Positions 1-64,000 of a DNA stretch of 64,000 nt are shown here, in pieces (position 1 is the stretch's first letter; every line of letters starts with the position of its first letter). A program made the translations under genes and the position numbers. The notes below the pieces were generated by a model. That model did no database searches, had not been told where the DNA came from, and worked only from the letters and a program-made list of their open reading frames with translations. This DNA comes from an uncultured Gammaproteobacteria bacterium (GTDB lineage Bacteria > Pseudomonadota > Gammaproteobacteria > Eutrophobiales > Eutrophobiaceae), in contig CATOTD010000003.1 of assembly GCA_951812995.1 (NCBI GenBank), positions 1-64,000 on the forward strand, given 5' to 3'.

Positions 1-1269
1 GGTTTTGACGCGAGCACCAGTCGTTGTCACCCGCATAGCGGGTGTGAAGGTCAAGATCGGTGGTATTTGAGGCTGTGTTGCGCTGTTTGGGTCTGCCAGG
101 GCGGGTATTTCCGGAATTTGGACAGAGTCAGGCTGTGGCCTGTCGTCGCTCGTGGAAGATGAGACGGCGGAAGTTGTAGCTCAGGTTGGCCATGGTCATG
201 CGGGCCTTCGCACGGGTTTGGCCGATTGAGCGGATGGTCAGAGCCATGGGCCCTTTCTCGTAGCCGAACACAGGCGCGGATGGCGGAGCGTGTCGCGTTG
301 CCCCGACGAATATGCCTGGCCATGGGTTTGCCGCGTGGCTTCTTGCGATGGATATGTGAGCGGTACCCTTGCGCCTTCAGCCAAGCCTCATTCCTGGCCG
401 AGCGGTACCCGGTATCGGCCCAAACCGCCTTCGAGCTGTTTGTCTCGTCCAGAACCGAGGAGCGTTCATGCCCGTCGTAGCGAGCCGCATTCGTGCCAGT
501 CTCACCCCGGATGAAGTGCCATTTGCGGTCAATGGACACGTGGTTCTTGTACCCAAAGTGTGGGACCGAGATATCGACAAGGCCAGTATCCTCCTCACCC
601 TCCTTGGTCGTCTTGGCCTTTGAATACTTGACCGTCCAACGCGCATCGGTGTCTTTCTGCGCTGCCTTGGACAGATCATCGGGCCAGATGTCAGATGCGG
701 CCTCACCTGCCTTGGCGCGCGCTTTCTCTTCTTTCGTCATCCGCTGGCGCGGGGCAAAGACCAACGTGGCATCCACAATCTGACCGCCGGTCGGTTTGTA
801 TCCCCGCGCGCAGAGCTGAGCTTCAAACGCGGCAAACAGGGCCTTGAAGACACCCGCCTAGGTCAGCTTCTCTCTGAAAAGCCAGATCGTCTTCTGATCA
901 GGTGTCGGCTCCCCGATTTGAAATCCCAGGAACCGTAGCCAACTGAAACGGTCACGAATGAGAAACTCCATCCGCTCATCACTCAGATTGTGCATCGATG
1001 CCAAAACAAGCACCTTGAACATCACAACGGCATCATAGGGCGGACGACCACCTTTGGGACGTTCCCCATAGCCAAGTGCTTCAACAAGAACTGGGCGAAA
1101 CACTTCGAAATCAACGTGCCGCTCCAAAACCTCAAGCGGATCTCCCATCGCCGAAAGCCGCGCCAAATGATCCGTCAAATCAAACAATCCAGGTGCGGGC
1201 ATAAACAAAATCCTCCCACATCAAGTGAATCAGATCGTACCACAAAATGCACGGTTTTTAGAGGCTTCC
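1..1269 (-). mobile_element. IS5-family element, copy A (left ~30 bp outside window); transposase interrupted by TAG and by a C-terminal frameshift
   Basis: Near-identical to copies at 5195-6484, 13608-14906 and 29062-30360; end sequence GAGGCTTCC at 1261-1269; ORFs 858..1208 and 51..776 are two parts of one transposase. Confidence 0.9.
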
Positions 1270-1320
1270 ATGTTTATTGATAAGCAATCGTTTATACTTG
1301 AGACTGCTTCAGGAAAACTC

Positions 1321-1683
1321 GGGGGCGTACTGGCTTCGACGTGGATATGAAAACTGATGGGCATGCCGAGGTGCAGATTACCTCGTAAATACTTCTGCAA
1401 ACCTTATAGTTGCCAACGAAGACAACTACGCACTAGCGGCTTAATAACCTGTCTTAGTGCCGTCTGCCTGCTGATGTGCTTGTGCACGGTAGGTCTAGGC
1501 GTCGACTTTCACAAGACCGCAATGAAACCCGTCCGAGGTGGATTTGTTAAAACTTGATCGGAATCGCGTTCTGTCTTCCCTGCCGGTCGGGTAGCAGAAC
1601 GTTAAATTAAAGATTCGGCTAAGCATGTAGATCTGATGGCAGAGGATTTGCGGACGCGGGTTCGATTCCCGCCGCCTCCACCA
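1321..1683 (+). ncRNA. ssrA: transfer-messenger RNA (tmRNA), tag ANEDNYALAA
   Basis: 5' GGGGGCGTACTGGCTTCGACG and 3' GGTTCGATTCCCGCCGCCTCCACCA pair as a tRNA-Ala-like acceptor/T arm; GCC AAC GAA GAC AAC TAC GCA CTA GCG GCT TAA TAA at 1412-1447. Confidence 0.96.
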
Positions 1684-1686
1684 ATT

Positions 1687-1718
1687 AAAAAGGTGAACTA
1701 AGATCAGTTCACCTTTTT
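1687..1718 (+). terminator. Rho-independent terminator of ssrA
   Basis: Perfect 13-bp stem AAAAAGGTGAACT/AGTTCACCTTTTT, loop AAGATC, ending in T-run, just after the ssrA CCA end. Confidence 0.88.
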
Positions 1719-1921
1719 ATGCCCATACCCCGCGCTACAGCCAGAGACCTTTGCATTAAAGTGATATTTGTTTGTTACAATAAGTCCCGCTATTTAAGAT
1801 TATTGTTCATTTAAGACACCCTTAAAACCCGCCCTTACCAGAACATTAGCCCAGAACAAGTTCAAGTACCCACGATTAAAACTGCATGATTTGCCCGGAT
1901 TGACAAACCACTGACAAACGC

Positions 1922-2110
1922 TTGGTGACACATTACATCGAGCACGAGCAAAGACACATACGGACCGTCGGCCATAAAGGCTATGACCCGTTCAAGCTGT
2001 TCAAAGCAGTGCGGCGAAGGCAATGGCACAGTAGTCTGAGTGACCCTGTGCTTGAGCATGACTTGGCTGTATGTGCTGACTTCGGATGTGTTGTGATGTT
2101 GCTAGCTGGT
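1922..2110 (+). pseudogene. Decayed transposase N-terminal fragment
   Basis: Translation GYDPFKLFKAVRRRQWHSSLSDPVLEHDLAVCADF resembles the N-terminus of IS5-like transposases (xDPxxLFKxxLxxQWHxLSDPELExxLxxRxDF). Confidence 0.5.
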
Positions 2111-2124
2111 GATGACAGGAGGAG

Positions 2125-2177
2125 TTACCCGGCCACACTTGACCCGACCCCGACCACGCTTGACCCACCGTGACTCA
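2125..2177 (-). repeat. Degenerate pentanucleotide array 1
   Basis: Reverse complement reads ggtgg gtcaa gcgtg gtcgg ggtcgg gtcaa gtgtg gccgg. Confidence 0.65.
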
Positions 2178-2601
2178 CTGAAGGCGAGCGGTCTTGGGGA
2201 TGGGGTCGGCCTTTAAGTGAAGCCACACACTTGAGAAACCGTTAGATGCAATCCAAGCGTTGGGTAATAGCGCAACGCTCAAGCACGCTCAAGCGCAAGT
2301 TTCACTTTTATCAGGCACGGTACTTTAGGGCCGACTAGGTGTGGAACCTAGATAAGTGATTTTATTTAGGATGGTTGGATGTGCAAGAGGAGGTTCGACT
2401 ACCATAAACAACACCCGTTAATTGAATTGTTTGTAGCGAGTTCGACATTTACATGGATGTCCGGCCCATCATGCAAACTTTTTTATAGACAGCAAAGCAA
2501 GATAACGTCAACTAAAAATATGCCTTTGACACAAACCAAAATTCGTGGAGAATGATGGCTTAAGTAAAGTCGAAATAAATAAATTTTAAGGATTTTTTAC
2601 T

Positions 2602-3720
2602 ATGAAACGCCCAACTCAGACGCTGCTATGGATGGGTATGCTTACAATTGTGATGGCTGTTGGTGCTGTATTGTTGGCAGAAACACTTGAAAGAAAAGAC
2701 GAAGGACAAACCCATCCGATGGCTGTTGGTGCTGTATTGCTGGCAGAAACACTACAACATGCCTATGTATCTAATGTTGTATTCAATTCTATTATTCTCG
2801 GTGTTTTCATCATTGCTATCGCGATAAATTTTCGACAAGTGTTGCAACTCTATCCTGATATTAAATGGATAGAAGCCTATCAAAATAATGTGTCAGACTT
2901 AAGTGCATTCAGGCCCAAACTCCTCGCTTCCATGGCGAAGATGCTTGAAGGAAAAGAAGATATCGCCATGTCTGCAAGCTCAATGCGTACCATTCTTGAT
3001 TCAATTCGGGATCGTCTCGAAAATTCGCGTGATCTGTCACGATATTTGATTGGTGTGCTAGTGTTTCTTGGCTTGCTCGGTACCTTTTGGGGACTCATGT
3101 CAACGGTTAGTGCGGTTGGTACGCTTATCAGTGATATGTCCGTTGAAGCAAGTGATGGTGCCGCAATTTTTGCAACCCTAAAAACCAATCTCTCAGGCCC
3201 GCTGGCCGGTATGGGCGTTGCCTTTTCATCGTCACTGTTTGGACTATCTGGATCATTGATCGTCGGGTTTCTTGATCTACAGGCCGGTCACGCACAAAAC
3301 CGCTTTGTGAATGATCTTGAAGAATGGCTTTCCAACAGCACGTATATATCTAGTAGCCTCATCAATGATGACGGGGGGGCATTGGGTGCGCCCGCCTATG
3401 TTATGGCATTATTGGAGAAAACCGCTGATGCCTTGGAAAAAATGCAGCGCATTAGTGTATCTGAAGATAATCAGCGTGAATTTGTAGCGCAGCAAATGGG
3501 CAATATGCGTGGCACATTTGACCGTTTTAACGAACTATTGGGAGAACAAAACAATCGGTTTGACAGATTTAATCAGACCCAGAATGAAATTATCCGCTTG
3601 CTTAAAACGGCATCTGAACGCGCACAAAACACACCGGCAGATGAAAAACTGCGTTCTGAATTACGCTTACTCACTAAAACAATCGCCAATACGCTCTCTT
3701 CTATTCGAGAGACTCCGTGA
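2602..3720 (+). CDS. MotA/TolQ/ExbB-type proton-channel family protein
   Basis: ORF 372 aa; LGLLGTFWGLMSTVSAVG and NLSGPLAGMGVAFSSSLFGLSGSLIVGFLDL are MotA/TolQ-like TM segments; stop overlaps next ORF. Confidence 0.8.
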   Translation: MKRPTQTLLWMGMLTIVMAVGAVLLAETLERKDEGQTHPMAVGAVLLAETLQHAYVSNVVFNSIILGVFIIAIAINFRQVLQLYPDIKWIEAYQNNVSDLSAFRPKLLASMAKMLEGKEDIAMSASSMRTILDSIRDRLENSRDLSRYLIGVLVFLGLLGTFWGLMSTVSAVGTLISDMSVEASDGAAIFATLKTNLSGPLAGMGVAFSSSLFGLSGSLIVGFLDLQAGHAQNRFVNDLEEWLSNSTYISSSLINDDGGALGAPAYVMALLEKTADALEKMQRISVSEDNQREFVAQQMGNMRGTFDRFNELLGEQNNRFDRFNQTQNEIIRLLKTASERAQNTPADEKLRSELRLLTKTIANTLSSIRETP

Positions 3721-4868
3721 CAGCAGCGCGGCAACAACGACGTTCTCTTAATATTTGGCCCGGGTTTGTCGATGCAACGGCATCATTGTTAATGGTGGTC
3801 GTCTTTGCTTTATTGTTCACTATTATCGGTCATTTGGTGCTTAGCACGGCGTTGAGCAGTCGCGATGAGGCACTTGCAAAATTCAAAAGTCGTGTCAGTC
3901 AACTTACCGAGATGCTCTCAATGGAGCAAGCGGAGGCAGCAAAACTCAGACAACGCTTATCGGTAAAAACGGCCAATCTTGACGGCGCTAATAATCAGCT
4001 TTCATTACAACGGCAGACTATTCAGGATAAAGAAAAATTACTTGCAGCGCGTGATGCGATTATAACGGACCATCAAAACACCATTGCTACACAGACCGAG
4101 ATGATTAAAACGCTGGGTATCGAGATTAAAGCACTCATCGCGCTACGTGATCGGATTAAACAAGATCTTACAAAAGAAATTGCCGCGCATGATGTTGTTA
4201 AACAGCGCTTGCAAGAAGAGAGTGCGCTTAATATCAAAAGCCTTGCGCAAATGGAATTATTAAATAGACAATTAGAAGAGCTACGCCAACAGTTTGCAGC
4301 TTTATCCAATGCACTTGAGATCGCAGAAAAAAATATCGCTGACAAGCAAACAACGATTGATGATCTTGGCTCACGGCTAAATACAGCGTTGGCAAAAAAG
4401 GCTCAAAAATTACAAAAATACCGCTCGGAATTCTTTGGTCGTCTACGCGAGGCCTTGAGTCAGTATCCAAATATAAGAATTGATGGCGATCGTTTTATAT
4501 TCCCATCTGAGCTTTTGTTTGAATCTGGATCAGACAAACTTGGTCGTGATGGGGTACAGCAAGTCAAACAATTAGCAAAGACGCTGGCTGAAATCGCAAA
4601 AATAATTCCTGATGATATTGACTGGATATTACGTATCGATGGACATACCGACAAGCGCCCGATTGTAAATAGTCCATACTTTCAATCAAACTGGGAACTC
4701 TCCAGTGCCCGGGCCATCAGCATTATTCGTGAGATGATAAACAACGGGATCCCGGCTAATCGCATGGTTGCAGCCGGCTTTGCAGAATATCACCCGGTGG
4801 CAACAGCCAACACGCCTGAAGCCTATGCACGTAATCGAAGGATAGAATTAAAGTTGTCGAGCCGTTGA
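3717..4868 (+). CDS. MotB/OmpA-like protein: N-terminal TM, long coiled coil, C-terminal OmpA peptidoglycan-binding domain
   Basis: ORF 383 aa; C-term LRIDGHTDKRPI...NWELSSARAISIIREMINNGIPANRMVAAGFAEYHPVA...RNRRIELKL. Confidence 0.85.
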   Translation: MTAARQQRRSLNIWPGFVDATASLLMVVVFALLFTIIGHLVLSTALSSRDEALAKFKSRVSQLTEMLSMEQAEAAKLRQRLSVKTANLDGANNQLSLQRQTIQDKEKLLAARDAIITDHQNTIATQTEMIKTLGIEIKALIALRDRIKQDLTKEIAAHDVVKQRLQEESALNIKSLAQMELLNRQLEELRQQFAALSNALEIAEKNIADKQTTIDDLGSRLNTALAKKAQKLQKYRSEFFGRLREALSQYPNIRIDGDRFIFPSELLFESGSDKLGRDGVQQVKQLAKTLAEIAKIIPDDIDWILRIDGHTDKRPIVNSPYFQSNWELSSARAISIIREMINNGIPANRMVAAGFAEYHPVATANTPEAYARNRRIELKLSSR

Positions 4869-5062
4869 CAATGTTCCGCCGTAACAGTTTGGGCTTGATT
4901 TGGTGCTCACCGTTCATCAAGAGATGCCAGAACAATAGGCAACACCCTGAGTTTGGGCACAGATAGTTGGGACGTGATTCGCCATTTTGACGGTGATAAA
5001 AAATAGTGGTCGTCATAGGCAGGGAGTATTGATCTAACACCTTTGCGCTGAAGCGATACTTG

Positions 5063-5125
5063 TCCGACTCGACTCGATCCAACCACGCCCAGCTTGCCCC
5101 CACCACACCCCAGCCCGATCCGACT
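5063..5125 (-). repeat. Degenerate pentanucleotide array 2
   Basis: Reverse complement: gtcgg atcgg gctgg ... cgtgg ttgga tcgag tcgag tcgga. Confidence 0.65.
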
Positions 5126-5194
5126 TTAGGGAACCTCTATTAATGCAATCACTTTCCAGTTTATTGGCTCAGAGAGGTTAAAAAATAACCAATT

Positions 5195-6484
5195 GGAGAC
5201 CTCGAACAACGCTGATTCTGGATGGGTTTTGACGCGAGCACCAGTCGTTGTCACCCGCATAGTGGGTGTGAAGGTCAAGATCGGTGGTATTTGAGGCTGT
5301 GTTGCGCTGTTTGGGTCTGCCAGGGCGGGTATTTCCGGAATTTGGGCGGAGTCAGGCTGTGGCCTGTCGTCGCTCGTGGAAGATGAGACGGCGGAAGTTG
5401 TAGCTCAGGTTGGCCATGGTCATGCGGGCCTTCGCACGGGTTTGGCCGATTGAGCGGATGGTCAGAGCCATGGGCCCTTTCTCGTAGCCGAACACAGGCG
5501 CGGATGGCGGAGCGTGTCGCGTTGCCCCGACGAATATGCCTGGCCATGGGTTTGCCGTGTGGCTTCTTGCGGTGAATGTGTGAGCGGTACCCTTGCGCCT
5601 TCAGCCAAGCCTCATTCCTGGCCGAGCGGTACCCGGTATCGGCCCAAACCGCCTTCGAGCTGTTTGTCTCGTCCAGAACCGAGGAGCGTTCATGCCCGTC
5701 GTAGCGAGCCGCATTCGTGCCAGTCTCACCCCGGATGAAGCGCCATTTGCGGTCAATGGACACGTGGTTCTTGTACCCAAAGTGCGGAACCGAAATATCG
5801 ACAAGGCCAGTATCCTCCTCACCCTCCTTGGTCGTCTTGGCCTTTGAATACTTGACCGTCCAACGCGCATCGGTGTCTTTCTGCGCTGCCTTGGACAGAT
5901 CATCGGGCCAGATGTCAGACGCGGCCTCACCTGCCTTGGCGCGCGCTTTCTCTGCTTTCGTCATCCGCTGGCGCGGGGCAGAGACCAACGTGGCATCCAC
6001 AATCTGACCGCCGGTCGGTTTGTATCCCCGCGCGCACAGCTGAGCTTCAAACAGGGCCTTGAAGACACCCGCCTGGGTCAGCTTCTCTCTGAAAAGCCAG
6101 ATCGTCTTCTGATCAGGTGTCGGCTCCCCGATTTGAAATCCCAGGAACCGCAACCAACTGAAACGGTCACGAATGAGAAACTCCATCCGCTCATCGCTCA
6201 GATTGTGCATCGAGGCCAAGACCAGCACCTTGAACATCACAACGGCATCATAGGGCGGGCAACCACCTTTGGGACGTTCCCCATAGCCAAGCGCTTCAAC
6301 AAGAACTGGGCGAAACACTTCGAAATCAACGTGCCGCTCCAAAACCTCAAGCGGATATCCCATCGCCGAAAGCCGCGCCAAATGATCCGTCAAATCAAAC
6401 AATCCAGGTGCGTGCATAAACAAAATCCTCCCACATCAAGTGAATCAGATCGTACCACAAAATGTACGGTTTTTAGAGGCTTCC
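5195..6484 (-). mobile_element. IS5-family element, copy B (1290 bp; internal TAG absent, 9-bp deletion, C-terminal frameshift)
   Basis: Ends GGAGACCTC/GGCTTCC as in other copies; ORF 5275..6423 382 aa; CAG where copies A/C/D have TAG. Confidence 0.9.
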
Positions 6485-7129
6485 ACGTTCTTCACTGCAC
6501 CGCCCCAACTGCGTTTGAGCACAACACCGTCCAGGTATACATAAGGGAAATCACTCCCTATGGGGCGATTACGCCACTCTTCAATCTGCCCATAGATACG
6601 CTGGTTGAGCTTTGAAATAGTCCCTAAGCTAACACGGGTACCCCAGAGGGCTGCGGTAATGTCTTCTACACGTTGTACTGAAACACCTGCCAGATACATC
6701 TCAATCAGTGCCTCTTCAATTGACGCTACACGGTGCCGATAGCGCTCTATGATGGCCATCTCAAAGGTCTGCTTGCGTAGCTTCGGCATCTTTAACTCAA
6801 GCTCTCCAGCCCTTGTGTGGCACTTCCTGGTGTAGCTACCAGACCGGTCGTCTTTGCGCGTCTCAGTGCGTTCGTATCGATCAGCACCCACCAGCGCATC
6901 AGCCTCAACGTCCAGAATCTGGTTAAGGGTGTCTTCCACAGTCTTCAGTACCACTTTGTTGAGATGGCCCTGCAGTTCCTGTTCATCAATAGGGACTACA
7001 TTGTTCAAGTGCTTGCTTGTATCATCGCTCATGGCGACTCTTCTCCTGGTCAAATAAATGGTTATGTCACTTTTTATTTAACCAGATAAAGGGGACCTCT
7101 TCAAATTTGCGAAAGATAATTTATGTTAT
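6485..7129 (-). mobile_element. Truncated IS256-type element (family B), N-terminal part of transposase only
   Basis: ORF 6445..7053 matches N-terminus of the ORF at 15429..16415; terminal AATTTGCGAAAGATAATTTATGTTAT shared with the copy ending at 16496. Confidence 0.85.
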
Positions 7130-7622
7130 CTCCTTTTCCAAACTCACTTTTTTGCGCGCCAGTAAATTAGCAATTTCGGTGCTGAGTGCTTTGTCGTATT
7201 GCACGAGAGGTTGCAGTTTAGCAAACTCGATGGGCACCAGGTGTTCTGTACTTTTCTAACCATAATATCGACAGCAAGGGCCGTAAAACGTAGAAATATT
7301 TTTTCAATGGCACATGTGATTTCCTCAAATAGCCGCTGTAATTTGTTTTAGCCATACTTCTATAATGTTGTATGTCCTTATTGACAGAATAGATTTTGTC
7401 GAGCAATGCGCGTGCATTCGTTGCAAAATGATTATCATCAATATAAACAATCGGTGAGCGCAACCATTCAATAAATGCCGGATTTAATTTTCGGAACAAC
7501 CGCAACGATTTTCTAATATCCCAGCCGTTAATATCAATTTCATCGACGATTTTGTATTCAATAACATCGAGCTGCTCTTCCATATCTACCGCCAAGCACC
7601 AATCCTTGGGATGGGCGTAGAT
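7130..7622 (-). pseudogene. Nucleotidyltransferase (COG3541-like) fragment, truncated and frameshifted between two IS elements
   Basis: IYAHPKDWCLAVDMEEQLDVIEYKIVDEIDINGWDIRKSLRLFRKLNPAFIEWLRSPIVYIDD...; after KYRTPG the other frame continues VPIEFAKLQPLVQYDKALSTEIANLLARKKVSLEKE. Confidence 0.7.
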
Positions 7623-8995
7623 AGAGCTATTGTCAAAAGTAGTGTCTGACAAGTTAATCATGCGGCTACCTTGTCGTCCTCGTTCACCTCGATTCCATCT
7701 TTAAACTTCACGCCTTCAATCACCTTCGCCAGGTGCCTGAAGCCTCTCAATTTGCGCCAGGAATCTTCTGCGCATAATTCCATCTTGTAGATCATCGTCA
7801 GCATCGTATTCCGCGTGACACAACCTTTGGCCTGGCGTGTTCTATGCCGGATTGTCGCAAAGCTCGACGGGGTGACATTCGTTGTCCTGATGTGGCTCCA
7901 GTGCTCTGCTGGAAAGTCATAAAATGCCAGCAACGCATCACGGTCTTTCGATAAGCATGCCACTGCCTTGGGATACTTGACACCGAAACGTTCCTCAAAG
8001 TCATCGAACACCTGCCCTGCGTCAACGCGGCCCTCTGCCATCCAGACCCTGCTTTGCTTTCTCCTGAACAGACTTGGGCAGATAGTTCAGCACATTGCCG
8101 GTCTTGTGCATCCAACAACGTTGCACATCAGTCTCTGGATACACTGCCTCAAGGGCTGCCCAGAAACCCAAAGCACCATCGCCAATGGCCAGCTTTGGGG
8201 CTACCCCAAGCCTCTTTGTTGCAACGACAACAACACTGCTCGCCAGCGCTGTTTCGATTCCCTGACACCCTCTTCAATCGACATAAAATGCTTCTGACCG
8301 CGACTGTTCACGCCGATGATGACCAGGCAACACAATCAACCATCGTCACCTCGAAGACCACTGTAGATGCCATCAGTCCAGATATAGACCCATTCATCAG
8401 ACACGGAACGTGTACACCATTGCTTGTATGTAGCTTCCCATTGCCGTTTCAAACGACCCACGACATTGGCCGACAGCCCTTTAGCCTCCAGTCCGACAAT
8501 CGCTTCCAGTGCACTTTGCATCTGACCACTCGAAACACCTTTCAAATAAAGCCAGGGAATCGCCGCATCCAGGGTCGCTGTGCGCCGGATGTAGGGCGGT
8601 ACAAGCAAAGATTGAAAGCTCGCCGACTCACCCTCACGGCTACGGATATTGGGCACCTCGACGCTGACCTTGCCAACCCCGATGATGCTCTCTCGTTCTG
8701 GATGATGACCGCTACGGACAACGTGCTGGCGTACGTCAGCCGTTTTTTGATCATCATAATGCGTCATCAACTCATCTGGCTCTACCTGGACAGCTTCGGT
8801 GATTAACTGCTTCGCACCAGATCTGAGTCACTCTGTCAGTGGATCAATGCCCTCTGGTGTACCCAGATCAATCACAGTATTGTTTGTCATGTGTGGCGTA
8901 CTCCTCTTGTTACTTTTGATTGCTAGACAAAACCGATTCCAGCAAGATACGCCGCATACTTCAACCTATTCAGACCCCAGATTCGGTTATAACTC
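7623..8995 (-). mobile_element. IS256-type element (family C, mutator-type transposase), copy 1, degenerate
   Basis: ORFs 7658..8041 and 8336..8770 match segments of the copy at 27024-28409; shared end AGAGCTATTGTCAAAAGTAGTGTCTGAC; in-frame stops. Confidence 0.85.
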
Positions 8996-9251
8996 CCACC
9001 TTGATGCAAGGTTGTTTATTTGAAAAAGATATATACATGGAAATTTTTTACAAATAAAAACAAGGCGATAAAACCAAAAAGTCCGCTGTTTAGAGCGATT
9101 TAAGCAACGCAAATTAAGGCCTCAAAATTTCTGTTTTTACGGCCGGGGTAATCATGTCAAGTCGTTTAATGCCGCCCCTAATAGATATGGGGAAAGACGC
9201 GCCAGAAATGGTTTTCGTATGTATTGACGCAACGTATCAATGTTGACAGAA

Positions 9252-11018
9252 CTAGGTAGCCCCGGCACGTTGTTGATTTTGAAACTGCACTTGATGCAGT
9301 CGCGCATAGTGATTACGCAACGCCAGGAGTGCTTGATGTGACCCTTGTTCGACAACCTGTCCTTTATCAAGCACGATAATATGATCTGCCTTTTCAATGG
9401 TGGAGAGTCGATGCGCGATAATCAGCGCGGTGCGGCCTTGCTTGACATTTTCCAATGCCGACTGGATATGCCGCTCCGAGCGTGTGTCCAACGATGCGGT
9501 CGCTTCGTCCAATATTAACAACTTCGCGTCTTTCAACAAGGCCCGGGCGATGGCTAATCGCTGCCGCTGACCACCTGACAAACGTATGCCATCTGCACCC
9601 ACGACTGTCGCCATGCCATTGGGTAATGCGTTGATAAATTCCGTTGCACAGGCCGCCTCAGCCGCCGCCAAAACCGCCTCATCCGTAGCGTCTTTCAGAT
9701 CGCCATAAGCAATATTGTTGCGTACCGTGTCATTAAACAACACAACATCCTGGCTCACATAAGCGATATTTTTACGCAGGGAAGGCAACGTCAATTCGCT
9801 TATGTCAATGTCATCGTAATATATTGTGCCTGATGTGAGATCATAAAATCGTGGGATTAAATTAGCCAACGTGGTCTTGCCGCTACCGGATTCACCCACC
9901 AGCGCGATGGTCTCTCCCGGCTGGATTGTCAGACTGACCGCGTCTAATGCGGCCGTGTCTGATCCAGCATACCGGTATGAAACATGCTTAAACTCAAGTT
10001 TACCGCGTGCATTCGTCAATGCCTGGGTGCCTGACTGGGGTTCAATGTCCGCGTCCAGCAAGCTAAATACACTTTCACAAGCGGCCAGCCCTTTTTGTAT
10101 ATGCTCATTAACCCCCGCCAGGCGTTTTAATGGCCCGAGCAACATGGCGATGGCGGCAAAGAAAGAAACAAAATCGCCCACCGGCAAACTGTCTGTAGCC
10201 GCTTGTCTGGTTGCAATATAGATAATAACGGCAAGCAGGAGTGCCGTGACCATTTGTACGGCCGGGCCGGTGGCCACCGCGGCACTAATGTGCTTCATGG
10301 CAAAACGGCGATGCGCGTTAATAGTATTCAAGAAGCGTTGCTTTTCAACCGCCTGTCCGCCATAGAGCTTAACGACCTTCTGCGCCTCGACAACTTCCGC
10401 TAGAACATGATGTATATCGCCCATTGTTGCTTGCACTTTGCGGCTCATCTTACGCAAACGGCGTTTTATAATAGTAATAATAATGCTTATTACTGGCGCC
10501 CCAGAAAGACATATCAATGCCAACTTCCATTCGATATAAAATATCCAGGCCAGTAAGCCAATCACTGACAAAGTATCGCGGATCAATGTTGAGATGGCGT
10601 GGGTTGATGCTTCTTTTATTTGCGTCACATCATAAGTGAATTGAGACATCACGTTGCCAGATCGGTGGTTGTCATAAAAGCGGGTCGGATAATCAATCAG
10701 GCGTGCAAACATCGCTAGTCGCAAATCCATGATCACCTTATTTGCTACCCAACCCAAAGATAACCCGCTGACATATCCTGCCAATCCCCGAATGACGAAT
10801 AATGCCACAAACAAAAAAGGCATAAGTGCGATGGTATTTGGATCCTTGTCAATAAATGCACCGTCCAAAAGCGGTTGCATCAGGGCTGGAATCGCCGGGT
10901 CCGTCGCTGCCAGAATTATCATGCTGATGATGGATAATAAAAATACGCGCCAATAGGGCACGACATGGCTTAACAACCTGCGGTATAAGGTAATATCTGT
11001 ATTAATTGACGTGCCCAC
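9252..11018 (-). CDS. msbA: Lipid A export-type ABC transporter, permease/ATP-binding (MsbA-like)
   Basis: 588 aa; ABC TM domain plus Walker A GESGSGKTT, signature LSGGQRQRLAIARAL, Walker B LLILDEATASLD. Confidence 0.88.
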   Translation of the reverse strand: MGTSINTDITLYRRLLSHVVPYWRVFLLSIISMIILAATDPAIPALMQPLLDGAFIDKDPNTIALMPFLFVALFVIRGLAGYVSGLSLGWVANKVIMDLRLAMFARLIDYPTRFYDNHRSGNVMSQFTYDVTQIKEASTHAISTLIRDTLSVIGLLAWIFYIEWKLALICLSGAPVISIIITIIKRRLRKMSRKVQATMGDIHHVLAEVVEAQKVVKLYGGQAVEKQRFLNTINAHRRFAMKHISAAVATGPAVQMVTALLLAVIIYIATRQAATDSLPVGDFVSFFAAIAMLLGPLKRLAGVNEHIQKGLAACESVFSLLDADIEPQSGTQALTNARGKLEFKHVSYRYAGSDTAALDAVSLTIQPGETIALVGESGSGKTTLANLIPRFYDLTSGTIYYDDIDISELTLPSLRKNIAYVSQDVVLFNDTVRNNIAYGDLKDATDEAVLAAAEAACATEFINALPNGMATVVGADGIRLSGGQRQRLAIARALLKDAKLLILDEATASLDTRSERHIQSALENVKQGRTALIIAHRLSTIEKADHIIVLDKGQVVEQGSHQALLALRNHYARLHQVQFQNQQRAGAT

Positions 11019-11177
11019 GCTATTCTCTTCTTGTAAATCAGTGTGTTATATGTCTTATAATGCCCGTGCGGATAGTATTGTGCAATGTATGCAACTGTAA
11101 TGCCGGTTTTTGGTGCATGTTATGCAATCAACAATTAAGCGTATAAAAAACGATCTACTGAGGATAATCCAAACACC

Positions 11178-12056
11178 ATGTCACTTAAACACCCCATTAT
11201 TGCAATAACAGGTTCATCGGGGGCTGGCACCAGTATTGCCAGAGATGCCTTTGAAACCATGTTTCGCAAGATCGGCATTAAGCCGGCCCATATAGAAGGT
11301 GATTGCTTCCATCGCTATGATCGAGCGGAGATGGAAAACCTGAGTGCTGAAACCACGGAAAAAGACAAAAAACTGACGCATTTTGGACCAGAGGGTAATT
11401 TGTTCAATGAGCTTGAAGCTCTATTTAAGGAATACAGCGAAACGGCGACCGGTAAACGTCGGTTTTATATTCATGATGCAAAAGAAGCATCACAGCATGG
11501 CTCCCCCCCTGGCTCCATAACCCCTTGGGAACCCATTGCAGCAGATTCCGATTTGCTTTTCTATGAGGGACTGCATGGCGGTCTGGTAACAGACACGATT
11601 AATGTCGCGCAGTATGTCGATCTACTCATTGGCTTTACGCCCATCATCAATCTTGAATGGATGCAAAAAATCCATCGAGACCGCGTGCAGAGAGGTTATA
11701 CAACAGAAGACGCGATTAACATTATCCTGGATCGTATGCACGATTATATGCACTACATAACCCCACAATTCTCACGCACGGATATCAACTTTCAACGTGT
11801 GCCCACAATAGATACATCGAACCCTTTCGCCGCAGATTATATCCCTAGCAATGATGAGAGTTTGTGTGTTATCCATATTCGCAACCTGGATAAAATCGAG
11901 GTTGATTTTCGGTGTCTGCTGGAAATGTTGGAGGGTGCAACAATGTCCAGCCCGGAAACCATTGTTGTGCCGGCAGGGAAAATGGTATTTGCCATGCAGT
12001 TGATTTTGACACCACTAATACACAAATTATATATACAAAAGGGCACCTTTATATGA
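11178..12056 (+). CDS. prk: Phosphoribulokinase (short proteobacterial form)
   Basis: 292 aa; HPIIAITGSSGAGTS P-loop, EGDCFHRYDRAEM, FYEGLHGG; matches the proteobacterial PRK family. Confidence 0.92.
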   Translation: MSLKHPIIAITGSSGAGTSIARDAFETMFRKIGIKPAHIEGDCFHRYDRAEMENLSAETTEKDKKLTHFGPEGNLFNELEALFKEYSETATGKRRFYIHDAKEASQHGSPPGSITPWEPIAADSDLLFYEGLHGGLVTDTINVAQYVDLLIGFTPIINLEWMQKIHRDRVQRGYTTEDAINIILDRMHDYMHYITPQFSRTDINFQRVPTIDTSNPFAADYIPSNDESLCVIHIRNLDKIEVDFRCLLEMLEGATMSSPETIVVPAGKMVFAMQLILTPLIHKLYIQKGTFI

Positions 12057-12104
12057 ACGCCAATATTGTTGACAATCTTTTACTAACAATGTGTTAGTCG
12101 TGTT

Positions 12105-12764
12105 ATGCGTACCATACTAATTCTCAATCCAAAAGGCGGGAGCGGCAAAAGTACACTGGCCACGAATATCGCTAGCTATTTTTCAATCAGGGGTAAAAAA
12201 GTAACGCTTGCAGACTGTGATCCGCAAGGCTCCAGTCAAGACTGGTTGCATGTCAGACCCGCTACGCAAGCCCCGATTCATGGTGCCGTTTTAGAAAAGG
12301 ATAGTTTACACATACCGCAAGATACTGAAATGCTGATCATAGATGCCCCCGCTGCTATCGGCGGTAAACGGCTCGGTACTTTTCTGGGGCAAGCGCAAAC
12401 CATGGTAATGCCGATCCTTGCCTCACCCGTTGATATTCGTGCGGCCGCACGCTTCATGCACACGCTGTTTTCACTAAAAGGCAAGATTAACAATAAGATA
12501 AAGATTGCGACCGTTGCCAATCGCGTAAGAGAAGACACGTTGATGGCCGCCAAACTGGCGTTTTATCTGGATACACTCAAATTGCCAAATGGCAAACGAT
12601 TACCTTTTATAACCCTGCTACGCGCTAGCCAAAATTATATTCATGCGGCCGAGCGCGGCCTTAGCATCTTTGAATTACCGCCATCCAGAACATATTATGA
12701 CCGTGAACAATGGCGGCCTTTACTGCGCTGGTTGGGTAGTCGTAATAGCCTGCCCAATAAATAA
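12105..12764 (+). CDS. ParA/MinD-family ATPase
   Basis: 219 aa; [20 protein letters not shown] deviant Walker A, DCDPQGSSQDW. Confidence 0.85.
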   Translation: MRTILILNPKGGSGKSTLATNIASYFSIRGKKVTLADCDPQGSSQDWLHVRPATQAPIHGAVLEKDSLHIPQDTEMLIIDAPAAIGGKRLGTFLGQAQTMVMPILASPVDIRAAARFMHTLFSLKGKINNKIKIATVANRVREDTLMAAKLAFYLDTLKLPNGKRLPFITLLRASQNYIHAAERGLSIFELPPSRTYYDREQWRPLLRWLGSRNSLPNK

Positions 12765-12934
12765 TCTCACCTAAATACTCTCACCGCTATACTCTCATCG
12801 CTCCGGCGCATTATTTGTCGTGACTTTGCGACAAGATCATCACGGCAGGACATCCATTGCTGGATATTTTTTCAGATGCTGTATATCTAGCCTCCGAACT
12901 AGACAAATATAATTAAACTTGAGGACTAATACTA

Positions 12935-13099
12935 ATGCGTAATGATAATAAGAAGCTGTATGGTGATGCTGGCAATGACATACTGAATGGTGGGGTGGGC
13001 AATGACAAGTTGTATGGTCGTGCGGGCAATGACACGTTGTATGGCGTTGATGGCAATGATACTTACCTGATCGCCAAAGGTGAAGGCCATACGAGATAG
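12935..13099 (+). pseudogene. RTX-repeat (GGxGxDxUx) protein fragment, 54 aa, cut at IS256-A edge
   Basis: [54 protein letters not shown]; below the ORF-track length cutoff. Confidence 0.65.
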
Positions 13100-13607
13100 T
13101 CCCAAAAGAGATAGTCCCAAGAACTGTGTAACTGCTTATCATTGATTATTACCCCGAAGGGGTTGAGGATAAGCACATGCAACCCGAAGCAATCAAATCA
13201 CTGGCACGTGAAACTGCCAGGGGCATCAAAACCGCAGAAGACCTGCATACGTTTCGTCAGGCATTGACCAGGGTAAGCATTGAGGCGGCACTGAATGCCG
13301 AGTTCGATGAACACCTTGGCTATGCCAGACATGAGTAGGCAGGAAAATCCAATAACCGTAATGGTCGCAGTCATAAAATGCTGTGCACTGAAGAGGGCGC
13401 ATTCGAGCTGGAAACACCCCGCGACAGAAAGGGTAGCTTTGCGCCAGCAATGGTCAAGCAGCACCCATCTCGCTACACCGGTATGGATGACAAGATTCTC
13501 AGTCTCTATGCCAAAGGCAATACCACCTGTGACATTGTCGCGCTGTTTCAGGAAATGTAGGGCGTGGCGGTCTCAACCAGTCTGCTCTTGCGCGTGACAG
13601 AAAAGGT

Positions 13608-14906
13608 GGAAGCCTCTAAAAACCGTACATTTTGTGGTACGGTCTGATTCACTTGATGTGGGAGGATTTTGTTTATGCACGCACCTGGATTGTTTGATTT
13701 GACGGATCATTTGGCGCGGCTTTCGGCGATGGGATATCCGCTTGAAGCTCTGGACTGTCATGTGAATTTCGAAGCGCTCCGTCCCGTTTTGGTGGCAGCG
13801 CTTGGCTATGGGGAACGTCCCAAAGGGGGTCGCCCGCCCTATGATGCCGTTGTGATGTTCAAGGTGCTGGTCTTGGCCTTGATGCACAATCTGAGCGATG
13901 AGCGGATGGAGTTTCTCATTCGTGACCGTTTCAGTTGGCTACGGTTCCTGGGATTTCAAATCGGGGAGCCGACACCTGATCAGAAAACGATCTGGCTTTT
14001 CAGAGAGAAGCTGACCTAGGCGGGTGTCTTCAAGGCCCTGTTTGCCGCGTTTGAAGCTCAGCTCTGCGCGCGGGAATACAAACCGACCGGCGGTCAGATT
14101 GTGGATGCCACGTTGGTCTTTGCCCCGCGCCAGCGGATGACGAAAGCAGAGAAAGCGCGCGCCAAGGCAGGTGAGGCCGCGTCTGACATCTGGCCCGATG
14201 ATCTGTCCAAGGCAGCGCAGAAAGACACCGATGCGCGTTGGACGGTCAAGTATTCAAAGGCCAAGACGACCAAGGAGGGTGAGGAGGATACTGGCCTTGT
14301 CGATATTTCGGTTCCGCACTTTGGGTACAAGAACCACGTGTCCATTGACCGCAAATGGCACTTCATCCGGGGTGAGACTGGCACGAATGCGGCTCGCTAC
14401 GACGGGCATGAACGCTCCTCGGTTCTGGACGAGACAAACAGCTCGAAGGCGGTTTGGGCTGATACCGGGTACCGCTCGGCCAGGAATGAGGCTTGGCTGA
14501 AGGCGCAAGGGTACCGCTCACATATCCATCGCAAGAAGCCACGCGGCAAACCCATGGCCAGGCATATTCGTCGGGGCAACGCGACACGCTCCGCCATCCG
14601 CGCCTGTGTTCGGCTACGAGAAAGGGCCCATGGCTCTGACCATCCGCTCAATCGGCCAAACCCGTGCGAAGGCCCGCATGACCATGGCCAACCTGAGCTA
14701 CAACTTCCGCCGTCTCATCTTCCACGAGCGACGACAGGCCACAGCCTGACTCCGCCCAAATTCCGGAAATACCCGCCCTGGCAGTCCCAAACAGCGCAAC
14801 ACAGCCTCAAATACCACCGACCTTGACCTTCACACCCACTATGCGGGTGACAACGACTGGTGCTCGCGTCAAAATCCATCCAGAATCAGCGTTGTTCGAG
14901 GTCTCC
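13608..14906 (+). mobile_element. IS5-family element, copy C (1299 bp), inserted into IS256-A with 4-bp duplication AGGT
   Basis: AGGT at 13604-13607 and 14907-14910; ends GGAAGCCTC/GAGGTCTCC. Confidence 0.92.
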
Positions 14907-15129
14907 AGGTGATTGCGTGGCAATCGGCCACTGGCGCTGATATACCCCAGCGCATACCTTGACTGCATAGTCGTTAAAATCCGCCAGGACAAGAAAGTCA
15001 TCAACAAGGCTGTCTATCTGGCACTGGGCGTGAACCTGGACAGACACAAAGCACTTTTAGGGCTTTGGCTGTCAGAGCACGAAGGTGCCAAGTTCTGGTT
15101 CAATGTCTTGACCGAACTTCGTAACCGGG

Positions 15130-16496
15130 TAGTGTCAATAATCTTTCGCACTTTCTGATTTGGCTTTCCCTTAAATCTGGTTGTTACGCTACCTGAAAGT
15201 CCTTTTCTTTATCCATCTCTTGGAGCAAATCCATGTTCAGATATGTCCGCGTTCCCCACTAGCTCCCCGCGATGTGTCTTAGCCTTACCGCACACAACAT
15301 CAACGCCGAGTTGCCATCCGGGAATGCTCCCACTACTCGTGTTCGCCGCCTGATTTCTCGGATGATCCGCTCCAAAGGATTGTTAGTCCGAATGCGAATC
15401 CAGTGCTCTGCCAGAAACCGATAATACGTCAGGGTCTCTTCCATGCACTACCCAGCCAATCCGCTACACTCGATAACTTCATGTCCCTGAGTTTCTTCTC
15501 GACCTCCGTGACCTTATGCCTGGCTACTTCCAGATATTCAGATGCATGGATAGCCTGCAACATGCGAGAGACTTCTTTGACACGACCACGAGGCACATGA
15601 CTGAAGACGTTGCGGTAGAAGTGCACAATACAACGCTGCCACTCAGCATCAGGGTAGAAGTCACCGATCGACTCCTTGCGCCCAAGACAGGCATCACTGA
15701 GCACCAACCTGATGCCCTTGAGACCGCGTGCCTGCAAATGACGGAGGAATCCTGACCATCCCACCTTATCCTCCTTAGTACCTTCAACAATCCCTGGAAT
15801 GCGGCGGTAGCCATCGTCCCCAACACCGATGGCGACTAGAACAGAAACGTTCTTCACTGCACCGCCCCAACTGCGTTTGAGTACAACACCGTCCAGGTAT
15901 ACATAAGGGAAATCGCCCTCTATGGGGCGATTACGCCACTCTTCAATCTGCCCATAGATACGCTGGTTGAGCTTTGAAATAGTCCCTAAGCTGACACGGG
16001 TACCCCACAATGCTGCGGTAATGTCTTCTACACGTTGTACTGAAACACCTGCCAGATACATCTCGAGCAACGCCTCTTCAATTGACGCTACACGGTGTCG
16101 ATAGCGCTCTATGATCGCCATCTCAAAGGTCTGCTTGCGTAGCTTCGGCATCTTTAACTCAAGCTCTCCGGCCCTTGTGTGGCACTTCCTGGTGTAGCTA
16201 CCAGACCGGTCGTCTTTGCGCGTCTCAGTGCGTGCATATCGATCAGCACCCACCAGCGCATCAGCCTCAGCGTCCAGAATCTGGTTGCTTGTATCTTCCA
16301 CAGTATTCAAGACCACTTTGTTGAGATGGCCCTGCAGTGCCTGTTCATCAATAGGGACTACGTTGTTCAAGTGCTTGTTTGTATCATCGCTCATGGCGAC
16401 TCTTCTCCTGGTCAAAATAAATGGTTATGTCACTTTTTATTTAACCAGATAAAGGGGAACCGCCTCTTCAAATTTGCGAAAGATGATTTACGTTAT
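15130..16496 (-). mobile_element. IS256-type element (family B), near full length, nested in IS256-A; frameshift and in-frame stop in transposase
   Basis: CCGGG at 15125-15129 and 16497-16501; inverted ends with shared ATCTTTCGC; ORFs 15429..16415 and 15259..15444. Confidence 0.88.
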
Positions 16497-17038
16497 CCGG
16501 GCTCAAGAGTTTTCCTGATCTCATCAATACCGTCTACCCGCAAACCCGCATCTAGCGATGCATTGTGCATAGGATCAGGCACGCGATGCAGTATGTTACC
16601 TGGAAGGACTACAAGGCGGTTGTAGTCGACTTGTAGCAAATCTACCCGTCAGCTACGGAGGCGGAAGCACTGTTGGTGCTTGATGTCTTTGGTGACGAAT
16701 GGGATGCCAAATACCCTAAGACCAGCCGTTCCTGGCAGAGTCATTGGCAGAACCTCAACACCCTGTTTGATTACCCGCAGGACTTGCGCAAGGCAATCTA
16801 TACCACCAACGCCATTGCATCGCTCAACAGCGTCATCAGGAAAGCCATCAAAAAACGTAAGTTGTTCCCAACCGATGACGCTACCAGAAAGGTGATCTAT
16901 CTGGCCATTCAAGATGCCTCAAAGCAGTGGACTATGTCGATTAAATATTGGAAACCAGCGATGAATCGCTTTATTATCGAATTCGAAGACCGACTAAAGG
17001 ACTTCGTTTAACCAACGGCAGTTACACAGAATTCGGGA

Positions 17039-17932
17039 CTATCTACGTTGCGTTGCCAATGTCACTTGACGCTGTCGTTCATTATAGCCAGCACGTTGTT
17101 CGGCAGTCTTTTCATTGATGCAGTGCGGACATGACACACCTTGAACATACGCTTTTGCTTGCATATCTTCGTAGGTGATAGGCCGACGACAGGCAAAACA
17201 TTGTTCATAGTTGCCTTCTGCAAGCTGGTGATCAACTGATACGCGACTATCGAATACAAAACATTCTCCCTCCCACAGACTTTGATCTTGCTCAATTTCT
17301 TGCAGATATTTAAGTATCCCGCCGTTGAGTTGATAAACTGTTTCGAAACCTTGCGCCAGCATATAGGCACTTGCCTTTTCGCAACGTATGCCGCCCGTGC
17401 AATACAGTGCCACTTTTTTTATCATCGCGGGGTTAAGATGATCAGTGACATACTTTGGGAACTGACGAAAATTATTTGTGTTTGGCGAAACCGCATTTTT
17501 AAACGCGCCGACCTGATATTCATATTCATTACGCGTGTCTATTAATAACACCTCTGGATCATTGATAAGTGCATTCCATTGCTTGGGTTCAATCCGTATC
17601 CCGGTACGGTCTGATGGTTTTACATCAGGTTGTCCTAGTGAGATGATCTCTTTTTTCAGTTTTATCTTTGTCCTATGAAACGGGATAGCCTCTGCATACG
17701 ACTCTTTGTATTCTATGTCTGCCAATCTTGCATCGGATTGTAATAAATTCAGCAATTCATCTATAGCACCGCGGGTCCCGACCAACGTGCCATTCAGACC
17801 TTCTTCAGCTAACAGCAACGTGCCATAAATGTCGCGTTCCTGACAAAATGACAACAACAACGGCTGCATGGATTCATAATCCGTTAAACGGACAAATCTA
17901 TACATGGACACGATGACAAATGATTTCGACAC
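17039..17932 (-). CDS. trhO: tRNA uridine(34) hydroxylase / rhodanese-family protein TrhO (YceA)
   Basis: 297 aa; GLNGTLVG, LLIDTRNEYEYQVGAFKNA, ALYCTGGIRCEKASAYM; C-terminus runs into the IS256-A end. Confidence 0.88.
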   Translation of the reverse strand: MSKSFVIVSMYRFVRLTDYESMQPLLLSFCQERDIYGTLLLAEEGLNGTLVGTRGAIDELLNLLQSDARLADIEYKESYAEAIPFHRTKIKLKKEIISLGQPDVKPSDRTGIRIEPKQWNALINDPEVLLIDTRNEYEYQVGAFKNAVSPNTNNFRQFPKYVTDHLNPAMIKKVALYCTGGIRCEKASAYMLAQGFETVYQLNGGILKYLQEIEQDQSLWEGECFVFDSRVSVDHQLAEGNYEQCFACRRPITYEDMQAKAYVQGVSCPHCINEKTAEQRAGYNERQRQVTLATQRR

Positions 17933-18046
17933 GGATTAATTCCCTGTAGCTTAGGCTATTAACAATTATAATAATACAAGAGCAAAAATCTATTTGGCAT
18001 AAAAAAGGGCGTGCGCGCGTGCCGCCATTTTTTATGTTTATACTGA

Positions 18047-20170
18047 TTACACCGCTTCCACCTGCACCAAGTTATCTGAAAACGAGGGTGAATGACCCAT
18101 ATCGCCAAACTCAGCCGAACTAATTGCATTCACCGTCCCTTTATTAAGTTGCCGCCAGTAACCGAGGGTTGTGACAACAATGCCCGCATTTACATCATCG
18201 CTAATTTTAGCGTCACCTTCAAAATCACCGCGATCATTAAATACACGAACCTTATCACCATCGCTGATATTTCTTGAATGGGCATCGGCAGCATTAATCA
18301 AAACGCATTGTTCGCCTTGTCCTTTAATCTTGTGATCCATATTGGCGTAACAAGAATTCAAAAAACCATGACTTTTTGGTGACAACATATTCAAAGGATA
18401 TTTCTTTGCCAGTTCCAGATTCGTTTCAGGTCGTTCTCTAGGGCCAACATAGTCCGGTAAACTATCCAACGCTTCACCTGACTGGAAACCTTGATACATC
18501 TGTCTAAAGGGTTCGGCAACAAAATTCCTTGCGTCCTCTATTTTAAATTCACACTTACCCGAAGGTGTTGGAAAGTGACCTTCTTTATGCGGGCAACGAT
18601 CATCCTTGGTGCCGACGTTCAAACGCGCATAGCCATGCTTGCGCAGGTATGCCAGATCAATGCCGTCACACGCGGGCGCATCCCAGTCTACAAAGTTTTC
18701 TAAACACTCCGCATCAGACCATTTGAGACGGTCTTCGTCATAGCCCATCGCAGCAGATAAACGTCTGAAGATTTCGTTGTTCGGTAGGGCCTCCCCTGGC
18801 GACTCAACGCTCTTGGCATTGTAGGTCAGGTATAAATGTCCCCATGACAAGATAATATCTTCCAATTCTGCACCCATTGAGGCAGGCAAGACGATATCTG
18901 CATAGGCGGCCGTATCAGAGATGAAATGTTCTGCCGAGACCAGAAACAAGTCTTCATTCATCAGGCCGGCAACAATTTTATCTGCCTCGGGGGCTTGTGT
19001 GACTGGATTTGAATTCCAACACATCATGGATTTAATCGGCACTTCCAGATCTATCTCACCTGTTAAAACACGACCAACCTGGAGATTATTGACAACGGGT
19101 GTCCCGGCCGGGATTAAGTCAGGGCGACAAATGACATCAAACTTATACGGGTGTTCCCACACTGGAAATTGCGTCACGCCACCACCCACATGCTTCCAGG
19201 CACCCGTTAAGGCCGGAATACTCGTTACTGCTCGAATGGTTTGACCGCCCCCGTAATGGCGTTCTAATGCCACGCCCATGCGAATCGCGGCCGGTTGTAC
19301 CGTCGCTAATTCTTGGGCGAGTTGGTGAATATCTGCGGCCGCAACGCCAGTTATTTCTGCGGCCCACTCGGGTGTACGTGCTTTGGCACGTTCTGCTAAT
19401 TCGTCATAACCGACGGTATAGTTTGCAACATACGCTTTATCCACTAAATCCTGGGCGATAATGCTGTGAATCAACGCCATGGCCAAGGCACCATCGGTGC
19501 CTGGCTTGGGGGCGATATGCCAATCGGCCTGTTTCGCTGTTCTTGATTTATAGGCATCGATGACCACGACTTTGGCCCCTTTTTGTTGTGCTTCTTTCAC
19601 AATCGCCCAGTGATGCAGATTGGTACTGACGCTATTACAGGCCCAGATAACGATATACTTTGAGTGGATATAGCTTTCTGGGTCCACACCAGCTGTAGGC
19701 CCCACGGTTAATAACCAGGCGGTACATGATCCTTCGCCACAAAAAGTGCGTTCCATGACGGTCGCACCCATTTTGTTAAAAAAAGCATCCCCGCCATTTA
19801 GGCCATGCACCAGGCCCTGATGACCTAGATAACTGTATGGCACGATGGCGCGCGGACCGTATTCTTTGATGATGGTTTTCCAACGGGTGGTGATTTCGTT
19901 GAGTGCCTCATCCCAGGTAATGCGTTCGAATTGTTTTACGCCTTTGGGTCCGGTACGGCGCATCGGATACAGCAAGCGATCTGGGTGATAATGGCGTTTT
20001 TCGTAATCTTTTAACTTGACGCAGAGGCCACCACGGGTCAGTGGATGGTCTTTATTGCCTCTAACGCCAACAACCTTACCTGCTTCAATATCAAAAATCA
20101 TGGCGCACGTATCTGGACAATCGTGCGGACAACCGCCAAACGCGGTTTCAATTTTTGGGTTTGCTACCAT
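18047..20170 (-). CDS. Molybdopterin-dependent oxidoreductase
   Basis: 707 aa; N-term GGCPHDCPDTCAM [4Fe-4S] motif; MopB-type domains and C-terminal dinucleotide-binding domain. Confidence 0.88.
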   Translation of the reverse strand: MVANPKIETAFGGCPHDCPDTCAMIFDIEAGKVVGVRGNKDHPLTRGGLCVKLKDYEKRHYHPDRLLYPMRRTGPKGVKQFERITWDEALNEITTRWKTIIKEYGPRAIVPYSYLGHQGLVHGLNGGDAFFNKMGATVMERTFCGEGSCTAWLLTVGPTAGVDPESYIHSKYIVIWACNSVSTNLHHWAIVKEAQQKGAKVVVIDAYKSRTAKQADWHIAPKPGTDGALAMALIHSIIAQDLVDKAYVANYTVGYDELAERAKARTPEWAAEITGVAAADIHQLAQELATVQPAAIRMGVALERHYGGGQTIRAVTSIPALTGAWKHVGGGVTQFPVWEHPYKFDVICRPDLIPAGTPVVNNLQVGRVLTGEIDLEVPIKSMMCWNSNPVTQAPEADKIVAGLMNEDLFLVSAEHFISDTAAYADIVLPASMGAELEDIILSWGHLYLTYNAKSVESPGEALPNNEIFRRLSAAMGYDEDRLKWSDAECLENFVDWDAPACDGIDLAYLRKHGYARLNVGTKDDRCPHKEGHFPTPSGKCEFKIEDARNFVAEPFRQMYQGFQSGEALDSLPDYVGPRERPETNLELAKKYPLNMLSPKSHGFLNSCYANMDHKIKGQGEQCVLINAADAHSRNISDGDKVRVFNDRGDFEGDAKISDDVNAGIVVTTLGYWRQLNKGTVNAISSAEFGDMGHSPSFSDNLVQVEAV

Positions 20171-20277
20171 GACGCTTCCTCCTCTTAAAAGTGTTTAGTC
20201 TAATATAGTACGTCTATTGTGTATAAGATAGGAAAATTTATACCGACAACGGTTCAATTTTCAGCCACGGTGCGTGA

Positions 20278-20388
20278 TTGGTCAAGCGTGGCGTGGGTCG
20301 GGTCGGGCGGAGTCAAGTCGGGCGGAGTCGAGTCGGGCTGGGTCAAGCGGGGTCAAGCCGGGCCGGGTCAAGCGGGGTCGGATCGGGC
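20278..20388 (+). repeat. Degenerate pentanucleotide array 3
   Basis: ggtcg ggtcg ggcgg agtca agtcg ggcgg agtcg agtcg ggctg ggtca agcgg ggtca agccg ggccg ggtca agcgg ggtcg gatcg. Confidence 0.88.
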
Positions 20389-20555
20389 ATCGCTTTAGTG
20401 CAAAGGTCTCCGTGTGTTTGAACCCACGCACGACTTGCGCTAGTCTATGGCTTTTAATCTTGAAGTCATTTTCATCACATTTATCAATTTCACAATACAA
20501 GCTGTTGCTGTGATAATTATCATGCAACGGCTACACGCACACAGGAGATGTTATT

Positions 20556-20798
20556 ATGAGTAAAGCAAAGATAGCTGGCACCGCACCCATAGCCGCTGAT
20601 GTTGAAGCCGGAAAAGATTACTGGTGGTGTGTTTGCGGTAAAAGCAACAATCAACCCTTTTGTGATGGTGCCCATAGCGGGACTGATATTACGCCTCTTC
20701 AATATACTGCAACGGAATCAAAGACAGTCTATTTTTGCACCTGCAAACAAACTACAAAGCAACCGCTCTGTGACGGGAGTCATAAAAAGCTATCTTAG
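20556..20798 (+). CDS. Double CDGSH-type iron-sulfur domain protein
   Basis: 80 aa; YWWCVCGKSNNQPFCDGAHSG and VYFCTCKQTTKQPLCDGSHK. Confidence 0.9.
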   Translation: MSKAKIAGTAPIAADVEAGKDYWWCVCGKSNNQPFCDGAHSGTDITPLQYTATESKTVYFCTCKQTTKQPLCDGSHKKLS

Positions 20799-20802
20799 AA
20801 TA

Positions 20803-21813
20803 TTAAAGACTGGCTACTACAGTCTCATGGCATGAAAAGAATCTGTCCGCTGGAATATGTTGCGTGATAATGTCTTCGCAAAATTCAAGCAGGCCCTCGC
20901 GTATGGATGGCGGATATACAATGCTGTTTTTTTCTTCAATAAGTGGGGATGAAAAAAGTTTGTCAGTGGGATAGAGTTTTTCAAGTTTCCGAAAATAATC
21001 TTTTGGCAAACGGAAGCTGCCTAAACTAACCGAGTGCGTTAAGTCAGGGTTGATCTTTCTGAAAACAGCATTGAATAGTTCAGTATATTCCTGGACATAA
21101 TTACTCGTATAAATTAACGGATCAAAACGTAATCCTATGTGCCAGCCCGCCTGTTGTAAATCGACAATAGCCTGTAGTCGCTTGTCTACAGCGGGCGTTT
21201 TATGTTCCAGTGTGGCCGCAATCTTGGGCGGGGTAAAACTAAAAGCAATCACGCAATTGGGGACCGGCGCTTGTTTTAAGAGGTTGCGCACCTGTGTGCT
21301 TTTAGTGCGCAATTCGAGTAAGGCGTGTGGGTTCTTAATGAATAAGGGTAAAAATTCATTGGTAAAATGAGTCATGGGATCAAGGGCCAGGCTGTCGCAA
21401 TCATAACCCGAGAAAAAATGGACGGGTTCTCTTTTATGCTTGTCTATTAAGGATTGCAGGTCCCAAATAAAATCTTCATAGTTTACAAACAAGACATAAT
21501 GCGCTGATTGAAACATCCCTTGTAAAAAACAGTAACGACAGTCATACAAGCAATTTAACATGTGTGAAAAATAATAATTATGTGCCGCGCCGATGCCGTA
21601 TTGTTTGGGGGTGGGCAGTATCAGGTTTTTATGTTTTCTAGCCAGAATTAATGCGGGTTGTTTTTTTTGTAATCTGAAATTTTGCGCCTTACGATTGAAT
21701 ACTTCACCGTAACGATCGCAGGCTATGTTTACGGCATGCGGAAATCGCGCAAGAATGGCCTTTGTGCGCGGGTGACTGGCAATGTCGTTTTCAATGTAGA
21801 TGGTTTTAATCAT
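20803..21813 (-). CDS. Spore photoproduct lyase-family radical SAM protein
   Basis: 336 aa; HNYYFSHMLNCLYDCRYCFLQGMFQSAHYVLFVNYEDF with CxxxCxxC. Confidence 0.85.
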   Translation of the reverse strand: MIKTIYIENDIASHPRTKAILARFPHAVNIACDRYGEVFNRKAQNFRLQKKQPALILARKHKNLILPTPKQYGIGAAHNYYFSHMLNCLYDCRYCFLQGMFQSAHYVLFVNYEDFIWDLQSLIDKHKREPVHFFSGYDCDSLALDPMTHFTNEFLPLFIKNPHALLELRTKSTQVRNLLKQAPVPNCVIAFSFTPPKIAATLEHKTPAVDKRLQAIVDLQQAGWHIGLRFDPLIYTSNYVQEYTELFNAVFRKINPDLTHSVSLGSFRLPKDYFRKLEKLYPTDKLFSSPLIEEKNSIVYPPSIREGLLEFCEDIITQHIPADRFFSCHETVVASL

Positions 21814-22624
21814 GGATTACAAAATTGGTATCGGTTGTTATTTTTTGTAATGCCGTTAAAACCTGTTTGCCCGTCTTTAAGGCCGCAATAGATTGCATAA
21901 TACATTGATCGGGTCGGCGCAAAGACCAGCAACGCAATAAGCGTAGTAACTGGATGCGTTCTGATTGTGTGAAATGCCATTGTTTGATAAACGCTTGGTA
22001 GTGTTCTGACTCTGAATTTATTGACGCTACTTCGTCTGCCAGCGGTAGTAGCGCATCAATAATCGCGTCTATTGTTGTTATATGGGCTGCTATCAGCTTT
22101 TTTACACGGTCTGCATTGACCGTTGTTGTGGGGGTGCAACGATTGTCTGAAATAATTTTCAGGCAATGGATAAGTTCTGCCGTGCCGATGCGTATTGCCA
22201 TCTGGTAAAAACCGGCAGCCTCCATATCATATAAGTCCGTTGTATAATCTGTTGAAGGATTGTTGAGGCTGATTAAGGGGGCACTTTTACAGCTTGTGTC
22301 AAACAGTATTTGCGGATACCAGCAGGCGGCATTTTGCTTATCTACTATTTTATGCACTAATCGAGCTTCACCTATTGCTATATCGGCATGTCCGGCAACA
22401 CCAATGTTTAACCAGATATCGGCAGCACATGATGCCAGGCAGGCATGGTGGTAACTTACCGCCGCGGCCGCATTCAGTTTGCCGATGCCGGTTATGGTTA
22501 AATTGATTTTTTTGTCTCGCGATTGATAGAGGCGATACAAACCAAACTGTTTTAATTCATTGAGTTGGTAATGTTGAACGATGGCCTCGGCTTCAGCGGG
22601 AAGGGCACAGAAAATATTGATCAT
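21806..22624 (-). CDS. Nucleoside phosphorylase/nucleosidase-like protein
   Basis: 272 aa; ALPAEAEAIVQHY, LTITGIGKLNAAAAVSYH, DMEAAGFYQMA (MTA/SAH nucleosidase superfamily pattern). Confidence 0.75.
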   Translation of the reverse strand: MINIFCALPAEAEAIVQHYQLNELKQFGLYRLYQSRDKKINLTITGIGKLNAAAAVSYHHACLASCAADIWLNIGVAGHADIAIGEARLVHKIVDKQNAACWYPQILFDTSCKSAPLISLNNPSTDYTTDLYDMEAAGFYQMAIRIGTAELIHCLKIISDNRCTPTTTVNADRVKKLIAAHITTIDAIIDALLPLADEVASINSESEHYQAFIKQWHFTQSERIQLLRLLRCWSLRRPDQCIMQSIAALKTGKQVLTALQKITTDTNFVIHD

Positions 22625-22634
22625 GCGGGCTATT

Positions 22635-22826
22635 TTATGTTGTCAGGCGATCATCAATAAAAACTTGCCAGATTGCATCTGGTTGCCATACGGCCAACAG
22701 GTCTTGTTTAGCGGTTTCCATGTCGTCTCCTTGCTTAATGACCTGATATAAATAAACAAAAGTCGGTTGACCGGCAGTGTGTAGTTTGTCTGTTATCTTG
22801 CGATAGTTTTTAATGGTCTCAAGCAT
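22635..22826 (-). pseudogene. Internally deleted protein-tyrosine-phosphatase-like small ORF
   Basis: MLETIKNYRKITDKLHTAGQPTFVYLYQVIKQGDDMETAKQDLLAVWQPDAIWQVFIDDRLTT joins an N-terminal xLxTAGQPT motif to a C-terminal FVYLYQV...LAVWQPDxVWQxFI motif with no catalytic core. Confidence 0.5.
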
Positions 22827-23640
22827 ATTGGTTGGAGAGCGCCGCAAATTCTTTGCCATAGGTATTATTGCCATGTTTAGCCGCACCATTGAGAAAAATT
22901 GCTATTTTTTCCAAAAGCATCTTGATTGCAGCTTGTCGGTCTGTTTCATTTAATCTGTTGGACGCGATGATTTTTTGTAAGGCCATTATACGAAAACGAT
23001 CCAGGCCCCAATGTTTTCTTGATAATTGATCGGCATGTCCTCCGTATTTATTTGTCAACGCCTCATCAAGAAACAACACCGGGTATTGGGCACAGATATT
23101 CAACCATAGGGCGTAATCCTCACAGGCCGGCAGGGTTTCATCAAATAATCCGATTGCATCAAACAAGTGTTTATTTATCATCACCGCAGAAGGTGATATG
23201 GCACAAAGTGGCAAGCAATGCTGAAATATATAACCGCCACGCTTTGCGTGTTTTTTACCTTGCTTTAACACGGCCCCATTGCGGTACCATGTTTCATTAG
23301 TATGGCAAATTAAATACGCTGGATTTTCAAGCAAGGCGCGGGTTTGTTTTTCAAGTTTATCTGCTTGCCAGCTATCGTCAGAATCGAGCAAACAGATCCA
23401 ATCGTTTGATGCAGCTTTGATGCCCGCATTTCTAGCCGCACTAACACCTTTGTTAAATTGATAAAGGTAATTTATTTGTGGGTAATGGGTTTTTATCAGT
23501 GCTTGTGTATTATCTGTAGAGCCGTCATCTACAACAATAATTTCATCTGCGCACTGTGTTTGCGCAAGCACCGACTCGACAGCACGTTCCAGTAGATTCG
23601 CACGGTTGTAGCTAGGAATAATAACGCTGATTTTAAGCAT
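22819..23640 (-). CDS. Family 2 glycosyltransferase
   Basis: MLKISVIIPSYNRANLLERAVESVLAQT...IIVVDDGSTDNTQ. Confidence 0.92.
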   Translation of the reverse strand: MLKISVIIPSYNRANLLERAVESVLAQTQCADEIIVVDDGSTDNTQALIKTHYPQINYLYQFNKGVSAARNAGIKAASNDWICLLDSDDSWQADKLEKQTRALLENPAYLICHTNETWYRNGAVLKQGKKHAKRGGYIFQHCLPLCAISPSAVMINKHLFDAIGLFDETLPACEDYALWLNICAQYPVLFLDEALTNKYGGHADQLSRKHWGLDRFRIMALQKIIASNRLNETDRQAAIKMLLEKIAIFLNGAAKHGNNTYGKEFAALSNQYA

Positions 23641-23696
23641 GTCGGCCGCCAAGTTGTCGGTTAGAATAAAGGCACGATAAACAACCTGCATAATAA

Positions 23697-24452
23697 ATGA
23701 AACGTCTTGATAATAAAATTGCGGTTATTACCGGATCTAGCAGTGGCATTGGTGCTGCAATTGCGATGTTATTTGCAATGGAAGGCGCGACCGTTGTTGT
23801 GAACTATCTAAAATCAAAAGATCGTGCGGAAAAATTACTTGCGAAAATAAAAACGCCAAGTCAACCATTCATTGCTGTGCAGGCAGATATAGCAAATAAA
23901 GATGATATTGAATATTTACTAGCGACAACCTTGCAAACATTCGGCCGTGTCGATATTTGGGTCAATAATGCGGGTGCCGATATTCTAACCGGCGTGGGTG
24001 CGTCAGCAAATCTAAATGAGAAGCTGGATCAGTTGTTAAACGTTGATCTTAAAGGGACGATGAATGCTTGTTGGGCGGTTACGACAGCGATGCAAAAACA
24101 AGGCGGCGGGGTGATTGTGAATATGGGTTGGGATATGTCGGTGCATGGCTTTGCAGGTCTGAACCCACAAATCTTCGCCGCCGCAAAAGCGGGTATTCTG
24201 GGATTTACCCGATCATTTGCCAAGACGGTGGGCCCTGATATTCGAGTCAACATGGTTGCGCCTGGGTGGATCATGACGGCGTTTGCTGAAGAGCACATGG
24301 ATGATGCGTATTACCAGGCGCGCATCAAGGAAATACCGCTAGGCCGTTTTGGCAACCCGCAAGAGGTTGCAAATGCCGTGGTCTTTTTAGCCTCCGATGA
24401 AGCATCCTACTTATCCGGGGAAATTATTAAGATAAACGGTGGTTTGGTTTAA
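23697..24452 (+). CDS. SDR-family oxidoreductase
   Basis: 251 aa; VITGSSSGIGAAIA, WVNNAGADI, SGEIIKINGGLV. Confidence 0.92.
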   Translation: MKRLDNKIAVITGSSSGIGAAIAMLFAMEGATVVVNYLKSKDRAEKLLAKIKTPSQPFIAVQADIANKDDIEYLLATTLQTFGRVDIWVNNAGADILTGVGASANLNEKLDQLLNVDLKGTMNACWAVTTAMQKQGGGVIVNMGWDMSVHGFAGLNPQIFAAAKAGILGFTRSFAKTVGPDIRVNMVAPGWIMTAFAEEHMDDAYYQARIKEIPLGRFGNPQEVANAVVFLASDEASYLSGEIIKINGGLV

Positions 24453-24500
24453 TGCTATAGGCTTATCGCACGCCATCGCCGTCAACTTGTGTATAACGCT

Positions 24501-24813
24501 GGGTCGATCTGAGTCGGCCCGGGCTGAGTCAAGTTGAGCGGGTTCGGACCAAGCAGGTTCAGGCTGAGTCGAGTCAAGCCGGGGGTGGCTGAGTTGAGTT
24601 GAGCGGGGCCGGACAGGGTTCAACGTGGTTGGATCGGCCCGGGCTGATTCGGCCCCCCGGGGCAAGCCGGGTGTGGCTGAGTCAAGCGGGGTTGAGCCGG
24701 GTGTGGCTGAGTCAAGTCGAGCGGGTTCGGGCTGAGTCGAGTCGATCTGAGTTGAGTCGAGCGGGGCTGGGCCAAGCAGGATCGGGCGTGAGTCGATCTG
24801 AGTCAAGCCGGGG
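24501..24813 (+). repeat. Degenerate pentanucleotide array 4 (largest, ~310 bp)
   Basis: Parses almost entirely into 5-mers: gctga gtcaa gtcga gcggg ttcgg gctga gtcga gtcga tctga gttga gtcga gcggg gctgg gccaa gcagg atcgg; 30-bp superrepeat gccgggtgtggctgagtcaag. Confidence 0.93.
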
Positions 24814-25759
24814 ACTTAAATTCTTTTGCAGCAGCACCACGTCCGACTTGCATGGCCATCTCCCGCCATTTCCGACCTTCGATATATTGATACATAGCGG
24901 CAGATGTTTGTTCGAGTTCTAACATGCGTGCATTAATGATGTCGGTAATGTCAATAATCCCCATTAGATATTCATTATCATCCACCACCGGTAAGTGGCG
25001 TATGTGTTTTGCATTCATCACGGACATTAAAGTTGCCAAACTATCATCAGGATGGCTGCATATAACCTTGTGTGTCATAAATTCTGATGCCGCTTGATCC
25101 AGGATGGGTCGGTCAGAATTTGCTATGCCATTGACAATATCACGCTCCGACAAGATGCCGACTATTTTCCCTTGCGGGTCAAGGACAATAACACTGCCAA
25201 TCTTGTATTTAGTCAGGATTTTGCAAGCCGCAAGGATCAATGTATCTGGCGTAATTGTATGTATGTCGGAGTGCTTATTTTTTAAGATGCTGGCCGCTGA
25301 TATAGACACATCAATATTGCGTTGATGAATTATTTTTGCCAGATTATCCACTAACTGTGACGAGAATAAATTTAGAATTGGAATGATTTGATGTTTATTC
25401 AGGAACAGGCCGAAGGGGCCATATTTCGGTGTGTATTCATATCGAATCTTGATGACGACGTTTTTCTGTTTTTGTTGCATGCTTGTTATGCGGCGTAAGT
25501 ACGTGACTGGTAATAGATAATTGCCACCTGTGACTTGCATGGTGAAGTGAGATTGTGGCTTCCATGCTATACATTCCTCCTCCCATGCGCCGCTGACTCT
25601 ATGGTGAACACGCCTGATCATACCCAAACCTTCACCGGCAAGATGTTCGACTCGAATAATATCCGGCCCCGCGTCAGCAAAGCATTTTACATCAGTCAGT
25701 ATCTCCCAGATGTTATCGAGTTTGCCTTTGACCCGCTTATCGTTTTCAAGTATCAACAT
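24803..25759 (-). CDS. SRPBCC-like (START/polyketide cyclase-type) domain fused to a CBS-domain pair
   Basis: 318 aa; N-term VKGKLDNIWEILTDVKCFADAGPDI...MIRRVHHRVSGAWEEECIAWKP; C-term two CBS units IGSVIVLDPQGKIVGILSERDIV and HLPVVDDNEYLMGIIDITDII. Confidence 0.75.
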   Translation of the reverse strand: MLILENDKRVKGKLDNIWEILTDVKCFADAGPDIIRVEHLAGEGLGMIRRVHHRVSGAWEEECIAWKPQSHFTMQVTGGNYLLPVTYLRRITSMQQKQKNVVIKIRYEYTPKYGPFGLFLNKHQIIPILNLFSSQLVDNLAKIIHQRNIDVSISAASILKNKHSDIHTITPDTLILAACKILTKYKIGSVIVLDPQGKIVGILSERDIVNGIANSDRPILDQAASEFMTHKVICSHPDDSLATLMSVMNAKHIRHLPVVDDNEYLMGIIDITDIINARMLELEQTSAAMYQYIEGRKWREMAMQVGRGAAAKEFKSPA

Positions 25760-25813
25760 AATAATTTATCTTATCTATTTTTATAGTGCCATTACATCAT
25801 TGTAATATCTAAG

Positions 25814-26984
25814 GAACCTCTGATTAATTAAGGATTTTCAAGCAAGTGGGCATCACTGTGCTCGATAGTAGCGAGCATTGAACGTCTTGCTCATTACTCT
25901 CTTTCATTTCTCTTGTCCCGGCCTACTGTTTTCAGCTATCGTCCCTATTCCAGGCGTACTAAGCCACTGATAGCCGTAATAATTGTTTCTTTGATAGCAT
26001 AAGATTAATCAGGGCACAGTGGGCAAACAGGTGGTCCGCATTCTTGCCTGGCCCTTTGAATCTGACTTTGGTAAATCCATATTGTCGCTGCATGATATGA
26101 AAGACATGCTCAACCTTGGCACGGACTTTGGATTTGTGCCGGTTTTTAGCCTTGTCCTGTTCGGTCAGTTTGCGGTGACGTGAGCCTTTGACCTGGGTGT
26201 AGTCTTTTACCTTGGGGTCATTATCCTTGAGTACGGATTGCTGACCCGCATAGGCACTATCTCCCCAAAGACGGGTCTCTTCTCCATGCAGTAGGTCTCC
26301 AAGTACCTGTGAGTCGTGGACATGGGCTGGTGTGGCAACAACAGAGTGTATCAGTTTGGTTTTGCTATCCACACCGATGTGCGCCTTCATGCCAAAGTAC
26401 CATGGCTTGCCTTTTTTGGTCTGATGCATATCAAGATCACGGGTTTTGCTTTTGTTCTTGGTGGCGGTAGGCGCATTGATGATGGTCGCATCAACCATGG
26501 TGCCTTTGGATACTTGCATGCCGTTTTCCTCCAGATAGACGGCAACAGCATCAAACAGGGTAGCTCCGAGGTTGTTCTCCTCCAGCAGATGACGGAATTT
26601 ACAGCGGGTGCTTGCATCTGGCACGGGTTCCTGACCTAAGTCTATCTGGGCAAAGCACCGCATGGCAGGTGTGTCATATAAAGCCGCTTCTGTGGCAGGA
26701 TCAGATAAGGCAAACCAGTGTTGCAGGAAGTAGATTCTCAGCATGCGTTCCATGCCCACCGGACGGCGACCAGCACCCCGGGGGTTGGGGTAATGAGGCT
26801 CAATTACTGCAGTCAGCACTTTCCAGGGAATGAGCTGATTCATCTCTTCGAGAAATATCTCTTTGCGTGTCTGCTTGCGGTATTTCTCGAATCCAGATAC
26901 TGCCAGGCTTTTTTGTTGCATCTTTTCACCCTCCACTTAAAACATTGCGGTATTATCGCATATTATGGCATTAATCAGAGGTTC
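25814..26984 (-). mobile_element. IS5-family element of a second type, transposase apparently intact (25959..26936)
   Basis: IR GAACCTCTGATTAAT/ATTAATCAGAGGTTC; 325-aa transposase with VKAKVEHVFHIMQRQYGF-type C-terminus (RAKVEHVF). Confidence 0.92.
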
Positions 26985-27023
26985 ATTAATTTAAGCAATG
27001 GATATATCCCATTAAGTAATACG

Positions 27024-28409
27024 AGAGCTATTGTCAAAAGTAGTGTCTGACAAGTTAATCATGCGGTTGCCTTGTCGTTCTCAGTTACCTCGATTCCATC
27101 TTTAAACTTCACGCCTCCAATCACCTTGGCCAGGTGTCTGAAGCCTCGCAGTTTGCGCCAGGAATCTTCTGCGCATAATCCCATCTTGCAGATCATCGTC
27201 AGCATCGTAATCCGCGTGACACAACCTTTGGCCTGGCGTGTTCTATGCCGGATTGTCGCAAAGCTCGACGGGGTGACATTCGTTGTCCTGATATGGCTCC
27301 AGTGCTCTGCTGGAAAGTCATAAAATGCCAGCAACGCATCACGGTCTTTCGATAAGCATGCCACTGCCTTGGGATACTTGACACCGAAACGTTCCTCAAA
27401 TGCATCAAATGCCTTCTCTGCATCAGTGCGCCCCTCTGCCATCCAAATGTCATGTAGCCCTTGTTTCGCTTTCTCCTGGACAGACTTCGGCAGATAGTTC
27501 AGTACATTACCGGTCTTATGCATCCAGTAGCGTTGTGCTGTTGTCTCAGGATAGACTTCTTCCAATGCTACCCAGAATCCCAGAGCACCGTCGCCAATCG
27601 CCAGCTTCGGTGGTTGGTTTAAACCTCGCTGTTTCAACGACAACAAGACTTCTCACCAGCTCTGCTTCGATTCCCTGACACCATCCTTAATTGCCAGGAA
27701 GTGCTTCTGACCGCGGCTGTTCACGCCAATGATGACCAGACAACACAATCAACCATCGTCACCTCGAAGACCACTGTAGATGCCATCAGCCCAGATATAG
27801 ACCCATTCGTCAGTCACTGAACGTGTACTCCAGGTTTTGTACTCTGATTCCCACTGACGTTTCAGGCGACCAACTGCATTGGCGGATAAGCCCTTGGCAT
27901 CAGGCCCGACAATCACTTCCAGGGCGCTCTGCATCTGACCACTCGAAACACCCTGCAAATAAAGCCAGGGAATCGCCGCGTCCAGGGTCGCTGTACGCCG
28001 GATGTAAGGAGGCACTATTAACGATTGGAAGCTCTCAGGCTCGCCTTCTCGGCTACGGATCTTTGGCACCGACACTGGTACTTTGCCAACACCGGTCAAT
28101 ACTTCTCGTTCTGGGTGATAGCCATTGCGCACAACACGCTGTCTGCCTTCACTCGTTTTCTGATTATCAAAACTTGCCATCAACTCGGCCAACTCCGCCT
28201 GAATCGCTTCTGTTATCAGCTGTTTGGCACCGCTACGTAGCAATTCAGTCAACGGGTCAATATCCTCTGGTGTACCCAGATTAATCACAGTATCTTTTGT
28301 CATGTGTGGCGTGCTCCTCTTGTTACTTTCGATTGCTAGACAAAACCGATTCCAGCAAGGCACGCCGCATACTTCAAATTTATTCAGACACCAGATTCGG
28401 TTATAACTC
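27024..28409 (-). mobile_element. IS256-type element (family C), copy 2, degenerate
   Basis: ORFs 27059..27646 and 27749..28411, separated by in-frame TGA codons; ends shared with 7623-8995. Confidence 0.87.
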
Positions 28410-29061
28410 ATCCTTTCGACATTGGAATATATGTGATGTCAGTTAACCAGACTTGATTGGGACGACCAATCTCAAGCCCACGCAACAAATACGGATAAAT
28501 CTTATGCCGCTGATTGACCACACTGAGATTGCGCTTCGGATACAGGGCTGCTATCGCCAGAAGCATTCTCAGGCACTGTATACGCTTCCGGTTGACCACG
28601 CGACCATGGTTATCAAATAACCAGTCCTTGATACGCCGTGTACCATCCTAGCAACTTCATCAACGCCAGTTCTTCGTCGCTGACAGGCTCGGGGACGTAG
28701 TAGTAAGTTGACCGCCCTACATCCAGTAGCTGGCATTGACGTGAAATCGGCAGTGCTTCTTCCTTGCTCACCATAGCTTTCCTCTTAGGTCGTGTATTCT
28801 TTCTAACCCGCGTTCTAAAAAATCATTCTCCATGGTCAATTGGCCAATTCTAGCGCGCAACTCAAGCACCTCTTGCCGATGACCATCCGCTACTTTGTCT
28901 ACCTTATCAAACGCCGCACCGGCACTGAACAAAAGTTGTTTTTTCCACTGTGTTATTTGGCCAGGTTGAACGTCTAGTTTTTTGACCATATCAGCCATCG
29001 TCATTTCGCCTTTGATGGTCGTCAACGCGACCTTTGCTTTGAACTCTGGTTTATGCAAGCT
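28410..29061 (-). mobile_element. IS3-family remnant (orfA and start of orfB), truncated on both sides
   Basis: orfA HKPEFKAKVALTTIKGEMTMADMVKKLDVQPGQITQWKKQLL; orfB HKIYPYLLRGLEIGRPNQVWLTDITYIPMSKG. Confidence 0.85.
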
Positions 29062-30360
29062 GGAAGCCTCTAAAAACCGTGCATTTTGTGGTACGATCTG
29101 ATTCACTTGATGTGGGAGGATTTTGTTTATGCACGCACCTGGATTGTTTGATTTGACGGATCATTTGGCGCGGCTTTCGGCGATGGGAGATCCGCTTGAG
29201 GTTTTGGAGCGGCACGTTGATTTCGAAGTGTTTCGCCCAGTTCTTGTTGAAGCGCTTGATTATGGTGACCGCCCTAAGGGAGGTCGCCCGCCCTATGATG
29301 CCGTTGTGATGTTCAAGGTGCTGGTGTTGGCATTGATGCACAATCTGAGCGATGAGCGGATGGAGTTTCTCATTCGTGACCGTTTCAGTTGGTTGCGGTT
29401 TCTGGGATTTCAAATTGGGGAGCCGACCCCTGACCAGAAGACGATCTGGCTTTTCAGAGAGAAGCTGACCTAGGCGGGTGTCTTCAAGGCCCTGTTTGCC
29501 GCGTTTGAAGCTCAGCTCTGCGCGCGGGGATACAAACCGACCGGCGGTCAGATTGTGGATGCCACGTTGGTCTCTGCCCCGCGCCAGCGGATGACGAAAG
29601 AAGAGAAAGCGCGCGCCAAGGCAGGTGAGGCCGCGTCTGACATCTGGCCCGATGATCTGTCCAAGGCAGCGCAGAAAGACACCGATGCGCGTTGGACGGT
29701 CAAGTATTCAAAGGCCAAGACGACCAAGGAGGGTGAGGAGGATACTGGCCTTGTCGATATTCCGGTTCCGCACTTTGGGTACAAGAACCACGTGTCCATT
29801 GACCGCAAATGGCGCTTCATCCGGGGTGAGACTGGCACGAATGCGGCTCGCTACGACGGGCATGAACGCTCCTCGGTTCTGGACGAGACAAACAGCTCGA
29901 AGGCGGTTTGGGCCGATACCGGGTACCGCTCGGCCAGGAATGAGGCTTGGCTGAAGGCGCAAGGGTACCGCTCACACATTCATCGCAAGAAGCCACGCGG
30001 CAAACCCATGGCCAGGCATATTCGTCGGGGCAACGCGACACGCTCCGCCATCCGCGCCTGTGTTCGGGTACGAGAAAGGGCCCATGGCTCTGACCATCCG
30101 CTCAATCGGCCAAACCCGTGCGAAGGCCCGCATGACCATGGCCAACCTGAGCTACAACTTCCGCCGTCTGATTTTCCACGAGCGACGACAGGCCACAGCC
30201 TGACTCCGCCCAAATTCCGGAAATATCCGCCCTGGCAGACCCAAACAGCGCAACACAGCCTCAAATACCACCGACCTTGACCTTCACACCCGCTATGCGG
30301 GTGACAACGACTGGTGCTCGCGTCAAAACCCATCCAGAATCAGCGTTGTTCGAGGTCTCC
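29062..30360 (+). mobile_element. IS5-family element, copy D (1299 bp), TAG plus C-terminal frameshift
   Basis: Ends GGAAGCCTC/GAGGTCTCC; same length as copy C. Confidence 0.92.
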
Positions 30361-30486
30361 ATCTTCTATGGCGTAATACTCTCCCGCTATATTAAAGACG
30401 GCGATCATGACGTTATCAACATCAACCAATGTCGCTTGTCCCGGTAAGAGATCGCCTGCTGGCGCAACATCAAACCAACCCGCCAT
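30361..30486 (-). pseudogene. 5' fragment of a suf-associated Rieske/ferredoxin-like gene, cut by IS5 copy D
   Basis: MAGWFDVAPAGDLLPGQATLVDVDNVMIAVFNIAGEYYAIED then runs into the IS end; ATG 3 bp downstream of the sufT stop. Confidence 0.7.
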
Positions 30487-30488
30487 GG

Positions 30489-31046
30489 TTAATACATACC
30501 CGTCTCTAGTCGTGCCGCCTCCGACATCATTTCCTGACTCCAGGGCGGGTCGAAGGTAACGCTGACATTAACCTCGGTAACGTTTGGTAGCGTCAACACC
30601 TTGGCGCGAACATCTTCGGCAAGAAAGTCTCCCATACCGCAACCAGCAGCGGTCAGTGTCATTACGATATCGACTTGATTGCCATCTGTACCGAGCGGGC
30701 TGATATTACACGCATAGATGAGACCAAGATCAACGATATTGATCGGTATCTCTGGATCATAGCAAGTCCGCAATTGCTCCCAAACCAGGTCTTCATCAAC
30801 ACGGCCATCGCCAGTCATCTTTTTATCCACTGCTTTGTCAGCCTGGTCTTCAATTTCAAAACCAAGGGCATCCGCATCTTTTGCAGCAATGCGCGCTAAA
30901 TTGCCGTTAACATTAACGGTGTAACTGCCTCCGAGTGCCTGGGTGATTAATACCACGGTGCCTGCGGGTAATTCGATTGGTGTGCCGACCGGGATCAATA
31001 CAGCATCACAATCGCGTTCTAATGTTATGGGTTTATTTTCTTGCAT
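30489..31046 (-). CDS. sufT: SufT-like Fe-S assembly protein (DUF59/MIP18 domain)
   Basis: DLVWEQLRTCYDPEIPINIVDLGLIY...LTAAGCGMGDFLAEDV...FDPPWSQEMMSEAARLETGMY. Confidence 0.9.
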   Translation of the reverse strand: MQENKPITLERDCDAVLIPVGTPIELPAGTVVLITQALGGSYTVNVNGNLARIAAKDADALGFEIEDQADKAVDKKMTGDGRVDEDLVWEQLRTCYDPEIPINIVDLGLIYACNISPLGTDGNQVDIVMTLTAAGCGMGDFLAEDVRAKVLTLPNVTEVNVSVTFDPPWSQEMMSEAARLETGMY

Positions 31047-31056
31047 GATAAAAATC

Positions 31057-31503
31057 TTATTCTGTTTTAACAGGTGTATTTTGGCCTTTTAATGCAGCGT
31101 GTAGCGTATGCCAACAAAGTGACGCACATTTAACCCTGGCCGGATAATCTTTAACGCCCGCTAAGGCAGTCAGCTTACCTAAATGTGCCGCGTCATAGTC
31201 ATCGTCAGTGGCGACTAAATTATGAAATGCACTAAATAATGCCTCCGCTTCATGTAGCGATTTACCTTTCATGGCATCGGTCATTAACGATGCTGAAGCA
31301 ACAGAAATGGCACAACCTGAACCATCAAACGCAATGTCATTAATTTTGCCGTCGCTGGTTTTGAGGTAGAGTGTTAATTTATCGCCACACAAAGGATTAT
31401 ATCCTTCAAGCGTGGTATCAGCGTCATCTAGTTTGCCGAAATTACGTGGACTGCGATTGTGATCAACAATGACTTCCTGATAGAGATCTTTTATATCAAA
31501 CAT
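31057..31503 (-). CDS. sufU: SufU-type Fe-S scaffold
   Basis: LYQEVIVDHNRSPRNFG, NPLCGDKLTLYLK, FDGSGCAISVASASLMT. Confidence 0.92.
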   Translation of the reverse strand: MFDIKDLYQEVIVDHNRSPRNFGKLDDADTTLEGYNPLCGDKLTLYLKTSDGKINDIAFDGSGCAISVASASLMTDAMKGKSLHEAEALFSAFHNLVATDDDYDAAHLGKLTALAGVKDYPARVKCASLCWHTLHAALKGQNTPVKTE

Positions 31504-32765
31504 CAGTTAAATATCCGCTGACATTTTTTGATGGCAGCAATCAACGCATCAACTTCATCGCATGTATTGTAAAAAGCAAACGAGGCGCGGGCGGTCGCTG
31601 GAATATTGAATCGCTCCATGACCGGCATAGCGCAATGATGCCCCGCACGAATCGCAATACCTTCACCATCTAAGATAGTGCCGATGTCGTGTGGGTGAAT
31701 TTTATCCAGTGTGAATGAAAGAATGCTGGTTTTATTCTTTGCCGTGCCAACCAGCGTTAACCCTGGCACCTGGCTAGCTTGTGCATTGGCATAATTCAGC
31801 AATTCAATCTCATACTGTGCGGCGGCAACAAGACCCAGATGATTGACATAATCAATCGCCGCCCCTAAACCAATAACGCCAGCGATATGTGGCGTGCCTG
31901 CTTCAAACTTATAAGGCAAGTCGTTATAGATACTGTTTGCCATCGTTACCCGCTGGATCATATCGCCACCCCCCTGATAAGGCGGCATGGCTTCTAATAA
32001 AGCTTGCTTACCATAGAGCACGCCGATGCCCGTTGGCCCGAATAATTTATGCCCAGAGAAGGCATAGAAATCACAGTTTAACGCTTTAACATCAACCTTC
32101 GTATGTGGTACAGCTTGCGCACCATCGATCACAACCTTGGCACCAACGGCATGGGCCTTGTCGATAATAGTTTTAAGCGGATTGATCGTACCTAAGGCAT
32201 TGGATATATGACCGACCGCAACAATGCGTGTGTTTTCATTTAACAGCCCGGCAAATTTTTCAAGGATTAACTCACCCGCGTCATTAATCGGAATGTATTT
32301 TAATATCGCCCCGGTTTGTTCGCTGAGTATTTGCCAGGGCACAATATTAGAATGATGTTCAAGCTCGGTGATAATGATTTCATCACCTGTCGTGAGCGTG
32401 GTGCGCCCAAAGCTCTGCGCTACCAGATTGATCGCTTCTGTTGCGCCACGAACAAACACGATCTCCTGGGTAGAGTCGGCATTAATAAACGCTTGTACCT
32501 TGGTACGTGCTGATTCATATTCAGCCGTTGCCTTTTCACTCAAGCTATGAACGCCACGATGAATGTTGGCATTAGTCTTGCGATAATAAGTAGCCAGGGT
32601 GTCGATAACGGATTCTGGTTTTTGTGCGGTCGCGGCATTATCAAGATACACCAGCGGCTTACCCCGTAGCTGTTGTTGCAAAACTGGAAAGTCGGCACGT
32701 ACCTTATCGACATCAAAATTTGATGTATTGTTCGAGATTTTGTTTATCGTGTCTGGTTTATTCAT
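31503..32765 (-). CDS. sufS: Cysteine desulfurase SufS
   Basis: 420 aa; YLDNAATAQKP, FYAFSGHKLFGPTGIGVLYG, IRAGHHCAMPVM. Confidence 0.95.
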   Translation of the reverse strand: MNKPDTINKISNNTSNFDVDKVRADFPVLQQQLRGKPLVYLDNAATAQKPESVIDTLATYYRKTNANIHRGVHSLSEKATAEYESARTKVQAFINADSTQEIVFVRGATEAINLVAQSFGRTTLTTGDEIIITELEHHSNIVPWQILSEQTGAILKYIPINDAGELILEKFAGLLNENTRIVAVGHISNALGTINPLKTIIDKAHAVGAKVVIDGAQAVPHTKVDVKALNCDFYAFSGHKLFGPTGIGVLYGKQALLEAMPPYQGGGDMIQRVTMANSIYNDLPYKFEAGTPHIAGVIGLGAAIDYVNHLGLVAAAQYEIELLNYANAQASQVPGLTLVGTAKNKTSILSFTLDKIHPHDIGTILDGEGIAIRAGHHCAMPVMERFNIPATARASFAFYNTCDEVDALIAAIKKCQRIFN

Positions 32766-34080
32766 GGGTAAACTCGCGAATCAATGTGGCCTCTGGTAGT
32801 TGACCGATAATCAATTGTTCAAGCTGATGCCTGATCGGCCCCAAACCAATACTACTGATGAGTTCGTCTGCAAAGGCATAGGTCAACAAGCTACGTGCTG
32901 TTTGCTCATCAATCGCTCGCGAACGAAGATAGAACAACATTTTTTGGTCAAGTTGACCAACGGTTGCACCATGGCTGCATTTAACATCATCAGCATAGAT
33001 TTCAAGCTCGGGTTTGGTATCAATTTCCGCATCATTAGATAATAGTAAATTGGCATTATTCTGATGCGCTTCTATTTTCTGCGCGTTCTTGTGAACAACC
33101 ACTTTGCCATTGAACACGGCACGACTCTTACCGTTTAATATGCCACGATAATTTTCTGTGCTTGATGTATGTGGTTTTAAGTGATCTACACGTGTGTGAT
33201 TATCAACGTGTTGTTTGTTGTCCGTCATGTATAAACCGTTCATCACAATCTGTGCGCCTTCAGCAGCAAGCTTACCGTGGATATCATTACGCACCAGCGC
33301 ACCGCCAAGCGAAATTGAGTGTGATTCAAGGTTGCTGTCCCTACTTTGTAGGGCAATCAGGTTGCCAATATGGTAGGCATTCAGACTCTCTTGTTGAATC
33401 TTATAGTGTTTGAGATGGGCATTCGCCGATAACGTAGCTTCAGTGACCGCATTGGTAAAATAGTTTGCCTGACCATGACCAATATAACTTTCAATTACAG
33501 TCATTTCAGCGTTTTCACCCACAACGATAAGATTTCTCGGGTGCGTTGCCAGCGGACTGCCATTAGTTTTCGACAGATATAAAATGTTGACTGGTTTCTC
33601 AATCACAACATCAGGCGATACATTAATGAATGCACCGTTCTGAATAAAGGCTGTATTTAATGCGGTGAATGGACTGCTATTGTCATCTGCATATTTTGCC
33701 AAGTGGTTGGCTAAAAAGTCTTTATCTTTTGCTAACGCATCTTGCATATTTTCAATTATCAAACCTTCTTCCAGAGGCTCAATATTAGAATATTCTTTTG
33801 CAAATACACCATTAATAAACACCAGATCTATGCAATCAAGCCCTTGAAACCGTAGCGCATCGATTTCATCAGCACGCATTGAGACGGGTGTTTTATTTAC
33901 ACTAGAGAATTTTTTTTTCTTGATTGGACGTACATCGGTGTATTTCCAATCCTCTAATCTTGCGTTTGGAAACCCCGATTCCTTAAAAACATCCAATGCC
34001 GATTGCCGATTTTCAGAAAACCAATCGTCATTTTCAAGCTGTTCAAAGTCGCTTAGGTAATGTTCAATACCTGTGCTCAC
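32758..34080 (-). CDS. sufD: SufD
   Basis: 440 aa; [35 protein letters not shown]. Confidence 0.94.
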
Positions 34081-34826
34081 GCAACTTCTTCCTTGATCCA
34101 GTCATAACCTTTTTTCTCAAGTTCCAGTGCAAGATCAGATCCTCCAGACTTGATAATCTTGCCCCCACTCAGTACATGCACATGATCGGGTTTAATGTAA
34201 TCCAGTAGGCGTTGATAATGCGTTACCAGAATAATGGAACGCGCTTCATTACATAGGCTGTTTACACCTTCAGCGACAATCTTTAACGCATCGATATCAA
34301 GACCAGAATCGGTTTCATCAAGTATTGCAAGTTTTGGTTCCAGTATGGACATCTGAAATATTTCATTGCGTTTTTTTTCGCCACCAGAAAAGCCTTCATT
34401 TACCGAGCGGTTGAGTAGCTCTTCTTGCATCTTGACAATCTTCATCTTTTTTTTAATCAGCGCCAGAAATTCAACCGCATCTAACTCAGCTTCACCACGA
34501 TATTTCCGCACTGCATTAACCGCGGCTTTTAATAAATAAACATTATTAACGCCTGGTATCTCTACTGGATATTGAAAGGCGAGAAACAAACCAGCCCAGG
34601 CACGTTCTTCTGGAGTCAGCTTGAGTAAATCTTGTCCATCATAGGTGACTGTTCCTTTGCTAACATCGCAACCATCTCTGCCGGCCAGGACATTCGCCAA
34701 TGTACTTTTGCCAGAGCCGTTAGGGCCCATAATGGCATGGACCTCACCTGCATTAACACTGAGGTTGAGTCCTTTTAGTATTTCCTTGCCGCCAATTTTT
34801 GCGTGTAAATTTTGAATGTTTAACAT
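34077..34826 (-). CDS. sufC: SufC ATPase
   Basis: [31 protein letters not shown]; start taken at [13 protein letters not shown]. Confidence 0.94.
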
Positions 34827-34878
34827 TGTATGCACCTTAAAAATATTTAAATGCCTTATCCGAGATAAGTCGGTGTTG

Positions 34879-36333
34879 TTAGCCAACAGCACCTTCGAGT
34901 GTAACGCCTAAAAGCTTTTGTGCTTCAACAGCAAACTCCATGGGTAATTCCTTAAAGACTTCTCTACAAAAACCATTAACAATCATATTAATGGCATCCT
35001 CTTCCTTGATGCCGCGTTGTCTACAGTAGAATAATTGTTCCTCGCTAATCTTTGCTGTCGTCGCCTCATGTTCAACCGTGGCCGTTGAGTTTTTAGCTTC
35101 AATATATGGAAAGGTGTGCGCACCACATTGATCGCCCATTAATAAAGAATCGCATTGTGTGTGGTTTCTGGCGTTATCAGCATTTTTACTGATTTTGACC
35201 AGACCTCGATAAGACTGCTGTGCATGTCTTGCAGAGATACCTTTGGAGATGATCGTACTGCGGGTATTTTTACCAATGTGTATCATTTTTGTCCCGGTAT
35301 CTGCCTGTTGATAGTTATTCGTTACCGCGACCGAATAAAATTCACCTACAGTGTTATCACCTTTCAAGATACAGCTCGGATATTTCCAGGTAATAGCCGA
35401 TCCGGTTTCGACCTGAGTCCAGGAAATCTTGGCATTGTCACCACGACAATCACCACGTTTGGTTACGAAATTGTAAATGCCCCCGACACCGTTTTCGTCC
35501 CCGGGATACCAGTTTTGTACGGTGGCGTATTTTATTTGTGCATCTGTTAATGCAACCAATTCAACGACGGCCGCATGTAACTGGTTTTCATCGCGCATCG
35601 GTGCGGTACAACCTTCTAGGTAACTTACATGGCTGGCCTCATCAGCGATGATCAAGGTGCGTTCAAACTGGCCAGTATTCGATGCATTGATCCTGAAATA
35701 AGTCGATAACTCCATTGGGCAACGGACACCTTTAGGTATGTAAACAAACGACCCATCGGTGAAAACCGCTGAATTTAATGCGGCAAAAAAGTTATCTGCC
35801 GCGGGCACGACCGAGCCAAGATATTTTTTAACCAGGGCGGGATGTTCTTTTACGGCTTCAGAGAAAGAACAAAAAATCACACCCGCATCGGCGAGTTTTT
35901 CCTTGAAGGTGGTTGCAACAGAAACACTATCAAATACCGCATCTACTGCTACGCCCGCCAATATCATTTGTTCTTGCAGGGGAATACCGAGTTTTTCATA
36001 AGTCTCTAATAATTTGGGGTCAACCTCATCTATACTCTTGAGTTTGTCATCTTTGGATTTAGGCGCGGAATAATAAGAGATGGCCTGATAATCGATAGGG
36101 TCTATATTGAGCTGTGTCCAGTTTGGATCGGCCATCGTCAACCAATGTCGATAGGCCTTTAGCCGCCATTCGAGTAACCATGTCGGCTCTTCTTTCTTTT
36201 TGGAGATAAGGGCGATTGTTGCTTCGCTAAGACCGGGTGCGACCGTGTCAGTTTCAATGTCAGTAAAAAAACCATGTTCATATTCCTTGCGTACAAGATC
36301 TGCAACATTGTCTGTGTGATTTGTCATGGTCAT
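34879..36333 (-). CDS. sufB: SufB
   Basis: 484 aa; [36 protein letters not shown]. Confidence 0.95.
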
Positions 36334-36683
36334 ACTGCCAATTTTTCTTTAAGACTGAAACTTTCACCGCAACCGCAGGCATCTTCTACATTAGGATTAT
36401 TGAACTTAAACCCAGCGTTTAATCCTTCACGGACAAAGTCAAGCTCTGTTCCAGCAAGATAACGCAGGCTCTGTTCATCGATAACGATCTTGATACCTTT
36501 TGACTCAATCGTTTTATCTGTTGCATTGATCGCTTTGGCCGTCTCAATGACATATTGATAGCCCGAGCACCCCGTTGTTTTTACACCAACACGTAAGCCA
36601 ATGCCGTTCGTATCCTTGGCCAGAACATTTTCAATATGTTGTTTAGCACTGTTGGTAAGATTAATGGTTGTTTTTGTCGTCAT
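36330..36683 (-). CDS. A-type Fe-S carrier (SufA/IscA-like)
   Basis: [21 protein letters not shown]...CGCGESF. Confidence 0.92.
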
Positions 36684-36691
36684 AGTATTTA

Positions 36692-37147
36692 TCAGCTTTG
36701 TAGTTGCAACAAAGCGACATCTTGTCGCTCAGATACATGTTTAACGTTATTGCGTTTGATCAAGTCACTCAAGGTGAGTCCGTTCAAAAATCTTGAGATA
36801 TTCATATTTAACTCCATCCACAAATCATGCGTCAGGCAACGCAGGTTGCCCTGACAATTTTGTTTACCTTTACACCGTGTCACATCGATGGATTCGTCAA
36901 CTGAATAGATGATCTTGGCGATTGTGATGGCATCGGCGGCGAGTGCCAAGCGATAACCGCCACCAGGCCCACGCACACTTTCAACGAGCTTATGCCGTTT
37001 TAATTTACTGAACAGTTGCTCAAGATAAGTCAGAGAAATATCCTGGCGCTTAGCGATATCGGCCAAATTTACCGAACCTTTGCTATCATGCAACGCAATA
37101 TCCAGCATTGCAGTGACGGCATAACGGCCTTTAGTTGTCATTTTCAT
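36692..37147 (-). CDS. iscR: Rrf2-family regulator IscR/SufR-like
   Basis: MKMTTKGRYAVTAMLDIALHDSKG...ISLTYLEQLFSKLKRHKLVESVRGPGGGYRL with three Cys (RCKGKQNCQGNLRCLTHDLW). Confidence 0.92.
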   Translation of the reverse strand: MKMTTKGRYAVTAMLDIALHDSKGSVNLADIAKRQDISLTYLEQLFSKLKRHKLVESVRGPGGGYRLALAADAITIAKIIYSVDESIDVTRCKGKQNCQGNLRCLTHDLWMELNMNISRFLNGLTLSDLIKRNNVKHVSERQDVALLQLQS

Positions 37148-37249
37148 CGTCTATATTTTCTTGCGACTCATCGATCAGATGGCGGCAAGACTACATAACC
37201 TAGTATTTTAGTCAAGTATTTTTTATTCGTTTTAGTCAGGAGTAAGGAT

Positions 37250-37358
37250 GAGTCGGTCGTGGTCGGGCCAGATCAAGCTGGGTCGGTCGTGGCGTGGCTC
37301 GGATCGGATGTGGTTGGGCGTGGAGGGGCATGGGTCGGATCAAGCTGGGCCGGGGTGA
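37250..37358 (+). repeat. Degenerate pentanucleotide array 5
   Basis: gtcgt ggtcg ggcca gatca agctg ggtcg gtcgt ggcgt ggctc ggatc ggatg tggtt gggcg. Confidence 0.85.
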
Positions 37359-37414
37359 CTGGAACGGAGATTTCAAGTGTAAGTGCTGGTATCCGGTTCC
37401 GAACTTGCCAACAT

Positions 37415-37969
37415 TCATCCAGTGAGGGGGTTGACTCCCAACAGGGTATGAACGCCGACGATTATGACAACAATCACGGTGGTGCCAGCAACATTTATCA
37501 AATCACCTTTCCATATACCAGATTCGGGTCGTTGCCACGCTCCCTCGGCACTATTGATCACAACTATAGTGATCAGCGCCCACAGGCCCATGCCGCCAAA
37601 TAGTAGCACCGCGGCAAGATGACCATTTGTAAGCAGGTGTCCAAGTGACCACACGATCACCCCTAACAACATCGGGTGACGTACCTTGCCAACAAGCATG
37701 CTCCTTGTCGGAGCAACGCCTAGCAGATAAATGGCGACCACGGACAGAAGGTTGGTAATATGGCGCATTATGGGTGCCAGATCATACAGCGGTATCGTAT
37801 CTGCTACACGATATCCCCATATCATCAGCACGAGACCAACAACTATCACAATGGCTATCAGGCTACGCCCGTGCTTGCCCATTGCGTCTCGCAACTGCGG
37901 TGCCACCCGTTTGAGCAAGTGCGCCGCCCACCACAAGGCAAGACCAGCAATCAGCAACCCGTAGCCCAT
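37415..37969 (-). CDS. NnrU-family membrane protein
   Basis: 184 aa; VRHPMLLGVIVWSLGHLLTNGHLAAVLLFGGMGLWAL. Confidence 0.88.
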   Translation of the reverse strand: MGYGLLIAGLALWWAAHLLKRVAPQLRDAMGKHGRSLIAIVIVVGLVLMIWGYRVADTIPLYDLAPIMRHITNLLSVVAIYLLGVAPTRSMLVGKVRHPMLLGVIVWSLGHLLTNGHLAAVLLFGGMGLWALITIVVINSAEGAWQRPESGIWKGDLINVAGTTVIVVIIVGVHTLLGVNPLTG

Positions 37970-38124
37970 AGCAAGCCTCGCCTAGTACCTCATACGCGCA
38001 TTGCTAGTTATAATGACAATCGCCTTGTCGCTGGCAACGGCGGTGCAGTAGCAACGCGCAGGTTGGCAATCAGAGAGGCCACAGCAAACACCGCAACACC
38101 CGCCCGCTAATCGTTGGAAGCCCT

Positions 38125-40380
38125 TCAAGAACGCTTAACATCAAAGCGATCAAGATTCATTACCTTGACCCAAGCGGCCACAAAGTCGCTGACGAACTTG
38201 CTCTTTGCGTCGTTAAATGCGTAAACCTCGGCGACAGCGCGTAATTCGCTATTTGAGCCAAAAATGAGATCGACTGGTGTGGCGGTCCATTTCAGCTTGC
38301 CAGTTGCACGATCACGACCCTCGTAAATGTGGGCTGCGGTAGGCGATTGCGTCCACTGCGTTGACAAGTCAAGCAGATTGACGAAAAAATCGTTGCTTAA
38401 GGCCCCGGCTTTATCCGTAAACACGCCGTGCTTTGTGTTCCCAAAATTCGCGCCCAGCGCACGCATACCGCCGATCAGAACAGTCATCTCTGGTATCGTC
38501 AAAGACAAGGTGTCGGCTTTATCGACCAGTAACACTACGGGTGATCTTGCGTTATCTGCGCCGAAATAATTACGAAAACCATCGGCACTTGGCTCAAGCA
38601 CAGCAAATGAGTTCACGTCGGTTTGTGCTTGCGACGCATCCATACGACCCGGTGTGAAAGGGATCTCAATGGTATGACCGGCTTTTTTTGCGGCGGCTTC
38701 AATCGCTGCGTTACCACCGATAATAATTACATCGGCCAGCGATACTTTTTTGCCCTTTGCCAGTGATTTATTGAAATTATTCTGGATGCTTGTCAGTTTT
38801 TTCAAGACTTTTTGCAGCTCATCGGGCTGGTTAACAACCCAGTCTTTTTGAGGTGCCAGGCGCAATCGGGCACCGTTAGCACCACCACGAAAATCTGTAT
38901 CACGGAATGTGGAAGCCGAAGCCCAGGCCGTTCTAACTAATTCTGGAATGGTTAATCCCGATTTTAGTATGATGGACTCCAGTTGCTCTGCTTCATCGTG
39001 ACTGATGAGCGCATGATCAACAGCCGGAATAGGATCCTGCCAAATCATCTGTTCCTTAGGCACCATCGAACCAAGATAGCGCGTGGTCGGCCCCATGTCG
39101 CGATGCGTTAATTTGAACCAGGCTTTAGCAAACGCAATTTCAAACTCTTTCGGGTTGTCAAGCCAGTGCTTGGTAATCTTGCGGTATGCAGGGTCAAGTT
39201 TCAGTGCCAGATCAGTCGTAAACATAATCGGCGCGTGTCGCTTTGATTTATCATGCGCATCAGGCACCAGATTTGCGACAGACTTGTCATCTGGAATCCA
39301 TTGCGTCGCACCTGCCGGACTCTTTGTTTTAACCCAGTTAAAAGCATATAGATTTTGCAGATAGTTGTGCGTCCAGGCCGCCGGGTTACTCGTCCAAGCA
39401 CCTTCTAAACCACTGGTGATAGTGTCCGCGCCCCGACCACTTTTATAACTGCTATTCCAACCCGTGCTTTGTGCCTCAATGCTTTCAGCTTCAGGCTCTT
39501 TACCGACATACTTGCCTGGATCTGCTGCGCCATGGGCTTTACCAAAGGTATGCCCACCCGCAATCAATGCAGCAGTTTCTTCATCATTCATCGCCATGCG
39601 ACCAAATGCCACACGTATATCCTGAGCCGCTGCCAGCGGATCGGGGTTGCCGTTAGGACCTTCGGGATTCACATAAATTAAACCCATTTGGGTTGCGCCA
39701 AACGGTTTTTTCAGATCTCTCTTGCCGTGGTAGCGTTGGTCATCTGCAAGCCATTTTGTTTCAGTACCCCAATCAATGTCCTCTGGTTCCCAATCGTCTA
39801 CACGTCCGCCGGCAAAACCCAAGGTTCTAAACCCCATAGACTCCATAGCGACGGTACCGGCAAGAACCATCAGATCACCCCATGAGAGCTTGTTGCCGTA
39901 TTTTTGTTTGATCGGCCACAGTAAAAGTCGCGCCTTGTCCAAGTTTGCATTATCTGGCCAGCTATTAAGTGGTGCGAAACGTTGTCCGCCACCATAGCCG
40001 CCGCCGCGACCGTCACTCACACGATAGGTACCCGCACTGTGCCAGGCCATACGAATAAAAAATGGGCCGTAATGGCCGTAGTCTGCTGGCCACCAGTCTT
40101 GTGAAGTGGTCATTAGTATCTCAAGATCCCGTTTCACCGCATCGAGATCCAGACTTTTAAATTCTTTAGCGTAATCAAAATCCGCACCCAAAGGATTAGA
40201 TGCAGGCGAATTTGTCCGCAACGGCGTAAGATCCAGGCGATTGGGCCACCAATACTCATTGGTTGTTACCCTATCTTGCGCCAGTGCCAGATCAATGGAG
40301 GCGACCGAAGACAATCCAAGCACAAGCAAGGCCATTACAAACATCGTCATTGTATTTAATTTATTTTTAGCCATTGTCAA
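38125..40380 (-). CDS. katG: Catalase-peroxidase with predicted N-terminal signal sequence
   Basis: 751 aa; [36 protein letters not shown]; leader [26 protein letters not shown]. Confidence 0.95.
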
Positions 40381-40626
40381 TTCCTCTTAGTAAAGTGTTA
40401 TGTCTATTGCTTATAATGAATCTTAATGCACTTCAAAACAATATCTAATCAATTATTTTTATGCTAATTATAGCAACCCGCTATGATTAATTCTGTTATA
40501 AAATATTGCACAATAACAAAATCAAATACCCGCTTGACTGAAGTCAAGGACGTATCAGCCGCTATAAGATAATGCCAACACAAAATAGACGTGGGTAAGA
40601 TTTTCGCGGCTACCACTAGATACAAT

Positions 40627-42378
40627 TTAGAGCGGTTCTAAATGGTTAATCATTAATTGTAGCGTTTGTCGATTCTGAAATTCGTTAATAGCCAGTGTAT
40701 ATGCGATCTGAACATGCGAGACATATGTTGGCCAAGTCTCATCCGTATGATTAAACGCAATGGCATCTAACATCTTATGACTATCTCTGGTCTGCAGTTT
40801 AAGTTTTAGATGATGTTTACCAACGATACGTTTATTGATGAGCTTAAATTGACCCTCGAATAGTGGCTCAGGAAAGCCTTGTCCCCAGGGTCCGGCAAGT
40901 CGAATATCATGCGCTAATTGTATAGACAAGTCCCGGCTTAACAATTCGCCATCGCTTAGACAGCGATCCTGCATATCCGCAAAAGAGATATGTTGCTGTA
41001 GTGTCTGGTTAAATTGCGCTGTAAATAATCCGAATTGTGACTCGTTTATAGTCAAGCCTGCCGCCATTGCATGACCGCCAAAACCAAGAATCAAGCCGGG
41101 GTTAAGACGGTTAATATCTGCTAGTAGATCGCGAATATGCAAACCATTAATAGAACGTGCCGAGCCTTTGATAATAACCTTTCCTCTTTTGCGTGTACTG
41201 TCTCTGGCAAAGGCTATTACGGGACGATTAAACGTTTCCTTAAGCCGACCGGCAAGAATACCAATGACACCCTGATGCCATGCTGGATTAAAAAGACAGA
41301 TCCCTTGCGCCAACTCGTTGGATGATTGTTCCAGATAATCTTGCAATGCAACGGTGGCTTGATCTTGCATATCATGCTGAATTTCTCGGCGCGTTTTATT
41401 CAAAGTGTCGAGTTGCTGTGCCATGTCTATTGCCGTTGACGCATTATCTGTCAATAGACATTCAATGCCTAAAGACATATCGGTTATGCGACCGGCCGCG
41501 TTTAAACGTGGTGCAATGGAAAAACCAAGATCGGTGGCAGACAACATTGGCAAAGACTTGCCAGCCAATCTTAATAGCGCCGAGATACCAGCAATGGATC
41601 TGTTTTGTCTTATAAGTTTTAAGCCATGTGCGACCATGATCCGATTGTTTTTATCCAACGGCACCACATCGGCAACGGTTCCGAGGGCAACAATGTCCAG
41701 TAACCGCGCCAAGTTCGGGTAGGTGATATGCTTTTTTTCAAACCAGCCTTGTGCTCTTAAATGGGCGCGCAAGGCTAGCAAGATATAAAACACAACACCA
41801 ACACCCGCAAGATTTTTACTCGCGAAAGAATCACCTGCTAATTGCGGATTAACAATCGCATCGGCAGCCGGTAGCACTGCGCCTGGCAAGTGATGGTCGG
41901 TAATCAAGACCTTAACACCATTGTCAAGCGCCCGTTTCACCCCCGCGACACTTGAAATACCATTATCGACCGTCATTAATAAATATGGATCATATTCCAG
42001 CGCAACATCAACGATCTCTGGTGTGAGTCCATAACCGTATTCAAACCGGTTCGGCACCACATACACAATATCTTCACCCCCCATCAGCGTTAGGCCACGT
42101 ATCGCCAAGGCACAACTGGTCGCACCATCGGCATCAAAATCAGCAACGATTAATATGCGTTGCTGATGTTCTAGTGCGGTTTGTAATAATATAACGGCTG
42201 CCTCAATGCCAGTGAGCGTGTTATAGGGTAACAGCGCGGCAAGTGAATAATCCAAATCGTCACCCGATTGTATCGCGCGCGCGGCAAAAACCCGTTTCAA
42301 AACGGGATGAATTGAATCTGGCAAATTTATTTCAGCCGGAATACTGCGCCGAATGATCGATTTATTTTTCATGGGCAA
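40627..42378 (-). CDS. recJ: Single-stranded-DNA exonuclease RecJ
   Basis: 583 aa; LIVADFDADGATSCAL, LITDHHLPG, GFGGHAMAAGLTI. Confidence 0.95.
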   Translation of the reverse strand: MPMKNKSIIRRSIPAEINLPDSIHPVLKRVFAARAIQSGDDLDYSLAALLPYNTLTGIEAAVILLQTALEHQQRILIVADFDADGATSCALAIRGLTLMGGEDIVYVVPNRFEYGYGLTPEIVDVALEYDPYLLMTVDNGISSVAGVKRALDNGVKVLITDHHLPGAVLPAADAIVNPQLAGDSFASKNLAGVGVVFYILLALRAHLRAQGWFEKKHITYPNLARLLDIVALGTVADVVPLDKNNRIMVAHGLKLIRQNRSIAGISALLRLAGKSLPMLSATDLGFSIAPRLNAAGRITDMSLGIECLLTDNASTAIDMAQQLDTLNKTRREIQHDMQDQATVALQDYLEQSSNELAQGICLFNPAWHQGVIGILAGRLKETFNRPVIAFARDSTRKRGKVIIKGSARSINGLHIRDLLADINRLNPGLILGFGGHAMAAGLTINESQFGLFTAQFNQTLQQHISFADMQDRCLSDGELLSRDLSIQLAHDIRLAGPWGQGFPEPLFEGQFKLINKRIVGKHHLKLKLQTRDSHKMLDAIAFNHTDETWPTYVSHVQIAYTLAINEFQNRQTLQLMINHLEPL

Positions 42379-43398
42379 TCAATGCTTGCAAGCATGTATG
42401 TTCTGCTTTTTTTTCCAAAATTTGTAACGTGAGGACTGGTCCAGACGGATATAATTCATATCTGTTTTAATATGCAACTGATCAAGTTCGTTTCTTTTTA
42501 ATGCCGTTATTAAGGGTTGAAACCAGTTTGCTTCATAAAACAGCAAGGCCTCAAGCCAACCTTCAAGATCATGATAATAACTGTATTTTTGACAAGCATT
42601 GATGACAATCAGACCTTTATAACTGACATCTTTTTTATCAAGCGCAAGGTAGTTGTCGGGGAGTGCTGTAAACGGTGTGACCGCAATCATGGACAAGCTC
42701 TTTGCTAATATCTCATCACTACAGACAAAAGACCATTGCCGCTCAACACGCTTTGGCAATGCGCCGTAACCCCAGAACCAGAGACTGTTAATCGGTAATT
42801 TATGCTCCTGTACACGTTGTTTGTTAAGTTCGGCATTGTGCAAGGTCATCTGTATATCATTCATTAACTGGCGCAGATTAAGTCGATCATCCCCATCCGG
42901 CATAAAAGGTAGCACAGTCTGACCAGTAACCGCATCGATCGGGGTTGTTTTAATCTTGAGATCCTCTTTGATGCGTAGATACCAACGAGTCGGCACGGGC
43001 ACTTCAAGCGCAAGGTCGTGGGCGTCTAACAGGCTATGTATATCTGCGCTAAGCACTAAGGCATCATGTTGGCTGATGGTGAATTGATTATTATCTATCA
43101 GTATTAAGCCATCCCGATCAGCTTGCACATGCACCGGGTCGGCACGTAACCAGAAACCGTCAGGGTATTGATTGTCATCTGTCAATCGAGAGATAGCCGC
43201 TACAGGAAAATCATTGTCAGCGGCTACGCTTATACCGAATAATTCGCAGAGACTATAGCTGGCCGACACAGTTGTCTGAGATTGATGCCCACCTTTAGTC
43301 AGTATCCAGTTAAGTGCTGGCAAGTCGGGCAAATCATCAGGGTGTATGGCCATATCCGGACCCAATAATCCAGGCATAAATATTGTCAAGCTACGCAT
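42379..43398 (-). CDS. Phosphoglycerate mutase-superfamily-like regulatory protein (family often next to recJ)
   Basis: 339 aa; LPINSLWFWGYGALPK and overall pattern of the gammaproteobacterial family annotated as PGM-like. Confidence 0.65.
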   Translation of the reverse strand: MRSLTIFMPGLLGPDMAIHPDDLPDLPALNWILTKGGHQSQTTVSASYSLCELFGISVAADNDFPVAAISRLTDDNQYPDGFWLRADPVHVQADRDGLILIDNNQFTISQHDALVLSADIHSLLDAHDLALEVPVPTRWYLRIKEDLKIKTTPIDAVTGQTVLPFMPDGDDRLNLRQLMNDIQMTLHNAELNKQRVQEHKLPINSLWFWGYGALPKRVERQWSFVCSDEILAKSLSMIAVTPFTALPDNYLALDKKDVSYKGLIVINACQKYSYYHDLEGWLEALLFYEANWFQPLITALKRNELDQLHIKTDMNYIRLDQSSRYKFWKKKQNIHACKH

Positions 43399-43471
43399 CT
43401 AGCATCCTGCTCGGCGCGGTTGTAAAACGATGATTACCCATTAACAAAAGCACGGGTTAATCATTAAGACA

Positions 43472-44617
43472 TTACCCCGCCAGGTTTTTCATGATGGCAG
43501 ATTGCACCTGATCCAGTTTAGCCTCAATAGTAATAAGCTCACCAGCACTTTGCCTGATCGCCGTGTCAGGATCCTTGAGGCCATGACCGGTCAAGGTACA
43601 TACAATACAACTGCCTTCTGGAATTTTACCGGTCTTTACATCACGCATGGCACCCGCTAAGGAGATTGCAGAAGCGGGTTCGCAAAAGAGACCTTCTTTT
43701 TCTGCGAGTAGTTTTTGGGCGGCAAGAATCTCTTCATCAGAACATTCATCAAACCAACCGCCGGATTCCTCATTAACCTGCCAGGCACTGTCCCATGACT
43801 GCGGATGGCCGATCCTGATTGCAGTTGCCACCGTCTCTGGATTATCGACCATGACACCACGTAAAAATGGCGCGGCACCCTGTGCTTGATAACCCACCAT
43901 CTTTGGCCGCGTGCTGACAATCGGTTCATGCGCGTAGGGACAATGACCATTACAATAGGCACAGGCCGCAGTGACGTTATCGTTTTTACTACAGGCATAT
44001 TCGCTGTAGCCTATCCAATGCGCAGTAATATTGCCGGCATTGCCAACGGGCAAGCAATGAAAGTCTGGGGCCCTACCCAATGTCTCAATAATTTCAAACG
44101 CCGCGGTTTTTTGTCCCTGTAGACGATATGGATTTATCGAGTTGACAATAGTGACAGGTGTTGCCTCAGCCACTTCTTTTACAAGCTGCATACCCGCATC
44201 AAAATTACCGCTAACCTGGAGAATGATCGCACCTTCCAGCATGGCTTGCGCCAATTTACCCTGTGCTATTTTGCCATCTGGAATGACAACAAACGCCTTT
44301 ATTGCGGCACGTGCTGCATAGGCTGCGGCTGCGGCCGAAGTATTACCCGTGGAAGCACATACGATCGCCTTGGCACCGTCTTCAACCGCCTTGGTCACGG
44401 CCATAGTCATACCGCGATCCTTGAATGAACCGGTTGGATTCAGGCCTTCGTATTTGGCGTAAATATCGATCTTTCTATCCAATAATGCCGGAATATTATG
44501 CAGTTTAAGCAGCGGTGTATTACCTTCACCAAGGCTGATAATTTGCGTATCAGCACTGACCGGCAGGCGTTCACGGTAATGTTCAATGAGTCCGCTATAA
44601 TGGGTTTGCAAAGTCAT
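43472..44617 (-). CDS. thrC: Threonine synthase
   Basis: 381 aa; NPTGSFKDRGM PLP lysine motif, ASTGNTSAAAAAYAARA. Confidence 0.94.
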   Translation of the reverse strand: MTLQTHYSGLIEHYRERLPVSADTQIISLGEGNTPLLKLHNIPALLDRKIDIYAKYEGLNPTGSFKDRGMTMAVTKAVEDGAKAIVCASTGNTSAAAAAYAARAAIKAFVVIPDGKIAQGKLAQAMLEGAIILQVSGNFDAGMQLVKEVAEATPVTIVNSINPYRLQGQKTAAFEIIETLGRAPDFHCLPVGNAGNITAHWIGYSEYACSKNDNVTAACAYCNGHCPYAHEPIVSTRPKMVGYQAQGAAPFLRGVMVDNPETVATAIRIGHPQSWDSAWQVNEESGGWFDECSDEEILAAQKLLAEKEGLFCEPASAISLAGAMRDVKTGKIPEGSCIVCTLTGHGLKDPDTAIRQSAGELITIEAKLDQVQSAIMKNLAG

Positions 44618-44620
44618 TTT

Positions 44621-45937
44621 TTATCCTAAGGTTTCCACACGAATACGCATTATTTCACCCGTAATTGCATCAAGCGCTACTATCTTTGCAAGCGCATTAT
44701 TTATATTTTTTTCCTTGATACGTTGCGTTAAAAATATTATCGGTACATGACTTGCATCTGTTGTTAACTCTTTTTGCAAGATAGCTTCAATACTGATCCC
44801 AAAGTCGCCTAATATTGTTGTTATATCAGCCAGCACGCCAGGTTTATCTATCGCATTCAGGCGTAGATAATAAGCCGTTACCGTCTCCTCCATGGGCAAT
44901 ATTTCAATCGTCGATAAGGCCTCGGGTTGAAAGCCGAGAGGCGCGACTCGATTTTTCGGATCGGTGGTTAAGGTACGCACAACATCAACCACATCGGCAA
45001 CCACGGCCGATGCAGTTGGTTCAGACCCCGCCCCCGCGCCGTAATACAAAGTAGGACCGACGGCATTACCCTTTACCAACACCGCATTCATCACGTCATC
45101 CACATTGGCAATTAAACGCCGTTCGGGGATCAAGGTCGGGTGTACACGCTGTTCAATGCCAGTCATTGTTTTTCGTGTAATACCTAAATGTTTAATCCGA
45201 TAACCCAACTCACCCGCATACAGCACATCTTGTTGCTCTATCTTGCCTATGCCCTCGGTATAGGTTTTATCAAACTGCAATGGCGTACCAAATGCAGTCG
45301 AACTGAGGATAGTCAACTTATGTGCGGCATCAATACCCTCAACATCAAAACTCGGATCGGCTTCAGCGTAACCCAAGGCCTGTGCTTCTTGCAGGGCCTG
45401 GTCAAAGGTTTGACCCTTATCACGCATCGCCGTCAGGATAAAATTCCCCGTGCCATTGATAATACCGGCTATCCACTCGATTTGATTAGCAGCCAAGCCT
45501 TCGCGTATGGCCTTAAGAACTGGAATACCGCCTGCCACGCCCGCCTCAAACGCAACCATGACACCTTTTGCCTTGGCCGCGGCAAAGATTTCATTACCAT
45601 GGATTGCGATCAGGGCCTTGTTGGCCGTCACAACATGTTTGCCGTTTTCGATTGCCTTTAAGACCAGCTCTTTCGCGGGCGAATAACCCCCTATCAATTC
45701 GATAACGATTTCAATTTCGGGATCATTCACAACCGCAAAAGCATCATCAGATATCTTGTCTATTTGCTGCAGGCCTTTGATCAGCGCTGGATTATAATCT
45801 TTGGCGGCCGCATGTGTAAGGCGGATATAACGCCCGACACGCCGGGCAATTTCAGTGGCATTACAGGTAAGTACATTGACGGTCCCGCCACCCACAGTCC
45901 CTAACCCTAGCAGTCCTATTTTAACCGGCTCCAGCAT
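44621..45937 (-). CDS. hom: Homoserine dehydrogenase with C-terminal ACT domain
   Basis: 438 aa; IGLLGLGTVGGG, GYAEADPSFDVEGIDAAHKL, DKPGVLADITTILGDFGISI. Confidence 0.95.
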   Translation of the reverse strand: MLEPVKIGLLGLGTVGGGTVNVLTCNATEIARRVGRYIRLTHAAAKDYNPALIKGLQQIDKISDDAFAVVNDPEIEIVIELIGGYSPAKELVLKAIENGKHVVTANKALIAIHGNEIFAAAKAKGVMVAFEAGVAGGIPVLKAIREGLAANQIEWIAGIINGTGNFILTAMRDKGQTFDQALQEAQALGYAEADPSFDVEGIDAAHKLTILSSTAFGTPLQFDKTYTEGIGKIEQQDVLYAGELGYRIKHLGITRKTMTGIEQRVHPTLIPERRLIANVDDVMNAVLVKGNAVGPTLYYGAGAGSEPTASAVVADVVDVVRTLTTDPKNRVAPLGFQPEALSTIEILPMEETVTAYYLRLNAIDKPGVLADITTILGDFGISIEAILQKELTTDASHVPIIFLTQRIKEKNINNALAKIVALDAITGEIMRIRVETLG

Positions 45938-45975
45938 TACGCTTTCTCATTAATAGCTCTTAAATTGATTGATGC

Positions 45976-47175
45976 TTATCCAGCAACACGCTGTAGATTT
46001 TCTTCTCTCAACATAGCCCGCATGGAGCGTATTGCCTGACGACTACGATGTTCATTTTCGATCAAGGCAAACCGCACAAACTGATCACCATAGCTACCAA
46101 AACCAATCCCGGGTGATACAGCCACTTTTGCATCCAATAGTAATTTTTTTGAAAATTCCAGCGATCCCAATTTTTTAAATTGCGCTGGCATCGGCACCCA
46201 AACAAACATGGTGCCGCGCGGTTTGTCTACTTTCCAGCCTATGGCATTTAGACCATCGCATAACACATTGCGGCGATTACAATACGTATTGCGGATCGTT
46301 GCAACACATTGTTGATCTTCTTCCAACGCAGTGATTGCGGCAATTTGAATCGGCGTAAAGGTACCGTAGTCCAGATAAGACTTGATACGGGACAAGGCTT
46401 TTACCAGTATCGGATTCCCCACCATGAAACCAACCCGCCAACCCGGCATATTGTAACTCTTGGACATGGAGAAGAACTCAACCGCTATCTTCTTCGCCTC
46501 TGGCACCTGTAATATTGAAGGTGCGGTATAACCATCAAATACGATATCGGCATAAGCCAAGTCCTGGACCACCCAAATCTGATGCTCGGTTGCAATCTCG
46601 ACAATTTTGTGAAAAAAATCCAGATCAACACATTGCGTTGTTGGGTTTGCCGGAAAATTGATCAGTAACAGTTTGGGCTTGGGCCAACAATCCCGTATGG
46701 ATTTTTGTAGCTCTTCAAAAAAATCGATACCTGGTCCAATCGGCACATGACGCACATCGGCACCCGCGAGGACAAAGCCATAGGGATGAATTGGATAGGC
46801 CGGATTGGGTATCAATACCGCATCACCTCGGTCTACGACAGCCATGGCCAAATGTGCCAGACCTTCTTTTGAACCCAAGGTAACAATCGCCTCAGACTCA
46901 GGATCGAGATCGACCTCATAACGTGTTTTATACCAATTACAGATCGCGCGGCGCAAGCGCGGAATACCACGCGAAATCGAATAGCTGTGTGTGTTATCGC
47001 GTTGTGATGCCTCAACTAGCTTATCGACAATATGTTTTGGCGTTGCTTGATCCGGGTTACCCATCCCGAAATCGATAATATCTTCCCCACGATGGCGCGC
47101 CGCCATCTTCAAATCATTGACGATATTGAATACATAGGGAGGCAATCGATTTATCCGCGCAAAATCTTCGTTCAC
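45976..47175 (-). CDS. alaC: Class I/II aminotransferase (AlaC-like)
   Basis: 399 aa; [29 protein letters not shown]. Confidence 0.9.
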
Positions 47176-47286
47176 TCGTTACGATCCTAAAGTCATAAAA
47201 AACTAACGATTATATAATATACATGGGAAACGATACAGTGCTACATACATTGTTTGTTCAACCACAACTGCCGTATAATCTAAGCC

Positions 47287-48150
47287 ATGATAAATGTTGC
47301 AGCGATACAGATGATCTCTACCGACAGCCTTGCTGAAAATCTTGACGTGGCTGAAAAACTGATAGCAGAGGCTGTCTCAAGAAACGCACAACTCGTGACG
47401 TTGCCTGAAAATTTCTCGCTCATGGGCAAGCAAGATGCTGATCAATTAGCCATCGTAGAATCGCTCGGTGTCGGCCCCATACAAACCTTTCTTGCCGCAC
47501 AGGCCAGGCAACATAATATCTGGCTATTAGGCGGCACGCTAGCATTGCAATCCATGCAGCAGGACAAGGCACTTGCGGCAAGCCTGCTGTATAACCCGCA
47601 AGGCGAATGTATCGCGCATTATGACAAGATGCATTTATTCGATGTGTTAGTGGATGCGACGAAAGGCGGCACCTATCAGGAATCCAATACCTTTACCGCT
47701 GGCGATAACGTCGTTGTCGCGCAAACCGAGATTGGCAACATCGGACTGTCGGTTTGTTATGATCTGCGTTTTCCTGAACTCTACCGCAACATGCATCAGG
47801 CGCATGTACAGATCATTGCGGTCCCATCGGCCTTCACTGCAACCACGGGCGAGGCACATTGGTCGTCTTTATTAAGATCACGCGCTATCGAGAACTTGTG
47901 TTACGTCATTGCCTCCAATCAAGGCGGCACCCATGTCAATGGGCGCACAACATGGGGTCATAGCATGATCATCGATCCCTGGGGTACGATATTTGCGAGT
48001 ATTGATAAAGGCGCGGGGGTTGCCGTTGCGGCCATTGACCTTGACCAGCAAGCCCAACTCCGCCATCGGTTTCCGGTATTGTCACACCGGCATTGGCACA
48101 TAGGCACATACCAAACTGACCCATTAAGCACACAACGAAATGAGACTTAA
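47287..48150 (+). CDS. Carbon-nitrogen hydrolase (Nit/nitrilase family)
   Basis: 287 aa; LVTLPENF, YDKMHLFD, GLSVCYDLRFPELYR. Confidence 0.93.
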   Translation: MINVAAIQMISTDSLAENLDVAEKLIAEAVSRNAQLVTLPENFSLMGKQDADQLAIVESLGVGPIQTFLAAQARQHNIWLLGGTLALQSMQQDKALAASLLYNPQGECIAHYDKMHLFDVLVDATKGGTYQESNTFTAGDNVVVAQTEIGNIGLSVCYDLRFPELYRNMHQAHVQIIAVPSAFTATTGEAHWSSLLRSRAIENLCYVIASNQGGTHVNGRTTWGHSMIIDPWGTIFASIDKGAGVAVAAIDLDQQAQLRHRFPVLSHRHWHIGTYQTDPLSTQRNET

Positions 48151-48156
48151 GATGAG

Positions 48157-49599
48157 ATGACTTACGCACTGGATATCGCAAGAAATACCCTCCTCACACA
48201 ACGTGGATTGGAACTCACAGATGTGCAAAAAACATTAGATCAACTGATACGTCCGTCTATTGATCAAGCCGATCTTTATTTTCAATCTTCTCACTCAGAG
48301 TCATGGGTATTGGAGGACAGTATTATCAAAGAAGGTTTTTTTAACATCGATCAAGGTGTAGGCGTGCGTGCCATCAGCGGAGAAAAAACCGGCTTTGCCT
48401 ATTCTGATGAAATTATTTTACCGGCCTTGACGCAAGCCGCACTCGCAGCACGTTCGATTGCCAGTCACGGTGATAACGGTCGGCACCAGGTGTGGCGCAA
48501 GACAAATCCACCGGTGCTGTATAGTGCCGACGATCCGCTCAATTCGATTGCGACCGAGGATAAACTCGGCTTATTACACCAAATGGATCAGGCGGCCCGC
48601 AAAAAAGACCCGCGTGTCAAACAAGTGATGATCGGTTTAACGGGTTCACAATCCACCATTTTAGTAGCCAATAGTGCAGGCGATTTAAGCGGTGATGTCC
48701 GACCACTCATCCGCCTTAATATTAATGTTATTGTGGAAGACAAAGGCCGCATTGAAAAAGGCGGTGCTGGTGGGGGTGGTCGTTTTGGCTATGAATACTT
48801 TTTACATGACGATCTCGCAATGTCGTATGTTGATGAGGCCGTAACGCAAGCCTTGATCAATCTTGAAGCCGCCGCCGCCCCGGCCGGGATGATGCCGGTG
48901 GTGCTCGGCCCGGGCTGGCCTGGTATTTTATTACATGAAGCGATTGGCCATGGCCTAGAAGGTGATTTTAACCGTAAGGCAACGTCCGCATTTTCGGGTC
49001 GCATGGGTGAGCGGGTGGCCGCACCGGCGGTCACGGTTGTTGATGACGGCACCATAGAACATCGCCGTGGCTCGTTAAATATCGATGATGAAGGCACCCC
49101 GACAGCTTCGACCACGCTCATTGAACGTGGCATCTTGAAAGGTTATATGCAAGACAAACATAACGCCCGTTTGATGGGGGTTGAGTCGACTGGCAACGGC
49201 CGCCGTGAATCCTATGCGCACTTACCCATGCCGAGAATGACGAACACGTATATGCTGGGCGGCGACCATGATCCGCAAGCGATTATTGCCTCAGTCGAGA
49301 AAGGCATCTATGCCACACAGTTTGGTGGTGGTCAGGTCGATATTACAAATGGGAAATTCGTGTTTAGTGCCAGCCAGGCCTATATGATTGAAAAGGGAAA
49401 AGTCACAACGCCGATCAAGGGCGCAACCATTATTGGCAACGGGCCGGACGTATTAACCCGCGTGACCATGGTGGGTAATGATATGGCGCTTGACTCGGGT
49501 ATCGGTACCTGCGGCAAGGATGGACAATCAGTACCGGTCGGTGTCGGCCAACCCACCATTCGCATTGACGATATGACGGTAGGTGGCACGCGCATTTAA
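48157..49599 (+). CDS. tldD: Metalloprotease TldD
   Basis: 480 aa; [28 protein letters not shown]. Confidence 0.95.
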
Positions 49600-49639
49600 C
49601 GATCTGGCTATGCGCGGAACAAGTGGCGATGAGTCGCGA

Positions 49640-49790
49640 AGTGGGTTGAGATAGGTCGGGATCGGGTCAAGCGTGGTCGGACCGGAGCGGGTCAAGCGTG
49701 GTCGGGGTTGGGTCGCGATGGATTCCGCTGGGTTGCGCTGGATCAAGATGAACCGCGCTGGATCAAGGTGAGGTCGCGCTGAGGTCGTGA
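49640..49790 (+). repeat. Degenerate pentanucleotide array 6
   Basis: gatcg ggtca agcgt ggtcg gaccg gagcg ggtca agcgt ggtcg ... cgctg gatca agatg aaccg cgctg gatca aggtg. Confidence 0.88.
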
Positions 49791-49931
49791 CAGCCCAGGC
49801 AAACACCAGGCAAACCCGCGCGGCCGTAGGCAATGACCGACTATTGCTGACTGTGCCTGGCTGACTTTGTCTGGCTGGCGGTTCATGATTCATATATAGC
49901 CAAGGTTTCGTTGCTTTATTACAATCAACGG

Positions 49932-52517
49932 ATGTTTGCCCCTACTCAGCGTTTATCCGCCCACACGCCCGTCATGCAACAGTATCTCGGTTTTAAGGCC
50001 GAGTATCCTGATATGTTGCTCTTTTTCAGAATGGGCGATTTCTATGAATTGTTCTATGACGATGCCAAAAAGGCCGCGCGTTTATTAAATATTACGCTGA
50101 CCAAACGTGGTAAATCTGCGGGCGCGGCCATCCCCATGGCGGGCGTGCCTGGTCATGCTGTTGACAACTATCTCGCAAAACTAATCAATCTCGGTGAGTC
50201 GGTTGTTATATGCGAGCAAGTCGGCGACCCCGCACTTTGCAAGGGGCCGGTCGAGCGTAAAATAGTGCGGATCATTACGCCTGGTACCATCACAGAAGAT
50301 ATCCTGTTAGACGATCGAGTCGCAAATGTTTTATTGTCTGTTTGTAAAACAAAACAACATTACGGCTTTGCCAATGTTGAACTTAGCAGTGGCCGCGTCG
50401 GCCTCCTGGAAGTAGAACATACGGCCGGTCTCGACGACATTATCGAACAATATCAACCGGCAGAAATTTTATTAAGCGACCACTTGGAATACACAGGTGC
50501 TGGCAATAAAAAGCGAGTGATTACCAGACGACCCGATTGGCACTTTAATCGGGCAACGGCCGCGGTCAATATAAAACAACAATATGGCATTAACGATCTC
50601 AATGGCTTTGGTTGCCAGCATCTGACGGCCGCTATTTGTGCGTTTGGGTGTTTGATTCAGTATCTTAACGACACACAAAAAACCTTATTACCGCATCTGC
50701 AAACCCCAAAGATCAATCTGGCGGATGATGTTATTCAGATCGATGCTGTGTCGCGGCGCAATCTGGAACTTGAAACCAGTCTGGCCGAAGGCAAATCACA
50801 TGCGCTACTGCATGTAATCGACACCACCGCGACAACCATGGGCAGCCGCTTATTGCGGCGTTGGTTACAACAACCTGTGCGCGCGCATGACATCCTGCGG
50901 CAGCGTCATAACGCCGTTGAAAAAATGTTACACAATCGTGTTTATAATGATTTTCATGCCATTATGCGCGGTATATGTGACATTGAACGCATCATGTCGC
51001 GTGTTGCCTTGAAGTCAGCCAGACCCCGCGATCTCATACAACTTAGAGACAGTCTCGCCCTACTGCCACAGATTAAAGAACGCCTGGCGAACGTTGACAG
51101 CCCCGGACTCAATGATTCCGGATTCAATCATTCCAGGCTCAATCATTTATATCAAGACATAGGCCTGTTTCCCGACTTACTTGCAACCTTAAACAAGGCA
51201 CTGATCGATGAACCCCCCGCCCTTATCCGTGATGGAGGTGTGATAGCCAGCGGCTATGACAAAGTGCTGGATAAGTTACGACAGTTAGGCAATGATGCGG
51301 GGCAATTTTTAACTGATCTTGAAGCGCAGGAAAAACAGCGCACGGGCATAGCGGGATTAAAAATCGGTTATAACCGCGTGCATGGCTATTACATTGAAAT
51401 AAATCGCCAGCACTCGGCGCATGTGCCTGATAATTATAATCGCCGTCAAACCTTGAAAGGCGTGGAACGCTTCATCACGCCAGAATTAAAAGATTTTGAA
51501 AACACTATTTTAAGTGCGAAAGATAAGGCCTTGGCGCGTGAAAAAGAATTGTACGCACAGCTACTAGACGACATTGTTGAATATCTGGGTCATCTGCAAT
51601 TATGTGCGTCATCGCTGGCTGAGTTAGATGTCTTGCTGGGTTTCGCCCACGCCGCCGCGACATTAAATCTCACAGCACCCGTTTTAACAAGCGACAAGGG
51701 CCTTATTATTGAAGCCGGCCGCCATCTGGTAGTCGAGCAAATTCAAGCGGATGCGTTTATAGCGAATGACTTAAGGTTAGATAATGACACACAAATGCTG
51801 GTCATAACCGGCCCTAATATGGGTGGTAAATCCACTTATATGCGACAGACGGCGTTAATTGTAATCCTCGCGCACATAGGCAGTTATGTGCCAGCAAGCA
51901 AGGCGATCATAGGCCCCATCGATCGAGTGTTCACGCGTATTGGTGCGTCAGACGATCTTGGCAGTGGCCGTTCCACCTTTATGGTAGAGATGACTGAAAC
52001 GGCCAACATTCTTAATAATGCGACGGATAAAAGTCTCGTCTTGATGGATGAGATCGGCCGCGGTACCAGTACCTATGATGGTTTAGCGTTGGCCTTTGCC
52101 TGTGCCTCGCATCTTGCGCACGTGACCCGAGCCTATACACTGTTTGCGACACATTATTTTGAGCTGACGGCGTTGCCTGAACATGCGCCTAATGTTGCCA
52201 ATGTGCATCTGGATGTTGTTGAATACGGCGATGAGATCGTATTGTTACATGCCGTTAAGGCCGGACCGGCAAACCAAAGCTATGGCATACAGGTCGCGTC
52301 GCTTGCGGGCCTGCCGAAGTCGGTCATTACCGCTGCGAAAAAAAGGCTGCATGAGATCGAACAGCACCCATCCATAGCAAATGCACAACAACCACAAACA
52401 GATTTATTCAACATGGATCCGTTATTGGAAAAAATCAAAATGCTTGATCCAGATGCCATTAACCCAAAACAAGCACTCGCTATATTGTATGAATTAAAAG
52501 AAATACTGGGACCTTAG
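49932..52517 (+). CDS. mutS: DNA mismatch repair protein MutS
   Basis: [54 protein letters not shown]. Confidence 0.97.
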
Positions 52518-52540
52518 TATTAACATACATCCGCATCATA

Positions 52541-52677
52541 CTGGGCCGGGCTGGACCGAGATGGGTCTGACCCGGCCAAGTTGGATCGGGTTGGGCGTGG
52601 CGTGAGTTGAGCGTGGTTGGCGTGGGTCGAGCGTGGTTGGTCGGGGTTGGCGTGGGTCGAGCGTGGTTGGTCGGAGC
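52541..52677 (+). repeat. Degenerate pentanucleotide array 7
   Basis: gggtt gggcg tggcg tgagt tgagc gtggt tggcg tgggt cgagc gtggt tggtc ggggt tggcg tgggt cgagc gtggt tggtc; near-exact 30-bp superrepeat. Confidence 0.88.
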
Positions 52678-52885
52678 TACATCTTGATCAACCGCCAAAA
52701 ATGTTAAAAACGCTACTACTTTTGCAGAACTATCTAAAAGTATTTCTGCACGGTTGGCAAAGCCATGAAGTCGAACAAAGCGTTTAACCTAATATGAAAG
52801 CAATGGTGCCTGAAATAAATTCAATATAGAATAGTAGGGTAAATTTGCTTTATAATAAATGTTATGTATCAAAAGGAGCATCAAA

Positions 52886-53152
52886 ATGAAATCACTATTA
52901 ACAATTAGCTTGTTGATTGTATTTGCATCGTGTTTTGCGTGGGATGGATATGACTACGACAAAGGTAGTTATGTCGAGATTGATAAGGGCAATCTTGTCA
53001 GACAAGGAAGAGAAATCGAATATTATGATTATGGGTCAGGCGAATACAAATATGGGTATGTTGAATCAATTAATAATTATGGTTCATCTGTAGAAGTCGA
53101 GGTGTATGATTCAGATACAGGTGAATATCGTACTTTTGAAATGGATAAATAG
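52886..53152 (+). CDS. Small exported protein (DUF5334-like)
   Basis: MKSLLTISLLIVFASCFAWDGYDYDKGSYVEIDKGNLVRQGREIEYYDYGSGEYKYGYVESI; AAAAGGAG upstream. Confidence 0.65.
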   Translation: MKSLLTISLLIVFASCFAWDGYDYDKGSYVEIDKGNLVRQGREIEYYDYGSGEYKYGYVESINNYGSSVEVEVYDSDTGEYRTFEMDK

Positions 53153-53164
53153 AGGTAAAATGAA

Positions 53165-53413
53165 ATGAGCAAGGATAGAGACAGAACAGTCTACAAACGT
53201 GATGATGGCAAATGGGTAAATAAACGAAACGATGCAGGAAAAGCATCGAGCGTTCATGATACTCAAAAAGAAGCCAATGACTCTGCACGGGGAATGTTAA
53301 AAAACCAAGGTGGTGGTGAACTCACAACAAAAGGAAGGGACGGAAAAATACGGAGCAAAGATACTATTCCACCGGGTAATGATCCGTTCCCACCAAGAGA
53401 TAAAGAACATTGA
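53165..53413 (+). CDS. DUF2188-like protein
   Basis: DRTVYKRDDGKWVNKRNDAGKASSVHDTQKEANDSARGMLKNQGGGEL. Confidence 0.7.
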   Translation: MSKDRDRTVYKRDDGKWVNKRNDAGKASSVHDTQKEANDSARGMLKNQGGGELTTKGRDGKIRSKDTIPPGNDPFPPRDKEH

Positions 53414-53554
53414 AATACGATAATTACCAGCGCAATCATGTGATTCTTCCAGGTCAAGAGGAAGCGTTGCGTTCATTCCTCAAGCAAGACTACAAGGGAA
53501 TGCAACATAAAATTGCCAACGCTTTCAGCTCAAATAGTGAGGATGCCCTCACCT
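53410..53554 (+). pseudogene. 5' fragment of an unknown, possibly nuclease-like gene, truncated after ...SEDALTW
   Basis: TTG start overlapping preceding TGA (TTGA); NHVILPGQEEALRSFLKQDYKGMQHKIANAFSSNSEDALTW then pentamer-like ggccg ggtcg tgccg ggttg. Confidence 0.4.
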
Positions 53555-53615
53555 GGCCGGGTCGTGCCGGGTTGGCTATCCAAGTAAAAAATTCCCGGGT
53601 AAAAATTCAAAGGCA

Positions 53616-55703
53616 CTATTTTTTCTTGCCCTCTCGCTCCAGCGTTTCTGTGATGATGGCTTCTGCGACATTTTTCGGGCAGGGACTGTAATGCAAGAAC
53701 TCCATAGAAAATTGGCCGCGTCCAGAGGTCATGGTACGCAACGATCCAATGTAGCCAAACATCTCTCTTAAAGGCGATTCAGCTTTGATGCGCACACCCG
53801 TCGGGCCAGCCTCTTGTGACTTGATCATGCCGCGCCGACGATTCAAATCACCAATGACATCACCCACATGATCCTCGGGTGTGTAAACATCCACCTTCAT
53901 AATCGGCTCCATCAATTGTGGGTCGGCCTTGGGCATGGTCTGGCGATAACCGGCCTTGGCCGCTAATTCAAATGCTATCGCCGAGGAGTCAACCGCATGA
54001 AAAGCACCATCCATTAAAATAACTTTGAAATCCAGACAGGGATAACCCGCCAGCACACCTTTGTCCATGCTCTTTTTGAAACCACCTTCAATCGCCTGCC
54101 AAAATTCTTTTGGTATATTGCCGCCCGTCACCTTTGACTCAAATACAAAACCACTGCCTGGCTCGCCTGGCTCAACAACGTAATCAATCCGACCATATTG
54201 ACCCGACCCACCCGATTGTTTCTTATGGGTATAACTATCTTCAATGCGCTTAGTAACGGTTTCACGATAGGCGACTTGTGGGCTGCCGACTTCAACCTCA
54301 ATACCATGGGTACGTTTCAAGATGTCTACTTTTATATCCAGATGCAACTCACCCATGCCTTTGAGAATGGTCTCGCCGCTGTCGATATCCGTTTCAACGC
54401 GAAAAGACGGATCTTCTTTAATCATTTTACCGATAGCGATCCCCAATTTTTCCGAGGCGGCTTTATCTTTTGGTGCCACGGCGATTGAGATAACCGGATC
54501 TGGAAATATCATCGGTTCCAATGTTGCTGGATTATTAGCATCACATAAGGTATGGCCGGTTTGTACATCCTTCAAACCAATGGCGGCAACGATATCGCCG
54601 GCTTGCGCACCTTCAAGCTCAATACGTTCATCCGCATACATCTCGACGATACGGCCAATACGTTCGATCTTGCCGGTAAATGTATCGAGTGCCCCGGTGC
54701 CTTTTTCAAGTTTGCCGGAATAGATACGCAGGAAAGTCAATGCGCCAAAACGATCATCCATGATCTTGAATGCCAGCGCCCGCAATGGCCTGTCGGCATC
54801 AACGATAGCCAACTCACCGGTTGGGTTGCCCTCCAGATCGATTTCGGGCTGTGGTTTAACTTGCGTTGGATCAGGCAGATAATCAATCACGGCATCCAAT
54901 ATCATTTGTACACATTTATTCTTAAATGCTGAGCCACAATAGGTCGGGAAGAAACTCAAGTTTATAGTCCCTTTGCGGATACACGCCTTGAGTTCATCAA
55001 TGGTAGGTTCAGTGCCGTCAAGATATTTCTCCATAATATCATCGTCTTGATCAACAACGGTTTCGATTAATGTTTCACGCCAGGTCTCAATCTTGTCAGC
55101 CATGTCGGCGGGTGGTTCTTGAATTTCATAATTTAACAGATCATTGTCATCATGCCAGATCCAGGCCTTGCGCGTCAGCAGATCAACAGCACCAATAAAG
55201 CCATCTTCAATACCGATCGGCAACACCATGACCACTGGCTTTGCATTTAAAATGTCTTCAATCTGTTGCACAACGCGATAGAAATCGGCACCAATACGAT
55301 CGAGTTTGTTGACCCAAATAATGCGTGCGACCTCGGAGTCGTTGGCATAACGCCAGTTGGTTTCAGATTGCGGTTCAACGCCGCCAGAGCCGCAGAATAC
55401 GCCGATACCCCCATCCAAGACTTTTAATGAGCGATATACTTCAATGGTGAAGTCAACGTGGCCGGGTGTATCGATGATATTGAAGCGATGATCATGCCAG
55501 AAACAGGTTGTCGCCGCCGACTGAATGGTAATGCCGCGTTCACGTTCCTGATCCATAAAATCAGTGACAGTCTCGCCATCGTGCACTTCGCCAATTTTAT
55601 GAATTTTACCCGTGAGCTTTAAGATCCGCTCGGTGGTGGTGGTTTTACCTGCATCCACATGCGCGAATATACCTATATTTCTATACTTCGATAAGTCAGC
55701 CAT
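53616..55703 (-). CDS. fusA2: Elongation factor G paralogue (FusA2-type)
   Basis: 695 aa; [69 protein letters not shown]; standalone, not in an rpsL/rpsG/tuf context. Confidence 0.88.
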
Positions 55704-55978
55704 TCGTTCTACTCTATAAAGTTAAATTGATGAAATTAAGTGTCCTGTTAGTTTTCGGGAAACCCGCCCGGCCAAATACTCGTATCTGTTGGATCACCAT
55801 CAGCATGACCTAAACTAGCGGGCGGAGTATAAACCAGATTAGTGAAATATGTGAGTTCAAGCGTATTTTAGTAAAAAACTGTCAAAACAGGCACAGCTTC
55901 TGTAACTTCAGATAATGATATGCAAGACAATGTATTTTGAACTTCAGGAATGGCCAAATTCCACCTATAATGACGCTA

Positions 55979-56323
55979 ATGTATAATATTCCAAGCCGAA
56001 TCGCTGATGTGTTGCTCGAAGTTGAAGCCAGCCTCCGTACCCACGGTAAGTGGGATAAGTGTAAACCCGATGCGACCGATCTGAACAGCACGATTCCTTT
56101 TTGCATGGATACACTCAAATTCGAGCAGTGGCTACAGTGGATATTTCTGCCGCGGATGAAAGAGACTATCGAGCAGACCAAACCCTTGCCCGTACAAAGC
56201 GGTATCTATGAATATGCAGAAAAATGCTTGCACAAGAATGACCCTTCGACTAATAAGCTACTGAAACATCTCAAAACGTTTGATGACTTGATCAGTATTC
56301 AAGCGGGTGTGTTACGACATTGA
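55979..56323 (+). CDS. YqcC-family protein
   Basis: IADVLLEVEASLRTHGKWD...IPFCMDTLKFEQWLQWIFLPRM. Confidence 0.82.
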   Translation: MYNIPSRIADVLLEVEASLRTHGKWDKCKPDATDLNSTIPFCMDTLKFEQWLQWIFLPRMKETIEQTKPLPVQSGIYEYAEKCLHKNDPSTNKLLKHLKTFDDLISIQAGVLRH

Positions 56324-56398
56324 AGCCGCGCATAAAAAACATTACCAACAGCAGGCGTTTAATTGTGCCTGGCTTTTAGATAGCATTGGTTTTAGGTT

Positions 56399-56761
56399 AT
56401 GGACAAGTTGGAAAAAGTTGTAGCGACGGCAAGGCGCAAGGCCGAGATGAGAGGTCACGGTTATCGTGAACAAGCACTCAAACTATATCCATGGATATGC
56501 GGGAAATGTAAGCGGGAATTCACCCGTGAAAATGTTATTGAATTGACGGTACACCACAAAGATCATAACCATGATAATAACCCAAGTGATGGTAGTAACT
56601 GGGAGCTATTGTGTGTTTATTGCCATGATCATGAACATGCAAAATATCTGGATGTAAATCCTGCGGCTACAGCAGCAAGCAACGAGCTACAACAGAGCCA
56701 TAGTACGGGCAAGCCATTTGCGAATCTGAAAGACTTGCTGAATAACTCGGGATCGGATTAA
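56399..56761 (+). CDS. yajD: YajD-family HNH nuclease
   Basis: CGKCKREFTRENVIELTVHHKDHNHDNNPSDGSNWELLCVYCHDHEH. Confidence 0.88.
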   Translation: MDKLEKVVATARRKAEMRGHGYREQALKLYPWICGKCKREFTRENVIELTVHHKDHNHDNNPSDGSNWELLCVYCHDHEHAKYLDVNPAATAASNELQQSHSTGKPFANLKDLLNNSGSD

Positions 56762-56809
56762 GCAAAAGCAGGCGCACCATCTTTCATGATAGGCGATATT
56801 GATTATTGC

Positions 56810-57436
56810 TTAAGAGTGTATGATCTGAGCGAGGACCGTGCTACCCGATTGTACATATTGACCGACCTCTACCTGCACTTTAGACGCAACCGGCATAAAG
56901 ACATCAACAACCCCGCCAAAGTACAAATAACCACAACGTTGGCCCTGACCAATGCGCTCGCCTGAATGCAAATACATGTGAAATTGGCGAACAATGTCTC
57001 TCAACCTGATAGCTGTGACGACCTTGTCGCCCTCATCTGATTGTATAAAAATGTCGAAATGTCGTCGTGATTCATGTATATCGGGTAGTGAACACCACTG
57101 CTCAATCACCTTGCCTTCAATTGGACTGCGCAAAGAATAAATGTCATGGAAGCGCATGGTTATCTGTACGCGAATGGCTTTGTTATGCAGGCGTATTTCT
57201 TCCGCTTCTTCAATCAAGGTCACGATGCCATATACCGGACTGACGACGGCGAGCGGTTGCGCTGGAATGACACGTTCTGGATCACGAAATAAATAAATAA
57301 AGATAGATAAAATCAAGGTCGATATAACAAAGGCGACAAACCCAAGCAGAAAATGTGCAAGCACAGTCAGCCCTAGCAATACGCATAATATTAACCAGGC
57401 CTCACGCGCAATGAATGGGTAGCGATTGCTGGGCAT
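56810..57436 (-). CDS. Phosphatidylserine decarboxylase-related protein (short form)
   Basis: 208 aa; RDPERVIP, LRSPIEGKV, HSGERIGQGQRCGYLYFGGVVDVFMP. Confidence 0.75.
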   Translation of the reverse strand: MPSNRYPFIAREAWLILCVLLGLTVLAHFLLGFVAFVISTLILSIFIYLFRDPERVIPAQPLAVVSPVYGIVTLIEEAEEIRLHNKAIRVQITMRFHDIYSLRSPIEGKVIEQWCSLPDIHESRRHFDIFIQSDEGDKVVTAIRLRDIVRQFHMYLHSGERIGQGQRCGYLYFGGVVDVFMPVASKVQVEVGQYVQSGSTVLAQIIHS

Positions 57437-57502
57437 ACAGATTTTGCAATTTATGAGGACGTATATTTAATCAATATCGGGTCGATACCGAATGTCTACA
57501 AA

Positions 57503-58546
<1,044 letters not shown>

Positions 58547-58552
58547 TTAACA

Positions 58553-59044
58553 TCAGGATTGAATGGCTGTATTGCCACGTGAAATACCCGAAATACCAGA
58601 ACGGACAACTTCCAGGATCATGTCCTCATCGAGGGTTGCTATAAAAGCATCTAGTTTTTCGCCCGTGCCGGTCATTTCGATGGTGTAGGTATTTTCAGAA
58701 ACATCAATAATCCGCCCACGAAAAATATCGACCATGAGTTTAATTTCATCACGATCTTCTTTTTTGGCGGCCAATTTTATCAACATCAATTCGCGTTCAA
58801 TATGGCGATATTCATTCAGGTCTATTACCTTGACCACATCGACGAGTTTATTCAACTGTTTGGTTATCTGTTCGATAATTGCGTCTGATCCACTGGTTAC
58901 CAGGGTCATGCGAGAGATTGTTGGGTCTTCAGTTGGTGCCACGGTTAGCGATTCAATGTTAAATGCACGCGCAGAAAAGAGTCCGGACACCCGCGATAAG
59001 GCACCTGCTTCATTTTCCATAAGTAAGGAAAGAATATGACGCAT
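58553..59044 (-). CDS. ilvH: Acetolactate synthase small subunit
   Basis: MRHILSLLMENEAGALSRVSGLFSARAFNIESL; ilvI stop immediately upstream. Confidence 0.95.
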   Translation of the reverse strand: MRHILSLLMENEAGALSRVSGLFSARAFNIESLTVAPTEDPTISRMTLVTSGSDAIIEQITKQLNKLVDVVKVIDLNEYRHIERELMLIKLAAKKEDRDEIKLMVDIFRGRIIDVSENTYTIEMTGTGEKLDAFIATLDEDMILEVVRSGISGISRGNTAIQS

Positions 59045-59045
59045 T

Positions 59046-60788
59046 TCAGGCCAGTTCTCGGTCCGTGGACAAGTGCATCTCATGCTGGCCTTTACCGGCG
59101 GCAATCATGGGATACACATTTTCTGTTTGATCTGTTACAAAATCGACCAACACCGTCCGTTCTTCCAAGGCGAGTGCTTCTTTTAACGCCCCTTCCACAG
59201 CACTGGTCTCTTCTATACGCAGGCCGACATGACCATAGCTTTCAGCCATTTTGACAAAATCAGGCAGGGCTTCCATATAAGAATTTGAATAACGTCCCGA
59301 ATAAAAAAATTCTTGCCATTGCCGCACCATGCCCATATAGCGGTTGTTCAGACTGATAATCTTGATAGGCGTTTCGTATTGCAAACAAGTAGATAATTCC
59401 TGTATGCACATGACCAGACTGGCCTCACCCGTTATACAGACAACCGTCTCGTCTGGAAACGCGAGTTTCACCCCCATCGCGGCCGGCAAACCGAATCCCA
59501 TGGTGCCTAAGCCACCCGAGTTGATCCAGCGTCGTGGTTTATCAAACTTATAAAATTGTGCGGCCCACATCTGATGTTGCCCGACATCGGATGTGACATA
59601 GGCATCGCCTTGCGTTAGTTCCCACAATTTTTCGATAACATACTGCGGCTTAATAACCTGACTCGACCGATCAAATTGCAGGCAATCAAGTGCCGCCCAG
59701 TCATGCACCTGTTGCCACCAGGCCTTGAGTGCTTTGGCATCAGGTTTATCATTACTATTTTTGAGTAGATCAATTAAATCCGTCAGCACGTTTTTAACGT
59801 CGCCCACGATAGGAATATCAACGGGTACATTTTTGGCGATAGAGGCGGGATCAACATCAATCTGAACAATCTTTGCGTAAGGACAAAATTTTTCCAGATC
59901 GCCCGTTACCCGATCATCAAATCTAGCCCCAATGGCGATGAGTACATCACAATAATGCATCCCCATATTCGCCTCATACGTCCCGTGCATACCGAGCATC
60001 CCGATAAATTGTTTATCAGTCGCCGGGAAAGCACCGAGTCCCATTAAGGTATTTGTAATTGGATAGCCAAGCAAACGTGTAAATTCGGTCAGCTCCCCAC
60101 TGGCTGCACTAAGGATGACACCACCACCAGTATAGATCATCGGTTTTTTGGCCGACAATATTAATTGCGCCGCCTTCTTCATTTGCCAAAGATTACCCTT
60201 TGCAACCGGACGATACGAACGCAATGTGATTGTGTCTGGATAATCATATTCACAGGTATCTGCCGTAATATCTTTTGGAATATCGACCACAACCGGGCCA
60301 GGCCTGCCGGTTGTCGCAATGTAGAAGGCCTTTTTTATCGTTATGGCTAAATCCTTTACATTTTTTACGAGGAAATTATGCTTCACACAGGGGCGTGTGA
60401 TGCCAATTGCATCCACTTCCTGAAAGGCATCATTGCCAATCACCTGTGTCGGTACTTGCCCGGTAAAAACAACTAACGGAATCGAATCCATATATGCAGT
60501 TGCAATGCCAGTGACGGCATTGGTTGCGCCCGGGCCCGAGGTGACCAGCACCACGCCTGGTTTTCCAGTCGCGCGGGCATAGCCATCGGCCGCATGTGTT
60601 GCACCTTGTTCATGGCGCACGAGAATATGTTCAACAGCGTCTTGTTTGTAAAGCTCATCATAGATATGCAATACAGCACCACCCGGATAGCCAAATAAAT
60701 GTTTGACCCCCTCATCTTTGAGTGCGCGACAGAATATTTCCGCACCACGTAATAGCTCTCTTTTTTTAGCCACAGCCTTGCCAATCAC
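59046..60788 (-). CDS. ilvI: Acetolactate synthase large subunit
   Basis: 580 aa; VFGYPGGAVLHIYDEL, TPIKIISLNNRYMGMVRQWQEFFY. Confidence 0.95.
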   Translation of the reverse strand: MIGKAVAKKRELLRGAEIFCRALKDEGVKHLFGYPGGAVLHIYDELYKQDAVEHILVRHEQGATHAADGYARATGKPGVVLVTSGPGATNAVTGIATAYMDSIPLVVFTGQVPTQVIGNDAFQEVDAIGITRPCVKHNFLVKNVKDLAITIKKAFYIATTGRPGPVVVDIPKDITADTCEYDYPDTITLRSYRPVAKGNLWQMKKAAQLILSAKKPMIYTGGGVILSAASGELTEFTRLLGYPITNTLMGLGAFPATDKQFIGMLGMHGTYEANMGMHYCDVLIAIGARFDDRVTGDLEKFCPYAKIVQIDVDPASIAKNVPVDIPIVGDVKNVLTDLIDLLKNSNDKPDAKALKAWWQQVHDWAALDCLQFDRSSQVIKPQYVIEKLWELTQGDAYVTSDVGQHQMWAAQFYKFDKPRRWINSGGLGTMGFGLPAAMGVKLAFPDETVVCITGEASLVMCIQELSTCLQYETPIKIISLNNRYMGMVRQWQEFFYSGRYSNSYMEALPDFVKMAESYGHVGLRIEETSAVEGALKEALALEERTVLVDFVTDQTENVYPMIAAGKGQHEMHLSTDRELA

Positions 60789-61123
60789 CTTGATTTTTAT
60801 TGTATCGGAACGGTCAGAAGTTACTGAGATTACAGCGTCAGGTCAAGTCATGTCTCGGGATATATGCGGGGAAGCTACGGTTAGCCTGGTTAGCCCAGCT
60901 AAACCCGACCACTGCAACCTATAAACCAAACCTGTAAAACAACATTCTCCTGCAATATTTGCCCAGCATTAAGCGCGTCATAACGCTGGTATCAGGCCTG
61001 TTGCCGCTTTGTTTTATACTGGCTTTCCAGCACGGCAATGGAAACGCAAAACCCCGACCGCTTGCCACCTGGCAGTACGTCACATTTTGCCTATCACTGG
61101 GCCTATCAGTCAATATAATTCTG

Positions 61124-61996
61124 TTATTCAAGACTGCTGGCAATGGCCGATCCAAGTTCGCCAGGTGACCGGACGGTTTTAACATTTGCGTCTGCCAGGG
61201 CGGTAAATTTATCATCGGCCGTGCCTTTGCCACCTGAGATAATCGCGCCCGCATGTCCCATGCGCTTACCCGGCGGTGCGGTGACCCCGGCAATGTAGCC
61301 AACGACAGGCTTGGTCACATGTGCCTTGATGAATTGCGCGGCTTCTTCTTCGGCGGTGCCGCCAATCTCACCGACCATGATGATGCCTTTTGTATCTGGG
61401 TCCTCTTCAAATAGACGTAAGCAATCGATGAAGTTTGTGCCGTTAATCGGATCCCCACCAATGCCGACACAGGTACTTTGTCCAAGTCCGTTCAACGTTG
61501 TTTGATGCACGGCTTCGTAAGTCAAGGTGCCAGAACGAGAGACGATGCCTATGCTCCCCACTTTATGAATACGACCCGGCATGATGCCTATCATACACTG
61601 CCCTGGTGTGATGATGCCCGGACAGTTAGGCCCGATCAGGCGCACGTTTGCGCGTTGATCAAGATAAGCACGTACGCGCACCATATCCAACACGGGTATG
61701 CCTTCGGTGATGCAGACGATGATGTTGATGCCAGCTTCTGCCGCCTCGGCAATGGCCTCAAACGCGAACGGGGCCGGCACCATTATCATGCTTGCATTAG
61801 CGCCGGTTGCATTGACGGCATCAGCAACCGTATCAAATACCGGTCGGTCCAGGTGTCTCTCACCGCCTTTCCCTGGTGTCACGCCGCCGACCACTTGCGT
61901 CCCATACTCAATCGCAAGACCCGCATGAAATGTACCTTGGCGGCCGGTAAACCCCTGGATAATAACCTTGGTGTCTTTGTTGATTAAGATAGCCAT
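61124..61996 (-). CDS. sucD: Succinyl-CoA synthetase alpha subunit
   Basis: 290 aa; [34 protein letters not shown]. Confidence 0.96.
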
Positions 61997-63165
61997 TATT
62001 GCACACCTCCTACCGCCGCGACTGCTTTTGCGGCCGCATCGTTGAGGTCGTCAGCTGTGAGCAGTGTCAGCCCGCTTGCAGTGAGTGCGGCCTTGCCTTC
62101 ATTAACGTTGGTGCCTTCTAGTCGAACGACAACGGGCACCGCTATGCCGACTTCTTTAACCGCTTGAATAATGCCCTCGGCAATGAGGTCGCAACGCACG
62201 ATGCCACCAAAGATATTGACCAGTATGGCCTTGACGTTTTTGTCTGAAACAATCAGCTTGAAGGCCTCTGCGACCTTTTCTGCTGTCGCGCCACCCCCCA
62301 CATCAAGAAAGTTAGCGGGACTTCCGCCCTGTAATTGAATAATATCCATCGTCGCCATCGCCAACCCGGCACCGTTTACCATGCAGGCAATATTGCCATC
62401 TAACGTAATGTAATTTAGATCAAACTGTCGCGCGCTATTTTCTTTTTCGTCTTCCTGGCTGGCATCACGCAATGTTTCTAATTGTGCCTGTCTGAAAAGG
62501 GCATTGTCATCCACGCCAATCTTTGCATCGATGGCGACTAAATCGCTGTTTTTATTGACGATAAGCGGATTGATTTCAACCAGGCTCAGATCTTTTTCCG
62601 TAAATAATTTATAGAGACCTTGTAGTATCGACGTTAATTGCTTTCTTTGTTTGTCATCAAACCCCAGCGCGAAACCGATGCGTCGACATTGATGCGATTG
62701 CAGACCAAGCACAGGGTCGACGGTGACACTGATAATTTTGTCAGGTTGCGTGGCAGCCACTTCTTCAATATCCATGCCCCCTTCGGTTGAAGCCATAATG
62801 GCAACGCGGCGGCTAGCACGATCAACCACTAGGCCAAGATATAATTCAGAATCAATATCAGACAATGATGCGATCAGGACACAATTAACGGGTTGTCCAT
62901 GGGGTGCGGATTGTTTTGTTACCAGTTGCGAACCTAGTAAGGAGCCAACAATGGATTCGAGTTCATCATGCCCGCGCGCTATTTTTACGCCGCCCGCTTT
63001 ACCACGACCACCGGCATGAACCTGTGCTTTTACTATCCAGCTATCGCCACCGATCTCTGCCACGCAGTGTTTTGCGTCTTCGACAGTGTGTGCAACATGG
63101 CCGGTAGGTGTTGGTATACCGTAGTCCTCGAATAGTTTTTTAGCCTGGTATTCGTGTAGATTCAT
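61996..63165 (-). CDS. sucC: Succinyl-CoA synthetase beta subunit
   Basis: 389 aa; [36 protein letters not shown]. Confidence 0.96.
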
Positions 63166-63396
63166 GTGCCATCCTTAAACAATAAATAGATTGAGAAACA
63201 AGTTAAAACATCCTGCTTTAATAATAGTCACTAATAGTCTTGACTTGAAATTAGAGAAATATCCGCCGCCCGTATAGAGTGATGAATATTAGTTTAACCA
63301 ATAGCTTATATCAATTCGTGTCCGCGTTTCGACTTATATCGCGTACAATAATACATGCCAAGCTGGCCAGATAAAATAGGTACTTGTTAAAACGTA

Positions 63397-64000
63397 ATGG
63401 AAAACACCCACAACAAACCGGCAATCACGTATTCGCAAAACGCCATGAATTGGCAAGCATTATCTTATTTCAATTATTATCGTATTTTACTGTCCGTCTT
63501 ATTTTTACTGCTGATATACATGGATCGCCTACCACAACCTTTAGGCGGTCTTGATAAGCCGCTGTTTTCCAACGTATGCCATATATACTTGTTGCTGGCA
63601 ATAGTATTCAATTTTCTTATACACGTTCAATTCCCAAGATTTAAACGCCAGATTGCAATTCACGTATTAACAGACATCATCATATTGAGTTTATTGATGT
63701 ATGCAAGTGATGGGCTCAGTAGCGGATTTGGCTTACTCATCGCAATTGCAGTAGCCGGAGGCAGCCTTCTCAGAGTAGATAAAATTGCAATCTTGTTGGC
63801 CGCAATCGCAACCCTGAGTGTTTTGGGGCATGAACTTTACATACAGTTTATTGTATTTCATGTCCATGCCACGCCGAATTACACCCATGCTGGCATTTTA
63901 GGGGCGACATTTTTTATAACAACAATCATTGGGAATATATTAGCCACCAGAGCCAAAAAAACCGAAATATTGGCGAAAAAGCAGGCCATTGAAATAGATG
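63397..64000 (+). CDS. N-terminal membrane region of a PilS-like sensor kinase (runs off window)
   Basis: Open frame from ATG 63397: MENTHNKPAITYSQNAMNWQALSYFNYYRILLSVLFLLLIYMDRLPQPLGGLDKPLF..., repeated TM helices, open to the window end. Confidence 0.65.
   Translation, partial: MENTHNKPAITYSQNAMNWQALSYFNYYRILLSVLFLLLIYMDRLPQPLGGLDKPLFSNVCHIYLLLAIVFNFLIHVQFPRFKRQIAIHVLTDIIILSLLMYASDGLSSGFGLLIAIAVAGGSLLRVDKIAILLAAIATLSVLGHELYIQFIVFHVHATPNYTHAGILGATFFITTIIGNILATRAKKTEILAKKQAIEID

What the first reader, a model, noticed from the sequence alone, without database searches (positions are those of the whole stretch)
5195..6484. All four IS5-type copies share a lesion removing the putative catalytic Glu and shifting frame
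In every copy the segment encoding (R)SAIRA[HVEH]VFGYEK reads CGC TCC GCC ATC CGC GCC TGT GTT CGG; the expected xVEHVF block (DDE glutamate; compare RAKVEHVF in the intact IS at 25959-26936) is missing about 11 nt, while the +1 frame continues FGYEKGPMALTIRSIGQTRAKARMTMANLSYNFRRLIFHERRQATA*. A shared lesion in copies at unrelated sites means it predates their spread, implying mobilisation in trans or by unusual decoding.
Basis: partly seen in the sequence, partly recalled or inferred. Interest (0 to 1): 0.75.

Follow-up and report, generated by a model that had tools for sequence, protein, structure and literature searches.

The report
Mass-amplified IS5 copies lacking catalytic Glu
About 135 of 141 copies of one jumping gene in this bacterial genome share the same 11-base deletion that removes the enzyme's catalytic glutamate, yet such dead copies have still been copied to new sites, most likely with enzyme from the few undeleted copies, while short stretches of sequence appear to be constantly swapped among all copies.

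Summary
All four window copies carry an 11-nt deletion (removing VEH and shifting frame). Genome-wide, 135 sites carry the deletion and 6 keep VEH. Among 124 full-length copies the split is 119:5. Homologues are not naturally shorter: 19 of 19 relatives covering the site keep the Glu. Unusual decoding is not needed, because intact copies exist: three (L093, L094, L095) have VEH and an unbroken 363-codon frame, although each changes one otherwise conserved or near-conserved residue. Deleted copies do move: two of them differ by 2 bases in 1.3 kb, lie in unrelated DNA and have perfect 4-bp target duplications; one has a paralogous empty site. A second shared defect, CAG-to-TAG, is in 71 of 124 copies. 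But "the lesion predates the spread" is not secure for every copy: linkage disequilibrium collapses within 100 bp (r2 0.57 to 0.01), so short-tract gene conversion, or an assembly artefact mimicking it, also moves alleles between copies. Best reading: a non-autonomous IS5-family population, amplified in trans and mixed by conversion. Both processes are known; the extreme ratio, and the reported cis-preference of E. coli IS5 transposase, make it a clear but not categorically new case.

The parts
5195..6484 (-). Complete IS5-family element (1290 bp, transposase on - strand); the copy in the finding
   Evidence: Ends conserved in the full-length copies; NCBIfam transpos_IS5_4 149 bits over its cut-off of 140, Pfam DUF772
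6467..6484 (-). Terminal inverted repeat at the transposase start side (GGAAGCCTCTAAAAACCG)
   Evidence: a 45-bp version is found 143 times in the genome at <=3 mismatches
5195..5211 (-). Other end, CGTTGTTCGAGGTCTCC (read inward GGAGACCTCGAACAACG), imperfect inverted repeat of the first end
5275..6423 (-). Open frame of the lesion copy (382 aa), in the original frame up to the deletion and out of it after
5493..5496 (-). Scar of the shared 11-nt deletion (between GTG repeats) that removes Val-Glu-His
5352..5492 (-). Remnant of the transposase C-terminus left in another frame (FGYEK...RRQATA*)
   Evidence: same residues in frame in intact copies
6040..6058 (-). Site of a second, in-frame 9-bp deletion (FAA missing) shared by 8 of 124 full-length copies
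1..1269 (-). Second window copy, cut by the contig start; same 11-nt deletion at 254-274; TAG nonsense codon at 855-866
13608..14906 (+). Third window copy; same 11-nt deletion at 14603-14623; TAG nonsense codon at 14011-14022
29062..30360 (+). Fourth window copy; same 11-nt deletion at 30057-30077; TAG nonsense codon at 29465-29476

Best explanation
This is an IS5-family insertion sequence whose population in one genome has become almost wholly non-autonomous. One copy suffered an 11-nt deletion between two GTG repeats, losing the catalytic Glu (VEH) and the frame behind it. It kept both ends, so it could still be moved by transposase made by undeleted copies. Deleted copies were mobilised in trans and now outnumber VEH copies by over 20 to 1. 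In parallel, short-tract gene conversion among the ~150 copies mixes their sequence, spreading and occasionally removing the deletion and a second defect (CAG to TAG). Shown: the deletion, its count, loss of the conserved Glu, existence of undeleted copies, and a recent insertion of a deleted copy. Inferred: that undeleted copies supplied the enzyme, that the deletion arose once, and that the mosaicism is biological.
For: 135 deleted against 6 VEH sites; 119 against 5 among 124 full-length copies. Glu kept in 19/19 relatives. The DDE_Tnp_1 match stops below its cut-off in the lesion protein but reaches the profile end in L095 and L094. VEH-bearing unbroken frames in L093, L094, L095. Deleted copies L034 and L061 differ by 2 bases, at unrelated sites, with TSDs AGCT and AACT; freely shuffling 100-bp blocks gives a minimum pair distance of 10.6 on average, never below 6 in 200 trials. 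A paralogous locus shows the L061 site uninterrupted with AACT once. The closest 45 pairs are all deleted-deleted. r2 falls from 0.57 below 10 bp to 0.01 beyond 100 bp, and 78% of site pairs show all four gametes. One shared local sequence context around the deletion in nearly all copies supports a single origin.
Against: Each of the three full-frame VEH copies changes a residue that is conserved or nearly so: D186G in L095, F318C in L094, G267R in L093. No demonstrably active helper is therefore in hand; L093 also misses the DDE_Tnp_1 table. E. coli IS5 transposase is reported to act mainly in cis (PMC11677980). Only 27 of 110 copies have matching 4-bp flanks (13.5 expected by shuffling), so most copies give no clean record of insertion. 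The mosaicism could be partly an assembly or polishing artefact. Deleted-deleted pairs dominate the closest pairs partly because deleted copies are 96% of the set; only one pair clearly exceeds the shuffled-block null.
Confidence: 0.7

Rival explanations
1. Undeleted copies did nearly all the jumping; the deletion arose later in one copy and was spread into already inserted copies by gene conversion alone, as described for non-functional IS copies in Wolbachia wBm.
For: Linkage between sites collapses within 100 bp; the TAG allele needs 33 changes on the tree; VEH alleles lie inside short divergent patches. Precedent: Cordaux 2009 as summarised in PMC3196728.
Against: L034 and L061, both deleted, are near-identical over the full length at unrelated sites with perfect TSDs, which short conversion tracts would not give. 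Many other alleles remain at intermediate frequency rather than homogenised.
Confidence: 0.19
2. Unusual decoding or a re-used glutamate restores activity, so deleted copies are autonomous.
For: A deleted copy moved recently; most CAG deleted copies keep a long open frame (48 of 50).
Against: The missing residues are not encoded in any frame; all relatives keep the Glu in the same motif; 69 of 119 deleted copies also carry a TAG early in the frame; TAG ends several long frames in the window, so there is no sign of reassignment (not a rigorous test).
Confidence: 0.04
3. Assembly or polishing artefact: the assembler or a short-read polisher imposed a consensus on a collapsed repeat, so the lesion count and the mosaicism are not what the cells carry.
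For: Contigs break at copies (the window starts inside one); flanks are shared or exchanged between copies; apparent recombination at about short-read scale.
Against: Copies differ by a median of 40 positions and no two of 124 are identical; VEH copies survive as distinct sequences; an 11-nt deletion in 135 places is not a typical sequencing error.
Confidence: 0.06

Closest known systems
IS5-family insertion sequences (NCBIfam NF033581 transpos_IS5_4; DUF772 + DDE_Tnp_1)
   Same: Transposase architecture, R-x-x-x-E motif (RACVEHVFGYEK) in intact copies, about 1.3 kb, imperfect terminal repeats, 4-bp duplications
   Different: Nearly all copies lack the catalytic Glu and the original C-terminal frame
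Non-autonomous IS derivatives and MITEs mobilised in trans
   Same: Ends kept, enzyme lost, moved by another copy's transposase
   Different: Here the element is almost full length and differs from the autonomous form by only 11 nt, retaining a long frame for an altered protein
Gene conversion among non-functional IS copies in Wolbachia wBm (Cordaux 2009, Mol Biol Evol 26:1679; known here through PMC3196728 and PMC3004938)
   Same: Many similar dead copies in one genome, concerted evolution by conversion
   Different: Here the copies are strongly mosaic, and at least one dead copy clearly transposed
Amoebophilus asiaticus IS load (PMC3196728)
   Same: Very IS-rich genome, many copies without direct repeats
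   Different: There truncations are not shared and conversion was largely ruled out; here one lesion is nearly fixed

Membership tests
IS5 family | Transposase matches a curated IS5 model above cut-off | tested here: met
   NF033581: intact L095 191.6 bits, window copy 149.2 bits, cut-off 140
IS5 family | DDE triad with third acidic residue in an R(3)E(6)K-type motif | tested here: met
   Met in intact copies (RACVEHVFGYEK) and in 19/19 relatives for the Glu; not met in the 119 deleted copies
IS5 family | Terminal inverted repeats and 4-bp target duplication | tested here: met
   Ends; 27/110 matching 4-bp flanks against 13.5 expected, none for 5 bp or more; empty site with AACT once
Non-autonomous elements mobilised in trans | Own enzyme inactive | tested here: inconclusive
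   Catalytic Glu and frame lost by sequence; activity not assayed
Non-autonomous elements mobilised in trans | Defective copies transpose | tested here: met
   L034/L061 pair, TSDs and paralogous empty site
Non-autonomous elements mobilised in trans | Active helper with matching ends present | tested here: inconclusive
   L093, L094, L095 have ends, VEH and full frame but each has a change at a conserved or near-conserved residue
Gene-converted IS population | Decay of linkage with distance among copies | tested here: met
   artefact not excluded without reads

The most novel reading that the evidence does not exclude
The IS population behaves like a recombining population in which dead copies dominate and the catalytic segment is occasionally restored to dead copies by gene conversion from a divergent subfamily. 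In L100 the VEH allele is a patch of about 50 bp (columns ~953-1007) with 11 differences, in a stretch otherwise like the deleted consensus for over 100 bp on both sides; in L092, L093 and L095 the patch is about 150 bp. Autonomy would then be a transient state passed among copies by conversion rather than a lineage.
Probability: 0.2. Interest if true: 0.6.

Novelty: new member of a known kind. Interest (0 to 1): 0.4.

Why it matters
Bacterial IS transposases, including E. coli IS5, are described as mainly cis-acting (PMC11677980), which should stop dead copies from spreading. Here dead copies make up about 96% of a 141-copy family and at least one moved recently. With over 100 copies sharing one deletion and a few undeleted ones, this genome is a natural test of cis-preference, of parasitism of an IS by its own defective form, and of how conversion shapes such a population.

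Tried and rejected
Naturally shorter homologues: rejected, 19/19 relatives keep the Glu. TAG reassigned as sense: no sign, TAG ends several long window frames. The closest relatives by identity (about 91% aa in an uncultured Rhodobacteraceae MAG; about 78-82% in a gammaproteobacterial MAG) were examined for the lesion but are fragments broken before it, so they do not tell. Eleven other genomes of the same genus have no copy, so there is no outgroup within the genus; the L061 site was also not found in them, but a paralog in the same genome gave the empty site. A tree of copies was built but, given the linkage decay, is not treated as a genealogy. Naming the species was not possible from the handles. 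No structure prediction was run, so the triad assignment rests on motif conservation.

Full report
What was checked. The four window copies (1-1269 -, 5195-6484 -, 13608-14906 +, 29062-30360 +) all show the same junction. Against copies that keep the segment, the difference is exactly 11 nt. In L094 the undeleted reading is GCC TGT GTG GAG CAC GTG, so the loss fits slippage between two GTG repeats.

How many copies. A search of the window's own genome (3.05 Mb, 17 contigs) found more than 150 matches. Pattern scans gave 135 deletion sites, with none in the reversed control, and 6 VEH sites. I fetched and aligned 124 near-full-length copies: 119 deleted, 5 with VEH. A CAG-to-TAG change at codon 117 is in 71 of 124, including two VEH copies. 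Only L093, L094 and L095 have VEH and an unbroken 363-codon frame, and each changes one residue that is conserved or nearly so among relatives and copies; G267R is also present in 44 of the 124 copies. None of 11 other genomes in the genus has the element.

What the lesion does. The protein is an IS5-family transposase (NF033581). In the intact form D146, D265 and E315 would be the DDE triad (positions, assignment by family knowledge). All 19 relatives that span the site keep the Glu, from about 34 to 59% identity. The lesion protein's Pfam DDE match falls just below its cut-off and stops before the C-terminal part; L095 and L094 match to the end. So deleted copies should be catalytically dead; this was not assayed.

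Do dead copies move? L034 (C3:102633-103931) and L061 (C6, about 83932-85230) are both deleted, differ by 2 bases over 1299, sit in unrelated DNA and have perfect 4-bp duplications, AGCT and AACT. If 100-bp blocks are shuffled freely among deleted copies, the closest pair differs by 10.6 on average and never under 6 in 200 trials, so this pair is not a by-product of mixing. Joining the L061 flanks with one AACT aligns without a break at the duplication to a paralogous locus at C2:41.6-42.2 kb. A deleted copy was therefore inserted recently. The enzyme must have come from elsewhere; undeleted copies with the same ends are the natural source, but this is inference. The closest 45 pairs are all deleted-deleted, while VEH copies are 22-51 changes from their nearest neighbour; since deleted copies are 96% of the set, the former is only weak support by itself.

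Why 'predates the spread' is not certain. Among 120 informative sites r2 falls from 0.57 under 10 bp to 0.04 at 30-100 bp and 0.01 beyond; 78% of site pairs show all four combinations. The TAG allele needs 33 changes on a tree. Only 27 of 110 copies have matching 4-bp flanks against 13.5 by shuffling, and some flanks recur beside different copies. This points to pervasive exchange between copies, by conversion and crossing-over, unless assembly produced it. The VEH alleles themselves sit in short divergent patches in four of the five VEH copies. Gene conversion can thus have spread the deletion in part.

Selection. Among deleted copies, the ratio of amino-acid-changing to silent variants relative to expectation is 0.61 for singletons and 0.19 for common variants. 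The common variants look like differences inherited from functional lineages and the rare ones look less constrained, as expected if the enzyme is now mostly unselected. This is a coarse measure on a recombining set.

Comparison. Trans-mobilised defective elements and MITEs are known, and gene conversion keeping dead IS copies alike is described for Wolbachia wBm (Cordaux 2009, through PMC3196728). E. coli IS5 transposase is reported as mainly cis-acting (PMC11677980), which makes the present ratio notable. I file this as a new member of a known kind.

Verdict. Observation confirmed and extended; interpretation partly supported: trans-mobilisation yes, unusual decoding no, timing of the lesion relative to the spread not settled.

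Noticed in passing
window 5060-5140, 20281-20388, 24498-24760, 49654-49781, 52598-52674; L034:1500-1699; L018:2800-2850: Degenerate arrays with periods of 15, 20, 25 and 30 built from five-base words such as GTCGA, GTCGG, GTCAA, GACTC; IS copies sometimes sit in or beside them.
   Followed up: partly
aligned copies, codon 117 (window 14011-14022, 29465-29476, 855-866): CAG-to-TAG nonsense allele in 71 of 124 copies; the C lies in a CCAGG context, a possible methylation hotspot, but conversion is also likely.
   Followed up: partly
flanks of L007/L010, L005/L021, L027/L035, L031/L037: The same flank recurs beside different copies, suggesting inter-copy crossing-over, segmental duplication or misassembly.
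   Followed up: partly
L195, L204, L206 (CATOSB01); L196 (OX638335.1): Closest relatives outside the genome are broken fragments in an uncultured Rhodobacteraceae MAG (about 91% aa) and a gammaproteobacterial MAG (about 78%), suggesting transfer between classes.
   Followed up: partly
window 1321-1683 (+): tmRNA gene, about 50 bp beyond the end of the first IS copy.
   Followed up: no
window 25959-26936 (-): Intact transposase of a different IS5-type element (DUF772 + DDE_Tnp_1 to the profile end).
   Followed up: no

Follow-up and report, generated by a model that had tools for sequence, protein, structure and literature searches.

The analysed stretch (hereafter the window; 64,000 nucleotides from an uncultured gammaproteobacterium) carries at 24498–24812 an array of degenerate 5-bp units. 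It lies between convergent genes, as a preliminary description had stated: an SDR oxidoreductase gene (23697–24452, plus strand) and a gene for a CBS-domain protein (24803–25759, minus strand; Pfam CBS). The boundaries of the array, whose units read CYYRR on the minus strand, were set with a five-state hidden Markov model (HMM; score, 153). The array overlaps the 3′ end of the CBS-domain gene by a few bases, and the final codons of this gene (..KSPA*) are array sequence, with the stop codon TGA taken from a CTTGA unit. Homologues of the protein terminate in ..EEFS or ..EEFG, indicating that the array, or the element to which it belonged, replaced the original gene end. The named relatives of the gene are from uncultured gammaproteobacteria (including Thiotrichaceae bacterium UBA973); we sought an empty site through synteny with relatives, but their gene order around the CBS-domain gene differs. 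Two open reading frames within the array had no match in a Pfam search; at least one of the six frames is open in 58 of 73 longer arrays of the genome.

The 5-bp period is well separated from chance. The mean match at lags of 5–30 was 0.467 compared with 0.297 ± 0.010 in 1,000 dinucleotide-preserving shuffles (z = 16.8, P = 0.001), and the Fourier power at 1/5 reached 3.9, above the maximum of 2.51 among 500 shuffles. A 30-bp tandem duplication inside the array (24666–24716) consists of GCCGGGTGTGGCTGAGTCAAG twice, with exact matches at 24666 and 24696. The same HMM recovered all seven window arrays that had been named before and made no calls in three Markov control windows; the six further arrays were all significant in the period test (z = 2.7 to 12.3), the weakest being that at 2127 (P = 0.019). 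The preliminary description was therefore correct about the periodic array, its 30-bp superrepeat and its six companions. Its designation of this array as the largest member holds within the window, where it is the longest, but not genome-wide, where it ranks 8th by length and 15th by score among the 118 arrays collected. The R-G-Y-S-R register of that description also needs correction: on the plus strand the grammar is RRGYY, which corresponds to CYYRR on the minus strand. In a pool of 2,820 clean pentamers read along the C-rich strand, 85% begin with C, C or T predominates at positions 2–3 and G or A at positions 4–5. Approximately fifteen words account for most of the arrays, among them CCCGA, CCCAG, CTTGA and CTCAA.

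The suggestion that the arrays form a dispersed family proved sound: at least 118 segments totalling 17 kb occur at roughly a hundred places in the 3.05-Mb gammaproteobacterial genome of this one species, counts that come from pattern searches, BLAST and fetched stretches and represent lower bounds. Inspection of the sequences flanking other arrays of the genome revealed conserved element ends. A left end (GAGACCTTTGCACTAAAGCGATACTTGTCC) precedes the array, a right segment (GTGGCTGAAAATTGAACCATTGCCGGGATAA...TTTTGTGCAAAGGTCTC) comes after it, and alignment of complete elements gave terminal inverted repeats (GAGACCTTTGCAC... and ...GTGCAAAGGTCTC). With ≤3 mismatches allowed, a 21-base stretch of the left end matched the genome at 52 places (0 for the reversed-pattern control) and was absent from 36 genomes belonging to its genus and family, and the right end was found at 128 places compared with 4 in the control. 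Both ends were present at 25 of 101 array loci, the left end only at 33, the right end only at 14 and neither at 29, proportions somewhat biased towards left-end carriers because some loci were fetched by that end. The flanks of 19 complete elements indicated a target-site duplication of exactly 5 bp (identity averaging 0.64 versus 0.39 for re-paired flanks; reached in 0 of 2,000 shuffles), with four perfect duplications (AGCAT, GCATT twice and GGCCT; 0.36 expected) and no signal at lengths of 2–4 or 6–10 bp. The elements are short (113–651 bp without nested insertion sequences (IS)), dispersed and multi-copy (more than 50 left ends), and the array keeps one orientation with respect to the left end. 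The conserved ends and the 5-bp duplication identify the carrier as a transposed, probably gene-free element, a miniature inverted-repeat transposable element (MITE). The preliminary description, which had not recognized a MITE in the arrays, was mistaken on this point, given both ends at 25 of the 101 loci, one end at 47 more and the target-site duplication. Two copies of 177 bp on two contigs (C2:760968–761144 and C16:4361–4537) are identical, have identical 300-bp flanks and are inserted in a TTTACAGGCC palindrome; the contigs may overlap here, or the segment was duplicated recently.

Copies in different states of preservation are found within the window. At 20238–20410 (minus strand), a copy retains a left terminal repeat (20410–20386; GAGACCTTTGCACTAAAGCGATGCC), an array (20388–20294) and an inner right segment (20268–20238; GTGGCTGAAAATTGAACCGTTGTCGGTATAA) and has lost the outer right terminus; both of its end alignments were reached by 0 of 500 shuffles. 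The copy at 5036–5125 (plus strand; HMM and end tests) comprises a left end (AACACCTTTGCGCTGAAGCGATACTTGTCC) followed by an array (5064–5125) and has lost its right end, and its paralogue at C12:65809–66045 has kept both. Downstream of the tmRNA gene, a long-form copy (1744–2177, plus strand), identified by the HMM and by a paralogue at C9:132987 with a conserved flank, has its left terminus at 1744 and then approximately 350 bp of non-repetitive sequence before an array at 2127–2177. Long forms at this locus and at C7:18507, C9:132987 and C4:245723 carry approximately 200–350 bp of non-repetitive sequence between left end and array, which may derive from the parent element. The remaining arrays, at 37240–37354, 49642–49800 (HMM, period and end tests) and 52541–52678 (with a 30-bp tandem block; HMM, block search and end test), all on the minus strand, are bare. 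The array at 24498–24812 is also without recognizable MITE ends: remnants were absent on both sides (P = 0.87 and 0.70) in a test that recovers both end segments at 20.3 kb. Bare and end-bearing arrays have closely similar pentamer frequencies in general (r = 0.95), and the correlation of this array by itself with end-bearing arrays is only 0.54 (61 units). It is assigned to the MITE family by common grammar and vocabulary only, and we therefore infer, from sequence, that it is probably a decayed, end-less relic of the element lying between two convergent genes.

The array appears to be confined to this species, and the type of element that carries it is more widespread. Searches of 11 congeners and of 368 further genomes sampled from the class gave no array match, and the word GGGTCAAGC, which occurs 86 times in the genome (6 for the reversed control), was not enriched in 57 relatives. 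Searches with the exact end pattern in GTDB and viral contigs, a set from which this genome itself may be absent, and with the right end in plasmids gave no match. Four relatives, two of them congeners, contain MITEs of 66–210 bp that share the terminus of the array-bearing element (GAGACCTTTGCACGA or GAGACCATTGCACAA; L238, L234, L235 and L239). Their interiors differ from those of the array-bearing element and contained no array by the same HMM. Perfect 5-bp duplications (TATTA/TATTA, TATAT/TATAT) occur in two of the four, L234 and L238, one from a congener and the other from elsewhere in the family; the match is 4/5 in L235 and 3/5 in L239. The economical reading is that a family-wide MITE type multiplied in this lineage after gaining the pentamer array. 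In a different genus of the same family, sister MITEs of approximately 140 bp (L234 and L248) have an interior formed by a long imperfect hairpin (TGGTCTAAAAAACGGAG...TTTTTAGACCA), so that identical termini here enclose another kind of filling.

Arrays of different copies have a common pentamer vocabulary but not a common order. Local alignments between arrays scored a median of 40 compared with 37 after unit shuffling, and the ends of the elements align at roughly 75–92% over 60–100 bp. At two loci with flanks 93–98% identical to those of a paralogue, the arrays differ through block losses and rewritten units. Tandemly duplicated blocks of 27–178 bp were found in 24 arrays, several of them perfect and directly adjacent, and the arrays themselves measure between some tens of bp and 454 bp. 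Identical units are less frequent at lag 1 than among random pairs (0.041 versus 0.057) and are enriched at lags 4 and 8. Given the block duplications and the unlike neighbouring units, the arrays behave as block-growing minisatellites rather than slipping microsatellites. The idea of a slippage-evolving boundary consequently survives in part: the arrays do grow by tandem duplication, but of blocks, and not by slippage of single units. Targeted hypermutation was considered and rejected; transitions outnumber transversions 144 to 50 between duplicated blocks, compared with 131 to 99 in element ends. This excess is moderate, comes from alignments that favour it and is no strong evidence for the idea. 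This turnover, like transposition itself, is deduced from one genome.

No autonomous parent with the MITE termini was found among the end pairs examined, and IS5 family membership is not claimed for this reason. One transposase does lie between two MITE ends (C4:245723–247456; L153/L185), but it belongs to an IS1595 element with its own inverted repeats and an imperfect 8-bp duplication, and was rejected as the parent because it is nested in a long-form copy. This IS1595 element encodes a 309-amino-acid transposase and a 100-amino-acid passenger with a weak match to the type I restriction HSDR_N domain and to the defence protein MAD2. Other IS (ends TGGAGACCTCGAACAACG and TGGAAGCCTCTAAAAACCG) lie at the edges of or within many arrays (for example, C8:56990–58077, C4:223610–224900 and C15:9223–10519), as if the arrays were favoured insertion targets. 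Approximately 150 DDE_Tnp_1 domain matches in 3.05 Mb, together with a gene order near the CBS-domain gene that is unlike that of relatives, suggest a genome in heavy IS expansion.

We consider it very probable that the arrays occupy the interior of a non-autonomous DNA transposon, a MITE with IS5-type termini, that multiplied in one species. A trans-acting transposase, presumably of IS5 type, would recognize GAGACCTTTGCAC... and ...GTGCAAAGGTCTC and insert the element, mostly between genes, with a 5-bp target-site duplication. The interior would have acquired a (CYYRR)n minisatellite in a fixed orientation with respect to the left end. The array of each copy would then diverge faster than the ends through point mutation and the duplication or loss of 27–180-bp blocks. 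Decay and the later insertion of other IS into arrays may strip the termini from many copies, so that bare arrays would be relics. The 29 loci without any end, together with the three other bare arrays in the window besides that at 24498–24812, could instead mean that the array itself disperses, for example by recombination or conversion, with the MITE as one carrier among others. This is unlikely, as the orientation to the left end is constant, many bare edges adjoin inserted IS copies and array copying predicts a linear homology between arrays of which little is seen. Growth as a simple microsatellite through single-unit slippage accounts for the short units and 5-bp period, but seems very improbable given the depletion of identical neighbours, the enrichment at lags 4 and 8, the size of the expanded blocks and the dispersal through a MITE.

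A host function is probably absent; nothing that we tested points to one. Selection by the host for a putative protein-binding platform, in which a nucleoid or other protein keeps the 5-bp-phased RRGYY units and the MITE merely delivers them, would fit the retention of grammar and vocabulary despite scrambled order and the position of arrays near gene ends. It is nevertheless quite unlikely, considering that all 11 congeners and all other sampled genomes do without the array, that array length is variable and unit order near random, and that flanking genes are convergent in 24 cases, tandem in 40 and divergent in 9 (rough open reading frame count). An RNA structure or, as raised in the preliminary description, a transcription-termination zone would suit the placement between convergent genes, and the G-rich strand does fold better than mononucleotide shuffles (mean z = −3.4). 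This advantage disappears against column-preserving shuffles (mean z = +0.16 for the G strand and +1.31 for the C strand), on which basis we rejected RNA or hairpin selection and with it the structural form of the proposed RNA-binding platform. As the gap at 24498–24812 had no terminator or promoter match and an Rfam scan returned tmRNA only, leaving the arrays without an Rfam family, we regard such a role as highly unlikely. Why the CYYRR vocabulary persists amid scrambled order is not accounted for by a neutral minisatellite alone. There is a slight chance that active maintenance preserves the vocabulary, either through a DNA-binding protein or through a replication or repair process whose rewriting of arrays keeps to a fixed five-base grammar but shuffles the units; if so, the MITE would carry a functional and fast-evolving putative binding array.

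The array-bearing MITE, with its 5-bp unit without spacers, differs from REP/BIME (palindromic units of 20–40 nucleotides) and CRISPR (repeat and spacer), neither of which the preliminary description had recognized here, and from known structured RNAs. It most closely resembles BrickBuilt of Porphyromonas gingivalis, a 23-bp minisatellite inside a MITE with the terminus GAGACCTTTGCA/TGCAAAGGTCTC, which is attributed to IS5-type termini common to ISPg1 and ISNme1 (PMC4596501). Both are short elements, non-coding in BrickBuilt and probably so here, that place a tandem array between an asymmetric leader and tail, are intergenic and are confined to one species group; the termini are identical over 12 bp, and unit number varies between copies. 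Some copies of each lack the leader and/or the tail: among 19 copies of BrickBuilt, 11 have both flanks, 3 the leader only, 2 the tail only and 3 neither (PMC4596501). The 23-nucleotide repeat of BrickBuilt (AGAYCATARTATCCTCTCRTRTG) had no match in 248 loci. Its units differ by ≤11% mismatches within an element, in contrast to the degenerate 5-bp unit here; its copies are about five times fewer than the approximately 100 of the pentamer MITE, and its reported target duplications are of 2, 4 and 5 bp rather than consistently 5 bp. MITEPgRS/MITE464 of P. gingivalis also holds a tandem repeat inside a MITE and has a terminus of GAGAC type, but its unit is 41 bp long and its ends are themselves repetitive (PMC4596501). 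The IS5-family elements with GAGACC termini (ISNme1 and ISPg1) and the Neisseria ATR MITE are similar in terminus through ISNme1 (GAGACCTTTGCAAAA/TTTTGCAAAGGTCTC; PMC4596501, Table 2); ISNme1 encodes a transposase, a parent of which no counterpart was found in this genome, and ATR consists of AT-rich repeats. The pentamer MITE explains an odd period-5 signal, and such arrays can wrongly pass for regulatory regions or small open reading frames. With a copy number above that of BrickBuilt and with array-free sisters, it allows bacterial minisatellites in transposons to be compared, copy by copy, in their origin and turnover. It is a BrickBuilt-like architecture with a new short unit rather than a new regulatory system, and adds to Bacteroidota a second, gammaproteobacterial lineage with a tandem array carried by a MITE of GAGACC-type termini.
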